From contig MPCU01000003.1 in assembly GCA_001874305.1 (NCBI GenBank), positions 248,001 through 312,000 of the forward strand: a stretch of 64,000 bases of DNA, written 5' to 3'. Of this stretch, positions 1 to 64,000 are shown piece after piece (the first letter of the stretch is position 1; the number at the start of each line of letters is the position of its first letter). This stretch comes from Bacteriovorax sp. MedPE-SWde (GTDB taxonomy: Bacteria; Bdellovibrionota; Bacteriovoracia; Bacteriovoracales; Bacteriovoracaceae). A model generated the notes under the pieces. It searched no databases. It was given only the letters and a program-made list of their open reading frames with translations, and was not told the DNA's origin. The position numbers were made by a program, and so were the translations under genes.

Positions 1-1
1 T

Positions 2-325
2 ATGAACAAACAAGTTCGTAAGGCCGATATTGGACTATTCTATGATGTAACTGGAAGAAAGGCCCCTACAAGTATTGATGATGTGCCTATTCACTTTCTT
101 ATTCCTGCTTTTATAATTTCTGAACTTAAAACTGCATTCCAGATTGGGTTCTTACTTTATATACCATTTCTAATTCTGGATATGGTTGTTGCTTCAGTTC
201 TTATGGCCATGGGGATGATGATGTTACCTCCAGTTGTAATTTCTCTTCCATTCAAACTGCTACTATTTGTATTAGTTGATGGATGGCAGTTAGTAACAGG
301 ATCGTTACTAAGATCATTTAATTAG
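2..325 (+). CDS. fliP: FliP, flagellar type III export gate protein (5' end outside window)
   Basis: FliP forms the core of the flagellar export gate in the inner membrane with FliQ and FliR. Only the last 107 residues are here; the frame is open at the left edge and the first Met visible is internal, because the family continues well upstream (about 245 residues in E. coli). The visible part has the conserved stretch [19 protein letters not shown], two hydrophobic segments (about residues 45-65 and 75-100) and the usual short C-terminus. fliQ follows 13 bases after the stop, the standard fliP-Q-R order. Identification is secure. Confidence 0.95.
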
Positions 326-338
326 ATAGGAGAGAGAA

Positions 339-608
339 GTGGACTTTTTTTCAGATATAGCAAAGCAAGCAATTACAATAGGACTGATGATTTCAGCTCC
401 AATGTTACTTGGCTCACTTGTTATGGGTATCTTAGTTTCGATCTTTCAGGCCGTTACTCAAATCAATGAACAAACACTTTCATTTATTCCAAAGATTCTA
501 GTTATTATTGGTGCACTTGTACTTTGTGCACCTTGGATGAGTGATCAATTAACAACTTTTACAAGGGAATTAATTATTAGTATTCCTCAACTTGTTACAG
601 GTAGATAA
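339..608 (+). CDS. fliQ: FliQ, flagellar export gate protein
   Basis: Small export-gate membrane protein of 89 residues, the family's normal size, with two transmembrane helices (about 14-38 and 50-72) and the conserved QINEQTLSFIPK segment between them. The start is GTG at 339, preceded by AGGAGAGA at good spacing; no ATG fits. The stop codon overlaps the fliR start (TAATG), so the two are probably translationally coupled. Confidence 0.95.
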   Translation: MDFFSDIAKQAITIGLMISAPMLLGSLVMGILVSIFQAVTQINEQTLSFIPKILVIIGALVLCAPWMSDQLTTFTRELIISIPQLVTGR

Positions 609-1384
609 TGACAATACAGATAACTGACATTGTTCCAGTAATTGCATTCTTTCTTGTTTTTTCAAGACTGCTTGCTGTGAATTTTCAGTTACCTATTTAT
701 GATAACCTTCCGATTCCAATGATTGTTAAAATTCTATCAACACTTGTAATGTCATACTGCTTCTTTCCTTATGTTCAAGGAGAAGTAATGAAAGATATTG
801 CTTATGTAGGTAAGGAAAATTTTTGGGCGCTAACGGCCGTATATACAATAGTTGGCCTGGTTATAGGCTACCTTGTTAAATCAATCATGGGGATCTTTGT
901 AGCGGGTGGTTCTATCATTACACAACAGGTTGGGTTTGCAGCAGTACAATACTTTGACCCGACATCAAATCAACAAATTGGTCCGTTCGAGAAGCTCATT
1001 CAGTGGACAGTACTTGTAATGGTTATATCTTCTGGAGCATTACTTCCAATGTTCAAGGGCGTGTTTCACTCTTTTGAATCAATACATATTTATCAAATGG
1101 GTGCTTTTGCTAAAGCCCACATCTTTTATATAGAAGCATTTAAGTCGATATTTCTTTCGGCGATTATGCTTGCAACACCTTTAATTTTTACAAATATGCT
1201 AATCATGACAATCCTAGGAATTATCGCAAGAACAGTTCCTCAGTTGAATGTAATTATGGTTAGTTTTGCAGTTAATATTGGACTTGGTTTGCTAGTTTTT
1301 GCAGCAACAAGTGACGAATTTTTTAGTGTCGCCTTCAAGATTTATACAGATAAGCTTGGGGAATGGTTTCAATTTGTTATCTAG
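608..1384 (+). CDS. fliR: FliR, flagellar export gate protein
   Basis: Third export-gate membrane protein, 258 residues, close to the usual FliR length, with several long hydrophobic segments throughout. The FliR-type motif SRLLAVNFQLPIYDNLPIP lies near the N-terminus and the C-terminal half has the expected membrane helices. It starts in the stop codon of fliQ and is followed after 18 bases by flhB, so it is part of one polycistronic unit. The assignment rests on order and the N-terminal motif and is firm. Confidence 0.94.
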   Translation: MTIQITDIVPVIAFFLVFSRLLAVNFQLPIYDNLPIPMIVKILSTLVMSYCFFPYVQGEVMKDIAYVGKENFWALTAVYTIVGLVIGYLVKSIMGIFVAGGSIITQQVGFAAVQYFDPTSNQQIGPFEKLIQWTVLVMVISSGALLPMFKGVFHSFESIHIYQMGAFAKAHIFYIEAFKSIFLSAIMLATPLIFTNMLIMTILGIIARTVPQLNVIMVSFAVNIGLGLLVFAATSDEFFSVAFKIYTDKLGEWFQFVI

Positions 1385-1402
1385 AGGATAACGGGATAAA
1401 AA

Positions 1403-2482
1403 ATGGCTGACGATTCATCAGATGCAGAAAAAACAGAAGAGCCCTCCGCTCATAGGATTGAAGAATCCAGGCGAAAGGGTGAAGTTGCTTCCTCGAAAGA
1501 ACTTTCGAGTGTTCTCGTTTTATCGGCGTGTCTGCTTACATTAGGTCTTTCTATGATCTTCATTTATGAAGAGCTGGATTCCTTTGTTAGATGGTTAGCA
1601 CATCTTGATATCGCATCTGCGTTCACAGAAAAATCATTAAAAACAATAGTTCATAGAACTGCAAAAACGACACTTATGTGTGCAGCTCCTGTAAGTATCG
1701 TTGCTCTTTGTGTAGGTGTAATCGCAAATATTGCACAGGTTGGGATTCTATTCTCTCCAGATGTTCTTCAATGGAAGCCAGAGAGAATTAACCCTCTAAA
1801 GGGAATTAAGAAACTCTTCTCTGCACAGGCTGCAGTTGAAGCTATTAAAGGTATATTTAAGTTCATTATAGTGATGGGAATTGTTTATCTCTTTTTAAAA
1901 GATGAGATAGCTTCATATATTGGTTTCTTTCACATGGATTTCTTTCAGTCATTTATCTACGGTAAATCGATTCTTATAAAACTTGGGTTTTCTATCATTG
2001 GTGGTCTTGTACTAATCGCAATAGGTGACTTTGCTTACCAAAAGCATTCTTATAAGAAAAAGATGATGATGACAAAAGAAGAGGCCAAGCGTGAGTCCAA
2101 AGAGCAAGATGGTAATCCAGAAGTAAAGCAAAGAATTAGAAGTATTCAAAGAGAAATGGCATCAAAGAGAATGATGGCCGATATTCCTACTGCTGATGCA
2201 ATCATCACAAACCCTACTCATATAAGTATTGTTCTTAAATATGACCAAGAAAAAATGATCTCTCCAACAATTATTGGTAAGGGACAAGATCACTTAGCAA
2301 TGAGAATTAGAGAAATTGCAAAAGAACATAATATTCCAATTGTTGAAAATGTTCCTCTAGCACGAGCTCTTTATAAGAGTGTCAATGTTGGAGAAAGTGT
2401 TCCAAGAACACTATATAAAGCAGTCGCTGAAGTACTGGCCTTTGTTTATAAGTTGAAAAGAAATAAAAAGGCCATGGGGTAG
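1403..2482 (+). CDS. flhB: FlhB, flagellar export specificity switch
   Basis: FlhB controls the switch from rod/hook to filament export. The 359-residue protein begins with the typical acidic stretch followed by the RIEESRRKGEVASSKEL segment, then four membrane segments, then a charged cytoplasmic linker and the cytoplasmic domain. The autocleavage motif N270-P271-T272-H273 is intact, so normal self-cleavage between N and P is expected. The C-terminal sequence VPLARALYKSV is also typical. Eight bases separate it from flhA. Confidence 0.97.
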   Translation: MADDSSDAEKTEEPSAHRIEESRRKGEVASSKELSSVLVLSACLLTLGLSMIFIYEELDSFVRWLAHLDIASAFTEKSLKTIVHRTAKTTLMCAAPVSIVALCVGVIANIAQVGILFSPDVLQWKPERINPLKGIKKLFSAQAAVEAIKGIFKFIIVMGIVYLFLKDEIASYIGFFHMDFFQSFIYGKSILIKLGFSIIGGLVLIAIGDFAYQKHSYKKKMMMTKEEAKRESKEQDGNPEVKQRIRSIQREMASKRMMADIPTADAIITNPTHISIVLKYDQEKMISPTIIGKGQDHLAMRIREIAKEHNIPIVENVPLARALYKSVNVGESVPRTLYKAVAEVLAFVYKLKRNKKAMG

Positions 2483-2490
2483 GAGAATAA

Positions 2491-4566
2491 ATGGACGGAT
2501 TTTTTGGTAAATTCAAATTTTTATCACAGAATGCTGACTTAGTTGTTGCAGTAGGATTAATGCTCATTTTGGGTGTTATGATTATTCCTGTACCACCAAT
2601 TGTTCTAGATTTACTATTAGCGATTACTCTATCATTTGCGATCATAATTTTATTAGTTTCTGTTTACTCTAAGAAGCCACTAGATTTCTCAACTTTTCCA
2701 TCTGTTCTTCTTGTAACGACTTTATTTAGATTATCTCTAAATGTAGCCTCGACAAGAAATATTCTTTTACGAGGTGGGTCTGATGGAACAAGTGCAGCTG
2801 GTGAAATCATTAAGAGTTTCGGTGAGTTCGTTGTAGAAGGGAATTTCGTCGTAGGTATTATTGTCTTTATTATTCTAGTAATTATCAACTTTATGGTTAT
2901 TACAAAGGGTGCTGGGCGTGTTGCTGAAGTTGCTGCACGATTCACTTTAGATGCGATGCCTGGTAAGCAGATGGCAATTGATGCTGATTTAAATGCCGGA
3001 CTAATTGACGATGCACAAGCTAAACAAAGACGAGCTGAAGTTGCTCAGGAAGCAGATTTTTACGGGTCTATGGATGGTGCTTCGAAGTTCGTTCGAGGGG
3101 ATGCTATTGCAGGTATTATGATTACTGCAATTAATATCATCGGTGGAATTATTGTTGGTGTTGCCCAAAATGGTTTAAGTTTTGGTCAGGCAGCTGAAAC
3201 ATTTACTCTTCTAACTGTTGGTGATGGTCTTGTATCTCAAATACCTGCACTAATCATATCAACTGCAGCGGGTTTAATTGCCACGAGAAACACTTCTGAT
3301 GATAATCTTGGTGCACAGATTGAGAAGCAATTTAAGTTACATCCTAAGGCAATCTATATTGCTTCTGGTGTACTTCTTGTTTTCTCTTTAATCCCAGGAC
3401 TTCCTAAGCTTCCATTTATTGCTGTAGGACTTGGTCTTGCTTATATGGGAAATCGCATAGAGAAAGGTGTTGCAAAAGAGATAGCTGAAGAAGCAACAAA
3501 GAATACTGAAGAGAAGAAGGCAACTCCTGATTCACTTGAAGATCTGCTTTCACTTGAACTCGTGGAGCTTGAGGTTGGTTATGGGCTTGTAAACCTTGTG
3601 GATTCCTCTCAAAATGGTGATCTTCTTGAAAGAATTACATACATGAGGAAACAATTCGCTTTAGACTGGGGTGTAATCATTCCATCTGTTAGAATAAAGG
3701 ACAACCTGGAGTTAAAACCAGGTGGATATAGTGTCAAAATCAAAGGAATTGAAGTCGCTAGTGGAGAATTAATGCCCGATCATTTCTTGGCCATGGACCC
3801 TGGCTCAGTAATTGAAAAAATGGATGGTGTTGAAACTGTTGAACCAGTTTTTGGTCTCCCTGCGGTATGGATTTCTGAAGAGCAAAAAGATGATGCTGGA
3901 TACAATGGTTATACAGTAGTTGATCTCTCTACAGTAATGGCAACACACCTTACTGAAATCTTAAAATCTAATTTATACGAACTATTTGGTAGACAAGAAC
4001 TTGTTAGAGTTATGGATAATTTCAAGGATCACTATCCTAAAATTGTTGCAGACCTTGTACCAGATATTCTTCCTCTTGGTTCTGTTCTTAAGGTACTTCA
4101 AAACCTACTTAGAGAAGGTGTATCAGTTAGAGACTTAAGAACAATTCTTGAAACACTTTCTGAGTTTGGAATATCAGTTAAGGACCCAGACTCACTGACA
4201 GAATATGTAAGACAGTCACTTTATAGAACAATTACAGAAGTTATAAAAAGTGACATGGGGGATATCCCACTATTTACATTAGATAGAAAAATTGAAGAAC
4301 AAGTTGCAAGTAACTTAATTCAGACGGAAAGCGGTCAACAATTATCGTTGGATCCAAGAGTCACTCAAACGATACTTGCAAGTTTAAATGAGAAAATTGA
4401 AGAAGCAACGAACATGGGCGAGAAAATGGTTGTCCTGTGTTCGCCAGTAATAAGAAACCACTTTAAGAAATTGACAGAAAAATTTATTCCAAACTTGATT
4501 GTGGTAAGTCATAATGAATTAAGCCCTGATGCAAACATCAGGTCTCTTGGAACGGTGAGGTTATAG
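2491..4566 (+). CDS. flhA: FlhA, flagellar export gate protein with cytoplasmic ring domain
   Basis: FlhA is the large export-gate component whose cytoplasmic nonamer docks substrates and chaperones. This 691-residue protein has the usual length and layout: about eight membrane helices in the first ~330 residues, the conserved FHIPEP-type cytoplasmic loop containing RFTLDAMPGKQMAIDADL, then a soluble domain of about 330 residues. RBS AGGAG precedes ATG 2491. The stop and the flhF start are two bases apart. No irregularity seen. Confidence 0.97.
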   Translation: MDGFFGKFKFLSQNADLVVAVGLMLILGVMIIPVPPIVLDLLLAITLSFAIIILLVSVYSKKPLDFSTFPSVLLVTTLFRLSLNVASTRNILLRGGSDGTSAAGEIIKSFGEFVVEGNFVVGIIVFIILVIINFMVITKGAGRVAEVAARFTLDAMPGKQMAIDADLNAGLIDDAQAKQRRAEVAQEADFYGSMDGASKFVRGDAIAGIMITAINIIGGIIVGVAQNGLSFGQAAETFTLLTVGDGLVSQIPALIISTAAGLIATRNTSDDNLGAQIEKQFKLHPKAIYIASGVLLVFSLIPGLPKLPFIAVGLGLAYMGNRIEKGVAKEIAEEATKNTEEKKATPDSLEDLLSLELVELEVGYGLVNLVDSSQNGDLLERITYMRKQFALDWGVIIPSVRIKDNLELKPGGYSVKIKGIEVASGELMPDHFLAMDPGSVIEKMDGVETVEPVFGLPAVWISEEQKDDAGYNGYTVVDLSTVMATHLTEILKSNLYELFGRQELVRVMDNFKDHYPKIVADLVPDILPLGSVLKVLQNLLREGVSVRDLRTILETLSEFGISVKDPDSLTEYVRQSLYRTITEVIKSDMGDIPLFTLDRKIEEQVASNLIQTESGQQLSLDPRVTQTILASLNEKIEEATNMGEKMVVLCSPVIRNHFKKLTEKFIPNLIVVSHNELSPDANIRSLGTVRL

Positions 4567-4567
4567 G

Positions 4568-6022
4568 ATGTATGTAAGAAAGTTTGAAGCTGACTCATTG
4601 GAAGAGGCACTCAAAGACATCAAGAGAGAGCTTGGACCAGATGCGATCATTTTAAAGACGCTGACAAATAAAGGTCTCAAAGGTGCATTTAAAAAGAAGA
4701 GAATCGAAATTACAGCAGCTATCTCGGAGAGAAATTACTCCAGTAAAGCTAAGGTAGATAAAGTTCTTAATCCAGCACAAAAAGATAAGTTTTATAAGAA
4801 CGATGCATCGTATATTTCTAATATGATTAATTCAGATACTAAGACGGAAACTGCTCCTGCTGCGGCCGGTGGATATGGAAAGCTAGCTTTAAATAAGCAG
4901 GTGAACTCAGTCGCTAACGAGACGGAACATAATTTTAGTTCTCAGGGGCCAATGAGCTCTGGTTTAGATGACTTTCTTAATACAGCACCTGCCCCTAAGA
5001 AAGTAGAAGATGAGAATCCTATTTTTGCAGATGAGCCAAATTTTGATATCGAACCTACTATTGTAGAAGAGCCTGTTGCTGTCGCACCAAGAATAGAAGT
5101 TACTCATGAAGAAGTTTCTCGTGAATCTTTAATTGACAGCTCAGAAGTTCAAAAAACAGTTGATGCGCAAAAATCTAAAATAGATGACCTTGAAAAGAAA
5201 CTCTATGAATTAACTCAAAGTGTACAAAGTATAAATAAGCCTCAGGCCCTTGGTGTTCAAGAGCTAGTAGCAATTTTAAGAAGTTTAGATATTGAAGAGA
5301 CATATGTTCAAAAAGTTTTAAGAAAAGCAAACTTTGAACTATCTGTTGCAGATAAAGAAGATCCAGATACGGTATTTGAATTTGCATTGAGAGAAATGTT
5401 GAATGAAATCAATGTTGATATGCCTCTTTTTTCTTCAGTAGATAATAGTGAAAAGCACACTGTAACAGTAGTACTTTCAGATGTAACATCTGGACAAAGT
5501 ACAATGCTTAGAAAAATAGCATCTCTTCAAAAAGATTCTATGATTATTCGAAATAAAGGTGATGAAGATTTTAAAGAAAATGAAACATTTTCTGAAAAGT
5601 TCTTTGATATAGATACTAAGGTTTGTCGTTCAATTTCTGAAATCGTTTCGGCCACTAGAGGAGCTCTAGAAGGTAAGAAGAACGTTTTTGTTGACTACAA
5701 AGCAGGTAATCAAGAGGCCAATGAAGTAAAGAAGTTTATTGATGGTCTTAGAAGATCTTTTGAGAATGTGGAAGTTTTAGTATGCCTTTCATCAATCAAC
5801 ACAGAGTTATATAATAGAAAGGTACTTAACCGTTATACCGGATTGGCAAACGGAATGGTAGTCACACACTTAGATCAATGTTTGAATTTTGGATCACTCT
5901 TTAATTTAGCAATAGATTTTAATCAACTACCATATAAGTTCTTTGGAACAGGACAAGTAGTTCCAGATGACCTCGAAGCTGCAACTGCCGAAAGGATTTT
6001 GGCAGGGATTTTTCAGCTGTAA
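4568..6022 (+). CDS. flhF: FlhF-like flagellar placement protein with a degenerate GTPase domain
   Basis: FlhF is an SRP-type GTPase that marks the pole for flagellum assembly. The N-terminus is classical (MYVRKFEADSLEEALKDIK, ELGPDAIIL), followed by a long acidic linker and a coiled coil near residues 195-220. The C-terminal domain still aligns: the ending GTGQVVPDDLEAATAERILAG is the family signature. The nucleotide-binding motifs are not intact. The P-loop position reads SDVTSGQST (304-312) with no lysine, the DTAGR position reads VDYKAGNQ, and the TKLDE position reads THLDQ. The frame is uninterrupted and lies in the expected place in the operon, so this is a retained protein that probably cannot hydrolyse GTP, not a pseudogene. 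Confidence 0.9.
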   Translation: MYVRKFEADSLEEALKDIKRELGPDAIILKTLTNKGLKGAFKKKRIEITAAISERNYSSKAKVDKVLNPAQKDKFYKNDASYISNMINSDTKTETAPAAAGGYGKLALNKQVNSVANETEHNFSSQGPMSSGLDDFLNTAPAPKKVEDENPIFADEPNFDIEPTIVEEPVAVAPRIEVTHEEVSRESLIDSSEVQKTVDAQKSKIDDLEKKLYELTQSVQSINKPQALGVQELVAILRSLDIEETYVQKVLRKANFELSVADKEDPDTVFEFALREMLNEINVDMPLFSSVDNSEKHTVTVVLSDVTSGQSTMLRKIASLQKDSMIIRNKGDEDFKENETFSEKFFDIDTKVCRSISEIVSATRGALEGKKNVFVDYKAGNQEANEVKKFIDGLRRSFENVEVLVCLSSINTELYNRKVLNRYTGLANGMVVTHLDQCLNFGSLFNLAIDFNQLPYKFFGTGQVVPDDLEAATAERILAGIFQL

Positions 6023-6062
6023 TTAATATTTTTTGACTTGTTTACATTCAACGGGAGACAGG

Positions 6063-6953
6063 ATGTCTAAAGGTGAGCTGAGTCATTGGTTAATGTCACA
6101 AAGAAGTGACTTTGGACCAAGCGAAAAATTGAATTTAAATTCAATTAGCACAAAGAAACGCACAATCGCTATTGCTTCAGGCAAAGGTGGGGTAGGGAAA
6201 ACAACTGCTTCATTAATGCTTGCTAAGGAATTAGTAGAATCTGGCAATAAGGTATTAGTTATTGATTGTGATTACAATCTCTCTAATACAGCAGTTAAAC
6301 TTGGTTTACCGCTAAGTGATAACTTTTACTCATTACTTTCAATGAAGAAAGATTTCTCTGAGTGTTTACATAAAGAGGGAGACCTTCACCTATTATCTGG
6401 CTGTAATGGTAACTCAGATCTATTCGATACAAATTTTGAACATGATAAATTTATTATCGATGTCATTCATGAACATGGGGATGAATATGATTTTATTCTT
6501 CTTGATTGTCCAGCAGGTATAGGTAAAGAAACTGTTAATCTTGCAGCATATGCTGATTATAGATTTATGATTGTAAATCCTGATAGGTCGTCTATTACTG
6601 ACACCTACGCCCTAATAAAAATACTTAAAAATAAATATTCTATCTCTGAAAATCATTTAGTTGTTAATCGAGTCTCATCACAAAAACAATACCTGAGAGT
6701 TGTTAAGTCTCTCATGGATACGGTTTCTACCTTCTTAGAAGGTAATGTTAGAGTTTTAGGCCCTGTTAAGTTTATTAACATTCCTGTCGATGAGTTTGAT
6801 AAAGGTCTAAGGGGGGCGGAAAAAAGTTCCCTGCACAAATATTTCTCTAAAATTGCATCGAAGTTTACCGACGAGAGCACTGGTCTGTTTGAAAATATTA
6901 TAAATTCAAACGTAAAGCCGTCAGTAGAACATGAAGTTCAACCAACCGTATAA
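6063..6953 (+). CDS. flhG: FlhG (MinD-like ATPase regulating flagellar number)
   Basis: MinD/ParA-type ATPase of 296 residues that normally works with FlhF to set flagellar number. The deviant Walker A motif GKGGVGKTT (40-48) is complete, with the signature lysine, and the switch regions VIDCDYNLSN and LLDCPAGIG are present. I start it at ATG 6063, behind ACGGGAGACAGG; the longer frame from TTG 6033 has no ribosome site. The N-terminal stretch ELSHWLMSQR replaces the DQAxxLR motif that in other FlhG proteins stimulates FlhF. Forty bases follow flhF and fliA is 15 bases downstream. Confidence 0.93.
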   Translation: MSKGELSHWLMSQRSDFGPSEKLNLNSISTKKRTIAIASGKGGVGKTTASLMLAKELVESGNKVLVIDCDYNLSNTAVKLGLPLSDNFYSLLSMKKDFSECLHKEGDLHLLSGCNGNSDLFDTNFEHDKFIIDVIHEHGDEYDFILLDCPAGIGKETVNLAAYADYRFMIVNPDRSSITDTYALIKILKNKYSISENHLVVNRVSSQKQYLRVVKSLMDTVSTFLEGNVRVLGPVKFINIPVDEFDKGLRGAEKSSLHKYFSKIASKFTDESTGLFENIINSNVKPSVEHEVQPTV

Positions 6954-6968
6954 GACAAGGAGTGCTCG

Positions 6969-7754
6969 ATGTCATCTATAGCAAAAAAACTAAAGAATTT
7001 AAAAGATTATAGATCAACTGTTGATCCAAAAGTTAAAGATGAAATTGTTGTAGAGTATGCGCCGCTAATTAAGTATATTGCGCAAAAGATAGCCTCACGT
7101 CTTCCGGCGAATATTGAGCTAGACGATCTAATTTCATGTGGTGTTATTGGATTAATGGATGCGATTGAAAAATTTGATCCAACAAGAGATAATAAATTTA
7201 AAACATATGCAGAATTTAGAATTAGAGGTTCAATTCTAGATGAACTTAGAGCGCAAGATTGGGTCCCAAGATCTATTAGAGAGAAGGCTAAGGTTATTGA
7301 TAGAGCTTACTCTAAATTAGAGTCTAAGCTTGGTAGACCAGCAACAGACGAAGAAATGTGTTCAGAGCTTACTGTTACCAAAGATGAGTTTCATGACATG
7401 CTTAATAAAGCTAAGTCTGTATCGATGCTAAATATCGATGATTCTGCTACTTTTAATCGTAATGATAAAAAGACCATGGCAGGAATGAATGAAGAAAGTA
7501 AGCATGTTAATCCATTTACTGCTGTTGCAAATAAAAACTTCAGAGAAAAAATAAAAGAGGGAATCTCTCAACTACCTGAGAAGCAAAGATTAGTTCTTTC
7601 TTTATATTATTATGAAGACCTTAATCTTAAGGAAATTGGTCAAGTTTTAGATGTAACTGAATCAAGAGTATCTCAACTTCACACCCAAGCAGTGTCCAAG
7701 TTAAAAGCTAAGCTACAAACGATGTTTGAAGGTTATGAAGAGCTTGTAGGGTAG
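6969..7754 (+). CDS. fliA: FliA, flagellar sigma factor (sigma28)
   Basis: RNA polymerase sigma factor of 261 residues for late flagellar and chemotaxis genes. Region 2 (LDDLISCGVIGLMDAIEKFDP and KFKTYAEFRIRGSILDELR) and region 4 (LPEKQRLVLSLYYYEDLNLKEIG then VSQLHTQAV) are complete and typical for the sigma28 group; region 3 lies between. It is the last gene of the flagellar operon and is followed by a clear terminator at 7787-7813. I did not find a convincing sigma28 promoter in this window, so its targets lie elsewhere. Confidence 0.95.
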   Translation: MSSIAKKLKNLKDYRSTVDPKVKDEIVVEYAPLIKYIAQKIASRLPANIELDDLISCGVIGLMDAIEKFDPTRDNKFKTYAEFRIRGSILDELRAQDWVPRSIREKAKVIDRAYSKLESKLGRPATDEEMCSELTVTKDEFHDMLNKAKSVSMLNIDDSATFNRNDKKTMAGMNEESKHVNPFTAVANKNFREKIKEGISQLPEKQRLVLSLYYYEDLNLKEIGQVLDVTESRVSQLHTQAVSKLKAKLQTMFEGYEELVG

Positions 7755-7786
7755 AAAACACCGGTCAAATTTACTTCAAAATATAT

Positions 7787-7813
7787 AAGCCTTCGTAATG
7801 AAGGCTTTTTTTA
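7787..7813 (+). terminator. Rho-independent terminator of the flagellar operon
   Basis: AAGCCTTC, loop GTAAT, GAAGGCTT, then a run of seven Ts. It lies 33 bases after the fliA stop. Confidence 0.92.
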
Positions 7814-7987
7814 TTTTCTTCAAAAAGAAAGGTTTTTTTCTTTATATTTCTTCATAAAAAATGCATAATATTTAAAGAAATCAAAGACGAATTCACAGGA
7901 CGTGAAGGGTCTAAAAGACATGATGTTAACTACCATTATAAAAAATCAAAATTCAATAAATTGCCATACTTTTGGCAGGAGACTTAA

Positions 7988-10336
7988 ATGACGTTACGCT
8001 TCGGTAAACCGCTCTACGTATACTTTTGTGCTGCAATGATAACTATATTCGCTGTCCTATGTGCAGGTGTTTATACGTATTGGAATAACGGCCCTGCAAA
8101 TATGGATCGTGTAGCACAGATCTTTGAATCAACAGTTAAGCTTGATAGTCTAACAAAGAATAAAGATCTAAAAAAAGTTAAGAACTTAATAAGAAGAGAT
8201 CGTGTTAGAGAAGCAATTGCATCACATGAAAAACTTCAAGAAAAAATAAATACACTAAATGAATTAGAAACAGTTGAAAGCTACGATGTTTTTGAAGCTA
8301 ATATGCAAAAGCTTAAAACAAGTTTGAATTCGATGTTATCTTTTTCAAGAAAGTCTAGTTTGATAAGTGTACTTAGAACAAAGGTTGCTAATTTTAACAG
8401 TTTTGTTGTTCACAATCAGTGGAGAACATTAACTAGAGTTACACAAAAGATTCAAACGAAGATTTCAAATGGAGCTAGCAAGAGTCCTAGCTTTTATACT
8501 TACAAGAAAATGAGTAGGTTACATAAGTCTATTACTAGAGATATTAAATACATGGAAACTGTTACTCAGAGTTCTGTATTAACTAATGAAGATAAGAATC
8601 TCATTATGATAAAGTTAGGAACTTTAAAAACTGAGTTGAATCTATTAAAGAAATCACTTAGTTCTCTTAAAGATTTCTATGTGAATTATAACCTTACTGA
8701 GAAATCATATAACTCTTGGCTATTAAAAATTGAGCCAGCACTAGCGTTAAAGAAAATTAATATTGTTAAAAGTTCAGAAACAACTCTATATGCAATGATT
8801 GCAATTGTAGCGATGGTTTTCTTATTCTTTATCATAGGGCACTTCGTTTATGCTAAGGGTGGAAGAGCACAGAAAGAACAAGTAGAAAAAGAACTTCTTG
8901 GAGTAATTAAGGAAGGTCTAATTCCTGTTAAAGCGACAGTAAATGATTCTTGGAGCCAAATGTTTCAAGAGGAGATTGATAAATATAGAGAATATGTTCA
9001 CAAGAGAATGAGTTTTGGATCTATTTTTCAAGACGCTATGCCATTTTCATCAATCCTACTTGATTCAAATTTAAACCTTGTTTGGGCCAACACTCTCTTT
9101 TATGAGCACTGGGATCTTAATGAAAAAGTAAAGGCAGACCTAAATGTTACATGGGACTTCTTGCAGAGATCAACGAATCTAGGTGAAAATGATCCAGTAG
9201 TAACGGCAGTGAAAGAGAATATTGCAGGTATCTATCAGATTCAAGTTAAGACTGAGAATAATGAAGAAGCTGCACCATTTGAAATGTATGTATCTCCAGT
9301 AGAATATGCAGGACAAAAGAGAATTATGGTGATCTTCTATCCTCTTAGAAGTCTAGAAGAAACTCTTGGTAACCAAATGAAGTCTCTTGTTAGTCCAGTT
9401 TCTAAAACTCTTGATGCGTTAATTGAAAATCAATTTCAAGGTGACTTTATTGATCGTGTAAAAGACGATTTTGATGCTGCCGGTATTGAACATATATTTA
9501 AGAAATTTACGAAAATGAATGATTTCTATAATGCTCAAAGAAGTGGACTAATGAATGAAATCGAAACTATTGAAAATACATTATTTGAACAATATAAAAT
9601 AATGGATGATGTGAAAATAGTCTTCGACGGTCAAAAAGACCTTCAAAAAGATGCTGTTTCAAAGTTTTCTTCGGCAAAAGAACATATCATTTCAATTGTA
9701 GATATGAGATCTCAATTTGAAAATATGATGAATCAGATGTCACACCTTGGGTCAGAACTTTTTGAAGAGGAGCTAACACTACTATCGAAAGCATCTGATA
9801 TCAGTGAAGTAATGGAAGAGAACACGAGGGCGATGGAGTCTCTAGTTAAATCAAGAGATGACTTTAAGAAGCTTAAGTCTCAGGTTGAGATGTTTAGATC
9901 TAGAGTAGGACAAATCCTAGAGCACTCAAGAAACTCTGATTGGAGTGGTGCTAAGAATGTACAGGGACTACAGAGACTGAAGTCTGAACTTATGGATTTT
10001 GAAAATGTTCTAACTTCATTTTCTAGAGTTGCTACATCCCTTGATGTTGGTCTATCTAAAGTTCAAATCATCATGCAAAGTAAAGAGATGCCAGATGTAA
10101 ACGCTACTAAGCAGAACTTTGAAACACTTAGATTACAAATGGAAGAAATATCTACTGAATCATCTAAGTTAGGACGTATAGGGCAATCTAAAGATGAAGA
10201 ACTTATCAAGTCACTAAAAGGACTATTCTTAAGCTTTCAAAACTTAAGATCAAAATCTAAAGAGCTTGATGACATGATTATGGAGCCATATCAAAATGAT
10301 GTGCCCTTTGAAGAAATTGAAACACCTATGACTTAA
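7988..10336 (+). CDS. Large membrane protein with periplasmic helical domain, PAS-like domain and coiled coil
   Basis: A 782-residue protein of unknown function. It has a membrane helix at about 9-30, a mostly helical periplasmic region of about 230 residues, a second membrane helix at about 264-287, a PAS-like segment at about 344-440 (GSIFQDAMPFSSILLDSNLN marks its start), and a long coiled-coil region to about residue 760. The layout is that of a transmembrane sensor, yet I see no HAMP, histidine kinase, GGDEF or methyl-accepting signalling motif after the PAS domain. ATG 7988 follows GGCAGGAGACTTAA. It is a monocistronic unit between two terminators and directly follows the flagellar operon, so a motility link is possible but unproven. 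Confidence 0.8.
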   Translation: MTLRFGKPLYVYFCAAMITIFAVLCAGVYTYWNNGPANMDRVAQIFESTVKLDSLTKNKDLKKVKNLIRRDRVREAIASHEKLQEKINTLNELETVESYDVFEANMQKLKTSLNSMLSFSRKSSLISVLRTKVANFNSFVVHNQWRTLTRVTQKIQTKISNGASKSPSFYTYKKMSRLHKSITRDIKYMETVTQSSVLTNEDKNLIMIKLGTLKTELNLLKKSLSSLKDFYVNYNLTEKSYNSWLLKIEPALALKKINIVKSSETTLYAMIAIVAMVFLFFIIGHFVYAKGGRAQKEQVEKELLGVIKEGLIPVKATVNDSWSQMFQEEIDKYREYVHKRMSFGSIFQDAMPFSSILLDSNLNLVWANTLFYEHWDLNEKVKADLNVTWDFLQRSTNLGENDPVVTAVKENIAGIYQIQVKTENNEEAAPFEMYVSPVEYAGQKRIMVIFYPLRSLEETLGNQMKSLVSPVSKTLDALIENQFQGDFIDRVKDDFDAAGIEHIFKKFTKMNDFYNAQRSGLMNEIETIENTLFEQYKIMDDVKIVFDGQKDLQKDAVSKFSSAKEHIISIVDMRSQFENMMNQMSHLGSELFEEELTLLSKASDISEVMEENTRAMESLVKSRDDFKKLKSQVEMFRSRVGQILEHSRNSDWSGAKNVQGLQRLKSELMDFENVLTSFSRVATSLDVGLSKVQIIMQSKEMPDVNATKQNFETLRLQMEEISTESSKLGRIGQSKDEELIKSLKGLFLSFQNLRSKSKELDDMIMEPYQNDVPFEEIETPMT

Positions 10337-10342
10337 TATTTG

Positions 10343-10366
10343 AAAGGGCCTATGTGGCCCTTTTTT
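10343..10366 (+). terminator. Rho-independent terminator
   Basis: AAAGGGCC, loop TATGT, GGCCC and TTTTTT, seven bases after the stop of the PAS membrane protein. Confidence 0.92.
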
Positions 10367-10375
10367 ATTGCCTAG

Positions 10376-10413
10376 TTGAATTATGTTTATCGGCGAGAGA
10401 TAATTTACTCAAC
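10376..10413 (+). promoter_or_regulatory. Sigma70-like promoter with almost no leader
   Basis: TTGAAT (10376-10381), 17-base spacer, GATAAT (10399-10404). The start codon at 10414 is nine bases after the -10 box, so the predicted transcript begins only two or three bases before ATG, and there is no Shine-Dalgarno sequence close to it. Confidence 0.55.
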
Positions 10414-12408
10414 ATGATTCTAATAACTTCTAAATTCCTCCTACTCATATTTATAATTTCGTTCTCATTAAATTCATACGGGCAAAGCTTCTCAATAGGT
10501 AAAATGAGAGGTGAAGCAACTTTTTCGGATGGAATAAATACTATAGCACTTAAGAGCGCAATGAAGCTTCATGGGCCTGGTATTGTAAGAACTAAGAAAA
10601 GTAGCTTTGTAAGAATAAAAATAGAAGAACAAGGTACTCTTACAGTTGGCGCTAATTCGCGAATGAGTATTAAGAAAGAAGGAAAGAGAACACCTGCACT
10701 GATTAGCTTACTTAGGGGAAAAATAAGGGCCAAGATAAATAAGACAAAGACTGGAAAGCATAAACTTTTGCTTCAGACGAGATCGGCATCGATAGGAGTA
10801 AGAGGTACAGACTTCTTGCTTGTTTATAATGAAAAGAACCATATCACATCTAATATAACTTTCTCAGGCGAGGTTGATTTCTATAAGAAGTCTGATGAAA
10901 GAATTCTAGAGTCACTTAAAGAAGATTTTGATAATGGAAATGATCTCGCTCTTTTAAAGAATATGAATACGACATCTGTGGCAGATGAACTCTCTACAAA
11001 CAAGATCGTCAGAATACGAAAGGGAGATTTCTCCGGTGCTTATCCTACCTATGAAACACCTTTAGCACCAACAAAGATATCTAATTTACAGCTACAAATA
11101 TTAGCTAAAGAATTTGACGTTAAAGATATAAGATCTCGCTCTGGAGTTGTTTACAATAAAGTATTGCGACGTAAGAAGTTTAAACTGACTAATAAAAACC
11201 TAATTCCAGAACCTCAGGGAAGAAAAGTAGAAGAACTCCTTACTTACGAAGATAAAATAATAGTAAGTGGGTTATCTGTTAGACCTGGGGGAGTCATTGA
11301 TTTAGATACTGGAATTTATGTTATGCCTCCTAAAGGATCTCACTATGATAAATCAACAAGTACTTATCTTATGCCTAGTGACTATGGGGGAGTAGATTCA
11401 GGAACTGGTGATTATGTACCTCCAAAGAATATAGAAATTGATCCTTTAAAAGGTTTTGTTCGATGGGAGAATGGGGTCAGAAAACAAATTGATAAGTTTT
11501 CAAAGGCCGTAACAGATCTCTTTGATAAATATAAGAATATGACTAGAGTTGATTTCTTAACAGACCTAAATTATTTCTACTCCTTAAAGTCATATGAAAA
11601 TTACTATGGTGAGTATAAGCATATTACAAATGCTAATAGTATGACCTTTGATGCTGGCGCAACAGCAGGAAGACATATTTTTAATAATAAAAGGTATCTT
11701 CATTATTTAAAGGCAAGAATTGATATGGTCTTATATAACAGAAGAGATGAGCCCCTTGTTCAAAGAAATGATCGTTTGATAACTGCATATGGTTATGAGT
11801 TTCATAGGAAACATATTGTTAATAAGAGAAAAGCACGCTTTGTTGTTGATGCTGAGTTTGAAACAACCTATCAAGATCATAGAAATAGAGATCAATTTGA
11901 TTTCTATACAGAAAGAAGTAGACTTAAAATTTATGAAGAATTTAATCTCTCACGTAGGCATATAAATCAAATAGGTATGGCGGTATCTGCCTTTCAAGGG
12001 CATACAGATGATAATCATGGGAATATAATCGAAGGCTTTTGGAATAATTCAATTTCAACTAATAGACCTTATTCTTTCGAGTTAAACTTCCTATATAGTT
12101 CAAGAATTGAAAAAAAGAATGATAATCACTTTAATATTAGTAAGGCCGAATTTGTTGTTACGAGGAAAGATATATTTAGAAAGACTAATCTTAGTCTTTT
12201 TTCTGCATATGAATACCATGACAGTCAAAAAGAAGTCGACATTGATCATGCTAAAGTTTTCGATTCTAAGCTAGAGCTTCTCAGAAGTAAGGGTGAGTAT
12301 CTCAAGTTTAAGCTATATTATCGTTATTTAAATCACAACTCCACTGGTCTTAAGAATAGAGACTTTATTCAGCAGGAGTGGGGAATTGGTTCTCAGTTCA
12401 TATTCTAG
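10414..12408 (+). CDS. FecR-domain protein fused to a predicted outer-membrane beta-barrel
   Basis: A 664-residue exported protein. A signal peptide covers about residues 1-23 (ending NSYGQ). Residues ~27-155 form a FecR-type domain, with the signature LLLQTRSASIGVRGTDFLL. Residues about 290-345 hold three tandem copies of a G-x3-D-x2-TG-x-Y-x2-P motif (bases 11287-11440). The last ~250 residues have alternating aromatic and polar residues and end in phenylalanine (SQFIF), as in beta-barrels inserted by the BAM complex. ATG 10414 is preferred over upstream GTG 10354 because it starts the signal peptide and because 10354 lies in the terminator stem. FecR normally senses TonB receptors, so this fusion may have a structural or signalling role; the function is not known. 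Confidence 0.8.
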   Translation: MILITSKFLLLIFIISFSLNSYGQSFSIGKMRGEATFSDGINTIALKSAMKLHGPGIVRTKKSSFVRIKIEEQGTLTVGANSRMSIKKEGKRTPALISLLRGKIRAKINKTKTGKHKLLLQTRSASIGVRGTDFLLVYNEKNHITSNITFSGEVDFYKKSDERILESLKEDFDNGNDLALLKNMNTTSVADELSTNKIVRIRKGDFSGAYPTYETPLAPTKISNLQLQILAKEFDVKDIRSRSGVVYNKVLRRKKFKLTNKNLIPEPQGRKVEELLTYEDKIIVSGLSVRPGGVIDLDTGIYVMPPKGSHYDKSTSTYLMPSDYGGVDSGTGDYVPPKNIEIDPLKGFVRWENGVRKQIDKFSKAVTDLFDKYKNMTRVDFLTDLNYFYSLKSYENYYGEYKHITNANSMTFDAGATAGRHIFNNKRYLHYLKARIDMVLYNRRDEPLVQRNDRLITAYGYEFHRKHIVNKRKARFVVDAEFETTYQDHRNRDQFDFYTERSRLKIYEEFNLSRRHINQIGMAVSAFQGHTDDNHGNIIEGFWNNSISTNRPYSFELNFLYSSRIEKKNDNHFNISKAEFVVTRKDIFRKTNLSLFSAYEYHDSQKEVDIDHAKVFDSKLELLRSKGEYLKFKLYYRYLNHNSTGLKNRDFIQQEWGIGSQFIF

Positions 12409-12417
12409 GAAATAGGC

Positions 12418-12445
12418 TTGATAGCTTTTAGTTATTAGCTAGTAT
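12418..12445 (+). promoter_or_regulatory. Possible sigma70-like promoter for the VOC gene
   Basis: TTGATA (12418-12423), 16 bases, TAGTAT (12440-12445), about 65 bases upstream of the VOC-family gene. Weak, by eye only. Confidence 0.35.
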
Positions 12446-12510
12446 ATACAATCGATTTCACTTATTACTAAGCTTGAACGATTATATCTTTAACAAACAA
12501 GGAGATATAA

Positions 12511-12909
12511 ATGATTCATATTAATGGAATTGATCATATAAATTTAGAAGTACCAAACCTAGAAGAAACAAAGAAATTTTATGAAAATATTTTTGGTCTC
12601 GAAGTCAAAGAAGACTATGAAATATCTACTAAAGATGGAAAAGTTAGAAGATTTATTCTCATCGGAATTAGTGACAAGATTATGCTTTGTCTTTATGAGA
12701 ATAAAGCGGTCGATTTAAAAACTATTCCTCTTAATCATATAGGTGTAAATGTATCTAACTTTGATGAAGCTTTTGAAGTTGCTAAGAAGAAAGAGATACT
12801 TGATGAGAAGTGGGGAATGATTGAGTATAAGTACTCGCGAAGCTTTTACATTCTTGACCCAAACGGATTAGGAATAGAGGTCTCTGAAAAATTTGGTGGT
12901 GGACACTAA
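12511..12909 (+). CDS. VOC-superfamily (glyoxalase/dioxygenase-fold) protein
   Basis: A 132-residue single-domain protein of the vicinal oxygen chelate fold. The opening IDHINLEVPNLEETKKFYENIFG is the classic first beta-alpha module, LNHIGVNVSNFDEAFE the second, and FYILDPNGLGIEVSE the C-terminal strand. Candidate metal ligands are H10 in the first module, the H of LNHIG, and the E of GIEVSE. The substrate cannot be read from the sequence. ATG 12511 follows AAGGAGATATAA. It stands alone, with its terminator inside the tail of the opposing coaE gene. Confidence 0.85.
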   Translation: MIHINGIDHINLEVPNLEETKKFYENIFGLEVKEDYEISTKDGKVRRFILIGISDKIMLCLYENKAVDLKTIPLNHIGVNVSNFDEAFEVAKKKEILDEKWGMIEYKYSRSFYILDPNGLGIEVSEKFGGGH

Positions 12910-12911
12910 GT

Positions 12912-13538
12912 CTATTTAAAAAGTGATAGGAAGCTGGCCAGGTCAGCTTCTTCTTTTGAGTTATCAATAACTATATCAGAAGAGTTTCGTTTTTCCTCAA
13001 TAGGCATTTGTTTAGAAATAATATTATTGGCGAGCTCTTCTGATATGGAGTCTCTCTTAATAAGTCTTTTAACTTGTTCTTGCTGAGAACAGTATACCGT
13101 AGCTTTTACATCTACAAGCTTATGAAGACCTTTTTCAAAGAGTAGTGGAACATCGTAAATTACAACATCTGGGTCTTTTAGTGCGTGGAACGCTGCTATG
13201 AAGGCCGAAGGCATTTGAGAGTATATCAAGCCCTCGATATCCTTTTGAATGTTATTGTCACTGAAAAATAATTCTCTTAATTTTTTAAAGTCTATGGATT
13301 CTTTTGTGAATACTTGTGGATAATATTTTTTGATATGAGAGATTGTTGCTTCACTCTTGTAGACTTCTTTAACTAGAGCATCTGCACATATTACGGCAAA
13401 TCCTTCAGAGCTTAACTTTTCACTAACTGTAGACTTTCCAGTTGCTATACCGCCAGTTAATCCAATGATAGGACAAGGTAGGTTATATAGTCTATCTTCT
13501 GGATTTCTTTTGATATTTTCAGTTAGCAAGGTTTTCAT
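12912..13538 (-). CDS. coaE: CoaE, dephospho-CoA kinase
   Basis: Last step of coenzyme A synthesis: ATP-dependent phosphorylation of the ribose 3'-OH of dephospho-CoA. The 208-residue protein has the Walker A motif GLTGGIATGKST near residue 28, the CoaE-type VICADALVKEVY segment, and VIYDVPLLFEKGLH. About 20 residues before the P-loop are longer than in most family members; the start at 13538 overlaps the mazG stop (TAATG), which supports it. Operon partner of mazG. The tail lies two bases from the convergent VOC gene. Confidence 0.94.
   Translation of the reverse strand: MKTLLTENIKRNPEDRLYNLPCPIIGLTGGIATGKSTVSEKLSSEGFAVICADALVKEVYKSEATISHIKKYYPQVFTKESIDFKKLRELFFSDNNIQKDIEGLIYSQMPSAFIAAFHALKDPDVVIYDVPLLFEKGLHKLVDVKATVYCSQQEQVKRLIKRDSISEELANNIISKQMPIEEKRNSSDIVIDNSKEEADLASFLSLFK
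12930..12957 (+). terminator. Terminator for the VOC gene, embedded in the coaE coding tail
   Basis: GAAGCTG, seven-base loop, CAGCTTC, then TTCTTTT. It reads as an intrinsic terminator on the + strand but lies wholly within the last codons of coaE on the - strand. Confidence 0.7.
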
Positions 13539-14338
13539 TAACTACCTTTTTCAATATGCTTAACTTCTTGCCATAATTGGTCTAGCTCAGCCTGAGATGA
13601 TTCATGTATTGAAATTCCTCTCTCTTTTGCTAGATCTTCTACTTGGTTAAATCTCTTTTTAAATTTAACATTGGCATCTCTTAGGGCAACTTCTGGGTCA
13701 ATTTTTAAATGCCTTGCAAGTTGAGCCGTTGAGAATAAGAAATCACCAAGTTCCTCTTTAACTCTTTCCATGTTTGCAGGACGAATTGGAGCTAGTTCTT
13801 CTTTTAACTCTTGCCACTCTTCTTCGACCTTATAGAGAACTTGAGTATGATCTTCCCAATCAAAGTTTATTTTCTCAGTTTTCTTTCCAATTTTAGCAGA
13901 AGAAGTGAGGGCCGGAAAAGCTAGTAGTTCATCATCAATTTCATACTGTGACTTATTACCTTCTTTTTCTTTCGCTTTTATATCTTCCCAGTTCTTCTTT
14001 ATTTCACCAACATCTTTTGTTTTGGTATCTCCAAAAACATGAGGATGTCTTCTAACCATTTTGTCTGCAATACGTTTGGCGACACTTTCGAGATCAAACT
14101 TTCCATTTTGCTTTGCAATAACTGAGTGCAGAACTACCTGGAGTAAAACATCTCCTAATTCATCTTCCATTTTGTCAAAGTCACCTTCTTCAACAGCATG
14201 CATATACTCATATGACTCTTCAGAAAGATATTTCAAAAGGCTGCGATGCGTCTGTTCAAGGTCCCAAGGACAACCGTCTTTTGGATCTCTAAGTTTTGTC
14301 ACAACTTCATTAAGTCTTTCCAATTCTTTTAATGACAT
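13538..14338 (-). CDS. mazG: MazG, nucleoside triphosphate pyrophosphohydrolase
   Basis: Hydrolyses (d)NTPs to monophosphates and pyrophosphate, a house-cleaning enzyme. The 266-residue protein has two MazG domains. The first has CPWDLEQTHRSLLKYLSEES and the metal-binding EDELGDVLLQVV; the second has VKEELGDFLFSTAQLARH. I use ATG 14338, preceded on the minus strand by GGAG; the longer frame from 14446 would run into ybeY. Length matches E. coli MazG. The start is divergent from ybeY with about 60 bases between. Confidence 0.95.
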   Translation of the reverse strand: MSLKELERLNEVVTKLRDPKDGCPWDLEQTHRSLLKYLSEESYEYMHAVEEGDFDKMEDELGDVLLQVVLHSVIAKQNGKFDLESVAKRIADKMVRRHPHVFGDTKTKDVGEIKKNWEDIKAKEKEGNKSQYEIDDELLAFPALTSSAKIGKKTEKINFDWEDHTQVLYKVEEEWQELKEELAPIRPANMERVKEELGDFLFSTAQLARHLKIDPEVALRDANVKFKKRFNQVEDLAKERGISIHESSQAELDQLWQEVKHIEKGS

Positions 14339-14398
14339 TTTCACTCCGCAGCATATAATAGGTAAGTATATTTTAATCATAACAGAGATAACTTCACT

Positions 14399-14938
14399 AT
14401 GAGAAGAAAAGACATCGAGCATTCTAACTTTAAGGTGACACTTCACGACAACGCCAGATCAACTGATTGGGGATGGAGTAAGACTGTCAAAATTGTAACT
14501 GAATCGCTGGATATCTTGGCCAAGTTTCTCTATTCAAGTGAAACTCTCTTGAAGAAGTCTAATCAGCCTTTAGTTGAACTTGATGTTCACTTTTGTGGTG
14601 ATAAGAAAATGAAGACATTAAATAAAGACTTTAGAAACAAAGATAAAACCACTGACGTTCTATCTTTTCCTGTTTTTGAGTCATTAAGAGTAGACAGTGA
14701 TGAGTTCGTTTTTCCTGGGCCTGTTCACATAGGTGACATTATAATCAGTCGTGATGTTGCTATCAGACAAGCAAAGGAATTTAAACTTCCTGTTGAGCAA
14801 GAGGTGATACATCTTCTTGTTCATGGTTTCTTACATCTTCAGGGCTGGGATCATGAGATATCTGAAGTTGAAGAAGAGATCATGCAAAAGCATGAAAAGA
14901 AATTACTTGATGCGATTAGAAAGAAGAGGAAAAAATAA
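14399..14938 (+). CDS. ybeY: YbeY, endoribonuclease for 16S rRNA maturation
   Basis: Metal-dependent endoribonuclease in rRNA processing and ribosome quality control, 179 residues. The zinc motif HGFLHLQGWDH is the H-x3-H-x5-H signature of the family, and DKTTDVLSFPVFE is the other conserved block. No clear Shine-Dalgarno precedes ATG 14399; a TATAAT at 14354-14359 could drive it with a 30-base leader. The stop overlaps the prfB start (TAATG), indicating coupling to prfB. Confidence 0.95.
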   Translation: MRRKDIEHSNFKVTLHDNARSTDWGWSKTVKIVTESLDILAKFLYSSETLLKKSNQPLVELDVHFCGDKKMKTLNKDFRNKDKTTDVLSFPVFESLRVDSDEFVFPGPVHIGDIIISRDVAIRQAKEFKLPVEQEVIHLLVHGFLHLQGWDHEISEVEEEIMQKHEKKLLDAIRKKRKK

Positions 14939-16069
14939 TGGATGAAAAATTAAAAATACAGCTCTCTGAAAAAAAATCTGAGATGAAGTCATATGATGAG
15001 AAATTGGCCAACTTGAGGAGGTCACTTTGACATTGATAAGAAGGAACATCGAATAGAAGAGATTGGTGAAATGGAGGGGATGCCTGGTTTTTGGGATGAC
15101 TCTACCAATGCTACTAAAATTCAAAAAGAAAAGAACCTACTTCAAGAAGTTACAAAGACTTATAACTCTTTAAAAGAACTCTACGAAGAGTTTGAAATAC
15201 TTGTCGAGTATGCTGAAGATGGAGATGAAGAATCTGGCGAAGCAGCAATCCAAATATTTGATGAATTTATTGATAGCTTTAATAAGGCCGAATTAAAAGT
15301 TCTTCTGTCTGGTGAAGTTGACTCCAATAATGCTGTCATTTGTATTAATGCTGGTGCAGGTGGTACGGAATCTTGTGACTGGGCCGGAATGTTATTTAGA
15401 ATGATTACGAGATGGGCCGAGCATAAAGGCTTTAAGTATCAAGTAATTGATGTCCAAGATGGAGACGCTGCAGGAATTAAGTCAGCAACTGTTACTATCG
15501 AAGGAAACTATGCATATGGAAATCTTAAATCAGAATCAGGAGTGCATAGACTAGTTCGAATTTCTCCTTTTGATTCTGCAAGCAGAAGACATACTTCATT
15601 TGCTTCGATGTATGTATCTCCTGAAATTGATGATGACATTGAAATAGAAATTAAAGATAAAGATCTAAAAATTGATGTATTTAGAGCTGGTGGAGCAGGT
15701 GGACAGTCTGTTAACACAACTGACTCTGCTGTGCGTTTTACCCATTTACCGACAAATACAGTTGTTACATGTCAAAATGAAAGAAGTCAGCTACAGAACA
15801 AGGCCCAGGCCATGAAGGTCTTAAGGTCTAGGCTTTACGAACTTGAACTTGAAAAGAGAAGGGCCGCTGATAATGCAGCAGAAGCTCTTAAGAAAGATAT
15901 TGGTTGGGGAGCTCAGATTCGCTCTTATGTCTTACACCCTTATAAAATGGTAAAAGACCACAGAACAAACTTTGAAATGAGTCAGGCCGATAAAGTTCTT
16001 GATGGAGAGCTAGATGGCTTCATGGATGCATACCTTAGATGGTCTGTAAGCTCAGGAGAAGAAGAGTAG
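14938..16069 (+). CDS. prfB: Peptide chain release factor 2, expressed through a programmed +1 frameshift
   Basis: RF2 terminates translation at UGA and UAA. The frame opened by ATG 14938 meets an in-frame TGA at 15028-15030 after 30 codons. The site reads AGGAGG TCA CTT TGA C, an internal Shine-Dalgarno-like element three bases before the CTT slip codon, as in the autoregulatory frameshift of E. coli prfB. A +1 shift resumes at GAC 15029 and continues to TAG 16067-16069, giving 376 residues. The GGQ peptidyl-hydrolysis motif is at about 254-256 (AGGAGGQSVNTTDS) and the stop-recognition SPF motif is in ISPFDSASRRHTS. Not a pseudogene. Only the downstream part appears as a simple open frame. 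Confidence 0.96.
15016..15031 (+). promoter_or_regulatory. prfB programmed +1 frameshift signal
   Basis: Shine-Dalgarno-like AGGAGG, three bases TCA, slip codon CTT, stop TGA, then C. Low RF2 slows termination at this TGA and favours slippage, so the protein controls its own synthesis. Confidence 0.93.
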
Positions 16070-17262
16070 TGAAGTTCTTCGCCCTTATAAAAGATTTTAA
16101 CTTACTATTCTTTAAAGATAGGTCGTCAAAGTTTTTTGCGTTAGCAACCATAATTGGACTCTCTTTTTCAATTTCTATAATCCTATGTACTTTGGGATTG
16201 ATGGATGGCTTCTCTAAGAAAATGAGAGAAGCACTAAACCTTGGTCATGGTGAGATTGTTCTTACTAGTTATGATGGCTTCTTTAAGCCAGATAATAATG
16301 ACTTTAAAGACCTTAAAGATATTGGCGTTGAAAATATTGCTTATGTCGTGAGGACACAAAGTTTTGCCACTGTTAAATCTAAAGGTAAGGCGGTTTTTGT
16401 TCTAGGAATTGACGATGCCTTTTCTAAAATAAGTAAAGAATTTCCAATTCCAAAACCTGGAGAAATAGTCATCGGAAAATCTTTATCTGAAGGACTGACA
16501 ATCTCTAAAGGTGATAGCTTAGCGCTGTCATTCGCGGCAGGAAGAAGTGGAGAGAAGTATCTCCCTAATAATGCTAGCTTAAAAATTAAAGATATAATTC
16601 ATTTTAAAATTCATAATTTTGATGAACGCTTTGTTTATGCAAATATGCAGGATGTTCAAAAGTTTATAGGTATTTCTAATCTCGTAAATGTCGCAAAACT
16701 AAAACTGAATAATACCCTTGTGACACCTGAAAAAATTAGTGGAGTAGTTGAAAAATTAAGAAGTATATTTCTCTATGAGTATAGAGTTATGCCATATTGG
16801 TCAGAGTTTGCGACTTTTCTAAGAGCAGTTGAGTTTGAAAAGTATATGATATCTATAATACTTTCTATTGTTGTTATTATTGCTGCCTTTAACTGTTTGG
16901 CATTTATAATTTACTCCAAAGAAAAGAAGGCAAAAGAGATTTTTCTACTCTTTGCTATTGGACTATCTCCTAAAAAGTTTCAACGCTTATGGATATGGCA
17001 AAATTCGTTTATTTGGTTCCTGTCTTTTGCATTAGCACTGCTCTTTGTTGAGTTCTTTAGCTATGCAATGGCGAATTGGGATATGTTTGCCCTTCCAAGC
17101 GACGTTTACTACTTGGGAAGAGTTGAGGTTGACTTGGCATTAAGAGATATTCTCATTGTAATGGCCATCTCATTCGTTTTTATTCAATCACTAACTTGGT
17201 TAGTCTTAAAGAGGCTGGATGCAAAATCACTTGCAACAGGGCTCAGAGAGGAGTTCTCATAA
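16069..17262 (+). CDS. LolC/LolE-type ABC transporter permease (lipoprotein release)
   Basis: Inner-membrane permease of 397 residues with the FtsX/MacB layout: a membrane helix near the N-terminus, a large periplasmic domain (about 45-255), then three helices in the last ~140 residues. The N-terminal pattern LGLMDGFSKKMREALNLGHGEI matches the LolC/E family. GTG 16069 overlaps the prfB stop (TAGTG), with AGGAGAAGAA in front; the frame upstream lies inside prfB. The ATPase partner follows directly. With only one permease it probably acts as a homodimer; lipoprotein release is inferred from family and from its place before bamA. Confidence 0.88.
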   Translation: MKFFALIKDFNLLFFKDRSSKFFALATIIGLSFSISIILCTLGLMDGFSKKMREALNLGHGEIVLTSYDGFFKPDNNDFKDLKDIGVENIAYVVRTQSFATVKSKGKAVFVLGIDDAFSKISKEFPIPKPGEIVIGKSLSEGLTISKGDSLALSFAAGRSGEKYLPNNASLKIKDIIHFKIHNFDERFVYANMQDVQKFIGISNLVNVAKLKLNNTLVTPEKISGVVEKLRSIFLYEYRVMPYWSEFATFLRAVEFEKYMISIILSIVVIIAAFNCLAFIIYSKEKKAKEIFLLFAIGLSPKKFQRLWIWQNSFIWFLSFALALLFVEFFSYAMANWDMFALPSDVYYLGRVEVDLALRDILIVMAISFVFIQSLTWLVLKRLDAKSLATGLREEFS

Positions 17263-17918
17263 TGTCTTTTATTGATGCAACAGATGTCACTAAAACTTTC
17301 GGAAAAAACCATGTACTTAATAAGGTCAACTTTCATCTTGAGTCAGGAAGCCAATGCGTAATTAAGGGAGCATCTGGTTCTGGAAAGTCGACATTTCTCT
17401 ATATTGTCGGCGGCCTTGAAAGATTGAATGGTGGGAACATATTTGTTGGAGATCATGACCTGTCAAAGATGAATGATGACCAACTGGCAAGATATAGGAA
17501 TGAGGCGGTTGGATTTGTTTTTCAATTCCATTTTCTCTTGTCGTCACTGACGAACCTTGAAAATATTCTTCTACCTGCAAGACTAGGAAAGAAGAAAGTT
17601 AATGAGGTCGAAAGCTATATAACGGGCCTTGCTAAGCGTCTAGGTGTAGAGGAATGTCTCGAAAAATATCCTTATGAAATATCTGGCGGACAGCAGCAAC
17701 GAATTAACCTCATTAGGGCCCTTTCTCTTAAGCCTGCATTGCTGCTATGTGATGAACCAACTGGAAATTTGGACTCTGCAAATTCAGAGGTAGTCACAGA
17801 GCTACTCTTAGAACTTTCAGAAAAACAAGGAACAACACTTCTCGTTGTAACGCACGACGAGGAAGTTTCAAGACATTTTGATCGCGTGTACCATATGGTT
17901 GATGGCGTCCTTTCTTAG
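17262..17918 (+). CDS. lolD: LolD-type ABC transporter ATPase
   Basis: ABC ATPase of 218 residues energising the adjacent permease. Walker A is GASGSGKST, the signature is ISGGQQQR, Walker B is LLLCDEPTGNLDS, and the switch histidine sits in VVTHDEE. I start at ATG 17262, which overlaps the permease stop (TAATG); the longer frame lies inside the permease. The sequence belongs to the LolD/MacB/FtsE group, and order before bamA and skp favours lipoprotein trafficking. A short perfect hairpin (TAGTGC GTA GCACTA, 17916-17930) covers the stop codon but has no T-tract. Confidence 0.88.
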   Translation: MSFIDATDVTKTFGKNHVLNKVNFHLESGSQCVIKGASGSGKSTFLYIVGGLERLNGGNIFVGDHDLSKMNDDQLARYRNEAVGFVFQFHFLLSSLTNLENILLPARLGKKKVNEVESYITGLAKRLGVEECLEKYPYEISGGQQQRINLIRALSLKPALLLCDEPTGNLDSANSEVVTELLLELSEKQGTTLLVVTHDEEVSRHFDRVYHMVDGVLS

Positions 17919-18024
17919 TGCGTAGCACTAGATAAATTCTTTGTAAGATCGTGTGAATATTGATATTTTTCCTTACTAGAGTATTTTAATCCAGTTGGAT
18001 CAAAGTTCTAATCATGGAGTTTAG

Positions 18025-20316
18025 ATGAGTAACTCTTGGAAGAGTTTAATCAATATATTTATTGTTCTGTTAACGTCTGTTGTCTTTGGACAAGAGATTG
18101 GTCCTGAAAAAAACCTATTTAAGATCGGCGGTATTCGTATCGATGGTTTAAAAAAGGTTGAGAAAGAGGCCGTGATCGACAAGATTGCGTCTAAGAAAGG
18201 ATCTGTACTTACAAATTATATCCTTAAAAAAGATATTCAAAAGATCTACAAGCTTAAATATTTTGAGTCAGTTGAAGCACATCAAGAAAAGAATATTCTT
18301 GTTTTCAAAGTAATTGAAAAACCAATTATTGCGAAGATCGTTATTGATGGAAATAATGAAGTTGATAAAGACGACTTGATCTCTCAGATTAAATCTAAAG
18401 AATATGCAATTCTTGATATTAACACTATTAAATCCGATGTTAAGGCGCTTCTCAAGCAATATGAAGAGAAGGGGTTCTACCTTGCTTCTGTTGATTACAG
18501 CTTGAGAAAAGTTGATAAAGAAAATGTCGACCTAGTTTTTAAAGTTAAAGAATTTGATAAAGTTAAAGTTAAGAAGATTACATTCTTAGGGAATCAGGCT
18601 TTCTCTGATGATGAACTTAAAGGGATTATGGAAACGCGTGAAGAGAGTTTATTCTCTTTCATGTCAGGTTCAGGAAACTTTAAGGAAATGGGCTTTAAGA
18701 CTGATATTGAGAGAATGAAGTACTTCTATCGTACAAAAGGTTACTTACGTGTAAATGTAGGAACGCCTGACGTAACTGTTTCAGAGGATAAGAAGTGGGT
18801 ATTCATTACAGTTAAAGTAAATGAAGGTCCTAAATTCTCTGTTAGAGATATTACTTTTAAAGGGGAAGTTCTCTACTCTCATGACGAACTCATGGAGAAA
18901 GTTAAGCTTAAGCCAGAAGATACTTATTCTGAAGAACTTCTAAGAAAAGATATTCAAAAATTAACAGAAACATATCAAGATGAAGGTTATGCCTTTGCTA
19001 ACGTTTTAAGAAATCTTAATGTTGTTCCTGGTGAGAACAAAGTTGATATCGAATTTTCTTTTGAAAAAGGAAAGCTCGCTAACTTTGGTAAGATCACTAT
19101 CAAAGGTAATACTAAAACTAGAGATAAAGTTGTTAGACGAGAGCTTAGAATTAAAGAAGGTACTAGGTTTTCTGGAACAGGTCTACGTGAATCAAAAGAA
19201 AATGTTAATCGCCTAGGGTTCTTTGAGCCAGGAAGCGTAATATTTAACACTGTATCTCCTCCAGGTCGTGATGATGTTCTTGATGTTGAAATTACAGTTA
19301 AGGAAAAGAGTACAGGTCAGATCTCTCTTGGTGCTGGTTATTCAACTGCAACAGGTGGATTCTTTCAGGCTTCAATTACTCAAAATAACTTTAGAGGCCT
19401 AGGTCAGCAGCTGTCATTTACAACAAACCTAGCAAAAGAACAGAAGTCTTTCTCAATTTCTTTCACAGAGCCATACTTTAGAGACACGAAGTGGACGACG
19501 GGTGGAGAGCTCTTTAAAAATGAAAACCAGCAGTTAGCTGCATACGACTATAAGAAGCAAGGTTTTGCTCTTAGAGTTGGTTATCCAATCTTTGATTATA
19601 CAAGAATATTTACAACATATAAGCTTGAAGAGACAAACCTCTCTAATATTGAAGATGAGACTATTGACCCTGAAGCCGAAAATGGTGTGACTTCATCAGT
19701 TAGGCTTGCTTTAATTAGAGACAGAAGAAATCACAGATTTGAACCTACTAAAGGTTACTACATAAATGTTGGTACACAATACGCAGGTGTTGGTGGTGAT
19801 AAGCAGTGGTGGAAAAATGAGTTAGATACAAGATACTTCAATAACCTTGTTGGTGATTTAGTATTTAGATCTCGTTTCTATACTGCAAGAATAGAGCAAA
19901 TTAACAATGAAAAGATTCCTCGTAATGAGCTCTTCTCTCTAGGTGGAGCAAGAAACTTACGTGGATTTAACATTGAAGATATCGGTCCTAAGAAGAAAGT
20001 TTTTGTCGATAGCAATGACGATGGTACTAAGGACGAAGAAGTTGAATTCAATACTGGTGCAGATTTTACTGCTTATACGACATTAGAATTAGAACATCCT
20101 CTTGCTAGAGAAGCGGGACTAAAGTGGGTTCTTTTCTATGACGCTGGTACAGCGGCAGATATTGAAGATATTGGTAAAATCTATATGGATTACGGATTTG
20201 GATTTAGATGGTTCTCTCCAATCGGTGTTCTTAGGTTTGAGTTTGGTTTCCCTGTTAATCCTGATGATGAGGATAAAGGGAGTAAGTTTCATTTTGACAT
20301 AGGACAGTTGTTCTAA
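18025..20316 (+). CDS. bamA: BamA, outer-membrane protein assembly factor
   Basis: Central component of the BAM machine that folds beta-barrels into the outer membrane. The 763-residue protein has a signal peptide (about 1-22, ending VVFGQ), five POTRA modules up to about residue 425 and a C-terminal barrel. The barrel carries the ELFSLGGARNLRGFN loop (VRGF-like motif) and the LRFEFGFPVNP strand, and the protein ends in phenylalanine. ATG 18025 follows TCATGGAGTTTAG. skp and lpxD follow, the standard proteobacterial order. Confidence 0.97.
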   Translation: MSNSWKSLINIFIVLLTSVVFGQEIGPEKNLFKIGGIRIDGLKKVEKEAVIDKIASKKGSVLTNYILKKDIQKIYKLKYFESVEAHQEKNILVFKVIEKPIIAKIVIDGNNEVDKDDLISQIKSKEYAILDINTIKSDVKALLKQYEEKGFYLASVDYSLRKVDKENVDLVFKVKEFDKVKVKKITFLGNQAFSDDELKGIMETREESLFSFMSGSGNFKEMGFKTDIERMKYFYRTKGYLRVNVGTPDVTVSEDKKWVFITVKVNEGPKFSVRDITFKGEVLYSHDELMEKVKLKPEDTYSEELLRKDIQKLTETYQDEGYAFANVLRNLNVVPGENKVDIEFSFEKGKLANFGKITIKGNTKTRDKVVRRELRIKEGTRFSGTGLRESKENVNRLGFFEPGSVIFNTVSPPGRDDVLDVEITVKEKSTGQISLGAGYSTATGGFFQASITQNNFRGLGQQLSFTTNLAKEQKSFSISFTEPYFRDTKWTTGGELFKNENQQLAAYDYKKQGFALRVGYPIFDYTRIFTTYKLEETNLSNIEDETIDPEAENGVTSSVRLALIRDRRNHRFEPTKGYYINVGTQYAGVGGDKQWWKNELDTRYFNNLVGDLVFRSRFYTARIEQINNEKIPRNELFSLGGARNLRGFNIEDIGPKKKVFVDSNDDGTKDEEVEFNTGADFTAYTTLELEHPLAREAGLKWVLFYDAGTAADIEDIGKIYMDYGFGFRWFSPIGVLRFEFGFPVNPDDEDKGSKFHFDIGQLF

Positions 20317-20338
20317 TTGTAATATCAGGGAGTTTGAT

Positions 20339-20839
20339 ATGAAGAATCTTTTAATTGCAGTTACACTTATTTTCTCAACACAAGCATTTGCTCTTAAAAT
20401 GGGTAAAGTTGACGTTCAAAAAGTACTCGTTTCGATCAAAGAATCAGGGAAAATTAGAGCACAACTAAAGAAAGAATTTGAAAAGAAACAAAAGCAAATC
20501 AGAAAAGAAGAAGAAGGTCTTGTAAAAGATAGAAAGGCATTTGAAAAACAATCTGTTGTTATGAATGCAAAAACTAAAGCTAAGAAGCAACAAGAGCTTC
20601 AAGCAAAGTTCATGGCACTACAGCAGAAAATGCAACGTTACCAAGGTGACATGCAGAAAATGGAGCAAAAGTTTAAGCAACCAATCCTTAATAAGATTAG
20701 AGTTATCGTTGAAGAAGTATCAGCGAAGAAAGGTCTAGATTTTACTTATGAGTCAGGTACAACACCACTACTTTATGTAAAAACTGTAACTGACCTTACT
20801 AAAGATGTAATTAAGGCATACGACAAAAAAAATAAGTAA
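20339..20839 (+). CDS. skp: Skp/OmpH-family periplasmic chaperone
   Basis: Holds unfolded outer-membrane proteins during passage to BAM. The 166-residue protein has a signal peptide (about 1-18, ending TQAFA), the family opening KMGKVDVQKVL, a long charged coiled coil (about 38-115) that would form the tentacle, and the C-terminal GLDFTYES segment. RBS AGGGAG precedes ATG 20339. It is 22 bases after bamA. Confidence 0.93.
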   Translation: MKNLLIAVTLIFSTQAFALKMGKVDVQKVLVSIKESGKIRAQLKKEFEKKQKQIRKEEEGLVKDRKAFEKQSVVMNAKTKAKKQQELQAKFMALQQKMQRYQGDMQKMEQKFKQPILNKIRVIVEEVSAKKGLDFTYESGTTPLLYVKTVTDLTKDVIKAYDKKNK

Positions 20840-20865
20840 TTAATATATTTTTATAAAAGAATATG

Positions 20866-20888
20866 AGGGGAGCCGAAGCGGTTCCCCT
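20866..20888 (+). terminator. Hairpin between skp and lpxD (attenuator or weak terminator)
   Basis: AGGGGAGCC, loop GAAGC, GGTTCCCCT: nine base pairs with one G-T pair, followed by TTGTGTGTTTTTG. The T-tract is interrupted, so partial read-through is likely; this would lower lpx expression relative to bamA-skp. Confidence 0.6.
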
Positions 20889-20913
20889 TGTGTGTTTTTG
20901 GGAGGGCAACAAA

Positions 20914-21939
20914 ATGATCACTATTGCTGACCTTTGTGCTTTAGATCAGTCACTTAAAATCTTAAAAGGTGAACAAACTGACTCTGTTAGCACTATTTCA
21001 AGCCTCAATGTATTCATTGAAAATTCTCTATTATTTATCGGTTCTAAGAAGTTTCACAAGGCCTACATGGAAAGTGACAACTTAGATGGAACTGAAGCAG
21101 TTATATTAGATGCAAAGCTTTGGGATTCTCTTGAGCAAGATCATAAGAAAGATATAGAAGATAAATCGCGTCTTGTGATGACTGTTTCAAATACTGCAAT
21201 GGCAATGTCGAAGTTATCAGGGGTCTTTTATAAGTTGAAGTATGACCCTCTAAATTTTCAAGTTGATGGGAGAAAGATGGGGAGTGCATCAGTACATCCT
21301 TCTGTAAAAGTCGCTGAAAATGTTTTTATTGGTGAAGATGTTACCATCGAAGAAGATGTGACAATTATGCCAGGGGTAACGATTCTCCCAAATGTAAAAA
21401 TTGGAAAGAATACAATAGTATTTCCAAACGTTACAATTTATCCATTTGTAGAAATTGGATCTGATTGTCGTATCCATAGTGGAACTACTATTGGTGCAGA
21501 TGGTTTTGGCTATAACTACGCCGATGGTGTTCATCATAAAGTTTGGCATTTTGGCGGTGTGAAAATCGGTAATGCCGTTGAGATTGGATCAAATGTTTCA
21601 ATTGATCAGGGAACATTCTCTCCAACAACTATTGGTGATGGAGCAAAAATAGATAATTTAGTTCAAATTGCTCACAATGTTGAAATTGGTCCAGGTGTTT
21701 TACTTTGCGGACAAGTAGGTACTGCAGGTAGTGCAAAAATCGGTCCATTTAGTGTCTTTGGCGGTAAGGCCGCAATCTCTGATGGAATTGAAATTGGAGC
21801 AGGAGTCCAAGTTGCTGGCGCAGCAGTTGTTACAACTAACTGGGGTGATGGGGAAAAACTTGGTGGTTATCCGGCAAGACCTATAAAAGAGTGGATGCGA
21901 GGAATGGCATTCATAAGAAAAAACTCAGGTAAAAAGTAA
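20914..21939 (+). CDS. lpxD: LpxD, UDP-3-O-acyl-glucosamine N-acyltransferase
   Basis: Third step of lipid A synthesis, adding the amide-linked acyl chain. The 341-residue protein has the N-terminal uridine-binding region and then a long left-handed beta-helix of hexapeptide repeats (about 100-310). The conserved GADGFGYNYADGVHHKVWHFG block contains the catalytic-histidine region of the family. ATG 20914 follows GGGAGGGCAAC; the longer open frame upstream covers the hairpin and is not used. Confidence 0.95.
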   Translation: MITIADLCALDQSLKILKGEQTDSVSTISSLNVFIENSLLFIGSKKFHKAYMESDNLDGTEAVILDAKLWDSLEQDHKKDIEDKSRLVMTVSNTAMAMSKLSGVFYKLKYDPLNFQVDGRKMGSASVHPSVKVAENVFIGEDVTIEEDVTIMPGVTILPNVKIGKNTIVFPNVTIYPFVEIGSDCRIHSGTTIGADGFGYNYADGVHHKVWHFGGVKIGNAVEIGSNVSIDQGTFSPTTIGDGAKIDNLVQIAHNVEIGPGVLLCGQVGTAGSAKIGPFSVFGGKAAISDGIEIGAGVQVAGAAVVTTNWGDGEKLGGYPARPIKEWMRGMAFIRKNSGKK

Positions 21940-21949
21940 GAGAGGAAAT

Positions 21950-22426
21950 ATGAAATTAAATAAAGAACAAGTTATGTCTATACTTCCACATAGAGAACCT
22001 TTTCTCTTTGTCGATGAAGTAACAGATATCAAAGCAACGGTTGAAGAAGTTAAAGAAGCAAAAGATCTCGTTGGTTCAACTGTCTTTGGAAAATATACAA
22101 CAGTAGCTGATCACCCAATATTTGCAGGACACTTTCCGGGTAACCCAATCCTGCCAGGTGTGGTTCAAGTTGAAATGATGGCACAATTTACTTCTTTCGC
22201 TCTGAAGCTACTACACTCTGACTTAGAAGAAAGAGATTTTGAAGTAGCTCTACTTTCAATTGAAGGAGCAAAGTTTAGAAAGCCAGTATACCCAGGAATG
22301 GAGCTTAATATTGAAGCTGTTTGTACAAAAATTAGACGTGGTTTCTTACAAAATGACTGTAAGGTATTTCACAATGGTGAGCTGATGAGTGAGTGTTCAG
22401 TTCTAGCTACATTTAAAGTAATTTAA
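21950..22426 (+). CDS. fabZ: FabZ, 3-hydroxyacyl-ACP dehydratase
   Basis: Dehydrates 3-hydroxyacyl-ACP in fatty acid elongation and competes with LpxA/LpxD for hydroxyacyl-ACP. The 158-residue hot-dog-fold protein has the ILPHREPFLFVDEV opening and HFPGNPILPGVVQVEMMAQ, which holds the active-site histidine and the family glutamate. RBS AGAGGAAA precedes the start. It lies between lpxD and lpxA as in many Gram-negatives. Confidence 0.95.
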   Translation: MKLNKEQVMSILPHREPFLFVDEVTDIKATVEEVKEAKDLVGSTVFGKYTTVADHPIFAGHFPGNPILPGVVQVEMMAQFTSFALKLLHSDLEERDFEVALLSIEGAKFRKPVYPGMELNIEAVCTKIRRGFLQNDCKVFHNGELMSECSVLATFKVI

Positions 22427-22436
22427 GGAGTCGTAG

Positions 22437-23228
22437 ATGAGTAACGTAATTCATGAAACAGCGATTATTCATGATGGTGCTAAACTTGGAAATAATATAA
22501 AAGTTGGCGCTTATTCAATAATAGGCCCTAATGTTGTAATTGGTGATGACTGTGACATAAAGGCACATGTAATAATTGAAGGCCATACAACTATTGGTAC
22601 AAATAATAAAATCTTTCAATTTTGCTCAATAGGAGCAGAACCTCAAGACACTTCATATAAAGGTGAGCCTACAGAGGTTGAAATTGGAAATAATAATGTT
22701 CTAAGAGAATATATTTCAATTCACCGTGGAACGATGAAAGATAGAAAGAAGACTAGCCTTGGAAATGATTGTCTTCTTATGGCCCATGTCCACCTCGGTC
22801 ATGATGCTGTAGTTGGAAATAATGTTATCATGGCCAACTCTGTAAACCTTGCAGGGCATGTTAAAATTGGCGACAGAGTCATCATTGGTGGTGGAACAAA
22901 TATATCTCAATTCTGCTCACTTGGAAGAGGATCTTATCTTGGTGGAGCATCTGCAATAGATAGAGACATTCCAATTTTCTGTACTGGTTACGGAAATAGA
23001 GTACGTTTAAAAGGTATTAATATAATAGGTCTAAGAAGACAGGGTTATGAAAAACCAATCATTAGTGAGTTCGTAGATTTCTATAGAACAATGGAATCTT
23101 CTGTTCTGTCTCCTCGAGCGTATGTTGATCATGAAGAGCTAATGACTGACTATAAAGACAATCCTCTTGTTCAAGAAATGAGGGATGATATTAGAAAAAG
23201 TGAAGTTGGAATTGCTCCATTTATCTAG
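22437..23228 (+). CDS. lpxA: LpxA, UDP-GlcNAc (or UDP-GlcNAc3N) acyltransferase
   Basis: First step of lipid A synthesis. The 263-residue left-handed beta-helix matches the E. coli length, with hexapeptide repeats over about 1-190, the block DCLLMAHVHLGHDAVVGNN containing the catalytic histidine, and a helical C-terminal domain. Whether it transfers to O-3 of UDP-GlcNAc or to N-3 of the diamino sugar cannot be decided by eye; the adjacent oxidoreductase makes the second option worth testing. RBS AAGGAG. Confidence 0.95.
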   Translation: MSNVIHETAIIHDGAKLGNNIKVGAYSIIGPNVVIGDDCDIKAHVIIEGHTTIGTNNKIFQFCSIGAEPQDTSYKGEPTEVEIGNNNVLREYISIHRGTMKDRKKTSLGNDCLLMAHVHLGHDAVVGNNVIMANSVNLAGHVKIGDRVIIGGGTNISQFCSLGRGSYLGGASAIDRDIPIFCTGYGNRVRLKGINIIGLRRQGYEKPIISEFVDFYRTMESSVLSPRAYVDHEELMTDYKDNPLVQEMRDDIRKSEVGIAPFI

Positions 23229-23238
23229 AGAGAATTAG

Positions 23239-24183
23239 ATGACAAAAGTAAGAGTTGCATTAATTGGTTACGGACATCTTGGAAAGTGGCATGCTCAAAA
23301 AGCACAGGCCCTCGAATCTTCTGAGCTTATAGCAATTGTTGACCCAAGTGAAAAATCGCGAGAGTTAGCGAAAGAAAGTTTTCCAGGAATAAAAATAATT
23401 GCAGATATTAACGATATTCTTAATGAGATAGATGCAGGTCTTGTTGTTACACCAACAAGTTATCACTTTGGAGTTGCCAAAACTCTCTTACAAAATGATA
23501 AACACGTATTTTGTGAAAAGCCTGTGACTGCAACAATGGATGAGGCCAATGAGTTAATTAAACTTGCAGAGAATAAGAAGGTTATATTTCAAGTTGGGCA
23601 TAGTGAAAGATGTCATCAATTTTGGGAACAGATTCCTCATTTTAGTAAAATTGTTGAATCTGCCACAATGGTAAATCTTGTTAGAAACTCACCATTTAAG
23701 GGCAGAGCAGCAGACGTAGGTGTAGCAGAAGACTTAATGATCCATGATATCGACCTAATGAGAATGTTCTTCGGTGACCCTCGCTCAGTTGAAGCTTATG
23801 GAGCTAAGCTGATTACAGACAAGTGGGATCATGCAAAAGCTCTTTTTAGATATGAGGGAAAACTTGTTACAATTGAGAATTCTCGAAATGATGTGAAAGT
23901 TGAAAGAAGTATTCAGTTTAATGGGCCAAATGGAGTTCTAAGAGTAGATCTCTTTGCTTTAAAGGCCTATATTTCTGACCAATTTGTCGCTGGAAAAGAG
24001 CAAGAAATAAAAGAAATCTCTTATGAAAAGAGAGACCACTTATTAATAGAGCAAGAGAAATTCTATGACTCTATTTTAAATGGAACTGAAATATTCGTTA
24101 GCCTAAATGATGGTGTTCGAGCATTAAACCTTGTTGATAAGGTCAATGAGTCTTTAGAAACAGGTGTTGAGGTAAGGATCTAA
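23239..24183 (+). CDS. Gfo/Idh/MocA-family oxidoreductase in the lipid A operon
   Basis: NAD(P)-dependent sugar dehydrogenase of 314 residues. The Rossmann motif VALIGYGHLGKWHA is at the N-terminus, and the family EKP motif is in HVFCEKPVTATMDEANELI. The segment EDLMIHDIDLMRMFFG carries the usual catalytic D-x3-H type residues. It lies between lpxA and lpxB with 10 bases on one side and none on the other. In Acidithiobacillus and Leptospira a Gfo-type enzyme, GnnA, next to lpxA oxidises C3 of UDP-GlcNAc to make 2,3-diamino lipid A. This gene is a candidate for that role, but the partner aminotransferase GnnB is not in the window. Confidence 0.85.
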   Translation: MTKVRVALIGYGHLGKWHAQKAQALESSELIAIVDPSEKSRELAKESFPGIKIIADINDILNEIDAGLVVTPTSYHFGVAKTLLQNDKHVFCEKPVTATMDEANELIKLAENKKVIFQVGHSERCHQFWEQIPHFSKIVESATMVNLVRNSPFKGRAADVGVAEDLMIHDIDLMRMFFGDPRSVEAYGAKLITDKWDHAKALFRYEGKLVTIENSRNDVKVERSIQFNGPNGVLRVDLFALKAYISDQFVAGKEQEIKEISYEKRDHLLIEQEKFYDSILNGTEIFVSLNDGVRALNLVDKVNESLETGVEVRI

Positions 24184-25317
24184 ATGAAAAGTTGCCTTCT
24201 TATAGCTGGTGAAAAATCTGGTGAAGAACATGCTCTTAGCTTCTATAAAGAACTTCGGGATGAACTCCCTGATGTAGAGTTCTTTGGAGTTGGAGGAGAT
24301 GATCTCAAAAAAGAAGGTCTCGATTTAGTCTATAATCTAAGAGATTTTTCGACTTGGGGAATTTCCCAAGCTATAAAGAAAGTTCCCTATTACCTAAAAG
24401 CGCTGAAGACTATTGAGTCTGAGGTTGAAAGAAGAAATTGTAAAACAGCAATTCTCATAGACTACCAAACTTTTAATCTTAAACTTGCAGTAAAGCTTCA
24501 AAAAAAGGGTGTGAAAATTCTGTACTATGTAGCACCTCAAGCTTGGGCGTGGAAGGCATGGAGAGCGAAAGTCCTAGAGAAGTGTGTCGACACTCTCTTT
24601 TGCATAGTACCTTTTGAAAAGAAATGGTTCATGCAAAGAGGAGTGAGTAAGGCCGTCTCTATAAAGCATCCTCTTTTAACTCATTATGAAAAAGGCTTAA
24701 AGGAATTTAAGCGAGAAAGAAAGAACCTGGGCAAAGAGAAAGTCAATTTGCTTCTATTACCTGGAAGCCGTAATTTTGAAGTTTTTGGACTTCTACCTAT
24801 CTATGCAAAAGTTGCTAAACAGCTTAAGAAAAAGTTTTCAATAAATATCTCAATTGTTAAGTCATCAAGTGTTTCAGAAAATGGATATCTTCCTTATGAA
24901 GATCTATTTGATAAAGTTTACACAAATGAGGATTTAGAAGAAGCGTTGAAAGAATCTGATATTTGTATGGCCGCAAGTGGGACAGTTAACCTTGCTTGTG
25001 CTCTCTACGAAGTACCGACAGTTGTTGGATATACAGGCTCTCTTCTAAATGAATACATCTATTATCAATTTGTTAATTATAAGGGTTATATTTCCCTTGC
25101 TAATATAGTCCACGACAAAGAAGTCTTTCCTGAAATGATCGTACCATATGTTACAGAGTATAATGTTTTAAAAAGAATGCTAAGGTTCTTTGAGAACACG
25201 GAATACTATAATGGTGTGATGGATGATCTTGCAAAAACTCAAGAAACAATTAGTGGTGAAGATATAAATATACCTTCTTATATGGCGAATAAAATTAGAG
25301 AGTCTTATGAATACTAA
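24184..25317 (+). CDS. lpxB: LpxB, lipid-A-disaccharide synthase
   Basis: GT19 glycosyltransferase that joins UDP-diacylglucosamine and lipid X to the disaccharide. The 377-residue protein opens with LLIAGEKSGEEHA, the family's AGExSGD motif variant, and contains YYVAPQAWAWKAWRAK and LLLPGSRNFEV, all diagnostic. Start at ATG 24184 directly after the oxidoreductase stop. The end overlaps lpxK by 11 bases. Confidence 0.95.
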   Translation: MKSCLLIAGEKSGEEHALSFYKELRDELPDVEFFGVGGDDLKKEGLDLVYNLRDFSTWGISQAIKKVPYYLKALKTIESEVERRNCKTAILIDYQTFNLKLAVKLQKKGVKILYYVAPQAWAWKAWRAKVLEKCVDTLFCIVPFEKKWFMQRGVSKAVSIKHPLLTHYEKGLKEFKRERKNLGKEKVNLLLLPGSRNFEVFGLLPIYAKVAKQLKKKFSINISIVKSSSVSENGYLPYEDLFDKVYTNEDLEEALKESDICMAASGTVNLACALYEVPTVVGYTGSLLNEYIYYQFVNYKGYISLANIVHDKEVFPEMIVPYVTEYNVLKRMLRFFENTEYYNGVMDDLAKTQETISGEDINIPSYMANKIRESYEY

Positions 25318-26365
25318 ATTAATGTCCATTGTATATTTTCTAGTACTTCCAATAAGCAAACTTTGGGAGTCTATATACTGGATAAGAAGGTTCTTCTACG
25401 ATGTAGGCGTGTTTAAACAAAATCACTTCAAAGTTCCTGTTATAAGTGTAGGTAACCTTACTCTTGGTGGAACAGGAAAAACTCCATTTACTCTTTGGCT
25501 TGGAAATTACCTCAACTCAATAGATAAGAAAGTTATGGTGCTTACGAGGGGATATAAGGGAAACCTTGAACATAGCAGTGGAATAATCAAAACAGGAAAG
25601 ACTATTGGACACAACCCTTATGCATTTGGTGATGAAGCACTAGTTCTTTGTCGTGGAATGAAGAACGCAAGTGTCGTAGTAGGAAAGAAAAGAAGTGAAA
25701 ACTTAAAGCACTACTTTGAAACTGAGAAACCAGATGTTGTCTTACTTGATGATGGACATCAGCACTTAATGATTGATCGTAAATTAAATATTGTTTTATT
25801 TGATTCTCTATTATCGATTGATCGCTATAAAGCACCTCCTCTTGGTTACTTAAGAGAGGGAATGACTGCTCTTAAAGATGCTGACCTTGTTGTCTTTGGA
25901 AGGGCCGATATTGTTTCGCAAGAAAAGCTCGACGATCTCAAACAACTTGTAGAGAAATACACAAGAAAAGGAACTCCGTTAGCTAGCTTCTACTACGCTC
26001 CAACAGATATCAAAGATATAAACTATCACTCAGCAATGAGCCCCGAAGAGTTAAAAGATAAGAAGGTTATTTGTATTTCAGGAGTTGCCTCACCAAAGTC
26101 ATTCTATGAACTGTTGAAGTCGCTTGGAGCAGACATCATAAATACTTATCAATTCCCAGACCACCACTACTATACAGATGAAGAGCTTGCCCCAATTGTT
26201 GCTGAGGCAAAGAAAGAGGAGGCGATAATCATTTCAACGGAAAAAGATATCGTTAAGTTACGCAGAGTCAGCGAAAGTGGTAATATCTATTATGTCGAAA
26301 TTTCTATTAAGTTTCTTTCAGGTGAAAGCGAAGTAAAAGAGTTGGTTAATCAAGTAATTTACTGA
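25307..26365 (+). CDS. lpxK: LpxK, tetraacyldisaccharide 4'-kinase
   Basis: Phosphorylates the 4' position of the lipid A precursor at the inner membrane. The 352-residue protein has an N-terminal membrane-associated helix, the Walker A motif GNLTLGGTGKTPFT, the family block LTRGYKGN, and VLLDDGHQHLMIDRKLN with the catalytic aspartate/histidine region. It overlaps lpxB, so the two are probably coupled. Its presence implies a phosphorylated precursor even if the mature lipid A is modified. Confidence 0.95.
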   Translation: MNTKLMSIVYFLVLPISKLWESIYWIRRFFYDVGVFKQNHFKVPVISVGNLTLGGTGKTPFTLWLGNYLNSIDKKVMVLTRGYKGNLEHSSGIIKTGKTIGHNPYAFGDEALVLCRGMKNASVVVGKKRSENLKHYFETEKPDVVLLDDGHQHLMIDRKLNIVLFDSLLSIDRYKAPPLGYLREGMTALKDADLVVFGRADIVSQEKLDDLKQLVEKYTRKGTPLASFYYAPTDIKDINYHSAMSPEELKDKKVICISGVASPKSFYELLKSLGADIINTYQFPDHHYYTDEELAPIVAEAKKEEAIIISTEKDIVKLRRVSESGNIYYVEISIKFLSGESEVKELVNQVIY

Positions 26366-26372
26366 GGAATAA

Positions 26373-27464
26373 ATGAATAAAAAGTTAATAATATATACAT
26401 TGGTACCTTTCGTTATCGTTGGCTGTGCAGCTAAGAATATTGTTGAGCCTAAGCTTGATTCCAAAGGTGACTTAGTAAAGGTCTTTAATCTAGAAGATGA
26501 GAAGTTTACAAAGTTTATAACTAAGAAGAAATCAACGAGTGAAAAGCTTGATGATAAAATTGTTGGCTCACCACTTGAGAAGGCACAAAAGAAAAGAAAG
26601 ACAGTAAAAAAGAAGAAAAATAAGAAGAAGACCAAGGCCGAAAAGGTCAGTACAAAGAAAGAAGAAGTTAAGATTGTTGAAAAGGTAGTTCCTCCTCAAG
26701 AAAGAGAAGACTACCCAAAAGCCTACCTTGATTATAATAAGTATGAAAAATATTGGAAGATGTATAGGCCAATAACTAGACCTGGCGAGAAGATAGCTCT
26801 AGAGATTTCTTGGACACTTTTTAAGGCCGGTGTTGCGACTATCGAAACATTGGGTGACCTTGAAATTGGTGGGGAAGAAGTTGTTGGTTATAGAGCTTCT
26901 CTTGAGTCAGCTAAGTATTTTGAAAATATTTATAAATTAAGAGATGTTCTAGATACATATATTTCTAAGGAATCCCATATTCCTGTTAAGTATGTTTTAA
27001 AACAAAGAGAATCTGGTCAAAGTGTCGATGACCTTCAATTATTTGATAGAGAAAATTTAAAGACTTACTTCTGGTACAACAGATTAAAAAAAGGAAAAAC
27101 TAAGAAGACTGAGAAGGAAGCTTATACTCCTAAGTACTTCATGGATTCATTCTCGGCGATTCAATTCGTTAGAGGTCTCCCTTTAAAGGTTGGATCTAAA
27201 TTTGAGTTTCCAGTAATCACTAGAACTAAGGTTTGGATATTTAGTGCTAAAGTTGATGGCATTGAAGAAATCGATTACCTTGGCAAAGATATCAAGGCCT
27301 TTAAAATAAAAGCGGAAACTCATTACCCTGGAGTACTCAAGAAAAAGGGTGACATACTTTTTTGGGTGAGTGCTGATAAGAGAAGAATACCTTTAAAACT
27401 AGAGGCCAAGATTAAAATTGGAACAGTAAAAGGTAAGCTGATTAATTATGAGTCAGGGAAGTAA
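26373..27464 (+). CDS. DUF3108-family lipoprotein
   Basis: A 363-residue predicted lipoprotein: signal peptide with lipobox IVGC at about residues 15-18. A very lysine-rich linker (about 70-100) precedes a DUF3108 domain from about residue 130, recognisable by RPGEKIALEISWTLFKAGVATIE. DUF3108 proteins are envelope proteins of unclear function, often near lipid A genes. RBS TGAGGAATAA. It sits between lpxK and a glycosyltransferase, suggesting an envelope lipid or LPS role. Confidence 0.8.
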   Translation: MNKKLIIYTLVPFVIVGCAAKNIVEPKLDSKGDLVKVFNLEDEKFTKFITKKKSTSEKLDDKIVGSPLEKAQKKRKTVKKKKNKKKTKAEKVSTKKEEVKIVEKVVPPQEREDYPKAYLDYNKYEKYWKMYRPITRPGEKIALEISWTLFKAGVATIETLGDLEIGGEEVVGYRASLESAKYFENIYKLRDVLDTYISKESHIPVKYVLKQRESGQSVDDLQLFDRENLKTYFWYNRLKKGKTKKTEKEAYTPKYFMDSFSAIQFVRGLPLKVGSKFEFPVITRTKVWIFSAKVDGIEEIDYLGKDIKAFKIKAETHYPGVLKKKGDILFWVSADKRRIPLKLEAKIKIGTVKGKLINYESGK

Positions 27465-27469
27465 TAACT

Positions 27470-28615
27470 GTGATTAATATTTTTAGGAATCAACAAAATA
27501 TTCTCTATGTTTGTCCAACTGAAAGTTCTGGAACAAGAGAGCGCATGATTCTTAGAGACTGCCTTTTGCTCAAAGAGATTGGTCACAATGTATTTCTTTA
27601 CTGCTTAAAAGATTCATTCTTAGATATTAATAGCAAGAAACATGGAATTGACTGCCTCTATCATGAGGGAGGAACTCATACAACATTCCTTAAGTGGTAT
27701 AAACTACGAAGACTTAAAAACTATATAAGGAAGTTAGATGTTAATATTGTTCACTGCTACGAACTAAATTTTCTGTGGCCTCTGGCTTACTTCTTAAGAA
27801 ATAAGCATCTCACACCTCTGTTCTTCACTCTTAATCATGACGTACATAAGTTCTATAAGAAGTTTTGGTATAAGACTTTAATTTCAAGACTTGACCTAAT
27901 CTTTCTTCCTGTAAGAGAAATGTCCGAGAGTATTCATGGACACATGGAGATTCCACTTAGAAAAATTTATTACTCTGGACTGGGTCTTAAGCAGGTGGAG
28001 TTTCATAAAGTAAAAAAGAAGTTAAACGAATCTGTATGGAACTTAGCTTGTTGGGTTAATGACCATGAAAAGAGTGATGAGGATCTCTCTGTGTGCTTTG
28101 AAAGTCTTTGGGCCCTTAATATGCGCAAGAAAGATCATAAGCCATATCATCTGCATATTTATTCTAATCGAAAGTGGAGTGAGAATATTCTCCTAGAAAA
28201 GTTAAATAAGAAGATCCAAGACTATAAACTTGAGAATTATGTTCATTTTCATGAGTCTTCAAATGTGTTTGATATTAATGCTGATATCTGGATTTCATAT
28301 AACACGAAGATCCCTCTTGAAGATTATTCGCTTGTATCTATCTTAAAGGGAATTCCTGCAATGATGCCGCGCAATGCGACAACACAGGAGTTGAATAGAA
28401 TTTATGGTGATGCCAACGTTACTTATAAGGCCGGAGACTCTCGTGAGTTACGTAAGTCGCTAGAACTATTGAGCTCGAGCTACCATGACTATGTTGGACA
28501 CTGTGAAAAGGCCAAGGATGAACTCTGGGTCGAGCACGGTGAAGATGGTTATAAGTATAATCTCTTTAAAATCTATGAAAAACACCTCAATAAAAGACGC
28601 CGATTCTACTCCTAA
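27470..28615 (+). CDS. GT-B-fold glycosyltransferase at the end of the lipid A operon
   Basis: A 381-residue protein resembling the GT4 group: ILYVCPTESSGTRERMILRD opens the N-terminal Rossmann domain, VNIVHCYELNFLWPLAYF lies in the acceptor domain, and a C-terminal donor domain follows. GTG 27470 comes five bases after the previous stop with no strong ribosome site, so coupling is likely. Donor and acceptor are unknown. Bdellovibrio lipid A is reported to carry mannose in place of phosphate, and a glycosyltransferase here could add such a sugar, but this is only context. Confidence 0.75.
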   Translation: MINIFRNQQNILYVCPTESSGTRERMILRDCLLLKEIGHNVFLYCLKDSFLDINSKKHGIDCLYHEGGTHTTFLKWYKLRRLKNYIRKLDVNIVHCYELNFLWPLAYFLRNKHLTPLFFTLNHDVHKFYKKFWYKTLISRLDLIFLPVREMSESIHGHMEIPLRKIYYSGLGLKQVEFHKVKKKLNESVWNLACWVNDHEKSDEDLSVCFESLWALNMRKKDHKPYHLHIYSNRKWSENILLEKLNKKIQDYKLENYVHFHESSNVFDINADIWISYNTKIPLEDYSLVSILKGIPAMMPRNATTQELNRIYGDANVTYKAGDSRELRKSLELLSSSYHDYVGHCEKAKDELWVEHGEDGYKYNLFKIYEKHLNKRRRFYS

Positions 28616-28693
28616 GTATTTATTTCTATAGAGACTTTTTTCTGGCCGAGTGCAGAAAAATGGATTAAACTCACGCAGATCAAAAAACTTTTA

Positions 28694-28753
28694 GTCCCTT
28701 CAGTAGAAGATCTAAGGTCCTCGTATTACGAGGTTTCAAAAAAAAATTGGGAC
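28694..28753 (+). promoter_or_regulatory. Structured leader upstream of rpsA
   Basis: A hairpin CCTCG-TATTA-CGAGG (28719-28733) is enclosed by a possible outer stem GTCCC (28694-28698) with GGGAC (28749-28753). It ends 35 bases before the rpsA start. Ribosomal protein S1 represses its own mRNA through leader structure in E. coli, so this may be the operator; it is not a typical terminator because no T-tract follows. Confidence 0.45.
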
Positions 28754-28788
28754 CATACTAGTCATGTATGTATTCCCGTGAGGTAATT

Positions 28789-30528
28789 ATGACTGATTTA
28801 TCAAAACTGAAGCAATCTTGGATGGAAGGCTTCGAAGTTGTTCTAGGTGAAGACGTAGAAACAATTGAAACAACAGAATTCTCGAAACTTCTTTCGGATT
28901 CAAGCACACCAACATTTAATGAAGGTGAAGTATTCAAAGGGAAGATCGTAAACATTTCTTCTGACTATATCTTAGTTGATATTGGATACAAGCAAGAAGG
29001 TCTAGTTCACGCTAGAGAATTCACAAACTACGACGGTTCACTAAAAGTTAAAATGGGTGACGAAATCGAAGTTTACTTAGACAAGTTAGAGTCTGCTGCA
29101 GGGAACCTAGTTCTTTCTAAAGACAAAGCTGAAATCCTTAAAGCATGGGATAAAATCTCTGATGCATGTGAAAAAGGAATCCCACTTGAAGGTACAGTTG
29201 TTGCCAAAGTTAAGGGTGGTTTATCTGTTGATATCGGTGTTAAAGCGTTCCTTCCAGGTTCTCAAATTGACATTAGACCAACTAGATTCCTTGATAAGTA
29301 CATCGGTAAAAAGATGGAATTCAAAGTTATCAAATTCAATAAGAAAAGAGGTAACATCGTTCTTTCTAGAAGAGCTATTCTTCAAGAAGAAAGAGGGAAA
29401 CTAAGAGGTGAAGTACTTTCTCAAATTCAAGAAGGTATGATCGTAAAAGGTATTGTTAAGAACATTACTGATTACGGTGCATTCATTGACCTTGGTGGTA
29501 TTGATGGTCTTCTTCACATTACAGATATGTCATGGGGAAGAGTTAAGCATCCATCAAACCTACTTAACATCGGTGATGAAATCGAAGTTAAGATCCTTAA
29601 GTTTGATAAAGAAAAAGAAAGAGTATCTCTTGGTCTTAAGCAAGTTCAACCGAACCCTTGGGAAAAAGCTAGAGAAACTTATGCAACTGGTGCAAAAGTT
29701 AAAGGTGAAATCGTATCTGTTAAAGATTACGGTGTATTCATTGAACTTGACGACGGAATCGAAGGTCTTATCCACGTTTCTGAAATGTCATGGACAAATA
29801 AAATTAAGAACCCAACTAAGCACTTCTCTGTTGGTGAAATCGTTGAAGCTCAGGTTCTTGAAGTTGACGTTGATAACAAGAGAATTTCTCTTGGTGTTAA
29901 ACAACTACAAGAAAATCCATGGGATGCACTATCAGCTAAGTACCCAGTAGGTTCAAAAGTTGATGGTAAAGTTAAGTCTGTAGTTGAATTTGGTATCTTC
30001 GTTGACCTTGGTGAAGAAGTTGATGCTCTAATTCACGTTTCAGATATTTCTTGGACTAAGAAGAACGTTAACCTTAACGACGAGTACAAAGTTGGTGATT
30101 CTCTTGAAGCAATGGTTGTTTCTGTTGATAAAGAAAATCAAAAATTCTGTCTTGGAATTAAGCAACTTGCTGAAGATCCTTGGAAGAAAATCGAAACTAG
30201 ACTTCCAGTTGGAACTGTAGTTGAAGCTGAAGTAGTTAGAGTTACTGAATTTGGTGCATTCGTTGAACTGGAAACAGGAATCGAAGGTCTAATTCACATT
30301 TCTGAACTTTCAGAAGAAAGAGTTGAGAAGCCAGAAGACGTAGTTAAAAAAGGTGACGCGGTTAAAGCAATGGTAATTTCACTTGATAAAGATTCTAAAA
30401 AGATTGCTCTATCAATGAAGTCTGCTGCAAATGCTGCTAACAACGGATCATTCTCGAATGCTCCAGTTAAGACTGCAACTCTTGCTGACAAGCTTAAAGG
30501 ATTCAACCTTGGTGGATCTGAAGAATAA
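28789..30528 (+). CDS. rpsA: Ribosomal protein S1
   Basis: S1 recruits and unfolds mRNA on the 30S subunit. The 579-residue protein contains six S1 RNA-binding repeats, readable by recurring GxV..I.DYGxFV-DLG...GLIHxSE/D patterns; repeats 3-6 are the most regular. ATG 28789 follows GTGAGGTAATT; two ATGs upstream (28764, 28768) have no ribosome site. The sequence is less A+T-rich in codon choice than its neighbours, as expected for a highly expressed gene. It ends at a strong terminator. Confidence 0.96.
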   Translation: MTDLSKLKQSWMEGFEVVLGEDVETIETTEFSKLLSDSSTPTFNEGEVFKGKIVNISSDYILVDIGYKQEGLVHAREFTNYDGSLKVKMGDEIEVYLDKLESAAGNLVLSKDKAEILKAWDKISDACEKGIPLEGTVVAKVKGGLSVDIGVKAFLPGSQIDIRPTRFLDKYIGKKMEFKVIKFNKKRGNIVLSRRAILQEERGKLRGEVLSQIQEGMIVKGIVKNITDYGAFIDLGGIDGLLHITDMSWGRVKHPSNLLNIGDEIEVKILKFDKEKERVSLGLKQVQPNPWEKARETYATGAKVKGEIVSVKDYGVFIELDDGIEGLIHVSEMSWTNKIKNPTKHFSVGEIVEAQVLEVDVDNKRISLGVKQLQENPWDALSAKYPVGSKVDGKVKSVVEFGIFVDLGEEVDALIHVSDISWTKKNVNLNDEYKVGDSLEAMVVSVDKENQKFCLGIKQLAEDPWKKIETRLPVGTVVEAEVVRVTEFGAFVELETGIEGLIHISELSEERVEKPEDVVKKGDAVKAMVISLDKDSKKIALSMKSAANAANNGSFSNAPVKTATLADKLKGFNLGGSEE

Positions 30529-30556
30529 GATTTTTTAAAATTTTGTTTTTATATGG

Positions 30557-30587
30557 AAGGCCCTCTTTATAGAGGGCCTTTTTTTTT
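30557..30587 (+). terminator. Rho-independent terminator after rpsA
   Basis: AAGGCCCTC, loop TTTATA, GAGGGCCTT and seven more Ts: a nine-pair stem and long T-tract. Confidence 0.95.
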
Positions 30588-30615
30588 GCCTATTTAGTTT
30601 TTATTGAACAGGCGA

Positions 30616-30627
30616 TATAATTAACAA
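30616..30627 (+). promoter_or_regulatory. Consensus -10 box six bases before the pseudopilin start
   Basis: TATAAT (30616-30621) then TTAACA and ATG. The expected transcription start falls on the A of ATG; there is no Shine-Dalgarno. The -35 region is weak. Confidence 0.5.
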
Positions 30628-31383
30628 ATGAAAAATAAAAGCACCGGATTCTCCCTAGTTGAAGTAATGATTGCAATCGCTCTTATGGGCGCAGCAGCAG
30701 TTTACTTCATGAAGTTTCAGCAAAACCAAATGCGCTCTCAAAAGACAGTTGTAAATAGCGCGGCACTGTCCGAATATATGACAAGTATAAAGGGCTACCT
30801 TACTAAGCCAGGCGTCTGTCAGAAGTCGTTTGGAGAGCTTTCACTAAAAGAGGACGAAGAGCTTGAAGGGATAGTGAGACCTGATGGAGAGTTTAAATAT
30901 GCAGTAGGTGACAAGCTGGCGAGCTCATCTTTTAAGCTTGAGTCCATGAGCTTTAAAGATATTTTCATAGGCAAAGTACCTGACGGGGAAACTACGGCAA
31001 GAGCGGAAGCACAGCTTGAGCTAGTTTTTAAGAAGTCAGGTAAAGGCTCTTATGGAAATAAGACGATAAAGAAAGTTTTTGAACTAGATATTCAAGTTGA
31101 TGATTCTAATGTTATTTTAGACTGTGCTCCTCTTGGCCATCTATCGCTACCAAGCTCTTCTAGCTCTAGTGATTCAGAGAGTGGAGACTTAGGCTCAGAC
31201 GAGTTAGATAAGGCCTTTGACTCTTCAATGCAAAGTGCTATGAAGGCGACAGGAAAGAAAGTAGACCAGCAAGATATTAATAATGCTATTAAGAATAATC
31301 CACAGCTTCAAGAAGCTATGAAATCCATGAATAATTTAAAAGAATTAAATAAGAAAATGGAAGAGGCCCTTAATCAGCCTTAG
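30628..31383 (+). CDS. Type IV pilin-like / pseudopilin protein
   Basis: A 251-residue protein with a class III signal peptide: MKNKSTG, then F-S-L-V-E. Prepilin peptidase should cut after G7, leaving F1 and the conserved E5 (E12 of the precursor), followed by a hydrophobic helix to about residue 26. The rest is a soluble domain with a Ser-rich linker (about 172-185) and a charged helical tail rich in Asn/Lys. It stands alone rather than in a pil or gsp operon. It could be a minor pilin or a type II secretion pseudopilin; the sequence does not decide. Confidence 0.8.
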   Translation: MKNKSTGFSLVEVMIAIALMGAAAVYFMKFQQNQMRSQKTVVNSAALSEYMTSIKGYLTKPGVCQKSFGELSLKEDEELEGIVRPDGEFKYAVGDKLASSSFKLESMSFKDIFIGKVPDGETTARAEAQLELVFKKSGKGSYGNKTIKKVFELDIQVDDSNVILDCAPLGHLSLPSSSSSSDSESGDLGSDELDKAFDSSMQSAMKATGKKVDQQDINNAIKNNPQLQEAMKSMNNLKELNKKMEEALNQP

Positions 31384-31660
31384 ACTCTTGTTCTGGAAGA
31401 CAAACCGAACAACCTAGGTCTTCTTCAATATGCGAAGCAATTTCATCATCAAGCGCTTTATTAAGCTCATTAATACTTTCATCACTTCCACCAAGGGATC
31501 TAACTAAAGTCTCTGGCATAGATGGTGCTTTTAGTTCTATATCTAGACCCATCTGCTCATACTCTTCTGCCTGAACGTAGGCCTTATCGATGTCCTGTAT
31601 AGAGCACTCGAAAAGAACTGAACCCGTCATTTTATCAACTAGTTTTACTGATCCTGACAT
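31370..31660 (-). CDS. Small acidic cytoplasmic protein of unknown function
   Basis: A 96-residue acidic protein opening MSGSVKLVDKMTGSVLFEC. I choose ATG 31660 because GAAGGA precedes it on the minus strand; the longer frame starting at 31687 would place that ribosome site inside the gene. It has two cysteines in GCSVCLPE near the C-terminus, which could bind metal. Its 3' end overlaps the pseudopilin tail by 14 bases on the opposite strand. I do not recognise a family. Confidence 0.65.
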   Translation of the reverse strand: MSGSVKLVDKMTGSVLFECSIQDIDKAYVQAEEYEQMGLDIELKAPSMPETLVRSLGGSDESINELNKALDDEIASHIEEDLGCSVCLPEQESKAD

Positions 31661-31732
31661 GATTATTCTTCCTTCTAATTTAAGCATATGGTATCTAAGA
31701 TATTAGAAAACACTATCACGGGAAATGGATCT

Positions 31733-32053
31733 ATGAAAATAGAAAAGCTCTTTTTTGTCTCATTGCATAAGATGTTGACTGATACGATTGAACTTCTAGG
31801 AAAGAAGAATGGCCTAGACGTGTTCACAATTAATGACTTTGATGAGGCCTACCACTTTATAAAAGACCTAAATCCAAGTATTATCGTGGCCGATAACGAC
31901 GGAGTGGAAGAAGAAGTATTTTCAAAATTTATGAGTGAGTTTTCTTCGCAGATTCCTGTCGTAGTCATTGGTAATGGTGAGAAAGCAAAGTTTCTAAAAC
32001 CAATCGACCCAATCAAGTTGTTAGATGAGTTAGAACTTATCTATAATAGTTAG
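31733..32053 (+). CDS. Degenerate receiver-like small protein
   Basis: A 106-residue single-domain protein that resembles a response regulator receiver. It has MKIEKLFFVSLHKMLTDTIE at the first beta-alpha unit, IIVADNDG at the phosphoacceptor strand and KFLKPIDPIKLLDEL, where KP matches the conserved lysine-proline. The acidic pair after beta1 is missing, so phosphorylation is doubtful. ATG 31733 is preferred to GTG/ATG further upstream. A tiny membrane peptide gene follows after one base, then ppiC. Confidence 0.6.
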   Translation: MKIEKLFFVSLHKMLTDTIELLGKKNGLDVFTINDFDEAYHFIKDLNPSIIVADNDGVEEEVFSKFMSEFSSQIPVVVIGNGEKAKFLKPIDPIKLLDELELIYNS

Positions 32054-32054
32054 T

Positions 32055-32144
32055 ATGGATAAAGATCAAATTTATATATTAGCAGGATTAATAATTTCAA
32101 TTTTAATAATTGTTGGAACGTATTTTTGGCGTTTCACGCAATAA
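32055..32144 (+). CDS. 29-residue single-helix membrane peptide
   Basis: Open frame of 29 codons starting one base after the stop of the receiver-like gene and ending ten bases before ppiC. The peptide is MDKDQIYILAG followed by a hydrophobic run (LIISILIIVGTYFW) and RFTQ: a single membrane helix with a short polar N-terminus. There is no ribosome site of its own, so expression would rely on re-initiation. The clean fit between two genes and the composition make it plausible. Confidence 0.5.
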   Translation: MDKDQIYILAGLIISILIIVGTYFWRFTQ

Positions 32145-32154
32145 AGGAATAATG

Positions 32155-32427
32155 ATGAGTAGTATTTCATGTAAGCATATTCTTGTAGATCAAGAGTTTG
32201 AAGCAAAGGACCTATTAAAGAAACTAGATGGAGGAACAACTTTTGAACAACTTGCGAAGGATTTTTCAAACTGTCCTTCAGGCCAAGAAGGTGGGTCTCT
32301 AGGATCATTTGGTAAAGGAATGATGGTAAAACCATTTGAAGATGCAGCGTTTGCTTTAAGTGTTGGTGAAACTTCAGGGCCAGTAAAGACCCAGTTTGGA
32401 TATCACCTTATTCTAAGAGAGTCTTAG
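32155..32427 (+). CDS. ppiC: PpiC-type parvulin peptidyl-prolyl isomerase
   Basis: A 90-residue stand-alone parvulin domain without signal peptide, the size of E. coli PpiC. It contains CKHILVDQEFEAKDLLKKL, FEQLAKDFSNCPSGQEGGSLGSFG and PFEDAAFALSVGETSGPVKTQFGYHLI, which together define the family. Two ATGs lie at 32152 and 32155; I use the second because of its spacing from AAAGGA. The tail overlaps the opposing gene by four bases. Confidence 0.93.
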   Translation: MSSISCKHILVDQEFEAKDLLKKLDGGTTFEQLAKDFSNCPSGQEGGSLGSFGKGMMVKPFEDAAFALSVGETSGPVKTQFGYHLILRES

Positions 32428-32768
32428 TTACACTCTTGTTCTGATACTCGGTAGGCCCTATAGTCTAAGTCTAGTGACAAACAGACTGGCCTATCGTTTT
32501 GAAGACCTCTAACTATACCGGCGTGAATATCCTCACATTCACCAATATCAAGAACCATCATCTCTTTTTCCCCGTTATGCCCTTGAAGGCCAACCGAGTT
32601 TATAAATCCCTGACAGTCTAGAGTGACCTTATCAAAGTTTTCATTTGATATCTCAAAGATAAAGTCCATATCAGTTGGAAGATATTCTTCTACTTGAATA
32701 TGAAGAGGTGAGGCACAGATGACCTGCGCAGATAGAATTGTCATTATTAGTCCGATTATTTTTCTCAT
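32424..32768 (-). CDS. Small secreted cysteine-containing protein
   Basis: A 114-residue protein with a signal peptide (about 1-19, cleavage after VICA). The mature part carries four cysteines, in DCQGF, GECED, PVCLS and QECN, which could form two disulfides in the periplasm. No family recognised. The start has no Shine-Dalgarno; GATATT lies six bases upstream, so the mRNA may be leaderless. It converges on ppiC. Confidence 0.65.
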   Translation of the reverse strand: MRKIIGLIMTILSAQVICASPLHIQVEEYLPTDMDFIFEISNENFDKVTLDCQGFINSVGLQGHNGEKEMMVLDIGECEDIHAGIVRGLQNDRPVCLSLDLDYRAYRVSEQECN

Positions 32769-32825
32769 GTATTTAATATCGGATTAAATAAATCGGACTT
32801 TAATAAATCTTTCTACTTTCCTATC

Positions 32826-34166
32826 TTATTGATTTTGCAGGAACTGTTCGATCTCATCAAGCATTGGATCCTGTGGCCCTAGAATATATTGATGAAATCC
32901 AAGAGGGTTAAAGATAAAGTCTGGTGCTCTAACTCTGTAGAAGATCCCTCTTTCAAGAGTTGCTGTCTTCACTACATTTGTCTTACTAACTATTAGAGAA
33001 TGCGCTGCTCCCGCTTCATATGGAATAAAGAGGTCGTATCTGTTTTGCTTCTCAAGAAAGAAGTTAATAATGAAGCTTCTGAGGTCATCAATATTTTGCT
33101 TATCAAAACTCGAGATAACAAAACTATCCGGATGAGTTCTTCTAATGATTTTTTCTTTTATTGGATCATTTAGTTTATCGCGTTTATTAAAAACGATAAT
33201 TTTTTCTTTGTCTTGAACTCCAAGTTCCTTTAAAACAGCTGCAGTTACTTTGAGATGGTTTTCAAAGTGCGGATCACTCGCATCACAAACAATAACCAGA
33301 AGGTCTGCTTCAAGTGCTGATTCAAGAGTCGTCTTAAATCCATCAATCAATGTGTTTGGAAGGTTTGATAAGAAACCAACTGTATCAATTAAGATCATTG
33401 GAGGTTTTGTATCAGGGTTCAGCATTCTAAAAGTTGAATCAAGAGTTGCGAAAAGCTTATCTTCTTCAAGAACATCAACACTACAAAGTCTATTCATGAG
33501 AGATGATTTACCTGCATTGGTATATCCAACGAGTGCCGCTGTAATGGCCTTCTTACTTCTCTTCTTTCTTTGCTCAATTCTTGATTTTTCAACTTCCTTA
33601 AGTTCTTTTTTAAAGAAAGCTATTCTCTCTCTAATGATACGTCTGTCGAGCTCAATCTGTTGCTCACCCTCACCACCTTTAACACCAATACCACCTCTTT
33701 GGCGACCAAGGTGAGACCAGAAACCTGCCAGTCTTGGAAGGATATATTGAAGACGAGAGATTTCAATTTGAATCTTTGCTTCTTTAGTTCTGGCGTGCTC
33801 AGAGAAGATTTCCAGAATAATATGGCATCTATCAACTACAGACATATCAGCAATATTTTTGATATTTCTTATCTGACTGGCCGTTAGCTCACAATCAAAA
33901 ACGAGTAGAGTAGAGCCTTCAGCTTTTGCTCGAGCTGCGATTTCTTCTATCTTTCCTGTTCCAAGAATCGTACCTGCTTCAATCGTCTTACGGTTTTGCA
34001 CATATTGCTCACCAGTATCAATTTCCAGGGTGCGCATTAGTTCTCTAAGCTCACCTAAACTACGGTTAGTCTCTAATTCATTAGAGTGTTCTTTAAACTT
34101 TGGGCATATAATTGAAACTAGAGATGCCTTAGATTCTCTAGATATATAAAATTCGTTATCAAGCAT
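32826..34166 (-). CDS. hflX: HflX, ribosome-associated GTPase
   Basis: HflX splits stalled or inactive ribosomes and has GTPase activity. The 446-residue protein has the N-terminal HflX domain with GTGKIEEI and VFDCELTASQIRNI, the glycine-rich loop RQRGGIGVKGGEGE, then the G domain: G1 GYTNAGKSSLMN, G3 DTVGF, G4 NKRD. A C-terminal extension of about 110 residues follows. The start overlaps panC by eight bases. Confidence 0.95.
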   Translation of the reverse strand: MLDNEFYISRESKASLVSIICPKFKEHSNELETNRSLGELRELMRTLEIDTGEQYVQNRKTIEAGTILGTGKIEEIAARAKAEGSTLLVFDCELTASQIRNIKNIADMSVVDRCHIILEIFSEHARTKEAKIQIEISRLQYILPRLAGFWSHLGRQRGGIGVKGGEGEQQIELDRRIIRERIAFFKKELKEVEKSRIEQRKKRSKKAITAALVGYTNAGKSSLMNRLCSVDVLEEDKLFATLDSTFRMLNPDTKPPMILIDTVGFLSNLPNTLIDGFKTTLESALEADLLVIVCDASDPHFENHLKVTAAVLKELGVQDKEKIIVFNKRDKLNDPIKEKIIRRTHPDSFVISSFDKQNIDDLRSFIINFFLEKQNRYDLFIPYEAGAAHSLIVSKTNVVKTATLERGIFYRVRAPDFIFNPLGFHQYILGPQDPMLDEIEQFLQNQ

Positions 34167-35025
34167 AATTAATCTTTACCAGTCTGTTATCTATTAATCT
34201 TGTTTTATCTACTTTAAAAGCTCCAAGTATAACAACTTTGTTTGTGTTTGGAGTTACTTCATTTAAATTATTTGCATCTTTAATTTCAAGATAGTTCCAT
34301 CTCTTGTCACTTAATGATGTTTCTAGGATTTTATTAATTTCAACACCGCTATTTAGCCACGAGTCACTTGTAAGTAATTTCTCTATTTGAGAAAGAGTCT
34401 TTGGCAGAGTAAGTGCCATTTGTCTTGCCTCTGTTGTTAAGTATTGGTTTCGACTACTTCTGGCCAGTCCATCTTCATCTCGTGATATAGGAAGAGTTTT
34501 AATATCTATTTGTAGTCCCATGTCGAGAACCATTCTTTGAATAACTTTAACCTGTTGGTAATCCTTTTGACCAAAGTATGCAGTAGACGCCTTAGATATA
34601 TTAAAGAGTCTGTGAACAACTGTAGTTACACCATCAAAGTGTCCTGGTCTGTCTGCGCCACAGAGAATTTCTGAGATTCCATTAACTGATATTATTGTAG
34701 AGAAGCCATCTGGATATATCTCATCAGTTGAAGCTGGTGCAAAAACGACAAGTTCCTTTCCTGAAAATTTATCGAGCTCCTCTTTCAAAAGCTCACAGTC
34801 TCTCTCAAGAGTTCTTGGGTACTCAGCAAAATCCTCGTTTGGACCAAATTGTTTTGGATTAACAAATATAGTCACAAGAGTTACAGAGTTTTCATTGAGA
34901 GATTTATTAACGAGGGAAAGATGTCCTACATGGAGATTTCCCATTGTTGGAACAAGCCCTATGGCCTTACTATTGCTTGCATGCCAAGAGTTGAGATCTT
35001 CAATTTTTCTTATTAACTTAAACAT
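34159..35025 (-). CDS. panC: PanC, pantothenate synthetase
   Basis: Joins pantoate and beta-alanine with ATP. The 288-residue protein has VPTMGNLHVGHLSLV (HIGH-type motif), FVNPKQFGPNEDFAEYPR, AYFGQKDYQQVKVIQRMV and the KMSKS-like LARSSRNQYL. All are family-diagnostic. It starts one base after coaBC ends and overlaps hflX, so coaBC-panC-hflX is one transcript. Confidence 0.96.
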   Translation of the reverse strand: MFKLIRKIEDLNSWHASNSKAIGLVPTMGNLHVGHLSLVNKSLNENSVTLVTIFVNPKQFGPNEDFAEYPRTLERDCELLKEELDKFSGKELVVFAPASTDEIYPDGFSTIISVNGISEILCGADRPGHFDGVTTVVHRLFNISKASTAYFGQKDYQQVKVIQRMVLDMGLQIDIKTLPISRDEDGLARSSRNQYLTTEARQMALTLPKTLSQIEKLLTSDSWLNSGVEINKILETSLSDKRWNYLEIKDANNLNEVTPNTNKVVILGAFKVDKTRLIDNRLVKINYA

Positions 35026-36234
35026 TTATAGCCTATTAAATATTTCAGCAGGAAGAGTCGATTTCTTCATGGTTCTCTCAAATTCTATTTCTCCATTAGA
35101 AAAGAACTTGTATGTAGCTTCATCAGTATTAAAACCTGCTTGTTGCTCATCATGACAGAGTCCACTATGAACTTGTGTACCAACAAGTAGATCGACAGGT
35201 TTTCTTTCCCATTTCTCATTGAGTACTGCTAGGCTTAATTCAGTTTCTGCTGCGAATCCAATAATCTTTTGGTTTTCCTTCTTCTTCGTGAGCACTGTTT
35301 TCAAAATATCTGGCGCAGCTGTAAACTCTAAAGAGTCACTGAGGTCATTCTTCTTCATTTTTCCTGTATTAGCATTAAACTCTAGATCGCTAATTGCTGC
35401 CGAAGAAATATATATATCAGATACACTGAAATGTTTTTCAACAGCATCCTTCATGTCATTTGTCGTAATTACACGAGTGAGCTGATATCCAGGCAAGTCT
35501 ATTAGGGAATCTAGTTTTGTCGTTGCTGATTGCCCTGCAATGACATGGGTTTTATATCCTCTTCGTAGAGCTTCAACTGCAAGTTCATATCCCGTTTTAC
35601 CTGAAGCGGCGTTTGTAACAAATCTTACCGGATCTATTGGAGCAATCGTCGCACCCGTTGTTATAAGAACTGTTTTAGATTCGGCACTTATTTTCGGATT
35701 AATAGCTTCAATACAATCAATAACTTTCTCTATTGATGGAGCTTTTCCCTGTCCCGTATCTCCACAGGCAAGCTTTCCTGAGTCTGGTGGGTGTATAAAT
35801 AAGTTACCCGCAATATGAATCCTTTTGAGAAGGTCTATATTTTCTTTTGTAATGGGATGTTCGTACATAAATGTATTCATCGCAGGAAATATCGATGTGG
35901 TAGTCTCACTTCTCTTTGCAAGAAAAATAGATGTAAGTAGGTCGTCGGCTTTACCAAATGCTAGATTAGCAAGAGTATTTGCTGAGGCCGGGTAAACAAG
36001 AAGGTGCTCTGTCCACTTCGCAAGTTCAATATGGAGAACATTGGTGTGAGTGAAGTCATCCTGAGGAAGGTAGACTTCTAGACCGAGATATTTAAATACT
36101 TCAGGCTTAACAAAGTTCAGTGATCCCTTGGTAAGGACAACTCTTACTTCATGACCTTTCTTTGAGAGACCTCTTGCAAGGTCTATTGATTTGTAAGCAG
36201 CTATTGAGCCGCAAACACCTAGCAGTATTTTCAT
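35026..36234 (-). CDS. coaBC: CoaBC, bifunctional phosphopantothenoylcysteine synthetase/decarboxylase
   Basis: Converts 4'-phosphopantothenate to 4'-phosphopantetheine. The 402-residue fusion has the flavin-binding CoaC half (LLGVCGSIAAYKSIDLARGL, PAMNTFMYEHP, LACGDTGQGK) and then the CoaB half from about residue 188 (VLITTGATIAPIDPVRFVTN, ASGKTGYELA). Length is typical. No strong ribosome site precedes ATG 36234; a TTGACA promoter sits just upstream. Confidence 0.96.
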   Translation of the reverse strand: MKILLGVCGSIAAYKSIDLARGLSKKGHEVRVVLTKGSLNFVKPEVFKYLGLEVYLPQDDFTHTNVLHIELAKWTEHLLVYPASANTLANLAFGKADDLLTSIFLAKRSETTTSIFPAMNTFMYEHPITKENIDLLKRIHIAGNLFIHPPDSGKLACGDTGQGKAPSIEKVIDCIEAINPKISAESKTVLITTGATIAPIDPVRFVTNAASGKTGYELAVEALRRGYKTHVIAGQSATTKLDSLIDLPGYQLTRVITTNDMKDAVEKHFSVSDIYISSAAISDLEFNANTGKMKKNDLSDSLEFTAAPDILKTVLTKKKENQKIIGFAAETELSLAVLNEKWERKPVDLLVGTQVHSGLCHDEQQAGFNTDEATYKFFSNGEIEFERTMKKSTLPAEIFNRL

Positions 36235-36242
36235 AAATATCC

Positions 36243-36272
36243 ATTACTTAAGTGAGATACGCAATATGTCAA
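36243..36272 (-). promoter_or_regulatory. Sigma70-like promoter for coaBC-panC-hflX
   Basis: On the minus strand: consensus TTGACA (36272-36267), 18-base spacer, AGTAAT (36248-36243), then eight bases to ATG 36234. This predicts a leader of at most two bases. Confidence 0.55.
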
Positions 36273-36445
36273 AGTTCTAAAGAATTGTAAAGAAAGTGTG
36301 GTTAAATTATATCACAATTAACTCTTAATAATTCAGTGAAATCAGTAGGTTATAAGGGATTGAAAAGAGTGATGACAAAAAACTGATCTACATCATGACG
36401 ATGCTATTTCTAACTGCCGATAATATACTAGATACGGAGATTTTA

Positions 36446-37870
36446 ATGAACAAGCAAAGTAACTTAAGGATAGTAGGCTCGTGGGAGCTTGATTTAAATA
36501 CATCAGAGCTTTATTGGTCAGATGAGACAAAGATCATCCACGGAGTCCCTTTAACCTTTAGGCCCAACCTCGAAGATGCGATAAATTTTTATAAAGATGA
36601 TCACAAAGAAAAAATTCAAATGGTAGTTAATCATCTTATAGAGTTAGGAGAAAACTTTGATGTAGATAACTGTATGCTTCTTCCTGATGGTGAAGAAATT
36701 TGGGTCAGAAGTACAGGTCTTGTTGTTCAAAGAAATGGAGATGAGGTTGTTAAAATAGGTGGGACCTTTGAGAATGTCACTGATTATTACAACAAGGTTA
36801 ATAAGCTAGAAAGGTATTGGGGTATCTTAAACGAAAGTAATATGCTGACTGTTTCTAATAAGAGTGGCGTTATTAAATTTGTGAATGATAGCTTTTGTAA
36901 TCATACAGGATACGACAGAAGCGAGGTTGTCGGTAAAACACATCGTATCTTTAACTCGGGATATCACTCGCAAGAATTTTTCCAAGAGATGTGGAATACA
37001 ATTAATAGTGGTGAAAAGTGGGAAGGCGAGATCCTTAATAAGAATAAGGATGGAAGACTTCAGTGGATAAAAACTGTTATCTTTCCAATTAAAGATCACA
37101 AAGGTGAGTTAACAGAGTTAATCAGTATTAGAAGTGACATTACAGGAGAGAAGGAATTACAGAAAAAGAAAATAGAGCAGGAGCGTTTAAGAGTTGTTGG
37201 TGAAGTAGGAGGGCAAATCCTTCATGAGCTTATGTCACCTCTAACTCTAATAAAGAGTTATACAGACAGCTTAAATTCTCTCTTAGAGAAAGAGGGGAAT
37301 ATCGAGGCTTCACAAATGACAGGTAAGCTTCAAGAAGCCTCTAATAGAGTGATAGATATTTTTAAGGATATGAGATCTTTATTAAAAGATAAGGATGATT
37401 ACAACTACGTTAATCTTGCGAGAGTTATCAAGAGAAGTTATTTCTTCACTCATCTTCAAATGCAAAAACAAGAAATTTCTTTTAATCTTGATATTGATCA
37501 AAACGCTGGAGATATTTGGGGAAGCCAGGGACAACTAACTCAAGTTTTTACGAATCTAATTAATAATTCAATTCATGCTGTGGAGTCTTTAGAAAATAAA
37601 TGGATTCGTGTATCTGTAGCAGAAAAGGATGGAATTGTTACCGCATCTGTTATGGATAGTGGTAAAGGGATAGACCCTGCCACCTCTGAGAAAGTTTTTG
37701 AAAGTTTGTTTACAACAAAGATGGAGTCAGGTGGAACAGGACTAGGCTTGGCCATATCAAAAAGACTTATTGAAAGAATGAAGGGAAAGATTTATATCGA
37801 TGACGCTAAAGAGAACACATGTTTTTGTTTAGAGTTTCCAGTAGTTAATTCGGATCTCAAGGCAGGATAG
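36446..37870 (+). CDS. Cytoplasmic PAS-domain sensor histidine kinase
   Basis: A 474-residue soluble kinase: a first PAS/PAC unit (about 8-115), a second PAS/PAC (about 120-240; SGVIKFVNDSFCNHTGYDRSEV), and a HisKA-like region with H260 in LHELMSPLTLIKSY. The catalytic domain has N-box TNLINNSIHA, G1 DSGKGID and G2 GTGLGLAIS. There is no membrane segment and no response regulator next to it. ATG 36446 follows ACGGAGATTTTA; the longer frame from 36395 has no ribosome site. A possible promoter is ATGACG-18-GATAAT at 36395-36424. Confidence 0.92.
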   Translation: MNKQSNLRIVGSWELDLNTSELYWSDETKIIHGVPLTFRPNLEDAINFYKDDHKEKIQMVVNHLIELGENFDVDNCMLLPDGEEIWVRSTGLVVQRNGDEVVKIGGTFENVTDYYNKVNKLERYWGILNESNMLTVSNKSGVIKFVNDSFCNHTGYDRSEVVGKTHRIFNSGYHSQEFFQEMWNTINSGEKWEGEILNKNKDGRLQWIKTVIFPIKDHKGELTELISIRSDITGEKELQKKKIEQERLRVVGEVGGQILHELMSPLTLIKSYTDSLNSLLEKEGNIEASQMTGKLQEASNRVIDIFKDMRSLLKDKDDYNYVNLARVIKRSYFFTHLQMQKQEISFNLDIDQNAGDIWGSQGQLTQVFTNLINNSIHAVESLENKWIRVSVAEKDGIVTASVMDSGKGIDPATSEKVFESLFTTKMESGGTGLGLAISKRLIERMKGKIYIDDAKENTCFCLEFPVVNSDLKAG

Positions 37871-37968
37871 TGTCTAAACTTTAGACATTACTAAAATGAT
37901 TATAAAGAATCTTGTTCTGAATGTGTTGCATGATAGAATGGCGATACACACTCACTAAAGGTTGAAAA

Positions 37969-38196
37969 ATGCATTTTGAAAAGTTTACGATAGTTAGCCA
38001 GCGCGATGTACAGGCATTAGAAGATACACATGAGATCATACTTTTAAATCTTGATCACATTGTATCAGTTAAGCCGATCAAAATTGTTGTCGAAGAAGAA
38101 GTTATTCAAGGTTATTGGATAAGAATGACAAATGGGAAGAAGTATAGATCTATTAAAGTTCCTCCTGCAATCGCTACGATCTGCGAAGAAATCTAA
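37969..38196 (+). CDS. Small protein of unknown function (75 residues)
   Basis: A short beta-rich protein with no signal peptide or membrane segment. Features are HEIILLNLDHIVSVKPIKIVV and YWIRMTNGKKYRSIKVP, a pattern seen in small regulatory or LytTR-like beta domains, but I do not recognise a family. RBS AAAGGTTGAAAA precedes ATG 37969. It converges on coaX with a four-base overlap and has a terminator inside the coaX tail. Confidence 0.65.
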   Translation: MHFEKFTIVSQRDVQALEDTHEIILLNLDHIVSVKPIKIVVEEEVIQGYWIRMTNGKKYRSIKVPPAIATICEEI

Positions 38197-38867
38197 GTAT
38201 TAAATTCTTTAAAAATATAGTAGAGGGCCTTCGCAAGAAGGTCTTTTTCGTAGTTGGCATCTGATAGCGTTAGCTTGTTTGCATCTCCACCAGTGACTAG
38301 TATATTTGAAATATTAAAAGACTTTATTTTAGTCTCTATTGATTCGATATAGTTTTGAAAAGCAGCTTCAATTGCTTGTTTCGTGTTTACTGGAATAGAC
38401 TCAATTTTCGTATTCGGGATTTCTAGACCAGGAAGATTTTTACCGTTAATAGAATAGATAGAGAGAAATGTTTTTAGGCCGGGGAAAATATACCCACCTT
38501 CGTGCTTCCCACTTATTACAATATCAATAGTAATAAAACTTCCTGCATCTACCGCAATAAATGATTCACCTGGATATATATTTTGTAAGTAGTAGACTAG
38601 TGCAAGTCTGTCATTCCCAATAGTTTCAGAGTAACTAGTTGAGAGAGATAATTTCTTTTTTAATAGATTAAAGTTTACGATATTCTTTGAGAGGCCATTG
38701 GGTATTTCTTTATTAACGGAACAGAAAATTGCTTGTTCTTGATCATTTAAACTAAGCTCTTCTAAGGAGTTTAGAATCAATACATCAAGGACTTCTCCAG
38801 AGGGAGAAAACTTGGTTACTTTTAGATTAGTATTACCCGAATCAATGGTGTAGAGAGTTTCCATCAT
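38193..38867 (-). CDS. coaX: CoaX, type III pantothenate kinase
   Basis: First committed step of CoA synthesis. The 224-residue protein is a little shorter than most type III kinases (about 250) but has the motifs: TIDSGNTNLKV (phosphate 1), NDRLALVYYL, VDAGSFITIDIV (phosphate 2) and GGYIFPGLKTFLS, with VTGGDANKL near the end. Two Mets start the frame; either fits. It overlaps panB by 26 bases. Canonical type I (CoaA) is not seen here. Confidence 0.92.
   Translation of the reverse strand: MMETLYTIDSGNTNLKVTKFSPSGEVLDVLILNSLEELSLNDQEQAIFCSVNKEIPNGLSKNIVNFNLLKKKLSLSTSYSETIGNDRLALVYYLQNIYPGESFIAVDAGSFITIDIVISGKHEGGYIFPGLKTFLSIYSINGKNLPGLEIPNTKIESIPVNTKQAIEAAFQNYIESIETKIKSFNISNILVTGGDANKLTLSDANYEKDLLAKALYYIFKEFNT
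38226..38248 (+). terminator. Terminator for the 75-residue gene, embedded in coaX
   Basis: GGCCTTC, loop GCAA, GAAGGTC, then TTTTT on the + strand. It lies inside the last codons of coaX on the other strand. Confidence 0.7.
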
Positions 38868-39648
38868 TCTTATGAATCTCTTGATTATTGGAAATGTAGC
38901 TAGAAATTAATTCTTTTTTTACATCATATAAATTTGCAATAGGCGTACAAAACTTAGGAGGTTTTCCTGGACCCATTTGTAACAGGTCATTTGTTACGAG
39001 AACCTGACCATCTGTTAGAGGACCGGCCCCAATACCAATTGTTGGAATATTTAATAAGTTAGTTATTTCTGTTGCGACTTCTTCTTTTACACATTCAAGA
39101 ACTATTGCAAAAACACCCGCTTCTTGTAGGCGAGTTGCTTCAGATATGAGTCTAAGACGGGATGCCTCATCTTTTCCATGAGTAAAGTACCCACCAAGTT
39201 CATGAACTGACTGTGGAGTTAGTCCAATATGTCCCATAACAGGAACACCACTCTTAGTGAGGCGAGATATAATTTCAAGGTGATGATCTTCAGCACCTTC
39301 AAGTTTTACAGATTCAGTTTTTGATTTTTGAAATAATTCGATACCGTTTTTAACACCATCTTCAAAAGTTGCGTAACTTCCAAATGGCATATCTGCGACG
39401 ACAAATTTATTAGGAGCGCCTCTTTTTACAGCTGAGGAAAAAGTAATCATGTCGTTAAGAGTAACTTCTACCGTAGTCTCATATCCTAGAATTACATTTC
39501 CTAGACTATCTCCAACAAGAATAAGGTCAAGGTCAGTTTCATCAAGTAGCCTTGCCGTTTGATAATCATAGCAAGTTAGCATCTGTAGAGATTTCTGTGC
39601 AGTAGCTAGCTTATGTGACCTTAATTTTCTCGTGTCCAATTTCTTCAT
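38842..39648 (-). CDS. panB: PanB, ketopantoate hydroxymethyltransferase
   Basis: Transfers a hydroxymethyl group from methylene-THF to ketoisovalerate, making ketopantoate. The 268-residue protein has MLTCYDYQTARLLDE, LVGDSLGNVILGY, VVADMPFGSY and VMGHIGLTPQSVHELGGY, and the metal and substrate residues lie in these blocks. It overlaps the upstream reductase by one base and coaX by 26, so KARI-like-panB-coaX form an operon. Confidence 0.96.
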   Translation of the reverse strand: MKKLDTRKLRSHKLATAQKSLQMLTCYDYQTARLLDETDLDLILVGDSLGNVILGYETTVEVTLNDMITFSSAVKRGAPNKFVVADMPFGSYATFEDGVKNGIELFQKSKTESVKLEGAEDHHLEIISRLTKSGVPVMGHIGLTPQSVHELGGYFTHGKDEASRLRLISEATRLQEAGVFAIVLECVKEEVATEITNLLNIPTIGIGAGPLTDGQVLVTNDLLQMGPGKPPKFCTPIANLYDVKKELISSYISNNQEIHKNDGNSLHH

Positions 39649-40604
39649 TAACGAGGCCTTAACTTTGTTCCAAGTTTATTATATAAATCTTGTAGAGGGT
39701 GATTGCTCCACTCTTTTATTACATCTGATTTAAGCTTTTGAAAATCAAAGTCTTTTGTATCATGAAAAAATTTACCTGACTCGATATCGCTATATAAATT
39801 GTCATATGTTTTCAGTAGGTTAGAGGAGAAGATTTGTTTTCTCGCCTTTTCTCCACCCATTAGTGCGTTGGGAGATATGAGCTTGAAAAACTCAACGGGG
39901 CCAAATTTAAGCATGGCATCTGCAATTAGTTTCACCTCGTGCCAGCACTCAATATAGGCCATATCTTCAGATATTCCTTTTTCTTTTAACTTATCAAAGC
40001 TTGCCTTTGCGCCATATGGGATTAGAGAACATAGAATAGACTGCTCTGAAAATAAGTCTCCATATGTTTCGTCTTTAAAGGAAACCTCAAGTGGACCAAC
40101 ATTAATTCCAAGATCTTTGGCCAGTTGTTTTAAAGATTGTTGAGATTGTGCTGAGCTGGCATGCTCTACACTTGATGCGGCCGTAAGGGGACCCTTTGTT
40201 TCATAAGCATAGCGAACCTCACTTGCAATGGCCTTTGGTGCCAAGAGTATATGGTTCTGCTTAGGGTATAGTTCATTTAGTTTTTCGTATGTTACGCTGA
40301 AACCGTGTGCATAGAAAATATTCTGATCTTCACTGAACATTGAAGAGATCGATCTAAGAATTGATGAGTGTTGATCATCTGGTGTTAGAATGATCAGATT
40401 TTGATATGAGGAAATATTGTCTTTGGAGAGTGTAAGAGTTGGGAACCCCATCTCTTTAACTAGAGAAGCAGATGAACTTGCTTCCCTAAGGCCAATTGTT
40501 ACTTCTCTTTTACTGTCTCGCAGGTTTAATGCCCAGGCCTTTGCCTGTGCTCCATAACCTATGATAAGTATATCATTAGAAAAAAGTTGAGACTTTGTTT
40601 TCAA
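39648..40604 (-). CDS. Ketol-acid reductoisomerase-family protein, candidate ketopantoate reductase
   Basis: A 318-residue relative of class I IlvC. The N-terminal NADPH domain has ILIIGYGAQAKAWALNLRDS (12-31) and IGLREASSS. The C-terminal knotted domain has D183 and E187 in DLFSEQ and E219 and E223 in IECWHEVKLI, the four metal-binding acids of the family. Two family motifs are altered: APKGPGH reads APKAIAS (K124 kept), and the SISNTAEYGD-like block reads LISPNALMGGE. The operon with panB and coaX suggests it reduces ketopantoate to pantoate, a side activity known for IlvC. TTG 40604 follows AAAGGAGTCAGC; the frame further up to 40652 lacks a ribosome site. Confidence 0.85.
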   Translation of the reverse strand: MKTKSQLFSNDILIIGYGAQAKAWALNLRDSKREVTIGLREASSSASLVKEMGFPTLTLSKDNISSYQNLIILTPDDQHSSILRSISSMFSEDQNIFYAHGFSVTYEKLNELYPKQNHILLAPKAIASEVRYAYETKGPLTAASSVEHASSAQSQQSLKQLAKDLGINVGPLEVSFKDETYGDLFSEQSILCSLIPYGAKASFDKLKEKGISEDMAYIECWHEVKLIADAMLKFGPVEFFKLISPNALMGGEKARKQIFSSNLLKTYDNLYSDIESGKFFHDTKDFDFQKLKSDVIKEWSNHPLQDLYNKLGTKLRPR

Positions 40605-40669
40605 GCTGACTCCTTTGACGTCATAAATATCATGGGGCGTTATTGTTGGCAATTTTTAGAGGTAAATTA

Positions 40670-41476
40670 GTGGAATTAACGTATATTTCAAAAAAAGATA
40701 TGACTGCTTCTGAAGCTTTATTAAACAAGGGAATACTTTGGGGTGAAGCTCCTTTTACTACTACTCTTATTAGAAAGGGAAAGATTACTTTTGAAGAGCT
40801 TCATTTAGAGAGACTCAAGAAAACGATCGAGTACTTATATCCAAAGAGTATAGAGACTTTAGATCATATTAAATTGGCCATGAATCAAATGGCCAATGAG
40901 TTTAAAGAGATTGATTTTGCTTATATGCGTGTGACTCTATTTGAATCGATAGATGGATCTTTAGAGTTTTTTATTTGGTGTATGAAAAGAGCAGTCTCTT
41001 CTAAGGCCCTTAAGCTAGGATTGCAAATTGATTCTCCAAGTTCGGTTTTACCGCGATTCTTAAAAATGGCAGATTACTCATATAAGTTTAGGCTAAGAAA
41101 TGAACTTAGGAAATCCGGACTTGATGACTGTCTATTCAAAAATGATAAAGGAGAGCTTCTTGATAGCTCCATAGCGAATGCTTATTTTATTAAAGATAAA
41201 AAAGTATATGTTAGTAAGTTGATCCCGGGTATTTTAGAGGGAACTTGTCGAAAGAAGTTATTAGGCTTCTTAGAATCTGAAGGAATAGAGTTTTCTGAAG
41301 AAATCATTTTAGAGTCTGAGCTCGAGAACTTTGATGAAGTTTGGTTAACAAATTCATTTAGCGGGCTACAAAGAGTTAAAGAAATTAACGATATAGAATA
41401 TAGAGAAGATTATTATCATGAAGTTGTTGAAAAATTTATTAAATATAGTGGTGAAATATGGCCAAGAAAAAGCTGA
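40670..41476 (+). CDS. Class IV PLP-dependent aminotransferase-fold protein
   Basis: A 268-residue member of the BCAT / D-amino-acid transaminase / aminodeoxychorismate lyase group. The probable PLP lysine is in RFLKMADYSYKFR, and the late motif GILEGTCRKKLL is typical. The glutamate that usually contacts the PLP ring nitrogen (ExxxxNxF) is aspartate here (LDSSIANAYF), so activity may be altered. GTG 40670 follows TAGAGGTAAATTA. It overlaps yacG by 19 bases and diverges from the KARI-like gene. Aminodeoxychorismate lyase (PabC) is one possibility; I leave the symbol blank. Confidence 0.75.
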   Translation: MELTYISKKDMTASEALLNKGILWGEAPFTTTLIRKGKITFEELHLERLKKTIEYLYPKSIETLDHIKLAMNQMANEFKEIDFAYMRVTLFESIDGSLEFFIWCMKRAVSSKALKLGLQIDSPSSVLPRFLKMADYSYKFRLRNELRKSGLDDCLFKNDKGELLDSSIANAYFIKDKKVYVSKLIPGILEGTCRKKLLGFLESEGIEFSEEIILESELENFDEVWLTNSFSGLQRVKEINDIEYREDYYHEVVEKFIKYSGEIWPRKS

Positions 41477-41682
41477 TTGTTAAGTGTGCAAAGTGTAAGA
41501 AGGAATTTAACTACTATGATAGTGAGTTTCGTCCATTTTGTTGCGAAAAGTGTAAAATGATTGACCTTGGATTGTGGGTTACGGGGAGTTATACTGTAGC
41601 AAGTAATCAGCCTCTGTCTGAATCAGATGTTGAAGTAATACTTAGAGAGCAAGAGAAGAGAGATTATGGGGAAGATGACTAG
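41458..41682 (+). CDS. yacG: YacG, zinc-binding DNA gyrase inhibitor family
   Basis: A 74-residue zinc protein: C-x2-C then x14 then C-x3-C, with the highly conserved FRPFCCEKCKMIDLGLW block (family FRPFCSxRCxxIDLGxW). E. coli YacG binds GyrB and inhibits gyrase; that activity is known for the family, not shown here. It overlaps both neighbours. Confidence 0.9.
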   Translation: MAKKKLIVKCAKCKKEFNYYDSEFRPFCCEKCKMIDLGLWVTGSYTVASNQPLSESDVEVILREQEKRDYGEDD

Positions 41683-42502
41683 CAAAGACTTTAAAGTAAT
41701 TGAAAATGATCTTATCGCTCTCTCTAAGAAGGCGTCTCGAAAAATATTAAAGTATAGATCAGAAGTTCAAGAGCTTGTAATACAATCTAAGCAGACACAG
41801 GGGATTGTGTCTGAGGCGGACCTCGCTTCTGAAGAAGTCATTACAAAGTACCTCAAAAAGAAATATCCTGATATTCCTATTCTTGCTGAAGAAGGCTTTT
41901 TTAGAGAATTCAAAGACAATAAAAATGCCTACGAACACTATAAGAACATACCTATGCTTTGGGTTATAGATCCTCTTGATGGAACAAATAATTTTGTCCA
42001 TGGACTAGATTACTTCGCAGTATGTATTAGTTTAGTAGTAAAAGGAAAACCTGTTGTGGGTGTTGTTCATGCACCTATAAGAAAAGAAACCTTTGCGGCT
42101 TCTCTTGGGAATGGAATGACTTTTAATGGTAGAAAGATCTTCAATAAGAAAGGGCGAAGAGATATTAGAAGTGTCTTACTTGCGACAGGTTTTGCTACTG
42201 AAAAAGGAAAACCTTTTAACACTGAGTTTAGGCTATTTAAAAATATCATGTCAGAAGTTCGCGCCATAAGAAGAATGGGGAGTGCCGCCCTCGATTTATG
42301 TTTTACAGCACTTGGGACATATGACGGATTTTGGGAGAGGGGACTTGCTCCATGGGACGTTGCTGCCGCTTCAATAATTTGCCAAGAAGCTGGTGTTAAA
42401 GTAACTGAGTACGATGGTCAGAAACATAGTCCGTTCTCTGAAACGATAATTGCGGCCAGAAATCCTATTCACGGTAAGTTAAAAACTCTCTTAGGTGAGT
42501 AA
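41666..42502 (+). CDS. suhB: Inositol monophosphatase-family phosphatase (SuhB-like)
   Basis: Mg2+-dependent phosphatase of about 278 residues. Motifs: ILAEEGFF (metal glutamates), WVIDPLDGTNNFVHGL (signature), GVVHAPI and ERGLAPWDVAAASIICQEAG (C-terminal WD signature). SuhB also serves in Nus-dependent antitermination in E. coli, but inositol-phosphate or sugar-phosphate hydrolysis is the only safe statement. ATG 41666 overlaps yacG; ATG 41675 is an alternative. Confidence 0.88.
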   Translation: MGKMTSKDFKVIENDLIALSKKASRKILKYRSEVQELVIQSKQTQGIVSEADLASEEVITKYLKKKYPDIPILAEEGFFREFKDNKNAYEHYKNIPMLWVIDPLDGTNNFVHGLDYFAVCISLVVKGKPVVGVVHAPIRKETFAASLGNGMTFNGRKIFNKKGRRDIRSVLLATGFATEKGKPFNTEFRLFKNIMSEVRAIRRMGSAALDLCFTALGTYDGFWERGLAPWDVAAASIICQEAGVKVTEYDGQKHSPFSETIIAARNPIHGKLKTLLGE

Positions 42503-42615
42503 AGAACTCAGACTCTGTTAAAAATATAGAAAAAATATTGCGCATCCCTATAATTTTATTAACTTTATGGTAAAATATCAGCCATATATGTTTTAAAAAT
42601 TCCAAGGATGGATAA

Positions 42616-43641
42616 GTGACCGAAACAGTAACAAGATTTGTAAGAGAAATGATGCACATTAGTGATAATGTTTTTTATATATCGCTAGCATTTCTTCTAT
42701 TAGTTCTTTGTCTGATCATAGTTTATTGGTTTTATACAAGAAAGAAAATGCAGGATCTCAAGCACCAGGTTCCAGCAACAGTTCTTAAAAATTACCTAGA
42801 TTCTGTAATTCAAAACTCTAACGCTTTAAAGTCTTCTTTGTTTAGAGGGGGCGGGTTAGATGCAGCAGAGGGAATTCCTTCAATAGTACCAGCAGGAAAC
42901 CTTCCTAGTGGAAATGTTGGTGTTGGTGGTTCAGAAGATCTTTCTCAAAAGAATGCCGAAATCGCAGCTCTGCACGGACAACTAGGAACCAAAGATACTC
43001 ACATTAGAGATTTAGAAAAACAACTTTCTGAGAGAGTTGTTCCTTCTGGTGATTCATCAGAAGAAGTTCAAATAATGCAAAGTGAATTAGATAAACTTAG
43101 AGGAGATCTAGGTTCTAAACAATCTGAACTAGATGCTGCCCTTGCTGCCAATGTTGGTGGTGGAGAAGGCGGAGGTGCAGAAGTTGAAGCACTTCAAAAA
43201 GAAAAATCAGAACTACAAGATCGTCTTAAAGAATATGAAATTATCGAAGAAGACCTTGCTAACTTAAGAAGACTACAACAAGAAAACGAACAACTTAAAC
43301 AAACTATAGATCAACTCGAAGGAGGAGCACCAGCTGCTCCTGCTGCTGAAGCACCTGCTCCGACACCTGAACCTGAAGCGGCTCCAGAGCCAGCTCCTGA
43401 ACCAGAGCCGGCAGCAGAAGAGCCTGCAGCGCCATCTGCTGATGAAGATCTGGAAGCAGCAATGGCCGCGGCCATTGATGAAGCGCCTGCTGCAGCACCT
43501 CCTGCCGATGCAGTTCAACCTGATCCTCCTGCTGAGCCAGAAGCTGCGGCTGCAGATGATGAAATGATGGTTCCATCAAATGAAGGTGAACAAAAGTCAG
43601 CAGAAGAATTATTAAGTGAATTTGAAAAGATGTTAGGATAA
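42616..43641 (+). CDS. Membrane-anchored coiled-coil protein with Pro/Ala/Glu-rich tail
   Basis: A 341-residue protein: one membrane helix at about 17-42, a short basic stretch, a glycine-rich linker, a coiled coil at about 115-236, then a low-complexity Ala/Pro/Glu region (about 237-320) and a short conserved-looking helical end EELLSEFEKMLG. The layout suggests a spacer that holds a terminal peptide away from the membrane. No enzymatic motif. GTG 42616 follows CCAAGGATGGATAA. Local base composition is G+C-rich because of the Ala/Pro codons, not because of transfer. Function unknown. Confidence 0.75.
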   Translation: MTETVTRFVREMMHISDNVFYISLAFLLLVLCLIIVYWFYTRKKMQDLKHQVPATVLKNYLDSVIQNSNALKSSLFRGGGLDAAEGIPSIVPAGNLPSGNVGVGGSEDLSQKNAEIAALHGQLGTKDTHIRDLEKQLSERVVPSGDSSEEVQIMQSELDKLRGDLGSKQSELDAALAANVGGGEGGGAEVEALQKEKSELQDRLKEYEIIEEDLANLRRLQQENEQLKQTIDQLEGGAPAAPAAEAPAPTPEPEAAPEPAPEPEPAAEEPAAPSADEDLEAAMAAAIDEAPAAAPPADAVQPDPPAEPEAAAADDEMMVPSNEGEQKSAEELLSEFEKMLG

Positions 43642-43644
43642 TAA

Positions 43645-44412
43645 ATGAAAAAGATCTCTCTTGCAGCATTTCTTGTACTCTTTAGTTTTAATGTTAGTGC
43701 AAAGATAAATTCAAATTCTGTTAAACAGACTTTAACAACAAAGTTGGAAAAGCAGTTTACTAGAAATTTAGCTAAGAATGAGATGAAAAAACTGAAGGAT
43801 CATATTCTTCAATTGAAAGGGAAGTCTGTGCCTGCCCTAATTAGTGTTATGAAGAATGATAAGTATCCAGATAAAAACAGATGGATGGCGACCTTTCTTC
43901 TTGGCCAAATAATGGGAAAGAAATCAGCACCTTTCATTTCAAAATTTTCAAAGCATCCAAACTGGGTCATGAGAATGGCATCTTTAAAAACTCTTCTTGC
44001 TTTAAAGCAGGATAAATACACAGACGTATACTCGTCACTTCTTAAAGATAACTCAATGATCGTAAGATATCAGGCGCTAGAGACTATTAAGAAACTAGAG
44101 ATTACCTCTCTTTCGGCAAATGTTTGGGCGATGCTTTATGACAAGAAAAACTATCATCTTGGAAAAGATAAGAAGAAAAAGAAGAGAACTCATATAATTA
44201 AGAATGTCATTAGAACCATAGGTGATTTGAAGTTTAATAAAGCGAAGAAGCCATTACTTTCAATGATTCAAAAGAAGAAGTATGTAGATATTCACGAAGA
44301 TATTGATTATGCTCTTTCAAAAATTCTTGATAGAAAGTCACCAGATGATGATCTTCAAAGAAAGAGAAGGTACTGGAGAAAGATAGCTCTTTCTGAAACA
44401 GTAATCAGATAG
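43645..44412 (+). CDS. Secreted HEAT-repeat protein
   Basis: A 255-residue protein with a signal peptide (about 1-19, ending NVSA). The mature part is made of paired helices with HEAT-like spacing, for example VPALISVMKNDKYPDKNRWM, WVMRMASLKTLLALKQD and MIVRYQALETIKKLE. Such proteins usually mediate protein contacts. It starts three bases after the previous stop and forms an operon with the coiled-coil protein, so the two may work together at the envelope. Function unknown. Confidence 0.72.
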   Translation: MKKISLAAFLVLFSFNVSAKINSNSVKQTLTTKLEKQFTRNLAKNEMKKLKDHILQLKGKSVPALISVMKNDKYPDKNRWMATFLLGQIMGKKSAPFISKFSKHPNWVMRMASLKTLLALKQDKYTDVYSSLLKDNSMIVRYQALETIKKLEITSLSANVWAMLYDKKNYHLGKDKKKKKRTHIIKNVIRTIGDLKFNKAKKPLLSMIQKKKYVDIHEDIDYALSKILDRKSPDDDLQRKRRYWRKIALSETVIR

Positions 44413-44431
44413 AGAGTTTTATCTGATTACT
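44400..44431. terminator. Inverted repeat between convergent genes
   Basis: AGTAATCAGAT, ten-base loop, ATCTGATTACT: eleven perfect pairs covering the ends of both convergent genes. No T-tract follows on either strand, so it may act as a bidirectional roadblock or mRNA end stabiliser. Confidence 0.55.
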
Positions 44432-44957
44432 AGAAGTTTGCTTGTTCTTCTTGTGCTTTCTTGTCTTCAATTTTCTTAATCATTAATTCCCTCTCAAGAA
44501 TTCTTTTAACTCTGTAAAGGATTGTCTTTTCTCTAATTCCATCAGTTCTCACAACCTTCCAGCCCTGAAGGAAGTCTTTCTCAATCATTTGTCTTTTAAA
44601 TACAGAGACTTTACTAACTTCTCTTGAGCCCCTAAAGCCTTTGATTACGTTAACAACAATCTTAAATCGAGCCGCCTTAACCATGTCCTGAGAACCAAAG
44701 GCTTCATTAAAGTTAAGTTGATTTGTATTATCAATCCATCTTGTTTTTACAACACCGGCCTCTTGATTCTTTAAAGCAATGTCATACTTTTGCATGATTT
44801 CAAGAACCGCTTGCCATGTTTGATTATAGCTTGTCTTGTAAACTTGTGATGGGATTTCAGACTCCTCAGCTAGCTGCTGAAATTGCTCATAGGATGAACA
44901 ACTTGAGAATAGTAGGAGCGATGTTAAAATAATGTATAAAATATTTCTTTTCTTCAT
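44430..44957 (-). CDS. Lipoprotein, BamC/NlpB-like fold possible
   Basis: A 175-residue predicted lipoprotein with lipobox FSSC near residue 20. The following part (YNQTWQAVLEIMQKYDIALKNQEAGVVKTRW) has the pattern of small outer-membrane lipoproteins in which W..v...L..... is followed by G.i.T.W, as in BamC-like and related DUF families. I use ATG 44957; TTG 44963 is three codons longer at most. Family assignment is tentative. Confidence 0.65.
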   Translation of the reverse strand: MKKRNILYIILTSLLLFSSCSSYEQFQQLAEESEIPSQVYKTSYNQTWQAVLEIMQKYDIALKNQEAGVVKTRWIDNTNQLNFNEAFGSQDMVKAARFKIVVNVIKGFRGSREVSKVSVFKRQMIEKDFLQGWKVVRTDGIREKTILYRVKRILERELMIKKIEDKKAQEEQANF

Positions 44958-45032
44958 AGTCAACTTTTGTAAATTTTAATAAGATAATTTTAACATATAT
45001 TTCTGAATATCCCCAACGGGAAGAGGTTGACC

Positions 45033-46013
45033 ATGAGTGTAGTCGAGCAAATGAAAGAAGTTCTTTCAATGGAAGCAAAGGCCATCAATAGAGTTATAGA
45101 TTTTCTAGATGATGAAAATTGCGATAAGCTAACAGCTCTGTATTCTAGGCTCTCTAAAGTTGGAGGCCAGCTTATATTTTGTGGAGTAGGTAAGTCAGGT
45201 TTAGTAGGTGAAAAGCTATCGTCTACATTCGCTTCTTTGGGATTAAGGTCTATTTTCTTACATCCTACTGAGGCCTTACATGGAGATCTTGGAAGAGCAT
45301 CTGAATCTGATGGGATTGTTTTTCTCAGTAAATCGGGAAATACCTCTGAAATAATGAAGTTAATGCCCTTTCTTCCAATGGAAAAAGATAATCTTATCGC
45401 ACTTGTTGGTGACACTTCTCAGAATATTGCACAAAACTGTGGAATTGTATTTGATTGCTCAGTAGAGAAGGAAGCATGTATTAATAATCTTGCGCCAACG
45501 ACGAGCTCAACTGTTGCCCTTGCTATGGGGGACGCTATGGCCGTGGCCTATGAAAATTTCGTAGGTCTATCTAAAGAAGGCTATGCTAAATTTCACCCAG
45601 GTGGAATGCTAGGAAAGTCTCTCTTGATGAAGGTAAGAGATTTAATGTGGGAAGCGAATAAGTGTCCACAATTGAGTGAAGATCAAACCCTAAAGGATGT
45701 TGTATTTGAAATGACGAAGCATCCTGTCGGTGCCTGTGCAATTGTCGATAAGGATCAAAATCTTAAAGGAATAATTGTAGAGGGTGATATTAGAAGAGCT
45801 ATTGCCAAGGATGATATGGCCTTGAAGTCTCCTGTAACAGAGGTTATGACGGCCGGACCTGTTTCAATTGGTGATGATGAAAAGGCCCTTGCTGCTCTAA
45901 ACCTAATGGAGAGTAAGGATAAGCAAATCTATGTACTTCCTGTTCTAGATGGTACGAAATTCGTTGGATTTATTCGTATGCACGATCTTCTAAAGGAAGG
46001 TTTTTCAAAATAA
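45033..46013 (+). CDS. kdsD: KdsD-type arabinose-5-phosphate isomerase
   Basis: First step of Kdo synthesis for LPS. The 326-residue protein has an N-terminal SIS domain (FCGVGKSGLVGEKLSSTFAS, SKSGNTSEI, LAPTTSSTVALAMGDAMA, HPGGMLGK) and two CBS domains (about 205-326). This is the full KdsD architecture. ATG 45033 follows AAGAGGTTGACC. It may be expressed alone; the end overlaps lnt on the other strand by 44 bases. Confidence 0.94.
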   Translation: MSVVEQMKEVLSMEAKAINRVIDFLDDENCDKLTALYSRLSKVGGQLIFCGVGKSGLVGEKLSSTFASLGLRSIFLHPTEALHGDLGRASESDGIVFLSKSGNTSEIMKLMPFLPMEKDNLIALVGDTSQNIAQNCGIVFDCSVEKEACINNLAPTTSSTVALAMGDAMAVAYENFVGLSKEGYAKFHPGGMLGKSLLMKVRDLMWEANKCPQLSEDQTLKDVVFEMTKHPVGACAIVDKDQNLKGIIVEGDIRRAIAKDDMALKSPVTEVMTAGPVSIGDDEKALAALNLMESKDKQIYVLPVLDGTKFVGFIRMHDLLKEGFSK

Positions 46014-47556
46014 AGTACTTGCTTGTTATAAGTAGAATTATAAAAAGTAAGAAGTTTAAAATTCCATATCTCTGATAAGGAGTCGCCTCTGTGACTTGGG
46101 TATTAAGATCGATGTCCAGAATTTCTTGCTTATAGTTTCCTATTCTTTTCAATTCTATTCCATTAGGTTGAATAATTGATGTAATACCAGTATTTGTCAT
46201 CCTAACAAGCGGCAAATTGAACTCTAGTGCTCTCCACTTCGCCAAAAAGAGGTGCTGTTCTTGTTCAGAATATCTTCCATACCAAGAGTCATTCGTAAGG
46301 TTTATAATAAACTTTGGACGCGCTTTAAGATTATTGAGATAGTCTCTTACATACCTTGGAAAGAGAACTTCGTAGCAGATTAAAGCTATAAATGACTGAT
46401 CGTCGTACTTGAAATGTGTGTACTTCTTTCCAGTCGCAAAGAAGGAGATATTTTGGATGACTTTGGCAAAGTACTTATTTAAAGGGCCAAATGGAAGCCC
46501 TTCTCCAAATGGAATAAGAACTCGCTTGTGATAGGTATCTGTTATTTTCGCATTTTTATCTACAAGTACAGCTGTGTTGTACTGTTGCTCAAAGAGATCA
46601 GCTTTATTACTTGCAAGATCATAAGTACCAAGAAAGAAGTTTGTTTCCATTTTTCTTATAAATGAGGAAAGCTCGTAAGGAACACTATCTCTTTTAAAAG
46701 TAGAGAGTATTCTTGGGTATGATGTTTCTGGCCAGATAACGAGGTCTGGTTTCTTTTCGAATTCTTTAGAGCTTAGCTTTTTAAAGATATTAACAACTTC
46801 ACTAGATGCCAGTTGAATGCCATTTTCTGATTTAAGCTTGAGGTCATTTCCTATATTTGCTTGAACAAGTCTAAGACGTGTTGAAGACGTTTCTCCCTTA
46901 TTGGCAATATCTCCTAGAAAGAATTGAACAAGTAGAATTGATATAGCTACTAACCATGGGAATTTAATTCTTAAACGATGTTTAACCGCCAGATATAGAT
47001 TAATTCCTATATAGACACTTAGGAATGAATAAATAGGTGTTCCAAAAACCTGTGCGAGCTTTAGCTTAGGAGCTAGAGCAAGCCAGGGGTGACCAAAGAG
47101 AGCTGGAAATTGTTGAGGTGTATAGTATTCAAGTATTACCCAGAGAGTTGCAATAGATATTGGAAGAAAACGATTCCTTAAATTTAAGAAGTCTGGCTTT
47201 TTCTTTCTAATAAATAAATATACGGCTATGAATATATAAAACTGTGGTGCAATTATAAGGGAAAATAATTGCCAGAGAATAATGTTGAAGGGAGGTGTCA
47301 GGCCTCCAAATTCTCTTAAAGTAAATGTCAGCCAGTAGTAGCCAGCAATATTGTATCCCCAAAGAAAAATAAGCGTATTAGTAATCAGTGTTTTAGTTTT
47401 TATTTCTTTATCAAAGAATTGTGAAAAGTAGATTGCAGCAGCAATTATAATGGCCGGAAAAATATGAAAGCTGTCACTAAATGGAAATGACAGTGCGTAG
47501 AGGATACCCCCAAAGAGATATGTAATTTTATTTAAATTTTCAGTTATAATCTTCAT
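45970..47556 (-). CDS. lnt: Lnt, apolipoprotein N-acyltransferase
   Basis: Adds the third acyl chain to lipoproteins at the inner membrane, required before Lol export. The 528-residue protein has about six N-terminal membrane helices, a nitrilase-like periplasmic domain and a C-terminal helix. The catalytic triad is visible: E in WPETSYPRIL, K in a short stretch before FGEGLPFG, and C in ALICYEVLFP. It complements the LolCD-type exporter at 16-18 kb. No strong ribosome site; promoter TTGGCA-18-TAAAAT ends seven bases before ATG. Confidence 0.95.
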   Translation of the reverse strand: MKIITENLNKITYLFGGILYALSFPFSDSFHIFPAIIIAAAIYFSQFFDKEIKTKTLITNTLIFLWGYNIAGYYWLTFTLREFGGLTPPFNIILWQLFSLIIAPQFYIFIAVYLFIRKKKPDFLNLRNRFLPISIATLWVILEYYTPQQFPALFGHPWLALAPKLKLAQVFGTPIYSFLSVYIGINLYLAVKHRLRIKFPWLVAISILLVQFFLGDIANKGETSSTRLRLVQANIGNDLKLKSENGIQLASSEVVNIFKKLSSKEFEKKPDLVIWPETSYPRILSTFKRDSVPYELSSFIRKMETNFFLGTYDLASNKADLFEQQYNTAVLVDKNAKITDTYHKRVLIPFGEGLPFGPLNKYFAKVIQNISFFATGKKYTHFKYDDQSFIALICYEVLFPRYVRDYLNNLKARPKFIINLTNDSWYGRYSEQEQHLFLAKWRALEFNLPLVRMTNTGITSIIQPNGIELKRIGNYKQEILDIDLNTQVTEATPYQRYGILNFLLFIILLITSKYFILKNLPLEDRAYE

Positions 47557-47563
47557 CTCTATT

Positions 47564-47616
47564 ATTTTACTTTTTATAAAATAAGTTTGCCAACTAAACC
47601 GCTACTTTATTACAAT
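47564..47616. promoter_or_regulatory. Divergent promoters with overlapping -35 boxes (lnt and zinc-ribbon gene)
   Basis: Plus: TTGCCA (47587-47592), 18 bases, TACAAT (47611-47616), six bases to ATG 47623. Minus: TTGGCA (47593-47588), 18 bases, TAAAAT (47569-47564), seven bases to ATG 47556. The two -35 hexamers share five positions of TTGCCAA, so polymerase can occupy only one direction at a time. Confidence 0.6.
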
Positions 47617-47622
47617 TAATAT

Positions 47623-48294
47623 ATGGACTTAGACTTTCTCAACGATATTAAAGAGCACTCACAACATTTTGATAAGAAAATAGATATAGCTAACAGTGTT
47701 AGCTGCCCAAAGTGTAACTCTTTTCTAATTGAAGAGGGGACTTGTACTAGTTGTGGACTAAATCTAAATTACAATCCCCTTGGTGAGCCAGTGGGAGAAA
47801 GAAGCTTTTATACTATTAGAGAAGGTTATTGGGATTCAATGAATGCTTTTGAAAGAGAGCACCTGCGATTCTTTAAGGACGAGAGTAAATTTAAGCACTA
47901 TATAAATAAGATTAAGCTGAGATATAACGATCTTCTTGATTATTTTTACTCTGAGAAATCGATTCAAGATCAGTATCGTTCTCTATATCTTCATGAATTG
48001 AGAGATATTGTAATAGAGTTGATTAGCTGTGAAGTTGATGAGGATGAAATTTGGAGTCCTCTCAATGAAAAACAAAATGATATCAATAGTGGAGCTCTCT
48101 CTCTATATGACCAAATTAAGTCAGCTGTAACGGAGCATAAGAGAGAAAAAAGAAAACTGAGAAAGAAGAATCTTCTCAACTATAGGCTTGGAGGTAAAAT
48201 CTCTGTTGCCACTCTCTTTAGTTCTTTAATGTTTATGGGGATTCTGCTGAGTATTTCTTTAGCATATATTTCATATACTAGAGCAATTAATTAG
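47623..48294 (+). CDS. Zinc-ribbon protein with C-terminal membrane helix
   Basis: A 223-residue protein of unknown function. Cysteines C28, C31, C41 and C44 (SCPKC, CTSCG) form a zinc ribbon near the N-terminus; the middle (about 80-180) is charged and helical; a membrane helix lies at about 192-217. It would be a tail-anchored cytoplasmic protein. There is no Shine-Dalgarno before ATG 47623, and the promoter geometry predicts a leaderless mRNA. It converges on the first subtilase with a four-base overlap. Confidence 0.72.
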   Translation: MDLDFLNDIKEHSQHFDKKIDIANSVSCPKCNSFLIEEGTCTSCGLNLNYNPLGEPVGERSFYTIREGYWDSMNAFEREHLRFFKDESKFKHYINKIKLRYNDLLDYFYSEKSIQDQYRSLYLHELRDIVIELISCEVDEDEIWSPLNEKQNDINSGALSLYDQIKSAVTEHKREKRKLRKKNLLNYRLGGKISVATLFSSLMFMGILLSISLAYISYTRAIN

Positions 48295-49469
48295 TTAGCG
48301 AATCTATAAATAATCTTTCCATTCTTATTAGAGTTAGCAATATTTCTCTTCTTAGATTTCTTCTTTGTTTTAGCAAAAGACTTACTATCTTTATTTTGTC
48401 TGTATAGCTTTGTTGCTAATCCTTGTGCTTGTGTAGCATCAAGCCTTCCTTCTGACTTACATTTTCCAAGAAGAGTAATCTCTTTCTTAGCAGATAATGT
48501 AATGATCTTCTTAAGATCTTTAGGCTTTAGGTTAGGAAACTGTGCTTTTAGCATTGCTGCAACTCCTGAAACAAATGCTGTTGCCTGACTAGTTCCAGTT
48601 AAGAAGCTTGCTTTTCCACTTGGTGTAGCCGACTTTATTCGAGAACCAGGTGCTGCGATATCTACACTTATCTTTCCGTAGTTTGAAGAGCTAAGGACTT
48701 GTAGGTTCTGATCATGTGCAGTTACTGTTATAATATTTGATAATTTGTAGCTTGCTGGAAAATATGCATTCTTCTTATTATCAATATTTGATTCTTCATT
48801 TCCTGCTGCCGCAACAACAAGTATTCCTTTTTGTTCTGCTTTCTTTAAAATTTCAAGTTCTTCAAGATCCGGCTCTGGTCCACCACCTGAATAGTTAATA
48901 ACATCAACATTTTGCTCAACTGCATACCTTAAGGCTTGGATTGTTGAATCTAAGTTGTCCTTTCCTGATGCAGTTCTGTTGTAATATTTTAAAGGTAGAA
49001 TTTTAACTTTTGGAAATACACTCTTAATGATCCCTGAAACATGAGTTCCATGTCCATGAGTATCATATGGTCTTGTTGCAAATTTTCTATTTTTAGAAAA
49101 ATCTATACCGTAATTTGTCGTACTAGATGATCCGTATGAAACATGAATATTATCTTTAAGGAATGGGTGATTTGGGTCTATTCCTGTATCAACTACAGCA
49201 ACAACGATCTCTCTCTTTTGTTCAAATTTCTTCCAGGCCTGAAGAAGGTTAATCGATGACTTCTTGTTAGAAGGCTTAACACCCCAACTTGAGAAACGTG
49301 ATTCTAGGACTGCCGTAGAGTTGAAGTCTTCTTTCTGATACTTCTTCTTAATGATCTTCTTTTTAAGATCTTTAAAAGATACAGCATTGTAGCTCTGTGA
49401 GAATGAACTTACAGAAGTAGCGAGGGTTGCTGTGACAAAAAGAATTTTCAGTGTTGATAGTCTGCTCAA
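48291..49469 (-). CDS. Secreted subtilisin-family (S8) serine protease
   Basis: A 392-residue peptidase with the S8 triad: D94 (VVDTGIDPNHP), H140 (HGHGTHVSG) and S294 (TGTSQATAFVSG), and the oxyanion N224 (AAAGNE). A signal peptide covers about 1-24 (ending SSFSQ), followed by a short pro-region; a Lys-rich tail follows the catalytic domain. The start is TTG 49469, because GGGGAG lies exactly six bases upstream and the signal peptide begins there; the frame further up has no ribosome site. A consensus sigma54 promoter precedes it. Probably exported for extracellular or envelope proteolysis. Confidence 0.9.
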   Translation of the reverse strand: MSRLSTLKILFVTATLATSVSSFSQSYNAVSFKDLKKKIIKKKYQKEDFNSTAVLESRFSSWGVKPSNKKSSINLLQAWKKFEQKREIVVAVVDTGIDPNHPFLKDNIHVSYGSSSTTNYGIDFSKNRKFATRPYDTHGHGTHVSGIIKSVFPKVKILPLKYYNRTASGKDNLDSTIQALRYAVEQNVDVINYSGGGPEPDLEELEILKKAEQKGILVVAAAGNEESNIDNKKNAYFPASYKLSNIITVTAHDQNLQVLSSSNYGKISVDIAAPGSRIKSATPSGKASFLTGTSQATAFVSGVAAMLKAQFPNLKPKDLKKIITLSAKKEITLLGKCKSEGRLDATQAQGLATKLYRQNKDSKSFAKTKKKSKKRNIANSNKNGKIIYRFAN

Positions 49470-49515
49470 GTGTTTCTCCCCAGTTTTAAGACAACTTGAT
49501 TGTCTCCATTTATAA

Positions 49516-49532
49516 AGCAAGAGAAGTGCCAA
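49516..49532 (-). promoter_or_regulatory. Sigma54-type promoter for the first subtilase
   Basis: Minus strand TTGGCAC-TTCTC-TTGCT: consensus -24 and -12 elements with the required GG-N10-GC spacing. Transcription would start near 49505, giving a leader of about 36 bases that includes the GGGGAG ribosome site. Confidence 0.7.
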
Positions 49533-49560
49533 GTAGGGATCTGTATTATCGGGTACTTGG
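49529..49560. repeat. Inverted repeat overlapping the sigma54 -24 element
   Basis: CCAAGTA (49529-49535), 18 bases, TACTTGG (49554-49560). One arm overlaps the -24 box, so a bound protein could block or aid sigma54 polymerase. Could also be chance. Confidence 0.35.
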
Positions 49561-49707
49561 GTATCAATTGTAAAAAGCTTTTGCGTATATTTTGAGTAGG
49601 TGTCAAAGAAATGGACGATATATGAGATTAGGGCCCGGATGGTGTCTATTTGGAGTGCATTTTGAAACCAGTAAATTTGTAAGCATAGGAAATATGGATA
49701 GCGCTTT

Positions 49708-49724
49708 TTGGCATCATCATTGCT
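49708..49724 (+). promoter_or_regulatory. Sigma54-type promoter for the small exported protein
   Basis: TTGGCAT-CATCA-TTGCT on the + strand, with GG-N10-GC spacing; one mismatch to TTGGCAC-N5-TTGC. Transcription would start near 49735, 32 bases before ATG 49767. Confidence 0.6.
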
Positions 49725-49766
49725 TTATATAAGACAACAGGAAGTTAGATGCACCAGGAGGGAAGC

Positions 49767-50012
49767 ATGGAGAAGAGCACACTATTTTTATTCGGTATTT
49801 TAGTTGTTTTAGTCGGTTTATTTGAGGCAACATCACAAAACTCTTTAACTGATATTCTTAAAAAGAAGCACAGAAATATAGCCAGCTTTAAAACAATTCA
49901 AAAGACATTAACTATAAATGATCAATTAAATGGGTTAATGAAATTAGCGCCAGCAAAGCATGTGAAGGTATATCATGAAACATTTAATATCGACAAAAAG
50001 GCCAGCTTATAA
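49767..50012 (+). CDS. Small exported or membrane-anchored protein
   Basis: An 81-residue protein with a hydrophobic N-terminal helix (about 5-22, FLFGILVVLVGLFEA), either a signal peptide or an anchor, then a basic soluble part. ATG 49767 follows a very strong AGGAGGGAAGC; the ATG at 49749 lies before that site. A sigma54-like promoter is in front and its neighbour across the promoter region is the subtilase, so co-regulation is likely. No family recognised. Confidence 0.65.
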   Translation: MEKSTLFLFGILVVLVGLFEATSQNSLTDILKKKHRNIASFKTIQKTLTINDQLNGLMKLAPAKHVKVYHETFNIDKKASL

Positions 50013-50021
50013 AGCTGGCCT
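49994..50021 (-). terminator. Terminator of dksA inside the tail of the small exported gene
   Basis: On the minus strand AGGCCAGCTT, loop, AAGCTGGCCT then TTTTTG: a ten-pair stem with a T-tract only on this strand. It overlaps the last four codons and stop of the + strand gene. Confidence 0.8.
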
Positions 50022-50057
50022 AGTAGGATATAGAATTTACTAACTTAGAATAGTTAT

Positions 50058-50429
50058 TTAACCGACTTTCTTAAAGCGGTTCTGTTCTCTTTCACGCTCT
50101 TCAGCGTGAGTAATACAGAGGTCTGCCCAAGGCTGATTTTCAAGTCTCTTTTGAGCAATAGGGTCATCACATTCTTCACAATGCCCATATGTACCTTCTT
50201 CTACTCTTTGAAGAGCGAATTCGATATTTCTTAGTTTTTCCATTTCTCTAGCGCGCATATTGAAAGTAACCTGTTGGTTAATTACAGCTGTCGCAATATC
50301 TGCTTCATCCGGAAGATCATCCGTAGAAATCTCTAAGTCTTCTTTCTTTCTAAGAACACCAGTATTAAGTATTTCTGTTTTAAGTTTGAGTAGTTTCTCT
50401 TTGTAATACTCTAATTCTTTCTTTTTCAT
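50058..50429 (-). CDS. dksA: DksA/TraR-family transcription regulator
   Basis: A 123-residue protein that enters the RNA polymerase secondary channel with ppGpp in model systems. It has a coiled coil (about 1-75) with the tip motif DLPDEA (38-43, matching DxxDxA) and a zinc finger with C84, C87 and C105. The fourth ligand position is H108 (CITHAEE) instead of the usual cysteine. ATG 50429 follows CAGGAGGAAGATTA on the minus strand. It is monocistronic, with its terminator in the next gene's tail. Confidence 0.9.
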   Translation of the reverse strand: MKKKELEYYKEKLLKLKTEILNTGVLRKKEDLEISTDDLPDEADIATAVINQQVTFNMRAREMEKLRNIEFALQRVEEGTYGHCEECDDPIAQKRLENQPWADLCITHAEEREREQNRFKKVG

Positions 50430-50471
50430 GTAATCTTCCTCCTGAGAAGCAAACCTATAATCCTTATAAGC

Positions 50472-50494
50472 TTGAGCAAGAAAATTGTGCTCAA
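50472..50494. repeat. Perfect inverted repeat upstream of dksA
   Basis: TTGAGCA, nine bases, TGCTCAA. It lies 43 bases upstream of the dksA start; it may be an operator or a leader hairpin. Confidence 0.45.
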
Positions 50495-50699
50495 CATCAT
50501 TATTTTACAGTACGTGTCATTTTAGGCACAAGTAAAAAAAATATGTGGAAAGCCTTTCCTTTTATACACAAGCTTTTAAGTCAGTTTCACTCTCAATTAT
50601 TCTCGCACTGACATTCTCTTTGAACCCTATCGGTTCCTCCTCTTGAGATGATAAATAATAGCGTAAGAACCTATAGGAATGATAAATCCTGCCTCCTAA

Positions 50700-50724
50700 A
50701 CTGAAGTATTATAATAATATCAGT
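50700..50724. promoter_or_regulatory. A+T-rich near-palindrome, possible operator
   Basis: ACTGA-AG-TATTAT-A-ATAATA-TCAGT: both arms match except for the two-base AG insertion. About 140 bases upstream of the flavin reductase-like gene. The length and symmetry fit a dimeric regulator's site. Confidence 0.4.
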
Positions 50725-50864
50725 AGTTTGCAGTTTTGGTGGCGTAGTAGGATTTTGTTGAACTTACCCTAAAACTTGCCCATAATTAGAGGACGTGAAC
50801 AGATATAAACAGCTTAGAGACATTTATAGGTTACAATGATCTATAGAAGAGATTAGGGGGAACT

Positions 50865-51341
50865 ATGGACGAAAGAGAGAAAGCTCAAGCGGTTGGACAC
50901 ATACCATCCGGACTATTCATTGTGTGTACTACAGAGGGAGAACAGAAAGATGGCTATCTTGCGAGCTGGGTTCAGCAAGTATCATTCTCTCCAATGCTGA
51001 TTGCTGTGGCCTGTAAAGAAGGAAGGCCCGGGTACGATAGAATTATGGCCGGAGAAGTTTTCACTGTAAATGTAGTAGGTAAGCACCATATGGACTACCT
51101 AAAAAGCTTTTGGAGTGGATATGGACCAGAAGATAATCCATTCTCAGGAATTGATCATAAAGTAAGTGAAAATGGTGGAGTTATTATCAATGAAGCAAAA
51201 TCTTGTATCGAATGTAAGATGGTTTCAAAGTCTTCACCAGGTGATCATGACATAGTCTTTGCTGAAGTTATCGCAAGTTATGAACTTAACCCCGCTGCTG
51301 ACGTAAAAGTACATATTAGAAAATCTGGTTTAGATTACTAA
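50865..51341 (+). CDS. Flavin reductase-like FMN-binding split-barrel protein
   Basis: A 158-residue protein with the flavin_reduct fold: GHIPSGLFIVCTTEGEQKDG opening, SWVQQVSFSPMLIAVAC (flavin phosphate region) and VFTVNVVGKHHM. These FMN-binding domains occur as NAD(P)H:flavin reductases and as partners or C-terminal domains of flavodiiron proteins. The partner is not visible here. RBS AGGGGGAACT. A perfect hairpin follows the stop. Confidence 0.85.
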   Translation: MDEREKAQAVGHIPSGLFIVCTTEGEQKDGYLASWVQQVSFSPMLIAVACKEGRPGYDRIMAGEVFTVNVVGKHHMDYLKSFWSGYGPEDNPFSGIDHKVSENGGVIINEAKSCIECKMVSKSSPGDHDIVFAEVIASYELNPAADVKVHIRKSGLDY

Positions 51342-51342
51342 A

Positions 51343-51372
51343 TTCTAGGGGCTACATCGTTGGCCCCTAGAA
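51343..51372 (+). terminator. Hairpin after the flavin reductase-like gene
   Basis: TTCTAGGGGC, ten-base loop, GCCCCTAGAA: ten perfect pairs, two bases after the stop. No T-tract follows, so it may protect the mRNA 3' end or act weakly as terminator. Confidence 0.6.
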
Positions 51373-51405
51373 CACTACCAAAATAGTACAGTAAGAACTT
51401 GTTTG

Positions 51406-51434
51406 TTCACACAATAACAATTCCCAATTAGAAT
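51406..51434 (+). promoter_or_regulatory. Sigma70-like promoter for the second subtilase
   Basis: TTCACA (51406-51411), 17 bases, TAGAAT (51429-51434), each 5/6 to consensus. Transcript start near 51441, leader about 29 bases with AAAGGA before ATG 51470. Unlike the first subtilase this gene has no sigma54 site. Confidence 0.65.
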
Positions 51435-51469
51435 TTATAAAATTAAGAAAAATGACAAAAGGAATTGTT

Positions 51470-52759
51470 ATGTTAAAAATGAGTATCGTCATGATGGCGA
51501 CAGTAGGAGCATTCGCTTCAAGTCCAAAGATTAACCTTAATAGAATTGTAGTGAAAATGAAGGATGGACATAGTCTTCCAAAAAACTCACTCGTAAAATC
51601 TTCAAAGCTACTTTTTGAAAATATGTATATTGTAAATACAGTAGATGCCAAGAAGCTTGCTCAAGATCTAAAAAGTAATAATAAAATAGCTAAGATTCAG
51701 TTTGATTACTTCAGTGGAAGAAAAAGTCTTCCTAGTGCAGAAGGAACAGAAACACTTGAAAAGAACCTTGAGAAAAACTCTGATGGATTCAATGATCCTG
51801 GAATGAGAAGACTTTGGGGGTTTAAGACTGCAGATAAAAATGGAATGGATATCTCTAATGCTTATAAGAACTTTGGTTCAGCCAGTGGAGATCCTATCAT
51901 TGTTGCTGTAGTGGATACTGGAGTTGATTACAACCATGAAGACCTTAAAGATGTAATGTGGGTTAACAAGGGTGAAATTGCGAATAATGGAATTGATGAT
52001 GATGGAAATGGGTATATAGATGATATCCATGGAATCAATACTCTTGTTAGAGATGAGCAAGGTAGAGCAACTGGTGACATGATGGATAAGCATAGTCACG
52101 GTACTCATGTTTCTGGAACTATTGGGGCGACTCAAAATAATGGAACTGGAATTGCTGGTGTTGCTTCTAACGTAAGAATAATGGGAATTAGATCAGTTCC
52201 AAATAGTGGTGACGAGACAGATATTGATGTCGCAGAATCATTTATCTATGCGGCCAAGCATGGAGCAAAAGTTATCAATTGTTCTTTTGGGAAAAAGCAT
52301 AATGAAGGTGGAATGATTGTTAAGGAAGCAATTGATCATATAGGTGAAAAGTATGGAGTACTTGTTGTTGCGGCAGCGGGGAATGAGTCATCTAATAACG
52401 ATAGATCAAAGAAATATCCTGCGTCTTTTGAAAGTGAGAACCTATTAGTCGTAGCTTCAACAACGAAGTGGGGACGTCTATCAGGTTTTTCAAACTATGG
52501 TCAAACGACTGTTGATGTAGCAGCTCCTGGATCTTCGATTTATTCAACGACACCAAGAAATAGATATTCAAATATGTCTGGAACTTCAATGGCATCTCCT
52601 AATACTGCGGGACTTGCTGCTGAGATACTTGCTCGTAACCCAGAGCTTTCACCAATACAGTTAAAGAATATAATTATGGACTCAGTTACAAAGGGTCGTC
52701 GCTACACTTCGAAAACAGTTTCAGGTGGATTGATTAATTTAAATAGTGCATTAGAGTAA
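51470..52759 (+). CDS. Second secreted subtilisin-family (S8) serine protease
   Basis: A 429-residue peptidase with the triad D149 (VVDTGVDYNHEDL), H210 (HSHGTHVSG) and S373 (SGTSMASPNTAG) and the oxyanion N305. Residues 1-17 form a signal peptide, about 18-105 an inhibitor-type propeptide, and the catalytic domain has an Asp-rich insertion NNGIDDDGNGYIDD (172-185) likely to bind calcium. ATG 51470 follows AAAGGAATTGTT. It differs from the 48.3-49.5 kb subtilase in length, pro-region and promoter, so it is a separate paralogue, not a recent duplicate. Confidence 0.93.
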   Translation: MLKMSIVMMATVGAFASSPKINLNRIVVKMKDGHSLPKNSLVKSSKLLFENMYIVNTVDAKKLAQDLKSNNKIAKIQFDYFSGRKSLPSAEGTETLEKNLEKNSDGFNDPGMRRLWGFKTADKNGMDISNAYKNFGSASGDPIIVAVVDTGVDYNHEDLKDVMWVNKGEIANNGIDDDGNGYIDDIHGINTLVRDEQGRATGDMMDKHSHGTHVSGTIGATQNNGTGIAGVASNVRIMGIRSVPNSGDETDIDVAESFIYAAKHGAKVINCSFGKKHNEGGMIVKEAIDHIGEKYGVLVVAAAGNESSNNDRSKKYPASFESENLLVVASTTKWGRLSGFSNYGQTTVDVAAPGSSIYSTTPRNRYSNMSGTSMASPNTAGLAAEILARNPELSPIQLKNIIMDSVTKGRRYTSKTVSGGLINLNSALE

Positions 52760-52769
52760 TTTGATATTG

Positions 52770-52797
52770 CGCCCTCTCTTTGAGGGCGTTTTCTTTT
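52770..52797 (+). terminator. Rho-independent terminator
   Basis: CGCCCTC, loop TCTTT, GAGGGCG, then TTTTCTTTT. It ends at the edge of the convergent PilZ gene. Confidence 0.9.
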
Positions 52798-53890
52798 AGA
52801 CGTATCTAACAAATGAGCGCGGATCTAAAACAAGCTCACCTGAATTTTCTTTCTCTTTAATAAATTTTGAAATTTCATCTTGTGCCTTATTTATGGCAGA
52901 TGCTGGCTTAGGTCTATCCAGTTTCTCTAAGAACTCTTCTCTAATGCTATCTGTAACTTCTGAAAGTAGATCGAGAATAAGCTCCTTACTTGATAGACGT
53001 AAAGAAGTTGCGAGTAAGTCGTGATTAACAGAAAGAAGAAATTGCCTTTTCATTTCTGTTGTTAGGTATCTTAGCCTATCAATATCTTCGACTTTATCAC
53101 TTATATTTGCAGCGAGTTGAGGATTCTTAGATCTGATATTGGAGATTGTCTTTTCAAGCTCATCTGGGTTTAATCCATTGAAGCCATCAGTATCAAGGCC
53201 TTTAACTTTTTGCTGCTTCTTTTTGATGACACTACCGATTGACTTATATGTGATTGAATCTAAGCCTTCTGTGAAACTACATCCAACATGAATAAGCTTA
53301 GAGTCTGACTCTCGAGACAGCATAAATGGTTGGGTGTAAATAACTTGGGCCTTATGACCTTGTGGTATCTCCTGATCAGTTAGACTTTTTATCGTAACAA
53401 TAGAGTCCTTAGATAGTAAGTCGCGATCTTTTTGATCGAGGACAAAACTAATTCCTGCTGTTGAAACATCAGTTAATATTGCAGTTACTACTTCGTCTCC
53501 ACTTTCTAGAGAAAATGAAACATTTTTAAAGTCTTGATACTTATAAGAGAATCTATCTGAAATTCTTTTGTCTCTGAACTTAACCTCATAGGGTGTTTTA
53601 AAAGAGATAAGGCCATTACTAATAGAGAAGATATCTCTTTTAAATAGGATGTCTTCAGATTCACAGTGAAAGAATAATGTAACTTGAACATTTATTCTTC
53701 CGTAAGCGTTCTTATATTTCTCATCTAGTTTTAATACACATGTATCAGGTGAAACTTGCGTTAATACCCCTGTATATTTCTCTCTAAGATCCTCGAAATT
53801 TTGCCAAAGGGTAATTTCTTTTACAGAGCTTTTTAACTCTTCAAATTGACCTTGGATATAATCAGAATCATAGCATGACCATAATTTCAT
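52796..53890 (-). CDS. YcgR-like PilZ protein with a FliG-like C-terminal domain
   Basis: A 364-residue soluble protein. Residues ~30-105 look like the N-terminal domain of YcgR-type flagellar brakes. Residues ~106-225 are a PilZ domain with both c-di-GMP motifs, R109-x3-R113 (RISDR) and D141-x-S-x2-G146 (DVSTAG). After a charged linker, residues ~268-357 resemble the C-terminal part of the rotor protein FliG: KRQFLLSVNHDLLATSL matches the region after the torque helix, and INKAQDEISKFIKEKENSGEL matches FliG's VxxAQxxIxxIxxxLEExGEI. FliG's acidic DDRS torque motif is absent (LTTEMK). RBS AAGGA. I infer a c-di-GMP-controlled protein touching the flagellar motor. Confidence 0.8.
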   Translation of the reverse strand: MKLWSCYDSDYIQGQFEELKSSVKEITLWQNFEDLREKYTGVLTQVSPDTCVLKLDEKYKNAYGRINVQVTLFFHCESEDILFKRDIFSISNGLISFKTPYEVKFRDKRISDRFSYKYQDFKNVSFSLESGDEVVTAILTDVSTAGISFVLDQKDRDLLSKDSIVTIKSLTDQEIPQGHKAQVIYTQPFMLSRESDSKLIHVGCSFTEGLDSITYKSIGSVIKKKQQKVKGLDTDGFNGLNPDELEKTISNIRSKNPQLAANISDKVEDIDRLRYLTTEMKRQFLLSVNHDLLATSLRLSSKELILDLLSEVTDSIREEFLEKLDRPKPASAINKAQDEISKFIKEKENSGELVLDPRSFVRYV

Positions 53891-53898
53891 ATATTCCT

Positions 53899-54930
53899 TT
53901 ACTGCTTTAAGTTACGCCAGCTTCGACCTTTTCTATTCTTGCGATTTTTCTGCCACTTATTAACAGCTTGTTTGTGTTTCTTATAATTTTCAGAAAAGAT
54001 GTGTGTTCCATCATTCTTACTAACAAAGTATAAATAATTATGTTCTTGAGGGGAGAGTACTGCTCTTAGCGACTCTAGACCTGGACTTGAAATCGGGCCT
54101 GCCGGAAGACCTGGAATTTTATAAGTATTATAAGGAGTTTTTTGAAGAAGATGCTTCTTTCTAAGGTTCCCATTATAAGTTTCATAAATACCGTAGATCG
54201 TAGTTGGATCAGACTGAAGCCTCATCCTCTTCTTTAGTCTATTATGGAAGACACCTGCGATAGTCGGTCTCTCAAAGCTTGCTCCTGTCTCTTTTTCAAC
54301 AACAGATGCTAGAATGATAACTTCATGCATTTTTAAGTTCGTTTGAGAAAAATCGAGTAGTTTAATCTTTTGATTAAATAGCCTAACCATGGACTTTATA
54401 ATGATTGGTGCCGGTGTATTCTTTTGAAAGTTATAAGTGTCTGGGTAGAGATACCCTTCAACTCTTTTTGCTGGAATGCCAAGCTTCTTAGCAAGCTGAG
54501 GATCCTTTGCAAATTTAATAAATTCTTTAGCTGAAGTGATTTCTTTGTTTTCAAGAATCTCTGCGATTTGAAAGAGGTTTCTTCCCTCTGGGATCGTCAC
54601 CTTAGTAGTAATGGATTTTCCACTCGTAAGTAAGTCGAGTGTTGCTCCCATTGTTAGTCCGGCCTTTATATTATATTGACCGGCCTTGAAAGAAGTTAGC
54701 TTATTATTAAACTTTGCAAGTCTATGAAAGAGTCTCGCACTGTAAATAATTTTCTTATCATTAAGTCTGTAATTTATAGGACCAAAAGCATCACCAGGTT
54801 TTATGGTAAATACTGTATCGGGGCCTTTAAATGTCCAGATATAGATTGCGTAATAAACTTGCGCTCCGGCCATAGTAAGGGCGAACATAGGCGCTAGGAC
54901 TAAGAAGATAAGTAGATTTTTTTTGCTCAT
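53899..54930 (-). CDS. mltG: MltG, endolytic murein transglycosylase (YceG family)
   Basis: Cleaves nascent glycan strands, ending peptidoglycan polymerisation. The 343-residue protein has an N-terminal membrane anchor (about 5-27), a LysM-like region, and the YceG domain with the catalytic glutamate in ILASVVEKETGASFERP, followed by GVFHNRLKKRMRLQSDPTTIYG. No clear ribosome site precedes ATG 54930. It lies 8 bases before the PilZ gene and 37 after ruvX, so the three may share a transcript. Confidence 0.94.
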   Translation of the reverse strand: MSKKNLLIFLVLAPMFALTMAGAQVYYAIYIWTFKGPDTVFTIKPGDAFGPINYRLNDKKIIYSARLFHRLAKFNNKLTSFKAGQYNIKAGLTMGATLDLLTSGKSITTKVTIPEGRNLFQIAEILENKEITSAKEFIKFAKDPQLAKKLGIPAKRVEGYLYPDTYNFQKNTPAPIIIKSMVRLFNQKIKLLDFSQTNLKMHEVIILASVVEKETGASFERPTIAGVFHNRLKKRMRLQSDPTTIYGIYETYNGNLRKKHLLQKTPYNTYKIPGLPAGPISSPGLESLRAVLSPQEHNYLYFVSKNDGTHIFSENYKKHKQAVNKWQKNRKNRKGRSWRNLKQ

Positions 54931-54967
54931 AAACTAAGGATATATTCTATTTCAAAGTTTGCAAGTG

Positions 54968-55429
54968 CTAAGTTTTACGAATGAAATCTTCAAGAATTAT
55001 TATTGCCGCTACTTCATCAATTTTTTTAAGATCAACTTGAAAGTTATATTGCGCAGAGTTGAGCATTCTTTCTTTAGCTGCACTTGTCGTAAGTGTTTCA
55101 TCCTGCTCAATGACTTCAATATCAGGAAACTTTTCCTTTACCCGATTAAATTTATTGCGCATTTCACGGGTCTTCTCAGTTTCTCCACCATCAACTAGGT
55201 AAGGAACACCAAAAATAATGACCTCAATAAAGTCATCCTCTACTATAAGCGCTAATTCCTCGAGGAACTTATCCATTCCTGTATTAACTATTCTTCCTCT
55301 GCCTATAGGAAAAGGCTCCCTACCTGGACAAAAAGCCGCTAATCCAATGACTTTGGCCCCAAAGTCTATGGCCAACATATTCTTATTCTTAAATTTTTGA
55401 AAGTTTGGGTAGTTAATAAAGTCTAGCAT
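54968..55429 (-). CDS. ruvX: RuvX/YqgF, Holliday junction resolvase-like / pre-16S rRNA nuclease
   Basis: RNase H-fold protein implicated in 16S rRNA 5' processing. The 153-residue protein has LAIDFGAKVIGLA (first catalytic Asp), VIIFGVPYLVDGGET, DETLTTSAAKERM and the last Asp in KIDEVAAIIILEDF. The first 17 residues exceed most homologues. ATG 55429 has no Shine-Dalgarno but a promoter ends six bases before it; ATG 55378 is the alternative start. Confidence 0.9.
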   Translation of the reverse strand: MLDFINYPNFQKFKNKNMLAIDFGAKVIGLAAFCPGREPFPIGRGRIVNTGMDKFLEELALIVEDDFIEVIIFGVPYLVDGGETEKTREMRNKFNRVKEKFPDIEVIEQDETLTTSAAKERMLNSAQYNFQVDLKKIDEVAAIIILEDFIRKT

Positions 55430-55435
55430 TTAGCT

Positions 55436-55464
55436 AAGATATAAATTCTGTTGCACTAAGTCAA
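55436..55464 (-). promoter_or_regulatory. Sigma70-like promoter for ruvX-mltG
   Basis: Minus strand TTGACT (55464-55459), 17 bases, TATCTT (55441-55436), six bases to ATG 55429. A leaderless transcript is predicted. Confidence 0.55.
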
Positions 55465-55478
55465 TATTTCATAAATTC

Positions 55479-55507
55479 TTGACTATAATGAGAGTTCGGA
55501 ATATTAT
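55479..55507 (+). promoter_or_regulatory. Sigma70-like promoter for rho
   Basis: TTGACT (55479-55484), 17 bases, TATTAT (55502-55507), each 5/6 to consensus. It gives a leader of about 106 bases, long enough for the Rho-dependent attenuation known in E. coli rho. Confidence 0.6.
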
Positions 55508-55619
55508 GAATACATCTAATAGAGAATTCCTTGAAACCAAACGCTAATCTAAATTTGAGGCGATCCAAATAAATCTAATATATTCACTTTGAAATATTGT
55601 ATCCGGAGATAATAGTAGT

Positions 55620-56867
55620 ATGCATCTTAATGATCTTAGAGAAAAAGCAATCACTGAGTTAAACAAGATGGCCGAGTCGATGAAAATCGAAAACTCGGCT
55701 GGTATGAAAAAGCATGAGCTGATTTTTGCAATCCTAAAGGCCCACGCTAAAAAAGATGAAGACATCTTTGGAGCTGGAGTTCTAGAAATTCTACCAGATG
55801 GTTTCGGATTCTTGAGATCTCCAGGTTATAACTACCTTCCTGGTGCCGATGATATTTATGTTAGCCCAAGTCAAATTAGAAGATTTGGTCTAAGAAAAGG
55901 TGATTCTCTTGAGGGTCAAATTAGACCACCTAAAGATAACGAAAGATATTTCGCACTATTAAAAGTAAATACTATTAATGACCAATCACCAGAAGCTCAC
56001 AAGAAGACAGTTCTCTTTGATAACTTAACTCCTCTTTACCCTGAGCAGAAAATTAACTTAGAGTTCAAACCAACAAATTACTCGACAAGACTAATTGATA
56101 TGTTTGTTCCTCAAGGTTTTGGACAGAGATGTCTAATCGTTGCACCACCAAAAGCTGGTAAGACGCACTTACTTCAGGAAATTGCTAACGCAGTAACTTC
56201 TAATCATCCAGAAACAAGTCTAATTGTTCTTCTGATTGATGAGAGACCAGAAGAAGTAACAGATATGAAGAGAAATGTTGATGCTGAAGTTGTTTCATCT
56301 ACATTTGATGAGCCAGCTAACCGTCACGTACAAGTAGCAGAGATGGTTCTTGAAAAAGCGAAGAGACTTACTGAAGCTGGAAAGGATGTTGTAATTCTTC
56401 TAGATTCAATTACTCGTCTTGCTCGTGCATATAACACTGTTGTTCCACCGTCTGGAAAGATTCTTTCTGGTGGTGTTGATTCAAATGCTCTACACAGACC
56501 TAAGAGATTCTTTGGTGCTGCAAGAAATATTGAAAATGGTGGATCACTTACTATCATCGCTACAGCGCTTGTTGATACAGGTTCTAGAATGGATGAAGTT
56601 ATCTTTGAGGAATTCAAAGGTACAGGTAACTCTGAAATTCAACTTGATAGAAAGCTACTAGAGAAGAGAATCTTCCCAGCTCTAGACATCAATAAGTCAT
56701 CAACTCGTAAAGAAGATCTTCTTATGGAGCAGCTTGACCTTCAAAGAACATACGTTCTTAGAAAAGTTCTTCATCCAATGTCGACAATTGATGCGATGGA
56801 ATTCATGCTTCAAAGAATTACGAAATCGAAGACGAATATTGAATTCATGGAATCGATGAATAGCTAG
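55620..56867 (+). CDS. rho: Transcription termination factor Rho
   Basis: RNA-dependent ATPase that ends transcription. The 415-residue protein matches E. coli Rho in length: N-terminal helical domain, cold-shock-type RNA domain ([35 protein letters not shown]), Walker A in [26 protein letters not shown], arginine-finger region and [29 protein letters not shown] hairpin separates it from prfA. Confidence 0.97.
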
Positions 56868-56888
56868 TTAAAGAAATTACAAATATAA

Positions 56889-56918
56889 AATAATGCCCCT
56901 AACTGGGGCATTATTAGT
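56889..56918 (+). terminator. Terminator/attenuator between rho and prfA
   Basis: AATAATGCCCC, loop TAACT, GGGGCATTATT, then AGTTT: eleven perfect pairs with a short T-tract. Confidence 0.8.
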
Positions 56919-56939
56919 TTAATAGGAAAGGATTCGCTC

Positions 56940-58013
56940 ATGAGCATGTTTGATAAGCTAGATGCTGTTGTCGATAGATATGAAGTCTTAAATGAAAAAC
57001 TTGCTGACCCAAGTATTTATGAGAGACAAGATGAGTTCAAAAAAGTTTCTTCAGAAAGAGCTGCAGTAGCAGAAGTTGTTGAAGTTTATAAAGTCTACAA
57101 AGTTCTAATAGAAGATATTGAAGAGTCTAAAGAAATCTTAAAAAATGAGAAAGATGAAGATATGAGGGAGATGGCGAAAGAAGTTCTTGCTGAGAACGAG
57201 CCAAAAGTAGAGCCTATGCAGGCCGAACTTAAAATTCTTCTTCTTCCAAAAGACCCTCTGGATGAAAAGAACGTTATGGTTGAAATTCGTGCCGGAGCTG
57301 GTGGGGATGAAGCTTCTATCTTCGCAGGGGATGTTCTTAGAATGTATACGAACTACTGTCGCTCACAAGGTTGGAAAACTGAGATTGACTCTATGTCTGA
57401 AAATGATGAAGGGATTAAAGAAGTTATCTTTTCCGTGGCCGGGGACAAAGTTTACTCTAAGCTAAAATATGAGTCAGGTGTTCATAGAGTACAACGTGTA
57501 CCTAAGACAGAATCTCAGGGGCGTGTGCATACTTCAACAATTACTGTTGCTGTCATGCCTGAAACTGAAGACCTCGATTGGGAACTCGATATGAATGATG
57601 TAACTATTGCCGTTATGAGGGCCTCTGGTTCTGGTGGACAGCACGTTAACACAACCGATTCAGCTGTTCGTGTAACTCACGTTCCAACAGGAACTCAGGT
57701 ATATAACCAAGATCAAAAATCTCAGTTAAAAAATAAAGAGAAGGCACTTAAGATTCTTTCGGCCAGACTCTATGACAGACTTCTTCAAGAAAAGCATGCA
57801 GTAGAATCTGCTGAGCGTAAGGGATTAATTGGGACAGGTGACCGCTCTGAGAGGATTAGAACTTATAACTACCCTCAAGGTAGATTATCTGATCACAGAA
57901 TTGGTCTCACTCTTTATTCTCTAGATAAAATTATTGAAGGTGAGGTGGATCCAGTAATTGATGCACTAATTGCGCACAATCAAGCAGAGCTAATGAAAGG
58001 TGAAGAAGAGTAG
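56940..58013 (+). CDS. prfA: Peptide chain release factor 1
   Basis: RF1 releases peptides at UAA and UAG. The 357-residue protein has the stop-recognition P-x-T motif (HRVQRVPKTESQGRVHTST) and the GGQ motif in ASGSGGQHVNTTDSA. Length and order (rho-prfA-prmC-murA) are typical. RBS AGGAAAGGA. prmC, which methylates the GGQ glutamine, follows after three bases. Confidence 0.97.
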   Translation: MSMFDKLDAVVDRYEVLNEKLADPSIYERQDEFKKVSSERAAVAEVVEVYKVYKVLIEDIEESKEILKNEKDEDMREMAKEVLAENEPKVEPMQAELKILLLPKDPLDEKNVMVEIRAGAGGDEASIFAGDVLRMYTNYCRSQGWKTEIDSMSENDEGIKEVIFSVAGDKVYSKLKYESGVHRVQRVPKTESQGRVHTSTITVAVMPETEDLDWELDMNDVTIAVMRASGSGGQHVNTTDSAVRVTHVPTGTQVYNQDQKSQLKNKEKALKILSARLYDRLLQEKHAVESAERKGLIGTGDRSERIRTYNYPQGRLSDHRIGLTLYSLDKIIEGEVDPVIDALIAHNQAELMKGEEE

Positions 58014-58016
58014 TAA

Positions 58017-58871
58017 ATGGAAGTATTCTCACTTGATGTATTAACAGAGAAGTTCTATGGCGAGGAAAGAGATTTCTTAGAAAATCACTATCCGGGGATT
58101 AGCTTATCTCGTATCAAGAGTGAGCTTAGTCACTACTCAACCGAAACAGAATATACGGCTTTCTTTAATCAACTGAGAAAAGGAAAGCCATTAGAATATA
58201 TTAGAAGTAGGGCCTACTTTTATAAGTCGGAGTTCTATGTTGATGGGAATGTTCTTATTCCTCGAAGTGAAACAGAGATCCTTGTTGAACAAGCATCTCT
58301 TTTCGCGAAGAAAATGAATCGACAAATTGATGAGAAATTTAAGTTTATTGATATTGGAACAGGAAGTGGAGCAATAGCTCTATCTCTTGTTCAAGAGCTA
58401 GACTTCCCCGTTTCTGGAGTCGCAACAGATATTTCAAGTGGTGCTCTAGAAGTTGCTAAAAAGAATAATTTCTTTTTGAGATTTAAATACTCAAAAGAAT
58501 CTAATCTCGAATTCAAGGTCGCGGATAGGTTAGAGGGAATCAAAGAGAAGTTTCATCTCGTTCTTTCTAATCCTCCATATATTAAAGAAAGTGACGACCG
58601 TCACAAAGTTCACCATCAAGTCGAAAAATACGAACCACATCTTGCTCTTTATTTAAAAGATGAAGAATACGATAGCTGGTTTAATAAGCTTTTCAAACAG
58701 GCCCAAGATGCTCTCTTCGAAGGAGGGATGTTCTATATGGAAGGCCATGAAGATCACTTAGAGTATCAGAAGAATATCTTAGAGAAATTTGATTTCAAAG
58801 ATGTTCAAGTCGTTAAAGACTACACTGGGCGTGATCGCTTTTTAAAAGGAATTAAAACATGCAAAAACTAG
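58017..58871 (+). CDS. prmC: PrmC (HemK), release factor glutamine methyltransferase
   Basis: SAM-dependent methyltransferase that modifies the GGQ glutamine of RF1 and RF2. The 284-residue protein has an N-terminal helical domain, FIDIGTGSGAIALSL (SAM motif I), NVLIPRSETEILVE, and the catalytic NPPYIKES motif. Both its substrates, prfA and prfB, are in this window. The end overlaps murA by 13 bases. Confidence 0.95.
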   Translation: MEVFSLDVLTEKFYGEERDFLENHYPGISLSRIKSELSHYSTETEYTAFFNQLRKGKPLEYIRSRAYFYKSEFYVDGNVLIPRSETEILVEQASLFAKKMNRQIDEKFKFIDIGTGSGAIALSLVQELDFPVSGVATDISSGALEVAKKNNFFLRFKYSKESNLEFKVADRLEGIKEKFHLVLSNPPYIKESDDRHKVHHQVEKYEPHLALYLKDEEYDSWFNKLFKQAQDALFEGGMFYMEGHEDHLEYQKNILEKFDFKDVQVVKDYTGRDRFLKGIKTCKN

Positions 58872-60109
58872 TTGTAAAAGGTCCAGTTAAATTAACTGGA
58901 GAAGTTTCTATATCTCGTGCAAAGAATGCTTACTTACCAATTCTTGCGGCGGTTCTATTAACGGATAAGAAAGTAAGACTTAAGAATCTACCAGACTTAA
59001 GAGATATCAGAACGATGTTGAAACTTCTCGGTAACCTGGGTGTTACTATAACTAAAGAAGGTGACACTACTGTCTTTGATGCTTCAACTTTAAATAGTCA
59101 TGAAGCAACATATGATCTTGTAAAAACAATGAGAGCTTCAATCTTCGTATTAGGGCCTCTTCTTGCTAGACTTAATAAGGCAAAGGTTTCTCTTCCTGGA
59201 GGTTGTGCAATTGGAACAAGACCAATTGATATCCATCTTTCTAACTTAGAGAAAATGGGGGCGAAGATAGACCTCAATGCAGGTTATGTTGAGGCCATTT
59301 CTAATGATGGATTGGTTGGTACAAAACTTCCATTATCATTTCCATCTGTTGGAGCAACTGAAAACTTAATGATGGCCGGTGTATTTGCTAAAGGTACGAC
59401 TGTTATTGAAAATGCTGCAATGGAGCCAGAGATTGATGACCTTGCAAACTTTTTAAACTCAATGGGAGCGAAGGTTTCAGGTATTGGAACTTCAAAAATA
59501 ATTGTTGAAGGAGTAGAAGAACTCTTTGAAACTGATTATGAAGCGATCGGAGATAGAATTGAAGCGGCGACATATATAATTGCTGGTCTCATGACAAAGT
59601 CTTCAATTAAGGTAACGAACTTTAATCCTGAGCACCTAGAATTTGTAATTGATAAATTAAAAGAGATGGGTGGAAATATAGAAGTTGGTAAGGACTTCGT
59701 TAATGTTGAACCTTCTGAACTAAATGGTGCAAAAATTGAAACTGCTCCTTTTCCTGGTTTTCCAACAGATGTACAAGCACAGATGGTTGCACTGCTTACA
59801 CAAGTAAATGGAAACTCATTTGTTAAAGAAAATATTTTTGAAAATAGATTTATGCATGTTCCTGAGTTGATGAGGCTTGGAGCAAAAATTACTCAAGAAG
59901 GAAAAGCGGTTTTCATAGAAGCGCCAATTCAACTTAAGGCCGCACCAGTTATGTGTACGGATCTTAGAGCATCAGCTGCACTTGTAATCGCTGCTCTTTG
60001 TGCTGAAGGTGAAACAGTAATTGATCGTATTTATCACTTAGAAAGAGGTTATGAAAAACTAACTGCTAAGCTTCAAGGTCTTGGTGCAAATATTGAAAAG
60101 GTTGATTAA
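58859..60109 (+). CDS. murA: MurA, UDP-GlcNAc enolpyruvyltransferase
   Basis: First committed step of peptidoglycan synthesis. The 416-residue protein has the active-site cysteine in LPGGCAIGTRPIDIHL, the target of fosfomycin in the family, plus FPSVGATENLMMAG and TDLRASAALVIAAL. Its start overlaps prmC, and its stop overlaps the HIT gene by one base (TAATG). Confidence 0.96.
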   Translation: MQKLVVKGPVKLTGEVSISRAKNAYLPILAAVLLTDKKVRLKNLPDLRDIRTMLKLLGNLGVTITKEGDTTVFDASTLNSHEATYDLVKTMRASIFVLGPLLARLNKAKVSLPGGCAIGTRPIDIHLSNLEKMGAKIDLNAGYVEAISNDGLVGTKLPLSFPSVGATENLMMAGVFAKGTTVIENAAMEPEIDDLANFLNSMGAKVSGIGTSKIIVEGVEELFETDYEAIGDRIEAATYIIAGLMTKSSIKVTNFNPEHLEFVIDKLKEMGGNIEVGKDFVNVEPSELNGAKIETAPFPGFPTDVQAQMVALLTQVNGNSFVKENIFENRFMHVPELMRLGAKITQEGKAVFIEAPIQLKAAPVMCTDLRASAALVIAALCAEGETVIDRIYHLERGYEKLTAKLQGLGANIEKVD

Positions 60110-60456
60110 TGAGTGACGACTGTTTATTTTGTAAAATACTAAAAGGTGAAATCCCTTCTACAAAAGTCTACGAAGATGAGAAGGTCTATGCTTTTAAGGA
60201 TATTAATCCACTGGCTAAAGAGCATTACTTATTCATTCATAGATCTCATACCGCAAATGTTAACGAAATGTCGGATGAGTCTCCAGAACAAATAGCTGAA
60301 GTTTATTCAGGTATTTCAAAGTTTACTAAAGAGAATGGTCTTGTTGATTCAGGCTATAGAGTTGTGACTAATATTGGAAAGCATGGTTGTCAGACTGTCT
60401 TTCATACTCACTTTCATGTTCTTGGTGGAGAGCAGCTTAAAGGCTTTGGTTCTTAA
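60109..60456 (+). CDS. HIT-family nucleotide phosphoramidase (HinT-like)
   Basis: A 115-residue HIT protein of the HinT branch: DDCLFCKILKGEIPSTKVYED opening, AFKDINPLAKEHYLFIHR, and the active-site triad HTHFHVLGG (H-x-H-x-H). It likely hydrolyses AMP-lysine or AMP-phosphoramidates. It is the last gene of the rho operon and ends at a strong terminator. Confidence 0.92.
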   Translation: MSDDCLFCKILKGEIPSTKVYEDEKVYAFKDINPLAKEHYLFIHRSHTANVNEMSDESPEQIAEVYSGISKFTKENGLVDSGYRVVTNIGKHGCQTVFHTHFHVLGGEQLKGFGS

Positions 60457-60472
60457 AAGAATAGTTCATATA

Positions 60473-60498
60473 AAAAAAGCTCCAATCGGAGCTTTTTT
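60473..60498. terminator. Bidirectional terminator
   Basis: AAAAAAGCTCC, loop AATC, GGAGCTTTTTT. T-tracts lie on both strands, so it serves the rho operon and the opposing gene at 60500. Confidence 0.95.
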
Positions 60499-60499
60499 A

Positions 60500-61255
60500 T
60501 TATCTAGATAGTGCAGTTATAAAAGTTTGAATTATAGATTTCTGTAACATCGTGAAGTCATTTATATTGGCCATAACTAAGAAAGGGCTCTTCTTAATTG
60601 ACCCTGCTAGAACGAGTTGTCCTTTTTCGGGAATAAACTCTGCGACACTAAATAGATTTACGAATTCATCCTTATAGTTATCCATAAGTCTCTTTTCAAG
60701 TTCTCCACCTTCTTTAGGGTTAGGGATTTTATCCCCTTCAATGATTACTTGAATAAGAGCATTCTTATCTTCATTCTTTCCAATTTTCTTAAGGTCATTA
60801 TAAACAAGCTTAATTTCATTCGCGCCAAGGTTGTTCTTAAGCATGAACCAAAGCTCTTCAAAAAATGCAGTTCTATCGTTAGGCCATAGTTCATTGAGGT
60901 GATCAACAACTTGGAATAGTTCTTCAAGAAGAGTTATATTATTTTGGAGAACCCAATTTCCTAGTACTTTATCAAGTACATGCTTCGCTTCTGTAATTTC
61001 AAGCTTTTCAAATGAATCTACTGTTAGGCTCAAGTCTCCAGCACTTCTGATAGGGAAGAACTTTGCGCTTGCTAGCATTGTTTCTTTTAGAGAGTCATCT
61101 TCTAATTGCTCTTCTTCATAAAAGAGGACTTGTAGATTATGGTTAGAGAGTTCTTCAATACCAATAACTTTACTAGTATTAGTATTGTTCACAAAGTTCA
61201 TTTCTTTAACAACAAGTTGATTACTATTCTTCACATAGCCCATTTGGCACTGCAT
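60500..61255 (-). CDS. Cytoplasmic protein of unknown function (251 residues)
   Basis: I do not recognise a family. The first third (to about residue 90) is beta-rich (NQLVVKEMNFVNN, LQVLFYEEE, GDLSLTVDSFEKLE); the middle is helical and acidic (LGNWVLQNNITLLEELFQVV, FFEELWFMLKNN); the end is beta-helical (GQLVLAGSIKKSPFLVMANI). No signal peptide or membrane segment. GAGGT lies five bases before ATG 61255. Monocistronic, divergent from the secreted 205-residue gene. Confidence 0.7.
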   Translation of the reverse strand: MQCQMGYVKNSNQLVVKEMNFVNNTNTSKVIGIEELSNHNLQVLFYEEEQLEDDSLKETMLASAKFFPIRSAGDLSLTVDSFEKLEITEAKHVLDKVLGNWVLQNNITLLEELFQVVDHLNELWPNDRTAFFEELWFMLKNNLGANEIKLVYNDLKKIGKNEDKNALIQVIIEGDKIPNPKEGGELEKRLMDNYKDEFVNLFSVAEFIPEKGQLVLAGSIKKSPFLVMANINDFTMLQKSIIQTFITALSR

Positions 61256-61344
61256 TCTTACCTCACATAATTAGTCAGTTATATGAGTCTATCCTGTTTG
61301 AAACAGCTTGTGAATGAATTAGAAGAGGAAAACTTTGGTGCTGC

Positions 61345-61379
61345 TCGACTTGAGTGTTGCGTAGAGTTAAAATATCTAC
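61345..61379 (+). promoter_or_regulatory. Sigma70-like promoter with no leader
   Basis: TCGACT (61345-61350), 17 bases, TAAAAT (61368-61373), six bases to ATG 61380. No ribosome site is visible before the start. Confidence 0.4.
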
Positions 61380-61997
61380 ATGCTAAAGTATCTATTTCTT
61401 CTTATATTTTCCCTTACTTGCGTCGCTCAGGATGAGTGGTTCTTCAAAGATATGTTGGCCGGAGAGATTAAGAAGATTGAAAAGAAGGAGTCGAAAGGGC
61501 ACTTTAAGGGGAGATCTAAGGCATATCACATCGACATCTCAGGTGATGGTCGCAGAGAATATATGTATTTTAAATTGGTAGATGGGAAGATCTACCTTGT
61601 CTTAAAAAATGCTCAAAAAGAAACAATCTATAACTTCAAGTTCCCAATAAATGGTCACTCTGCCAGAGTCTATAAAGTTCTAAAAAAGAAAATTTCTAAA
61701 GATAGAGTTATTACACTCTTCTTCTTCTATGATGGTCATTCTAGTTATCTTGGAAAAAAGGGAACGGCCAGCCTTTACGGAGGAGTGGTTGATAAAGGTA
61801 GCTTTGAACATTTCGAATTAAAGAAGCTAGCTTCAATTTGGTTAGAAGAAGAATTTAGAGAAACCTATAAGAGACGTCTCTATGAAGTTGGCTTTAAAGA
61901 TATTGATATGAATGGACAACTTGAAGTTATCGTAAACGGCGGGCAAACAAAGAGGATCATTCACTATAAAGGTAAAGGTGAATGGATAGGCCTATGA
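61380..61997 (+). CDS. Secreted protein of unknown function (205 residues)
   Basis: A signal peptide covers about 1-16 (LFLLIFSLTCVAQ). The mature part is rich in Lys, Phe and Tyr. The segments YHIDISGDGRREYMYFKLVDG and KDIDMNGQLEVIVNGG look like two copies of an FG-GAP/VCBS-type motif (D-x-N/D-G-x-x-E), so part of a beta-propeller-like or calcium-binding fold is possible. The start is chosen for the signal peptide. No clear family. It converges on the next gene with a six-base overlap. Confidence 0.65.
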   Translation: MLKYLFLLIFSLTCVAQDEWFFKDMLAGEIKKIEKKESKGHFKGRSKAYHIDISGDGRREYMYFKLVDGKIYLVLKNAQKETIYNFKFPINGHSARVYKVLKKKISKDRVITLFFFYDGHSSYLGKKGTASLYGGVVDKGSFEHFELKKLASIWLEEEFRETYKRRLYEVGFKDIDMNGQLEVIVNGGQTKRIIHYKGKGEWIGL

Positions 61998-62411
61998 TGC
62001 TTTTGGAATATCGAAATCATCGTGATCAGAATCTTTCTTATTCTTATTAATATCAGTAACATTTGAATCTTTAGTAATTCCGTCGAATTTTCTCCCCAGT
62101 CTATAGAAAGTGATACCACTGGCTACAATTGGAAGGAAAATTAGAAATAAGAATATTAACTTTCCTGAAGATGCAGAAGTGTCTGTGGCACTTTCCACTT
62201 TAAGCCCTTCAACAGAATGAGTTCTCTTAGTGCTTGCTGCTCTTTTTTCAGAGTTTGGCCTACGGTTAAAGTCATAGCCTTTAGCTTTTTCAGGTGGAAC
62301 TTCTTTATATTCCTCTATTGAGACACCAACTACGGGATCTACGGCCGGCTTTCTTGCAAAAGTAGTAGAAGATATAAATAGAATAAAAGTTAGAACTGTT
62401 ATTTTTCTCAT
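61992..62411 (-). CDS. Exported membrane-anchored protein of unknown function (139 residues)
   Basis: A signal peptide covers about 1-19 (ending TTFA), then a polar, proline- and serine-rich periplasmic part (about 20-80), a membrane helix at about 84-105 (LIFLFLIFLPIVASGITFY) and an Asp/Lys-rich cytoplasmic tail. RBS GGAGGATCA before ATG 62411. The shape is that of a type I membrane protein linking periplasm and cytoplasm; function unknown. Confidence 0.65.
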   Translation of the reverse strand: MRKITVLTFILFISSTTFARKPAVDPVVGVSIEEYKEVPPEKAKGYDFNRRPNSEKRAASTKRTHSVEGLKVESATDTSASSGKLIFLFLIFLPIVASGITFYRLGRKFDGITKDSNVTDINKNKKDSDHDDFDIPKAS

Positions 62412-62597
62412 TGATCCTCCATGATCGGCCGAGAAAGTTCGACTCTTTGATAAGATCTCTTTTCTTATCGTCTCTATTTTACCATTTCCTTAGTATTTTT
62501 GTAGGAGGGCATTTTTCACATTTTCTATCTGTAGGTATCCAGTCGGGTATAGTGTTTGATGAGTAAAGAATCTTCTTAATTATCCGATAGTTAGATT

Positions 62598-63497
62598 ATG
62601 AAATCACTTAAAAAAATTAAGTTTAATCCGGAGAGGGTGGAGGTTATATTCTTTGAAATAATCAAGAATTTCTTTCTTCGCTTGATATCAGCGCTCTTCT
62701 TATTTAAGAAAAGAAAGGGTGAAGTTATCGCGGGAGCGACTACTTTTTTCACTGTCCTAAGCTTTGGACCCGCTATTCTATTGATGATTTCTGTTGTTGG
62801 AATATATATAGGGGATAATGATCTTGCTAAGGATCATGTTATAAATACGATATTTTCCAGCTTTCCAAAAATAGATCCATGGATTTTAAAAAGCTTAAAA
62901 GTCTTAATAGAAGAACAAATAACTGATCATGCCGTAAAACCCTATCAATTAGGTTTGTGGTTTTTTACATGTTTAGGAATTAGTACCTCATTTGTTTTTG
63001 GAATAAATACTCTCTCAAAAGTTGATCCTGATGGTGGCTTCTTTCAAGATGACTTTAGATCCCTTATTTTTGGTGTCTTTATGGCACTATTTTTCTTGTT
63101 AGTTTTTATGATGTTTGAAAAGCAATTTATGTTAACCATTGTTGAAACTTTTGTTACAGATAGCGATACTGTTTTGTTTCTTCTCGAAATATTAGTGTGG
63201 CCATTTGCCGTTGTATTCTTTGGTTTCTTTTATAAGTTTTCAGCTCAAATAAAAGTTTCAACTAAGGACGCATTATTAGGTGGTCTCGTATTTACTCTAT
63301 GCTTCTTTTTAGGAAAATCTAGTTACTGGATATACTTAAAATATTTTAAAGACGATCTTTATCGTGACTATGGGAATTTCTATAATTTTATGGTTGGAAT
63401 GATTTGGATCTATTTCATAGTTTGCTCATTCTATTTTGGAGCAAGTTTTACATATGTATCAAAAGTAAAAGTATTCGGAAAAGGAAAATCACGATGA
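62598..63497 (+). CDS. YihY/BrkB-family inner-membrane protein
   Basis: A 299-residue protein with about six membrane helices and the family pattern: GATTFFTVLSFGPAILLM near helix 1, the large loop with LVEEQ-like residues, and the late VGMIWIYFIVCSFYFGASFTY. These proteins were once called ribonuclease BN by mistake; the true role is unclear, perhaps lipid transport. No ribosome site is visible. The stop overlaps the next gene (ATGA). Confidence 0.85.
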   Translation: MKSLKKIKFNPERVEVIFFEIIKNFFLRLISALFLFKKRKGEVIAGATTFFTVLSFGPAILLMISVVGIYIGDNDLAKDHVINTIFSSFPKIDPWILKSLKVLIEEQITDHAVKPYQLGLWFFTCLGISTSFVFGINTLSKVDPDGGFFQDDFRSLIFGVFMALFFLLVFMMFEKQFMLTIVETFVTDSDTVLFLLEILVWPFAVVFFGFFYKFSAQIKVSTKDALLGGLVFTLCFFLGKSSYWIYLKYFKDDLYRDYGNFYNFMVGMIWIYFIVCSFYFGASFTYVSKVKVFGKGKSR

Positions 63498-64000
63498 AGA
63501 AAAAAGATCTCGTTATTTTATTTTGTCATGAAGTATCGGAAAAACTATATATGGATCAACGTGATCGAAAATCCTTTTTTCAAATCTTTGAAGCTTGGAA
63601 TTGGAATAATTACACAGACTTTCTATACCACCTAGAAGAGATTGGTTTTGAATTGTCTCGTAATGGACTAAATTCAAAAAGTTCAGAGCTTCTTAACTGT
63701 TACTTTGACTATGAGGAGAAGTTTTCCCTATACACAAAAATATTTGATTTCTTTTCTCTAGATAAAAAAGGAAAGAAGTATAAGAATGCTCCAAAGCTTC
63801 TTTCTGATATAGAAGTCGGTTTGTTTCTAAAAGCTAAGGATACCAAATTTCATAGAGAGAGATATATTCATAGTAAGTACTTCAAGGGTCAAAGTCTACA
63901 ATCTTACTCTAAAGCAACAATGGCGTCTCTTATGGTTTCATTTGGTAATGATGGAAGACTTGATAAGAGTGAACTCGATGGTTGTCTACAGCTTTTAGGA
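63494..64000 (+). CDS. Unknown protein, 3' end outside window
   Basis: Frame open from ATG 63494, overlapping the YihY stop by four bases, to the right edge (169 codons visible). It is helical and rich in Lys, Phe and Asp, with no signal peptide. Near the edge FGNDGRLDKSEL has the second half of an EF-hand loop (D-G-x-L-x3-E), but the first two calcium ligands are missing. No family recognised. Coupled translation with the YihY gene is likely. Confidence 0.7.
   Translation, partial: MKKKDLVILFCHEVSEKLYMDQRDRKSFFQIFEAWNWNNYTDFLYHLEEIGFELSRNGLNSKSSELLNCYFDYEEKFSLYTKIFDFFSLDKKGKKYKNAPKLLSDIEVGLFLKAKDTKFHRERYIHSKYFKGQSLQSYSKATMASLMVSFGNDGRLDKSELDGCLQLLG

Follow-up and report, generated by a model that had tools for sequence, protein, structure and literature searches.

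In the window, the whole 64,000-nucleotide stretch of Bacteriovorax sp. MedPE-SWde analysed here, a gene for a KARI-family protein is located directly before panB on the minus strand, within a cluster that also holds coaX, coaBC and panC (Table 1). The longest open reading frame of this gene, here called pan-KARI, occupies 39648–40652 on the minus strand, begins with TTG and encodes 334 aa, while translation from the TTG at 40604 gives 318 aa. The latter is the better start because it is preceded, at a distance of 5 bases, by AAAGGAG, and the start at 40604 given in a preliminary description of this DNA was preferred over 40652 on that account. The pan-KARI stop codon TAA (39650–39648) and the panB ATG (39648–39646) overlap by one base, and panB and coaX overlap by 26 bases, which bears out the preliminary description in that the KARI-family gene overlaps panB and the operon runs on to coaX. 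In most relatives coaBC follows coaX directly; in the window, a plus-strand gene (36395–37870), the translation of which resembles a sensor histidine kinase, is located between the two and interrupts the cluster, which most relatives keep unbroken. In a promoter and terminator scan, promoter-like sites were rarer than in shuffled sequences (5 vs 10.5).

Table 1. Genes and sequence features at the pan-KARI locus (positions in the window).
Feature	Position	Strand	Remarks
Pan-KARI gene (candidate ketopantoate reductase, KARI family)	39648..40604	−	likelier start TTG 40604; ORF extends to 40652
Shine-Dalgarno-like AAAGGAG	40610..40616	−	5 bases before TTG 40604; read from sequence
panB, ketopantoate hydroxymethyltransferase	38842..39648	−	TIGR00222 276.5 bits, cut-off 207.55
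coaX, type III pantothenate kinase	38193..38867	−	PF03309 61.3 bits, cut-off 24.7
coaBC	35026..36234	−	TIGR00521 295 bits, cut-off 219.7
panC, pantoate-beta-alanine ligase (would use proposed product)	34159..35025	−	TIGR00018 288.1 bits, cut-off 212.75
hflX, final gene of conserved cluster	32826..34166	−	TIGR03156 389.9 bits, cut-off 216.75
Class IV aminotransferase, divergent neighbour of pan-KARI	40643..41476	+	PF01063 104 bits

The window protein was confirmed as a complete member of the KARI family, with both Pfam domains above their curated cut-offs (KARI_N, PF07991, 98.7 bits against 20.6; KARI_C, PF01450, 91.4 bits against 29.1). It scored below the two NCBIfam ilvC equivalog cut-offs (TIGR00465, 191.4 < 226.15; NF004017, 192.4 < 336), both of which are passed by the canonical KARIs of relatives. 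No match to ApbA_C (PF08546) or to DUF2520 (PF10728) was found in the protein, and PF02558 reached 20.1 bits, under its cut-off of 22.2, reflecting a weak N-terminal Rossmann similarity. An AlphaFold model built from a 25-sequence input had a mean pLDDT of 91.4, and its best matches among solved structures were KARIs, including the Ignisphaera KARI 4xdz_A (Z 32.0, rmsd 2.0, 311 residues aligned); the match to BurG (7pci) had a Z of 29.9. Compared with its nearest named relative, a protein of Bacteriovorax sp. DB6_IX that is 75% identical, the gene had a dN of 0.195 and a saturated dS of about 4, and is thus under strong purifying selection. A chance open reading frame was rejected on the domain scores, the dN and dS values, the pLDDT and the fold match.

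Residues are numbered by the 334-aa frame, in which D183, E187, E219 and E223 of the 318-aa frame become D199, E203, E235 and E239. These four metal acids, reported as kept in the preliminary description, were invariant in the 25-sequence alignment and correspond to the two-Mg2+ ligands D191, E195, E227 and E231 of Sac-KARI (PMC5940873). As a canonical comparison set we used 11 class I KARIs, seven from named plasmid records and four from relatives, three of the latter being encoded beside ilvB and ilvD and one in a genome with both genes on other contigs. H116, K140, S260 and the four metal acids were kept in all 11 canonical KARIs and in 44/45 pan-KARIs of the family; in a copy beside panB in genome G032, D199 and E239 are both lost (N and N). 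The β2-αB loop, in which arginine and serine residues would mark an NADPH-preferring KARI, reads GLREASSS in the window protein, with S59 and S61 nearly invariant.

The substrate motifs differ. The change of APKGPGH to APKAIAS was as first described; the letters LISPNALMG in place of SISNTAEYG were also correct, yet the motif is not replaced outright, as I259, S260 and A263 of the canonical ISxTAE are kept. From canonical KARIs to most pan-KARIs, the changes are P142I, G143A, M255F, T262N, E264L and H40W. E264 was present in 11/11 canonical KARIs and in none of 63 non-canonical KARIs from the related genomes, and P142 in 11/11 canonical KARIs and 0/45 pan-KARIs of the family. Position 262 is probably equivalent to T520 of spinach KARI. 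T520 forms part of the network of active-site residues, and when it is mutated in simulations the isomerisation, which limits the rate, is altered (PMC11264209, PMC13430628).

In the 99.71% complete genome of the organism, the window gene was the only KARI match, and a genome-wide search found no ApbA_C domain, the mark of PanE. The earlier remark that no panE was visible thus held for the whole genome, and a search for a true ilvC or panE, which had been proposed as a check, found neither. A hidden panE was rejected: the PF02558 matches other than pan-KARI were all fragments that scored below cut-off, in frames 244–522 aa long, and none had ApbA_C. The genome also had no ilvD, no acetolactate synthase above cut-off (best TIGR00118 score 60.5 bits against 538.35) and no DUF2520 (PanG-like) match (A3 profile, E ≤ 0.001); the ilvD and acetolactate synthase searches detected both families in 14/14 control genomes. 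It follows that the organism contains no branched-chain pathway in which this KARI could take part. Present, on the other hand, were panB, panC, panD, coaX, coaBC, a branched-chain (valine) aminotransferase (ilvE_II, 338.2 bits, cut-off 250.05) and a proC homologue that scored 180.4 bits, just under the TIGR00112 cut-off of 196.75. By this inventory, ketopantoate reduction is the sole gap in pantothenate synthesis from valine and aspartate.

A search of 97 related genomes, including that of the window and 59 of its family, found KARI in 66, ilvD in 4, ApbA_C in 5 and panB in 82. Pan-KARI was present in 45 of the 59 family genomes, all 45 of which have panB, and was absent from all seven panB-negative genomes of the family. 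In 43 of the 45 it is the gene immediately preceding panB, in the same orientation (exceptions, G023 and G029). A separate scan of named genomes yielded 72 loci, 63 of the pan-KARI type (L078–L140), with panB directly downstream in 60 of these; their titles mostly name Bacteriovorax, Halobacteriovorax, Bacteriovoracaceae, Bdellovibrionales, Oligoflexia or similar. The other nine were distant KARIs, each nearer the canonical query than the window protein. The class IV aminotransferase gene is divergent from pan-KARI in 47/63 of the named loci; no NCBIfam model matched the window copy above cut-off, and it could encode a PabC-like lyase or a supplier of ketoisovalerate. One related genome (G013) has two KARIs, a canonical one beside ilvB/ilvD and a pan-KARI beside panB, which points to a division of labour between them, and two others (G018 and G043) carry an ApbA_C protein in addition to pan-KARI.

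Seven family genomes have panB without pan-KARI, and in six of them (G021, G026, G033, G036, G041 and G047) the gene directly before panB encodes a DUF2520 protein of about 240 aa. In the seventh (G006, 75% complete), a reductase gene is missing from the position directly before panB; at this locus (L150, 3587–3636) a plus-strand gene begins ~50 bases from the panB start. DUF2520 is the domain given for a ketopantoate reductase that takes the place of panE and is a homologue of Francisella FTT1388, so that its members include a homologue of Francisella PanG, a demonstrated ketopantoate reductase (PMC4572677); PanG is likewise given as a ketopantoate reductase in PMC5449765, PMC4494066 and PMC4207893 (Miller 2013 as cited). 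We call the proteins found here PanG-like, and regard them as putative PanG orthologues, by virtue of the domain so named and their position before panB.

Across the 97 genomes, strong matches to the DUF2520 profile occurred in 17, in 16 of which they adjoin panB (exception, G079). Such a match was absent from all 63 genomes that carry a non-canonical KARI (Fisher p 6e-10, a value that ignores shared ancestry and so overstates independence); a single weak match (24.1 bits) was found in G035. The 82 panB-positive genomes comprised 61 with a non-canonical KARI (two also with ApbA_C), 17 with a PanG-like gene (one also with ApbA_C), one with ApbA_C alone and three with none of the three reductases, while a non-canonical KARI and a PanG-like gene never occurred together. 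Because the three genomes without a reductase (G006; G059, 80% complete; G076, 93%) retain panB, panB is not strictly dependent on one of the three. A canonical KARI did not replace the DUF2520 gene in G041, which has both, together with ilvB and ilvD.

A phylogenetic tree was built from 83 proteins without removal of the motif columns. One of its branches separated the 45 family pan-KARIs from all others (SH-aLRT 99), and another set apart the 11 canonical KARIs (SH-aLRT 92). A phylogeny of KARIs next to panB had been proposed at the outset, and within the family these proteins form one branch. Grouping the 45 with 14 other non-canonical KARIs, phylum-wide (59 rows), was weakly supported (SH-aLRT 81), so that a single origin beyond the family is not established. 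The 18 non-canonical KARIs of other families of the phylum come from genomes without ilvD, and all 18 have lost E264, while 12 keep T262. Only one (G067) adjoins panB in the stretches fetched, and in four the metal ligands at 199 and 239 are changed. The ketopantoate reductase reading is weaker for these 18 than for the pan-KARIs of the family. Several KARIs of families f3 and f9 (L058, L060, L062, L066 and others) have ISPTAFYG or ISPTARYG, lie away from panB and come from genomes without ilvD; they may represent an earlier stage of the pan-KARI change. Ligands 199 and 239 are lost in L043 (4071–5006, G032), L064, L071, L072 and L075, one of which is still beside panB, and such proteins may be decaying or performing another chemistry.

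Taken together, these data support the idea that the window gene encodes a KARI-derived ketopantoate reductase that is dedicated to this step and depends on Mg2+ and NADPH (candidate EC 1.1.1.169; probability about 0.88). The preliminary description had proposed a KARI copy specialised for pantoate, and this candidate reading is supported by the lack of ilvC, panE, ilvD and an acetolactate synthase above cut-off in the genome, and strongly so by the PanG-like gene that takes the same slot in relatives, the two types never occurring together. A valine/isoleucine-synthesis enzyme would thus appear to have been turned into the missing pantothenate reductase in a predatory marine bacterium and its relatives. 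What the enzyme acts on, that it has lost isomerase activity and what each substitution does are inferences from these data.

In the proposed scheme, 2-ketoisovalerate for PanB would come from valine (possibly prey-derived) via the branched-chain aminotransferase, and the ketopantoate made by PanB would be taken over by the KARI-fold enzyme. The 2-keto-acid end of ketopantoate would be held on the two-metal site (D199, E203, E235 and E239), and NADPH would reduce the bound molecule to pantoate, to be passed to PanC. The second half-reaction of KARI is the reduction of a 3-hydroxy-3-methyl-2-keto acid. Since KARI already reduces such a keto acid, the change would have required no more than dispensing with alkyl migration. 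The CH2OH arm of ketopantoate would be accommodated in a pocket reshaped by P142I, G143A, M255F, T262N and E264L.

That the gene is instead an ordinary, diverged IlvC, still making branched-chain precursors, is very unlikely. Its KARI_N and KARI_C domains, its fold match to the Ignisphaera KARI and its retention of the four metal acids, H116, K140 and S260 would all suit such an enzyme, but the genome offers neither ilvD nor an acetolactate synthase above cut-off, the protein falls under both equivalog cut-offs passed by the canonical KARIs of relatives, and the otherwise invariant P142 and E264 are gone. A softer form of the preferred explanation, overlapping with it, is that the protein acts as a ketopantoate reductase in vivo and keeps some KARI activity, like the enzymes of C. 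glutamicum and Buchnera. KARIs reduce 2-keto acids promiscuously (PMC5940873, PMC4353338) and the full two-metal site survives in 44/45 pan-KARIs, which leaves bifunctionality a real but lesser possibility; against it, the pathway that would supply the KARI substrate is absent from the genome, and G013, which does synthesise branched-chain amino acids, keeps a separate canonical KARI in its ilv cluster.

It is also improbable that the enzyme reduces some other 2-keto acid or imine (for example 2-ketoisovalerate, hydroxypyruvate or pyrroline-5-carboxylate) and is located beside panB for another reason. There are precedents, as Streptomyces KARI homologues tested on pyrroline-5-carboxylate were promiscuous (PMC4353338), and BurG, a KARI relative with a different chemistry, also reduces hydroxypyruvate (PMC9359912). 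Yet ketopantoate reduction is the only step left unassigned in the pathway around the gene, and some relatives have a PanG-like gene in its place. A pyrroline-5-carboxylate reductase in particular was rejected, given the proC homologue in the genome, albeit with its sub-cut-off score. We give as little credence to a regulatory or non-enzymatic remnant heading for loss as to an ordinary IlvC: the loss of two metal ligands in G032 and the absence of a reductase gene from the space before panB in G006 are of the kind expected of decay, but the window gene is under strong purifying selection and the catalytic set is kept in 44/45 pan-KARIs.

The activity proposed for pan-KARI, rather than its setting, has precedents. 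KARI acts on ketopantoate in C. glutamicum (Merkamm 2003, as cited in PMC4353338), Buchnera ilvC rescues the E. coli ilvC panE mutant FE8 (PMC4306246), and IlvC is a third ketopantoate reductase in B. subtilis (PMC11487621). These moonlighting enzymes share with pan-KARI the KARI fold and, as proposed here, ketopantoate reduction, but they also serve the branched-chain pathway, whereas pan-KARI has no such pathway left and its gene is tied to panB. Class I KARI/IlvC (EC 1.1.1.86) in general resembles pan-KARI in fold, domain order and length, and in the arginine and serines of the NADPH loop, H116, K140, the metal acids and S260. It differs in belonging to an ilv operon, where pan-KARI sits in a pan operon of a genome without ilvB/ilvD, and in having P142, G143, M255, T262, E264 and H40 where pan-KARI mostly has I, A, F, N, L and W.

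PanG resembles pan-KARI in the proposed step and, judging by the PanG-like genes of relatives, in being encoded immediately upstream of panB; the PanG-like proteins differ in length (about 240 aa) and domain (DUF2520), and their profile matches nothing in the genome studied. PanE/ApbA (EC 1.1.1.169) would catalyse the same reaction and has a weak N-terminal Rossmann similarity to pan-KARI, but carries ApbA_C where pan-KARI has the KARI C-terminal domain. BurG, a cyclopropanol synthase, is similarly a KARI relative of matching fold with a new function; unlike pan-KARI, with its NADPH-type loop residues and place in vitamin synthesis, it uses NAD+ in a natural-product pathway. In a metabolic model of Bdellovibrio bacteriovorus, pantothenate and branched-chain amino acids have to be supplied from outside (PMC7529429); the pantothenate pathway of the genome studied here, by contrast, is complete bar ketopantoate reduction.

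Among the matches listed from the open-licence PMC literature, there was no earlier report of a KARI in a pan operon. KARI moonlighting on ketopantoate is known; a motif-shifted KARI subfamily that is bound to the pan operon in genomes free of branched-chain synthesis appears undescribed in those matches. On balance, we favour the wider view that, alongside PanE and PanG, these proteins constitute a third class of dedicated ketopantoate reductases, derived from KARI with loss of acetolactate isomerisation and exchanged in place with PanG; with E264 lost in 63/63 non-canonical proteins, the class would be of sufficient age to span several families of the phylum.

If so, pan-KARI would supply the only step that vitamin B5 synthesis lacks in a large bacterial group that includes known predators (Bacteriovorax, Halobacteriovorax), and would illustrate that an amino-acid biosynthetic enzyme can persist after its own pathway is lost by retaining a side reaction. 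It is also a warning for annotation, as the label 'ilvC' would here wrongly imply branched-chain amino acid synthesis. The pan-KARIs, PanG-like proteins and canonical KARIs of neighbouring genomes provide a ready set of enzymes for the question of what separates an isomerase from a plain reductase.

A third type of KARI was also seen (L076, 3961–5037, in G023; L077, 3998–5008, in G035; L179; L182), in which the active-site lysine is changed to arginine (APRM.G) and an SPT motif is present. Its sources are two genomes of the family, a haloarchaeal plasmid and Eleftheria terrae, where it lies next to NRPS/fkbH genes. Finally, on a Rhizobium lusitanum plasmid, a KARI-like gene beside polyketide genes (L181, 3995–5535) is annotated as two separate CDS.

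Follow-up and report, generated by a model that had tools for sequence, protein, structure and literature searches.

Cyclic di-GMP effectors of the YcgR kind act directly on the flagellar motor. YcgR, MotI and PlzD slow the motor (PMC12713396, PMC11800159, PMC10653909), and YcgR contacts MotA through its C-tail helix and FliG through its YcgR-N domain (PMC12713396, PMC10140304), but how it stops the motor is still disputed, with the stator, the rotor or both proposed as its target (PMC12713396). A gene in the window (the whole 64,000-nucleotide stretch of Bacteriovorax sp. MedPE-SWde DNA that was analysed) appeared to join such an effector to a piece of the rotor. We therefore asked whether this protein truly combines a c-di-GMP-binding half with a FliG C-terminal domain (FliG_C), where such a fusion came from, and what it might do in a bacterium that swims with a flagellum.

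Domain architecture of the fusion protein

The open reading frame called in the first-pass annotation, 52796-53890, is real and lies on the minus strand; from an ATG start it encodes a protein of 364 amino acids (P0001), the parts of which were delimited from the ORF, Pfam matches and an AlphaFold2 model. The full-length model, built from the homologue alignment, consists of two barrels followed by a helical C-terminal domain (mean pLDDT 78, pTM 0.53), and given the low pTM and a pLDDT of about 50 in the C-tail it does not fix the relative placement of the domains.

The first barrel, residues 1-106 (53573..53890, minus strand), found no match among Pfam sequence models and was detected by its fold. 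VIA-align superposed residues 1-108 of the model on YcgR-N (5y6h) with a Z of 13.8 (2.2 Å over 102 residues), bearing out the earlier suggestion that a YcgR-N-like region precedes the PilZ domain. The PilZ domain itself, together with its C-tail helix, spans residues 107-231 (53198..53572, minus strand); Pfam matched it at residues 123-216 (E 7.8e-5, 23.4 bits against a cut-off of 22.5), and in the model residues 107-229 matched the PilZ domain of YcgR (5y6g; Z 11.2, 3.2 Å over 120 residues). Among the 21 members of the homologue alignment, Pfam recognised PilZ in 16 and FliG_C in all 21.

Two c-di-GMP motifs had been read in this domain, and both withstood comparison: RISDR (R109-R113; 53552..53566, minus strand) is the RxxxR motif and DVSTAG (D141-G146; 53453..53470, minus strand) the DxSxxG motif. 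Their five motif residues, R109, R113, D141, S143 and G146, show no variation across alignments of 17 and of 21 homologues, and both motifs are present in 29/29 fusion proteins; in homologue L067 RxxxR reads RKNQR. Judged by these residues, the predicted c-di-GMP site of the PilZ domain is intact.

The PilZ C-tail helix, residues 216-230 (53201..53245, minus strand), was placed from the junction sequences and from the model, where its confidence is low (pLDDT about 50). It corresponds to the MotA-binding tail of YcgR, and it continues directly into the KGLD-FNGL of the third domain, FliG_C, at residues 232-364 (52799..53197, minus strand). For this last domain Pfam returned a FliG_C match at residues 251-355 (E 1.5e-11, 45 bits against a cut-off of 23.3); side matches to MgtE_N, Baculo_PEP_C and the XPC-binding domain fell below the Pfam cut-off and were set aside. 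Using sequence only, a profile of the 21 homologues retrieved FliG chains of known structure (best E 2.7e-10), in alignments that begin at residue 199-218, at or before the PilZ C-tail helix, and that set this helix against the FliG helix preceding the Gly-Gly linker.

The fold agreed. Residues 268-357 of the full model superposed on FliG_C of 1lkv with a Z of 11.7 (1.7 Å, 90 residues). When residues 205-364 were modelled alone, FliG took Foldseek ranks 1-16 (best E 1.1e-3), and a second structural alignment gave Z 9.9-11.9 against FliG, including 11.8 against 1lkv (1.7 Å over 90 residues); 8ucs, in which FliG_C is bound to MotAB, was matched at Z 10. Outside FliG, the best row was a model of FliF, also of the flagellar rotor (9a67_B, Z 4.5), and the first unrelated row stood at 3.8. 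A chance or non-homologous helical match was rejected on these grounds, the strong fold matches being all to FliG and the unrelated rows reaching 3.8 at most. Profile and fold thus placed residues 251-357 in FliG_C, with neither a non-FliG family nor an unlike fold emerging. The FliG C-terminal pattern that the first-pass annotation had seen at residues 268-357 is therefore homologous, although not gap-free as claimed, since two residues are missing in the R297 stretch.

The rest of FliG is not there. Against the full FliG model TIGR00207 the protein scored 24.9 bits, below the cut-off of 226.7, and the N-terminal (FliF-binding) and middle (FliM-binding) domains are absent, residues 1-231 being YcgR-N and PilZ. 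The protein is confirmed as a fusion of YcgR-N, PilZ and a genuine FliG C-terminal domain.

Distribution and origin of the fusion

A scan of 84,980 species genomes, which used close-relative patterns only and may miss independent fusions in other phyla, returned homologues at 20 loci, all in Bacteriovoracaceae/Halobacteriovoraceae or unnamed relatives. It had been proposed that the same domain pair be sought across Bdellovibrionota; profile searches of whole genomes recovered the full-length fusion in 29 of the 129 genomes of the window's family, Bacteriovoracaceae/Halobacteriovoraceae (12 of 48 genera), and in 0 of 240 other Bdellovibrionota genomes. The hosts are marine predatory bacteria related to Halobacteriovorax. 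The nearest named homologue, 77% identical, is that of Bacteriovorax sp. DB6_IX, and the window's own genome is Halobacteriovorax-like. Viral contigs held no relatives of the fusion, which speaks against a phage origin, and a reading frame that is intact in each of 29 genomes, from 12 genera, rules out a recent fusion or an assembly artefact.

The three parts have not been conserved equally. Averaged over all pairs of 21 homologues, sequence identity rises from 0.29 in YcgR-N to 0.39 in PilZ and 0.55 in FliG_C, and in 209 of the 210 pairs FliG_C is more similar than the remainder of the protein, so that it is no appendage in decay. Nor has the fusion replaced a lost fliG, since a full-length standard FliG is kept in all 29 fusion genomes.

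Nearly all flagellated members of the family encode, beside FliG, two stand-alone FliG_C proteins: an A-type of about 141 aa (L072 7861-8286; G000:C14) and a B-type of about 144 aa (L073 7775-8209; G000:C11), with further A and B equivalents at L019-L030 and L113-L144. We found no description of either. In a tree of 111 FliG_C domains, which has 143 columns only and the deeper order of which is to be read with care, the fusion domains grouped with the A-type proteins (99/98), apart from standard FliG, and the B-type formed a separate group (100/100). Direct descent of the fusion domain from the genome's own fliG is unsupported by this tree; its FliG_C appears instead to derive from the family-wide stand-alone lineage. 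The closest relatives of the fusion domain are two short PilZ-less proteins (L022 and L026), and because the fusion-only branch is weak (90/19), the tree accommodates these two either as precursors of the fusion or as proteins that have lost PilZ.

Several features of these relatives deserve mention in their own right. The gene order around the A-type is conserved, running tatC, small membrane protein, sugar-epimerase-like gene, FliG_C, DksA/TraR-like gene. In the window's genus the A-type looks decaying or fast-evolving (G001:C178:2435-2851 and L032; one match carries three stops and one sits on a very long branch), and perhaps the fusion took over its place. A B-type protein is encoded at G032:C4:3399-3800 in a 91%-complete genome of 1.6 Mb without detectable FliM or standard FliG; its retention there suggests a use outside the flagellum, so that B may have another role. 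Directly downstream of one fusion gene lies a close PilZ-only paralogue (L047 11237-11953; G115:C8:148724-149425), which looks like a tandem duplicate that lacks FliG_C. Elsewhere in the same phylum, ORFs of about 450-470 aa (L160-L165) join YcgR-N/PilZ to a C-terminal region that resembles a degenerate HD-GYP domain (only a weak NCBIfam match).

The torque site is altered

Torque-site positions are given in Salmonella FliG numbering (K264, R281, D288, D289 and R297). MotA R90 contacts FliG D289 in placing the stator, and MotA E98 contacts FliG R281 in generating torque (PMC7564593). In the standard FliG of the family all five charges are present in 27/27 cases, with K264, R281 and D289 unchanged, position 288 acidic and position 297 basic. 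In the fusions position 264 is R throughout (29/29), R281 is kept in only 4/29 and replaced by N, T, S or G in the other 25, position 288 is acidic in 16/29, position 289 is K or R in 25/29 and acidic in 2/29, and position 297 is basic in none of the 29, two residues of that loop being deleted.

In the window protein the torque-helix equivalent, located by alignment to Salmonella and T. maritima FliG, comprises residues 314-324 (52919..52951, minus strand), within which the places of R281, D288 and D289 are taken by S315, E322 and K323; R298 occupies position 264, and there is no base at 297. The first-pass annotation had reported the loss of a DDRS torque motif. DDRS is not the torque motif, but most of the true torque charges are indeed lost. 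D289K and R281V are known as laboratory mutants of Salmonella FliG (PMC7564593), and K323 is the same substitution as D289K; the fusion family thus naturally combines a D289K-like change with loss at R281. The stand-alone A and B proteins likewise lack R281 and carry no basic residue at 297.

Also degenerate or gone in the fusions are the first helix of ARM_C, the Gly-Gly linker and the MFxF hinge, the latter two being absent altogether, with a VEDI-type sequence where the hinge (ARM_C to C1-6) would be. Docking of the fusion on the rotor may therefore be weakened.

The changes at R281 and D289 speak against the fusion bearing torque as a rotor subunit, and equally against its simply imitating FliG at the contact with MotA. 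The fusion could alternatively be a stator mimic, its FliG_C binding MotA in place of rotor FliG and titrating stators away at high c-di-GMP. The fold is that of FliG_C, which by itself is seen bound to MotAB in 8ucs, the base at 264 is kept in every fusion, and the torque-helix region is conserved within the fusions. However, R281 is lost in 25/29, and a base at 289, found in as many, would repel MotA R90 (PMC7564593). Moreover, the host MotA (L168), read by eye, keeps the R...E pair as R...FALE at matching spacing, so that no compensating change was seen. The loss and the reversal of charge lower the odds that the fusion simply competes for MotA by way of the FliG contact, and we consider the stator mimic improbable.

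Genomic context and flagellar partners

An mltG-like gene lies immediately upstream of the fusion gene (53899..54930, minus strand), with 8 bases between its stop codon and the fusion start codon, and is preceded by a ruvX/yqgF-like gene (54968..55429, minus strand), the first of a likely ruvX-mltG-fusion operon; both were named by sequence recognition. Five further loci of the Halobacteriovorax clade were inspected (L003, L006, L035-L037), and all show this order. A hairpin resembling a terminator lies shortly beyond the 3' end of the fusion gene (52769..52789); it is a consensus match only, found on the plus strand after a converging peptidase gene. That gene (51452-52759) is one of two nearby genes for subtilisin-like (S8) peptidases, the other being at 48291-49532; of the two, only the one at 48291-49532 is matched by a close counterpart in the corresponding position of the nearest relatives (L035-L037).

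Fusion neighbours are constant only inside a genus and differ in other genera. In several genera they include single-domain CheY-like receivers or a histidine-kinase-like gene (L041 9455-9964; L048 9036-9755 and 11089-11466; L049, L050, L052). Whether it lies next to mltG/ruvX or to unrelated genes, the fusion gene has no flagellar neighbours, and a search for sigma-28-like promoters allowing 3 mismatches gave too many matches to inform. Genomic context alone gives no pointer to flagella. Within the window, ORFs recognised by sequence as FliR-, FlhB-, FlhA-, FlhF-, FlhG- and FliA-like occupy 608-7750, shortly after fliM; this flagellar export and regulation cluster is about 45 kb from the fusion gene.

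The partners that a motor effector would need are nevertheless encoded. A standard fliG, the presence of which the first-pass annotation had left to be checked, was found in the window's genome within a flagellar operon (L074 9334-10362, 135 bits), and the genome also has fliM, MotA/MotB, two GGDEF proteins and eleven PilZ matches. FliM is absent from four species of one genus (g32) and from one reduced genome (G032). In the g32 species neither FliG_C nor the fusion profile found a match, although 3-5 other PilZ matches remain. Against a strict link, G011 and G030 have a standard FliG but likewise no YcgR-like match. The co-absence in aflagellate species supports a function at the motor, from few independent events, essentially one genus and one reduced genome.

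These data also bear on the proposal that FliG_C acts on another motor of the MotA/ExbB type, for example in gliding, or serves as a helical interaction module outside motility. The five MotA/ExbB matches in the window's genome, the B-type protein kept by G032 despite its lack of detectable FliM and standard FliG, and the co-direction of the fusion gene with mltG, a peptidoglycan-enzyme gene, are in keeping with it. Against it stand the standard FliG in every fusion genome and the four g32 species, which lack any copy of FliG_C while keeping other PilZ proteins. We think a role away from the flagellum quite unlikely.

Proposed function

From the architecture, which the analysis demonstrates, we infer a mechanism, and with it c-di-GMP binding, the docking site and the direction of the effect. 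The C-tail helix of E. coli YcgR binds MotA at the residues used by FliG. In the fusion this helix is joined directly to FliG_C, so that any movement of PilZ brought about by c-di-GMP would be passed on to FliG_C. We propose that the FliG_C domain would bring the protein to the rotor-stator interface, that c-di-GMP binding would shift PilZ and the C-tail and hence the attached FliG_C, and that the torque-dead surface, neutral at R281 and basic at D289, would spoil or repel stator engagement; rising c-di-GMP would in this way slow, declutch or bias the motor. The fusion would then be a c-di-GMP-gated motor effector of the YcgR class, docked by a torque-dead FliG_C and hindering stator engagement; this is the likeliest of the readings, although our confidence in it is evenly balanced. 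More generally, the protein probably equips these bacteria with a built-in means to slow or tune their flagellar motor. The first-pass annotation had inferred c-di-GMP control by insertion into, or competition in, the rotor ring, and the confirmed domain pair, the standard fliG and the recurrence in related genomes support that reading in part.

A more specific version is conceivable, in which rising c-di-GMP would set the FliG_C of the fusion in the C-ring, or on its surface, as a tooth that bears no torque and whose reversed stator contact repels stators and declutches the predator's flagellum, for example at prey contact. We hold this to be rather unlikely; if true, torque would depend on the mixture of functional and dead teeth in the rotor.

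Sequence does not give the direction of the effect, and a positive or trimming factor, acting in stator recruitment, switching bias or pole placement, would also fit the CheY-like receivers and the histidine-kinase-like gene that adjoin the fusion in several genera. Such a role is rather unlikely, given the slowing of the motor by YcgR, MotI and PlzD (PMC12713396, PMC11800159, PMC10653909) and the dead torque site of the fusion.

Comparison with known systems

Like the fusion, YcgR, FlgZ, MotI and PlzD have a YcgR-N barrel followed by a PilZ domain with the RxxxR and DxSxxG motifs, in a flagellated host. YcgR differs in lacking the 133-residue FliG_C domain that follows the C-tail helix in the fusion, and motor binding and braking by the fusion are putative. 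With FliG (PF01706; 1lkv, 8umd) the fusion shares C-terminal fold and sequence down to the final valine, but it has none of the FliG N-terminal and middle domains, and R281, D289, R297 and the MFxF hinge are not conserved. The stand-alone FliG_C proteins of Bdellovibrionota (about 140 aa) are nearest in the tree, and the A-type is also without R281 and R297; they carry no PilZ, however, and have lost D289 mostly to V or I, whereas in the fusion it has become K. The Salmonella mutants D289K and R281V are changed at the same positions as the fusion, D289K identically to K323 (PMC7564593), but are laboratory-made full FliG subunits, whereas the fusion is a natural, separate protein.

In the literature searched, with subscription journals, preprints and InterPro architectures outside the search, we found no description of PilZ joined to FliG_C, in agreement with the first-pass annotation, which had known of none. 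A natural fusion of a brake to FliG_C with both MotA contacts altered is evolutionary evidence for c-di-GMP effectors at the FliG_C-MotA interface, and offers a single polypeptide for testing c-di-GMP action there. The work also reveals that accessory FliG_C proteins are spread across this family of predatory bacteria.

Another member of the YcgR family has an extra domain in one lineage. YcgR-GAZ of Leptospirales carries an inserted GAF-like domain (PMC11800159); that domain is a different one, sits in a different place and bears no resemblance to a motor part, unlike the FliG_C of the fusion. The fusion is a protein of the YcgR kind in a variant form, and not a new kind of system.
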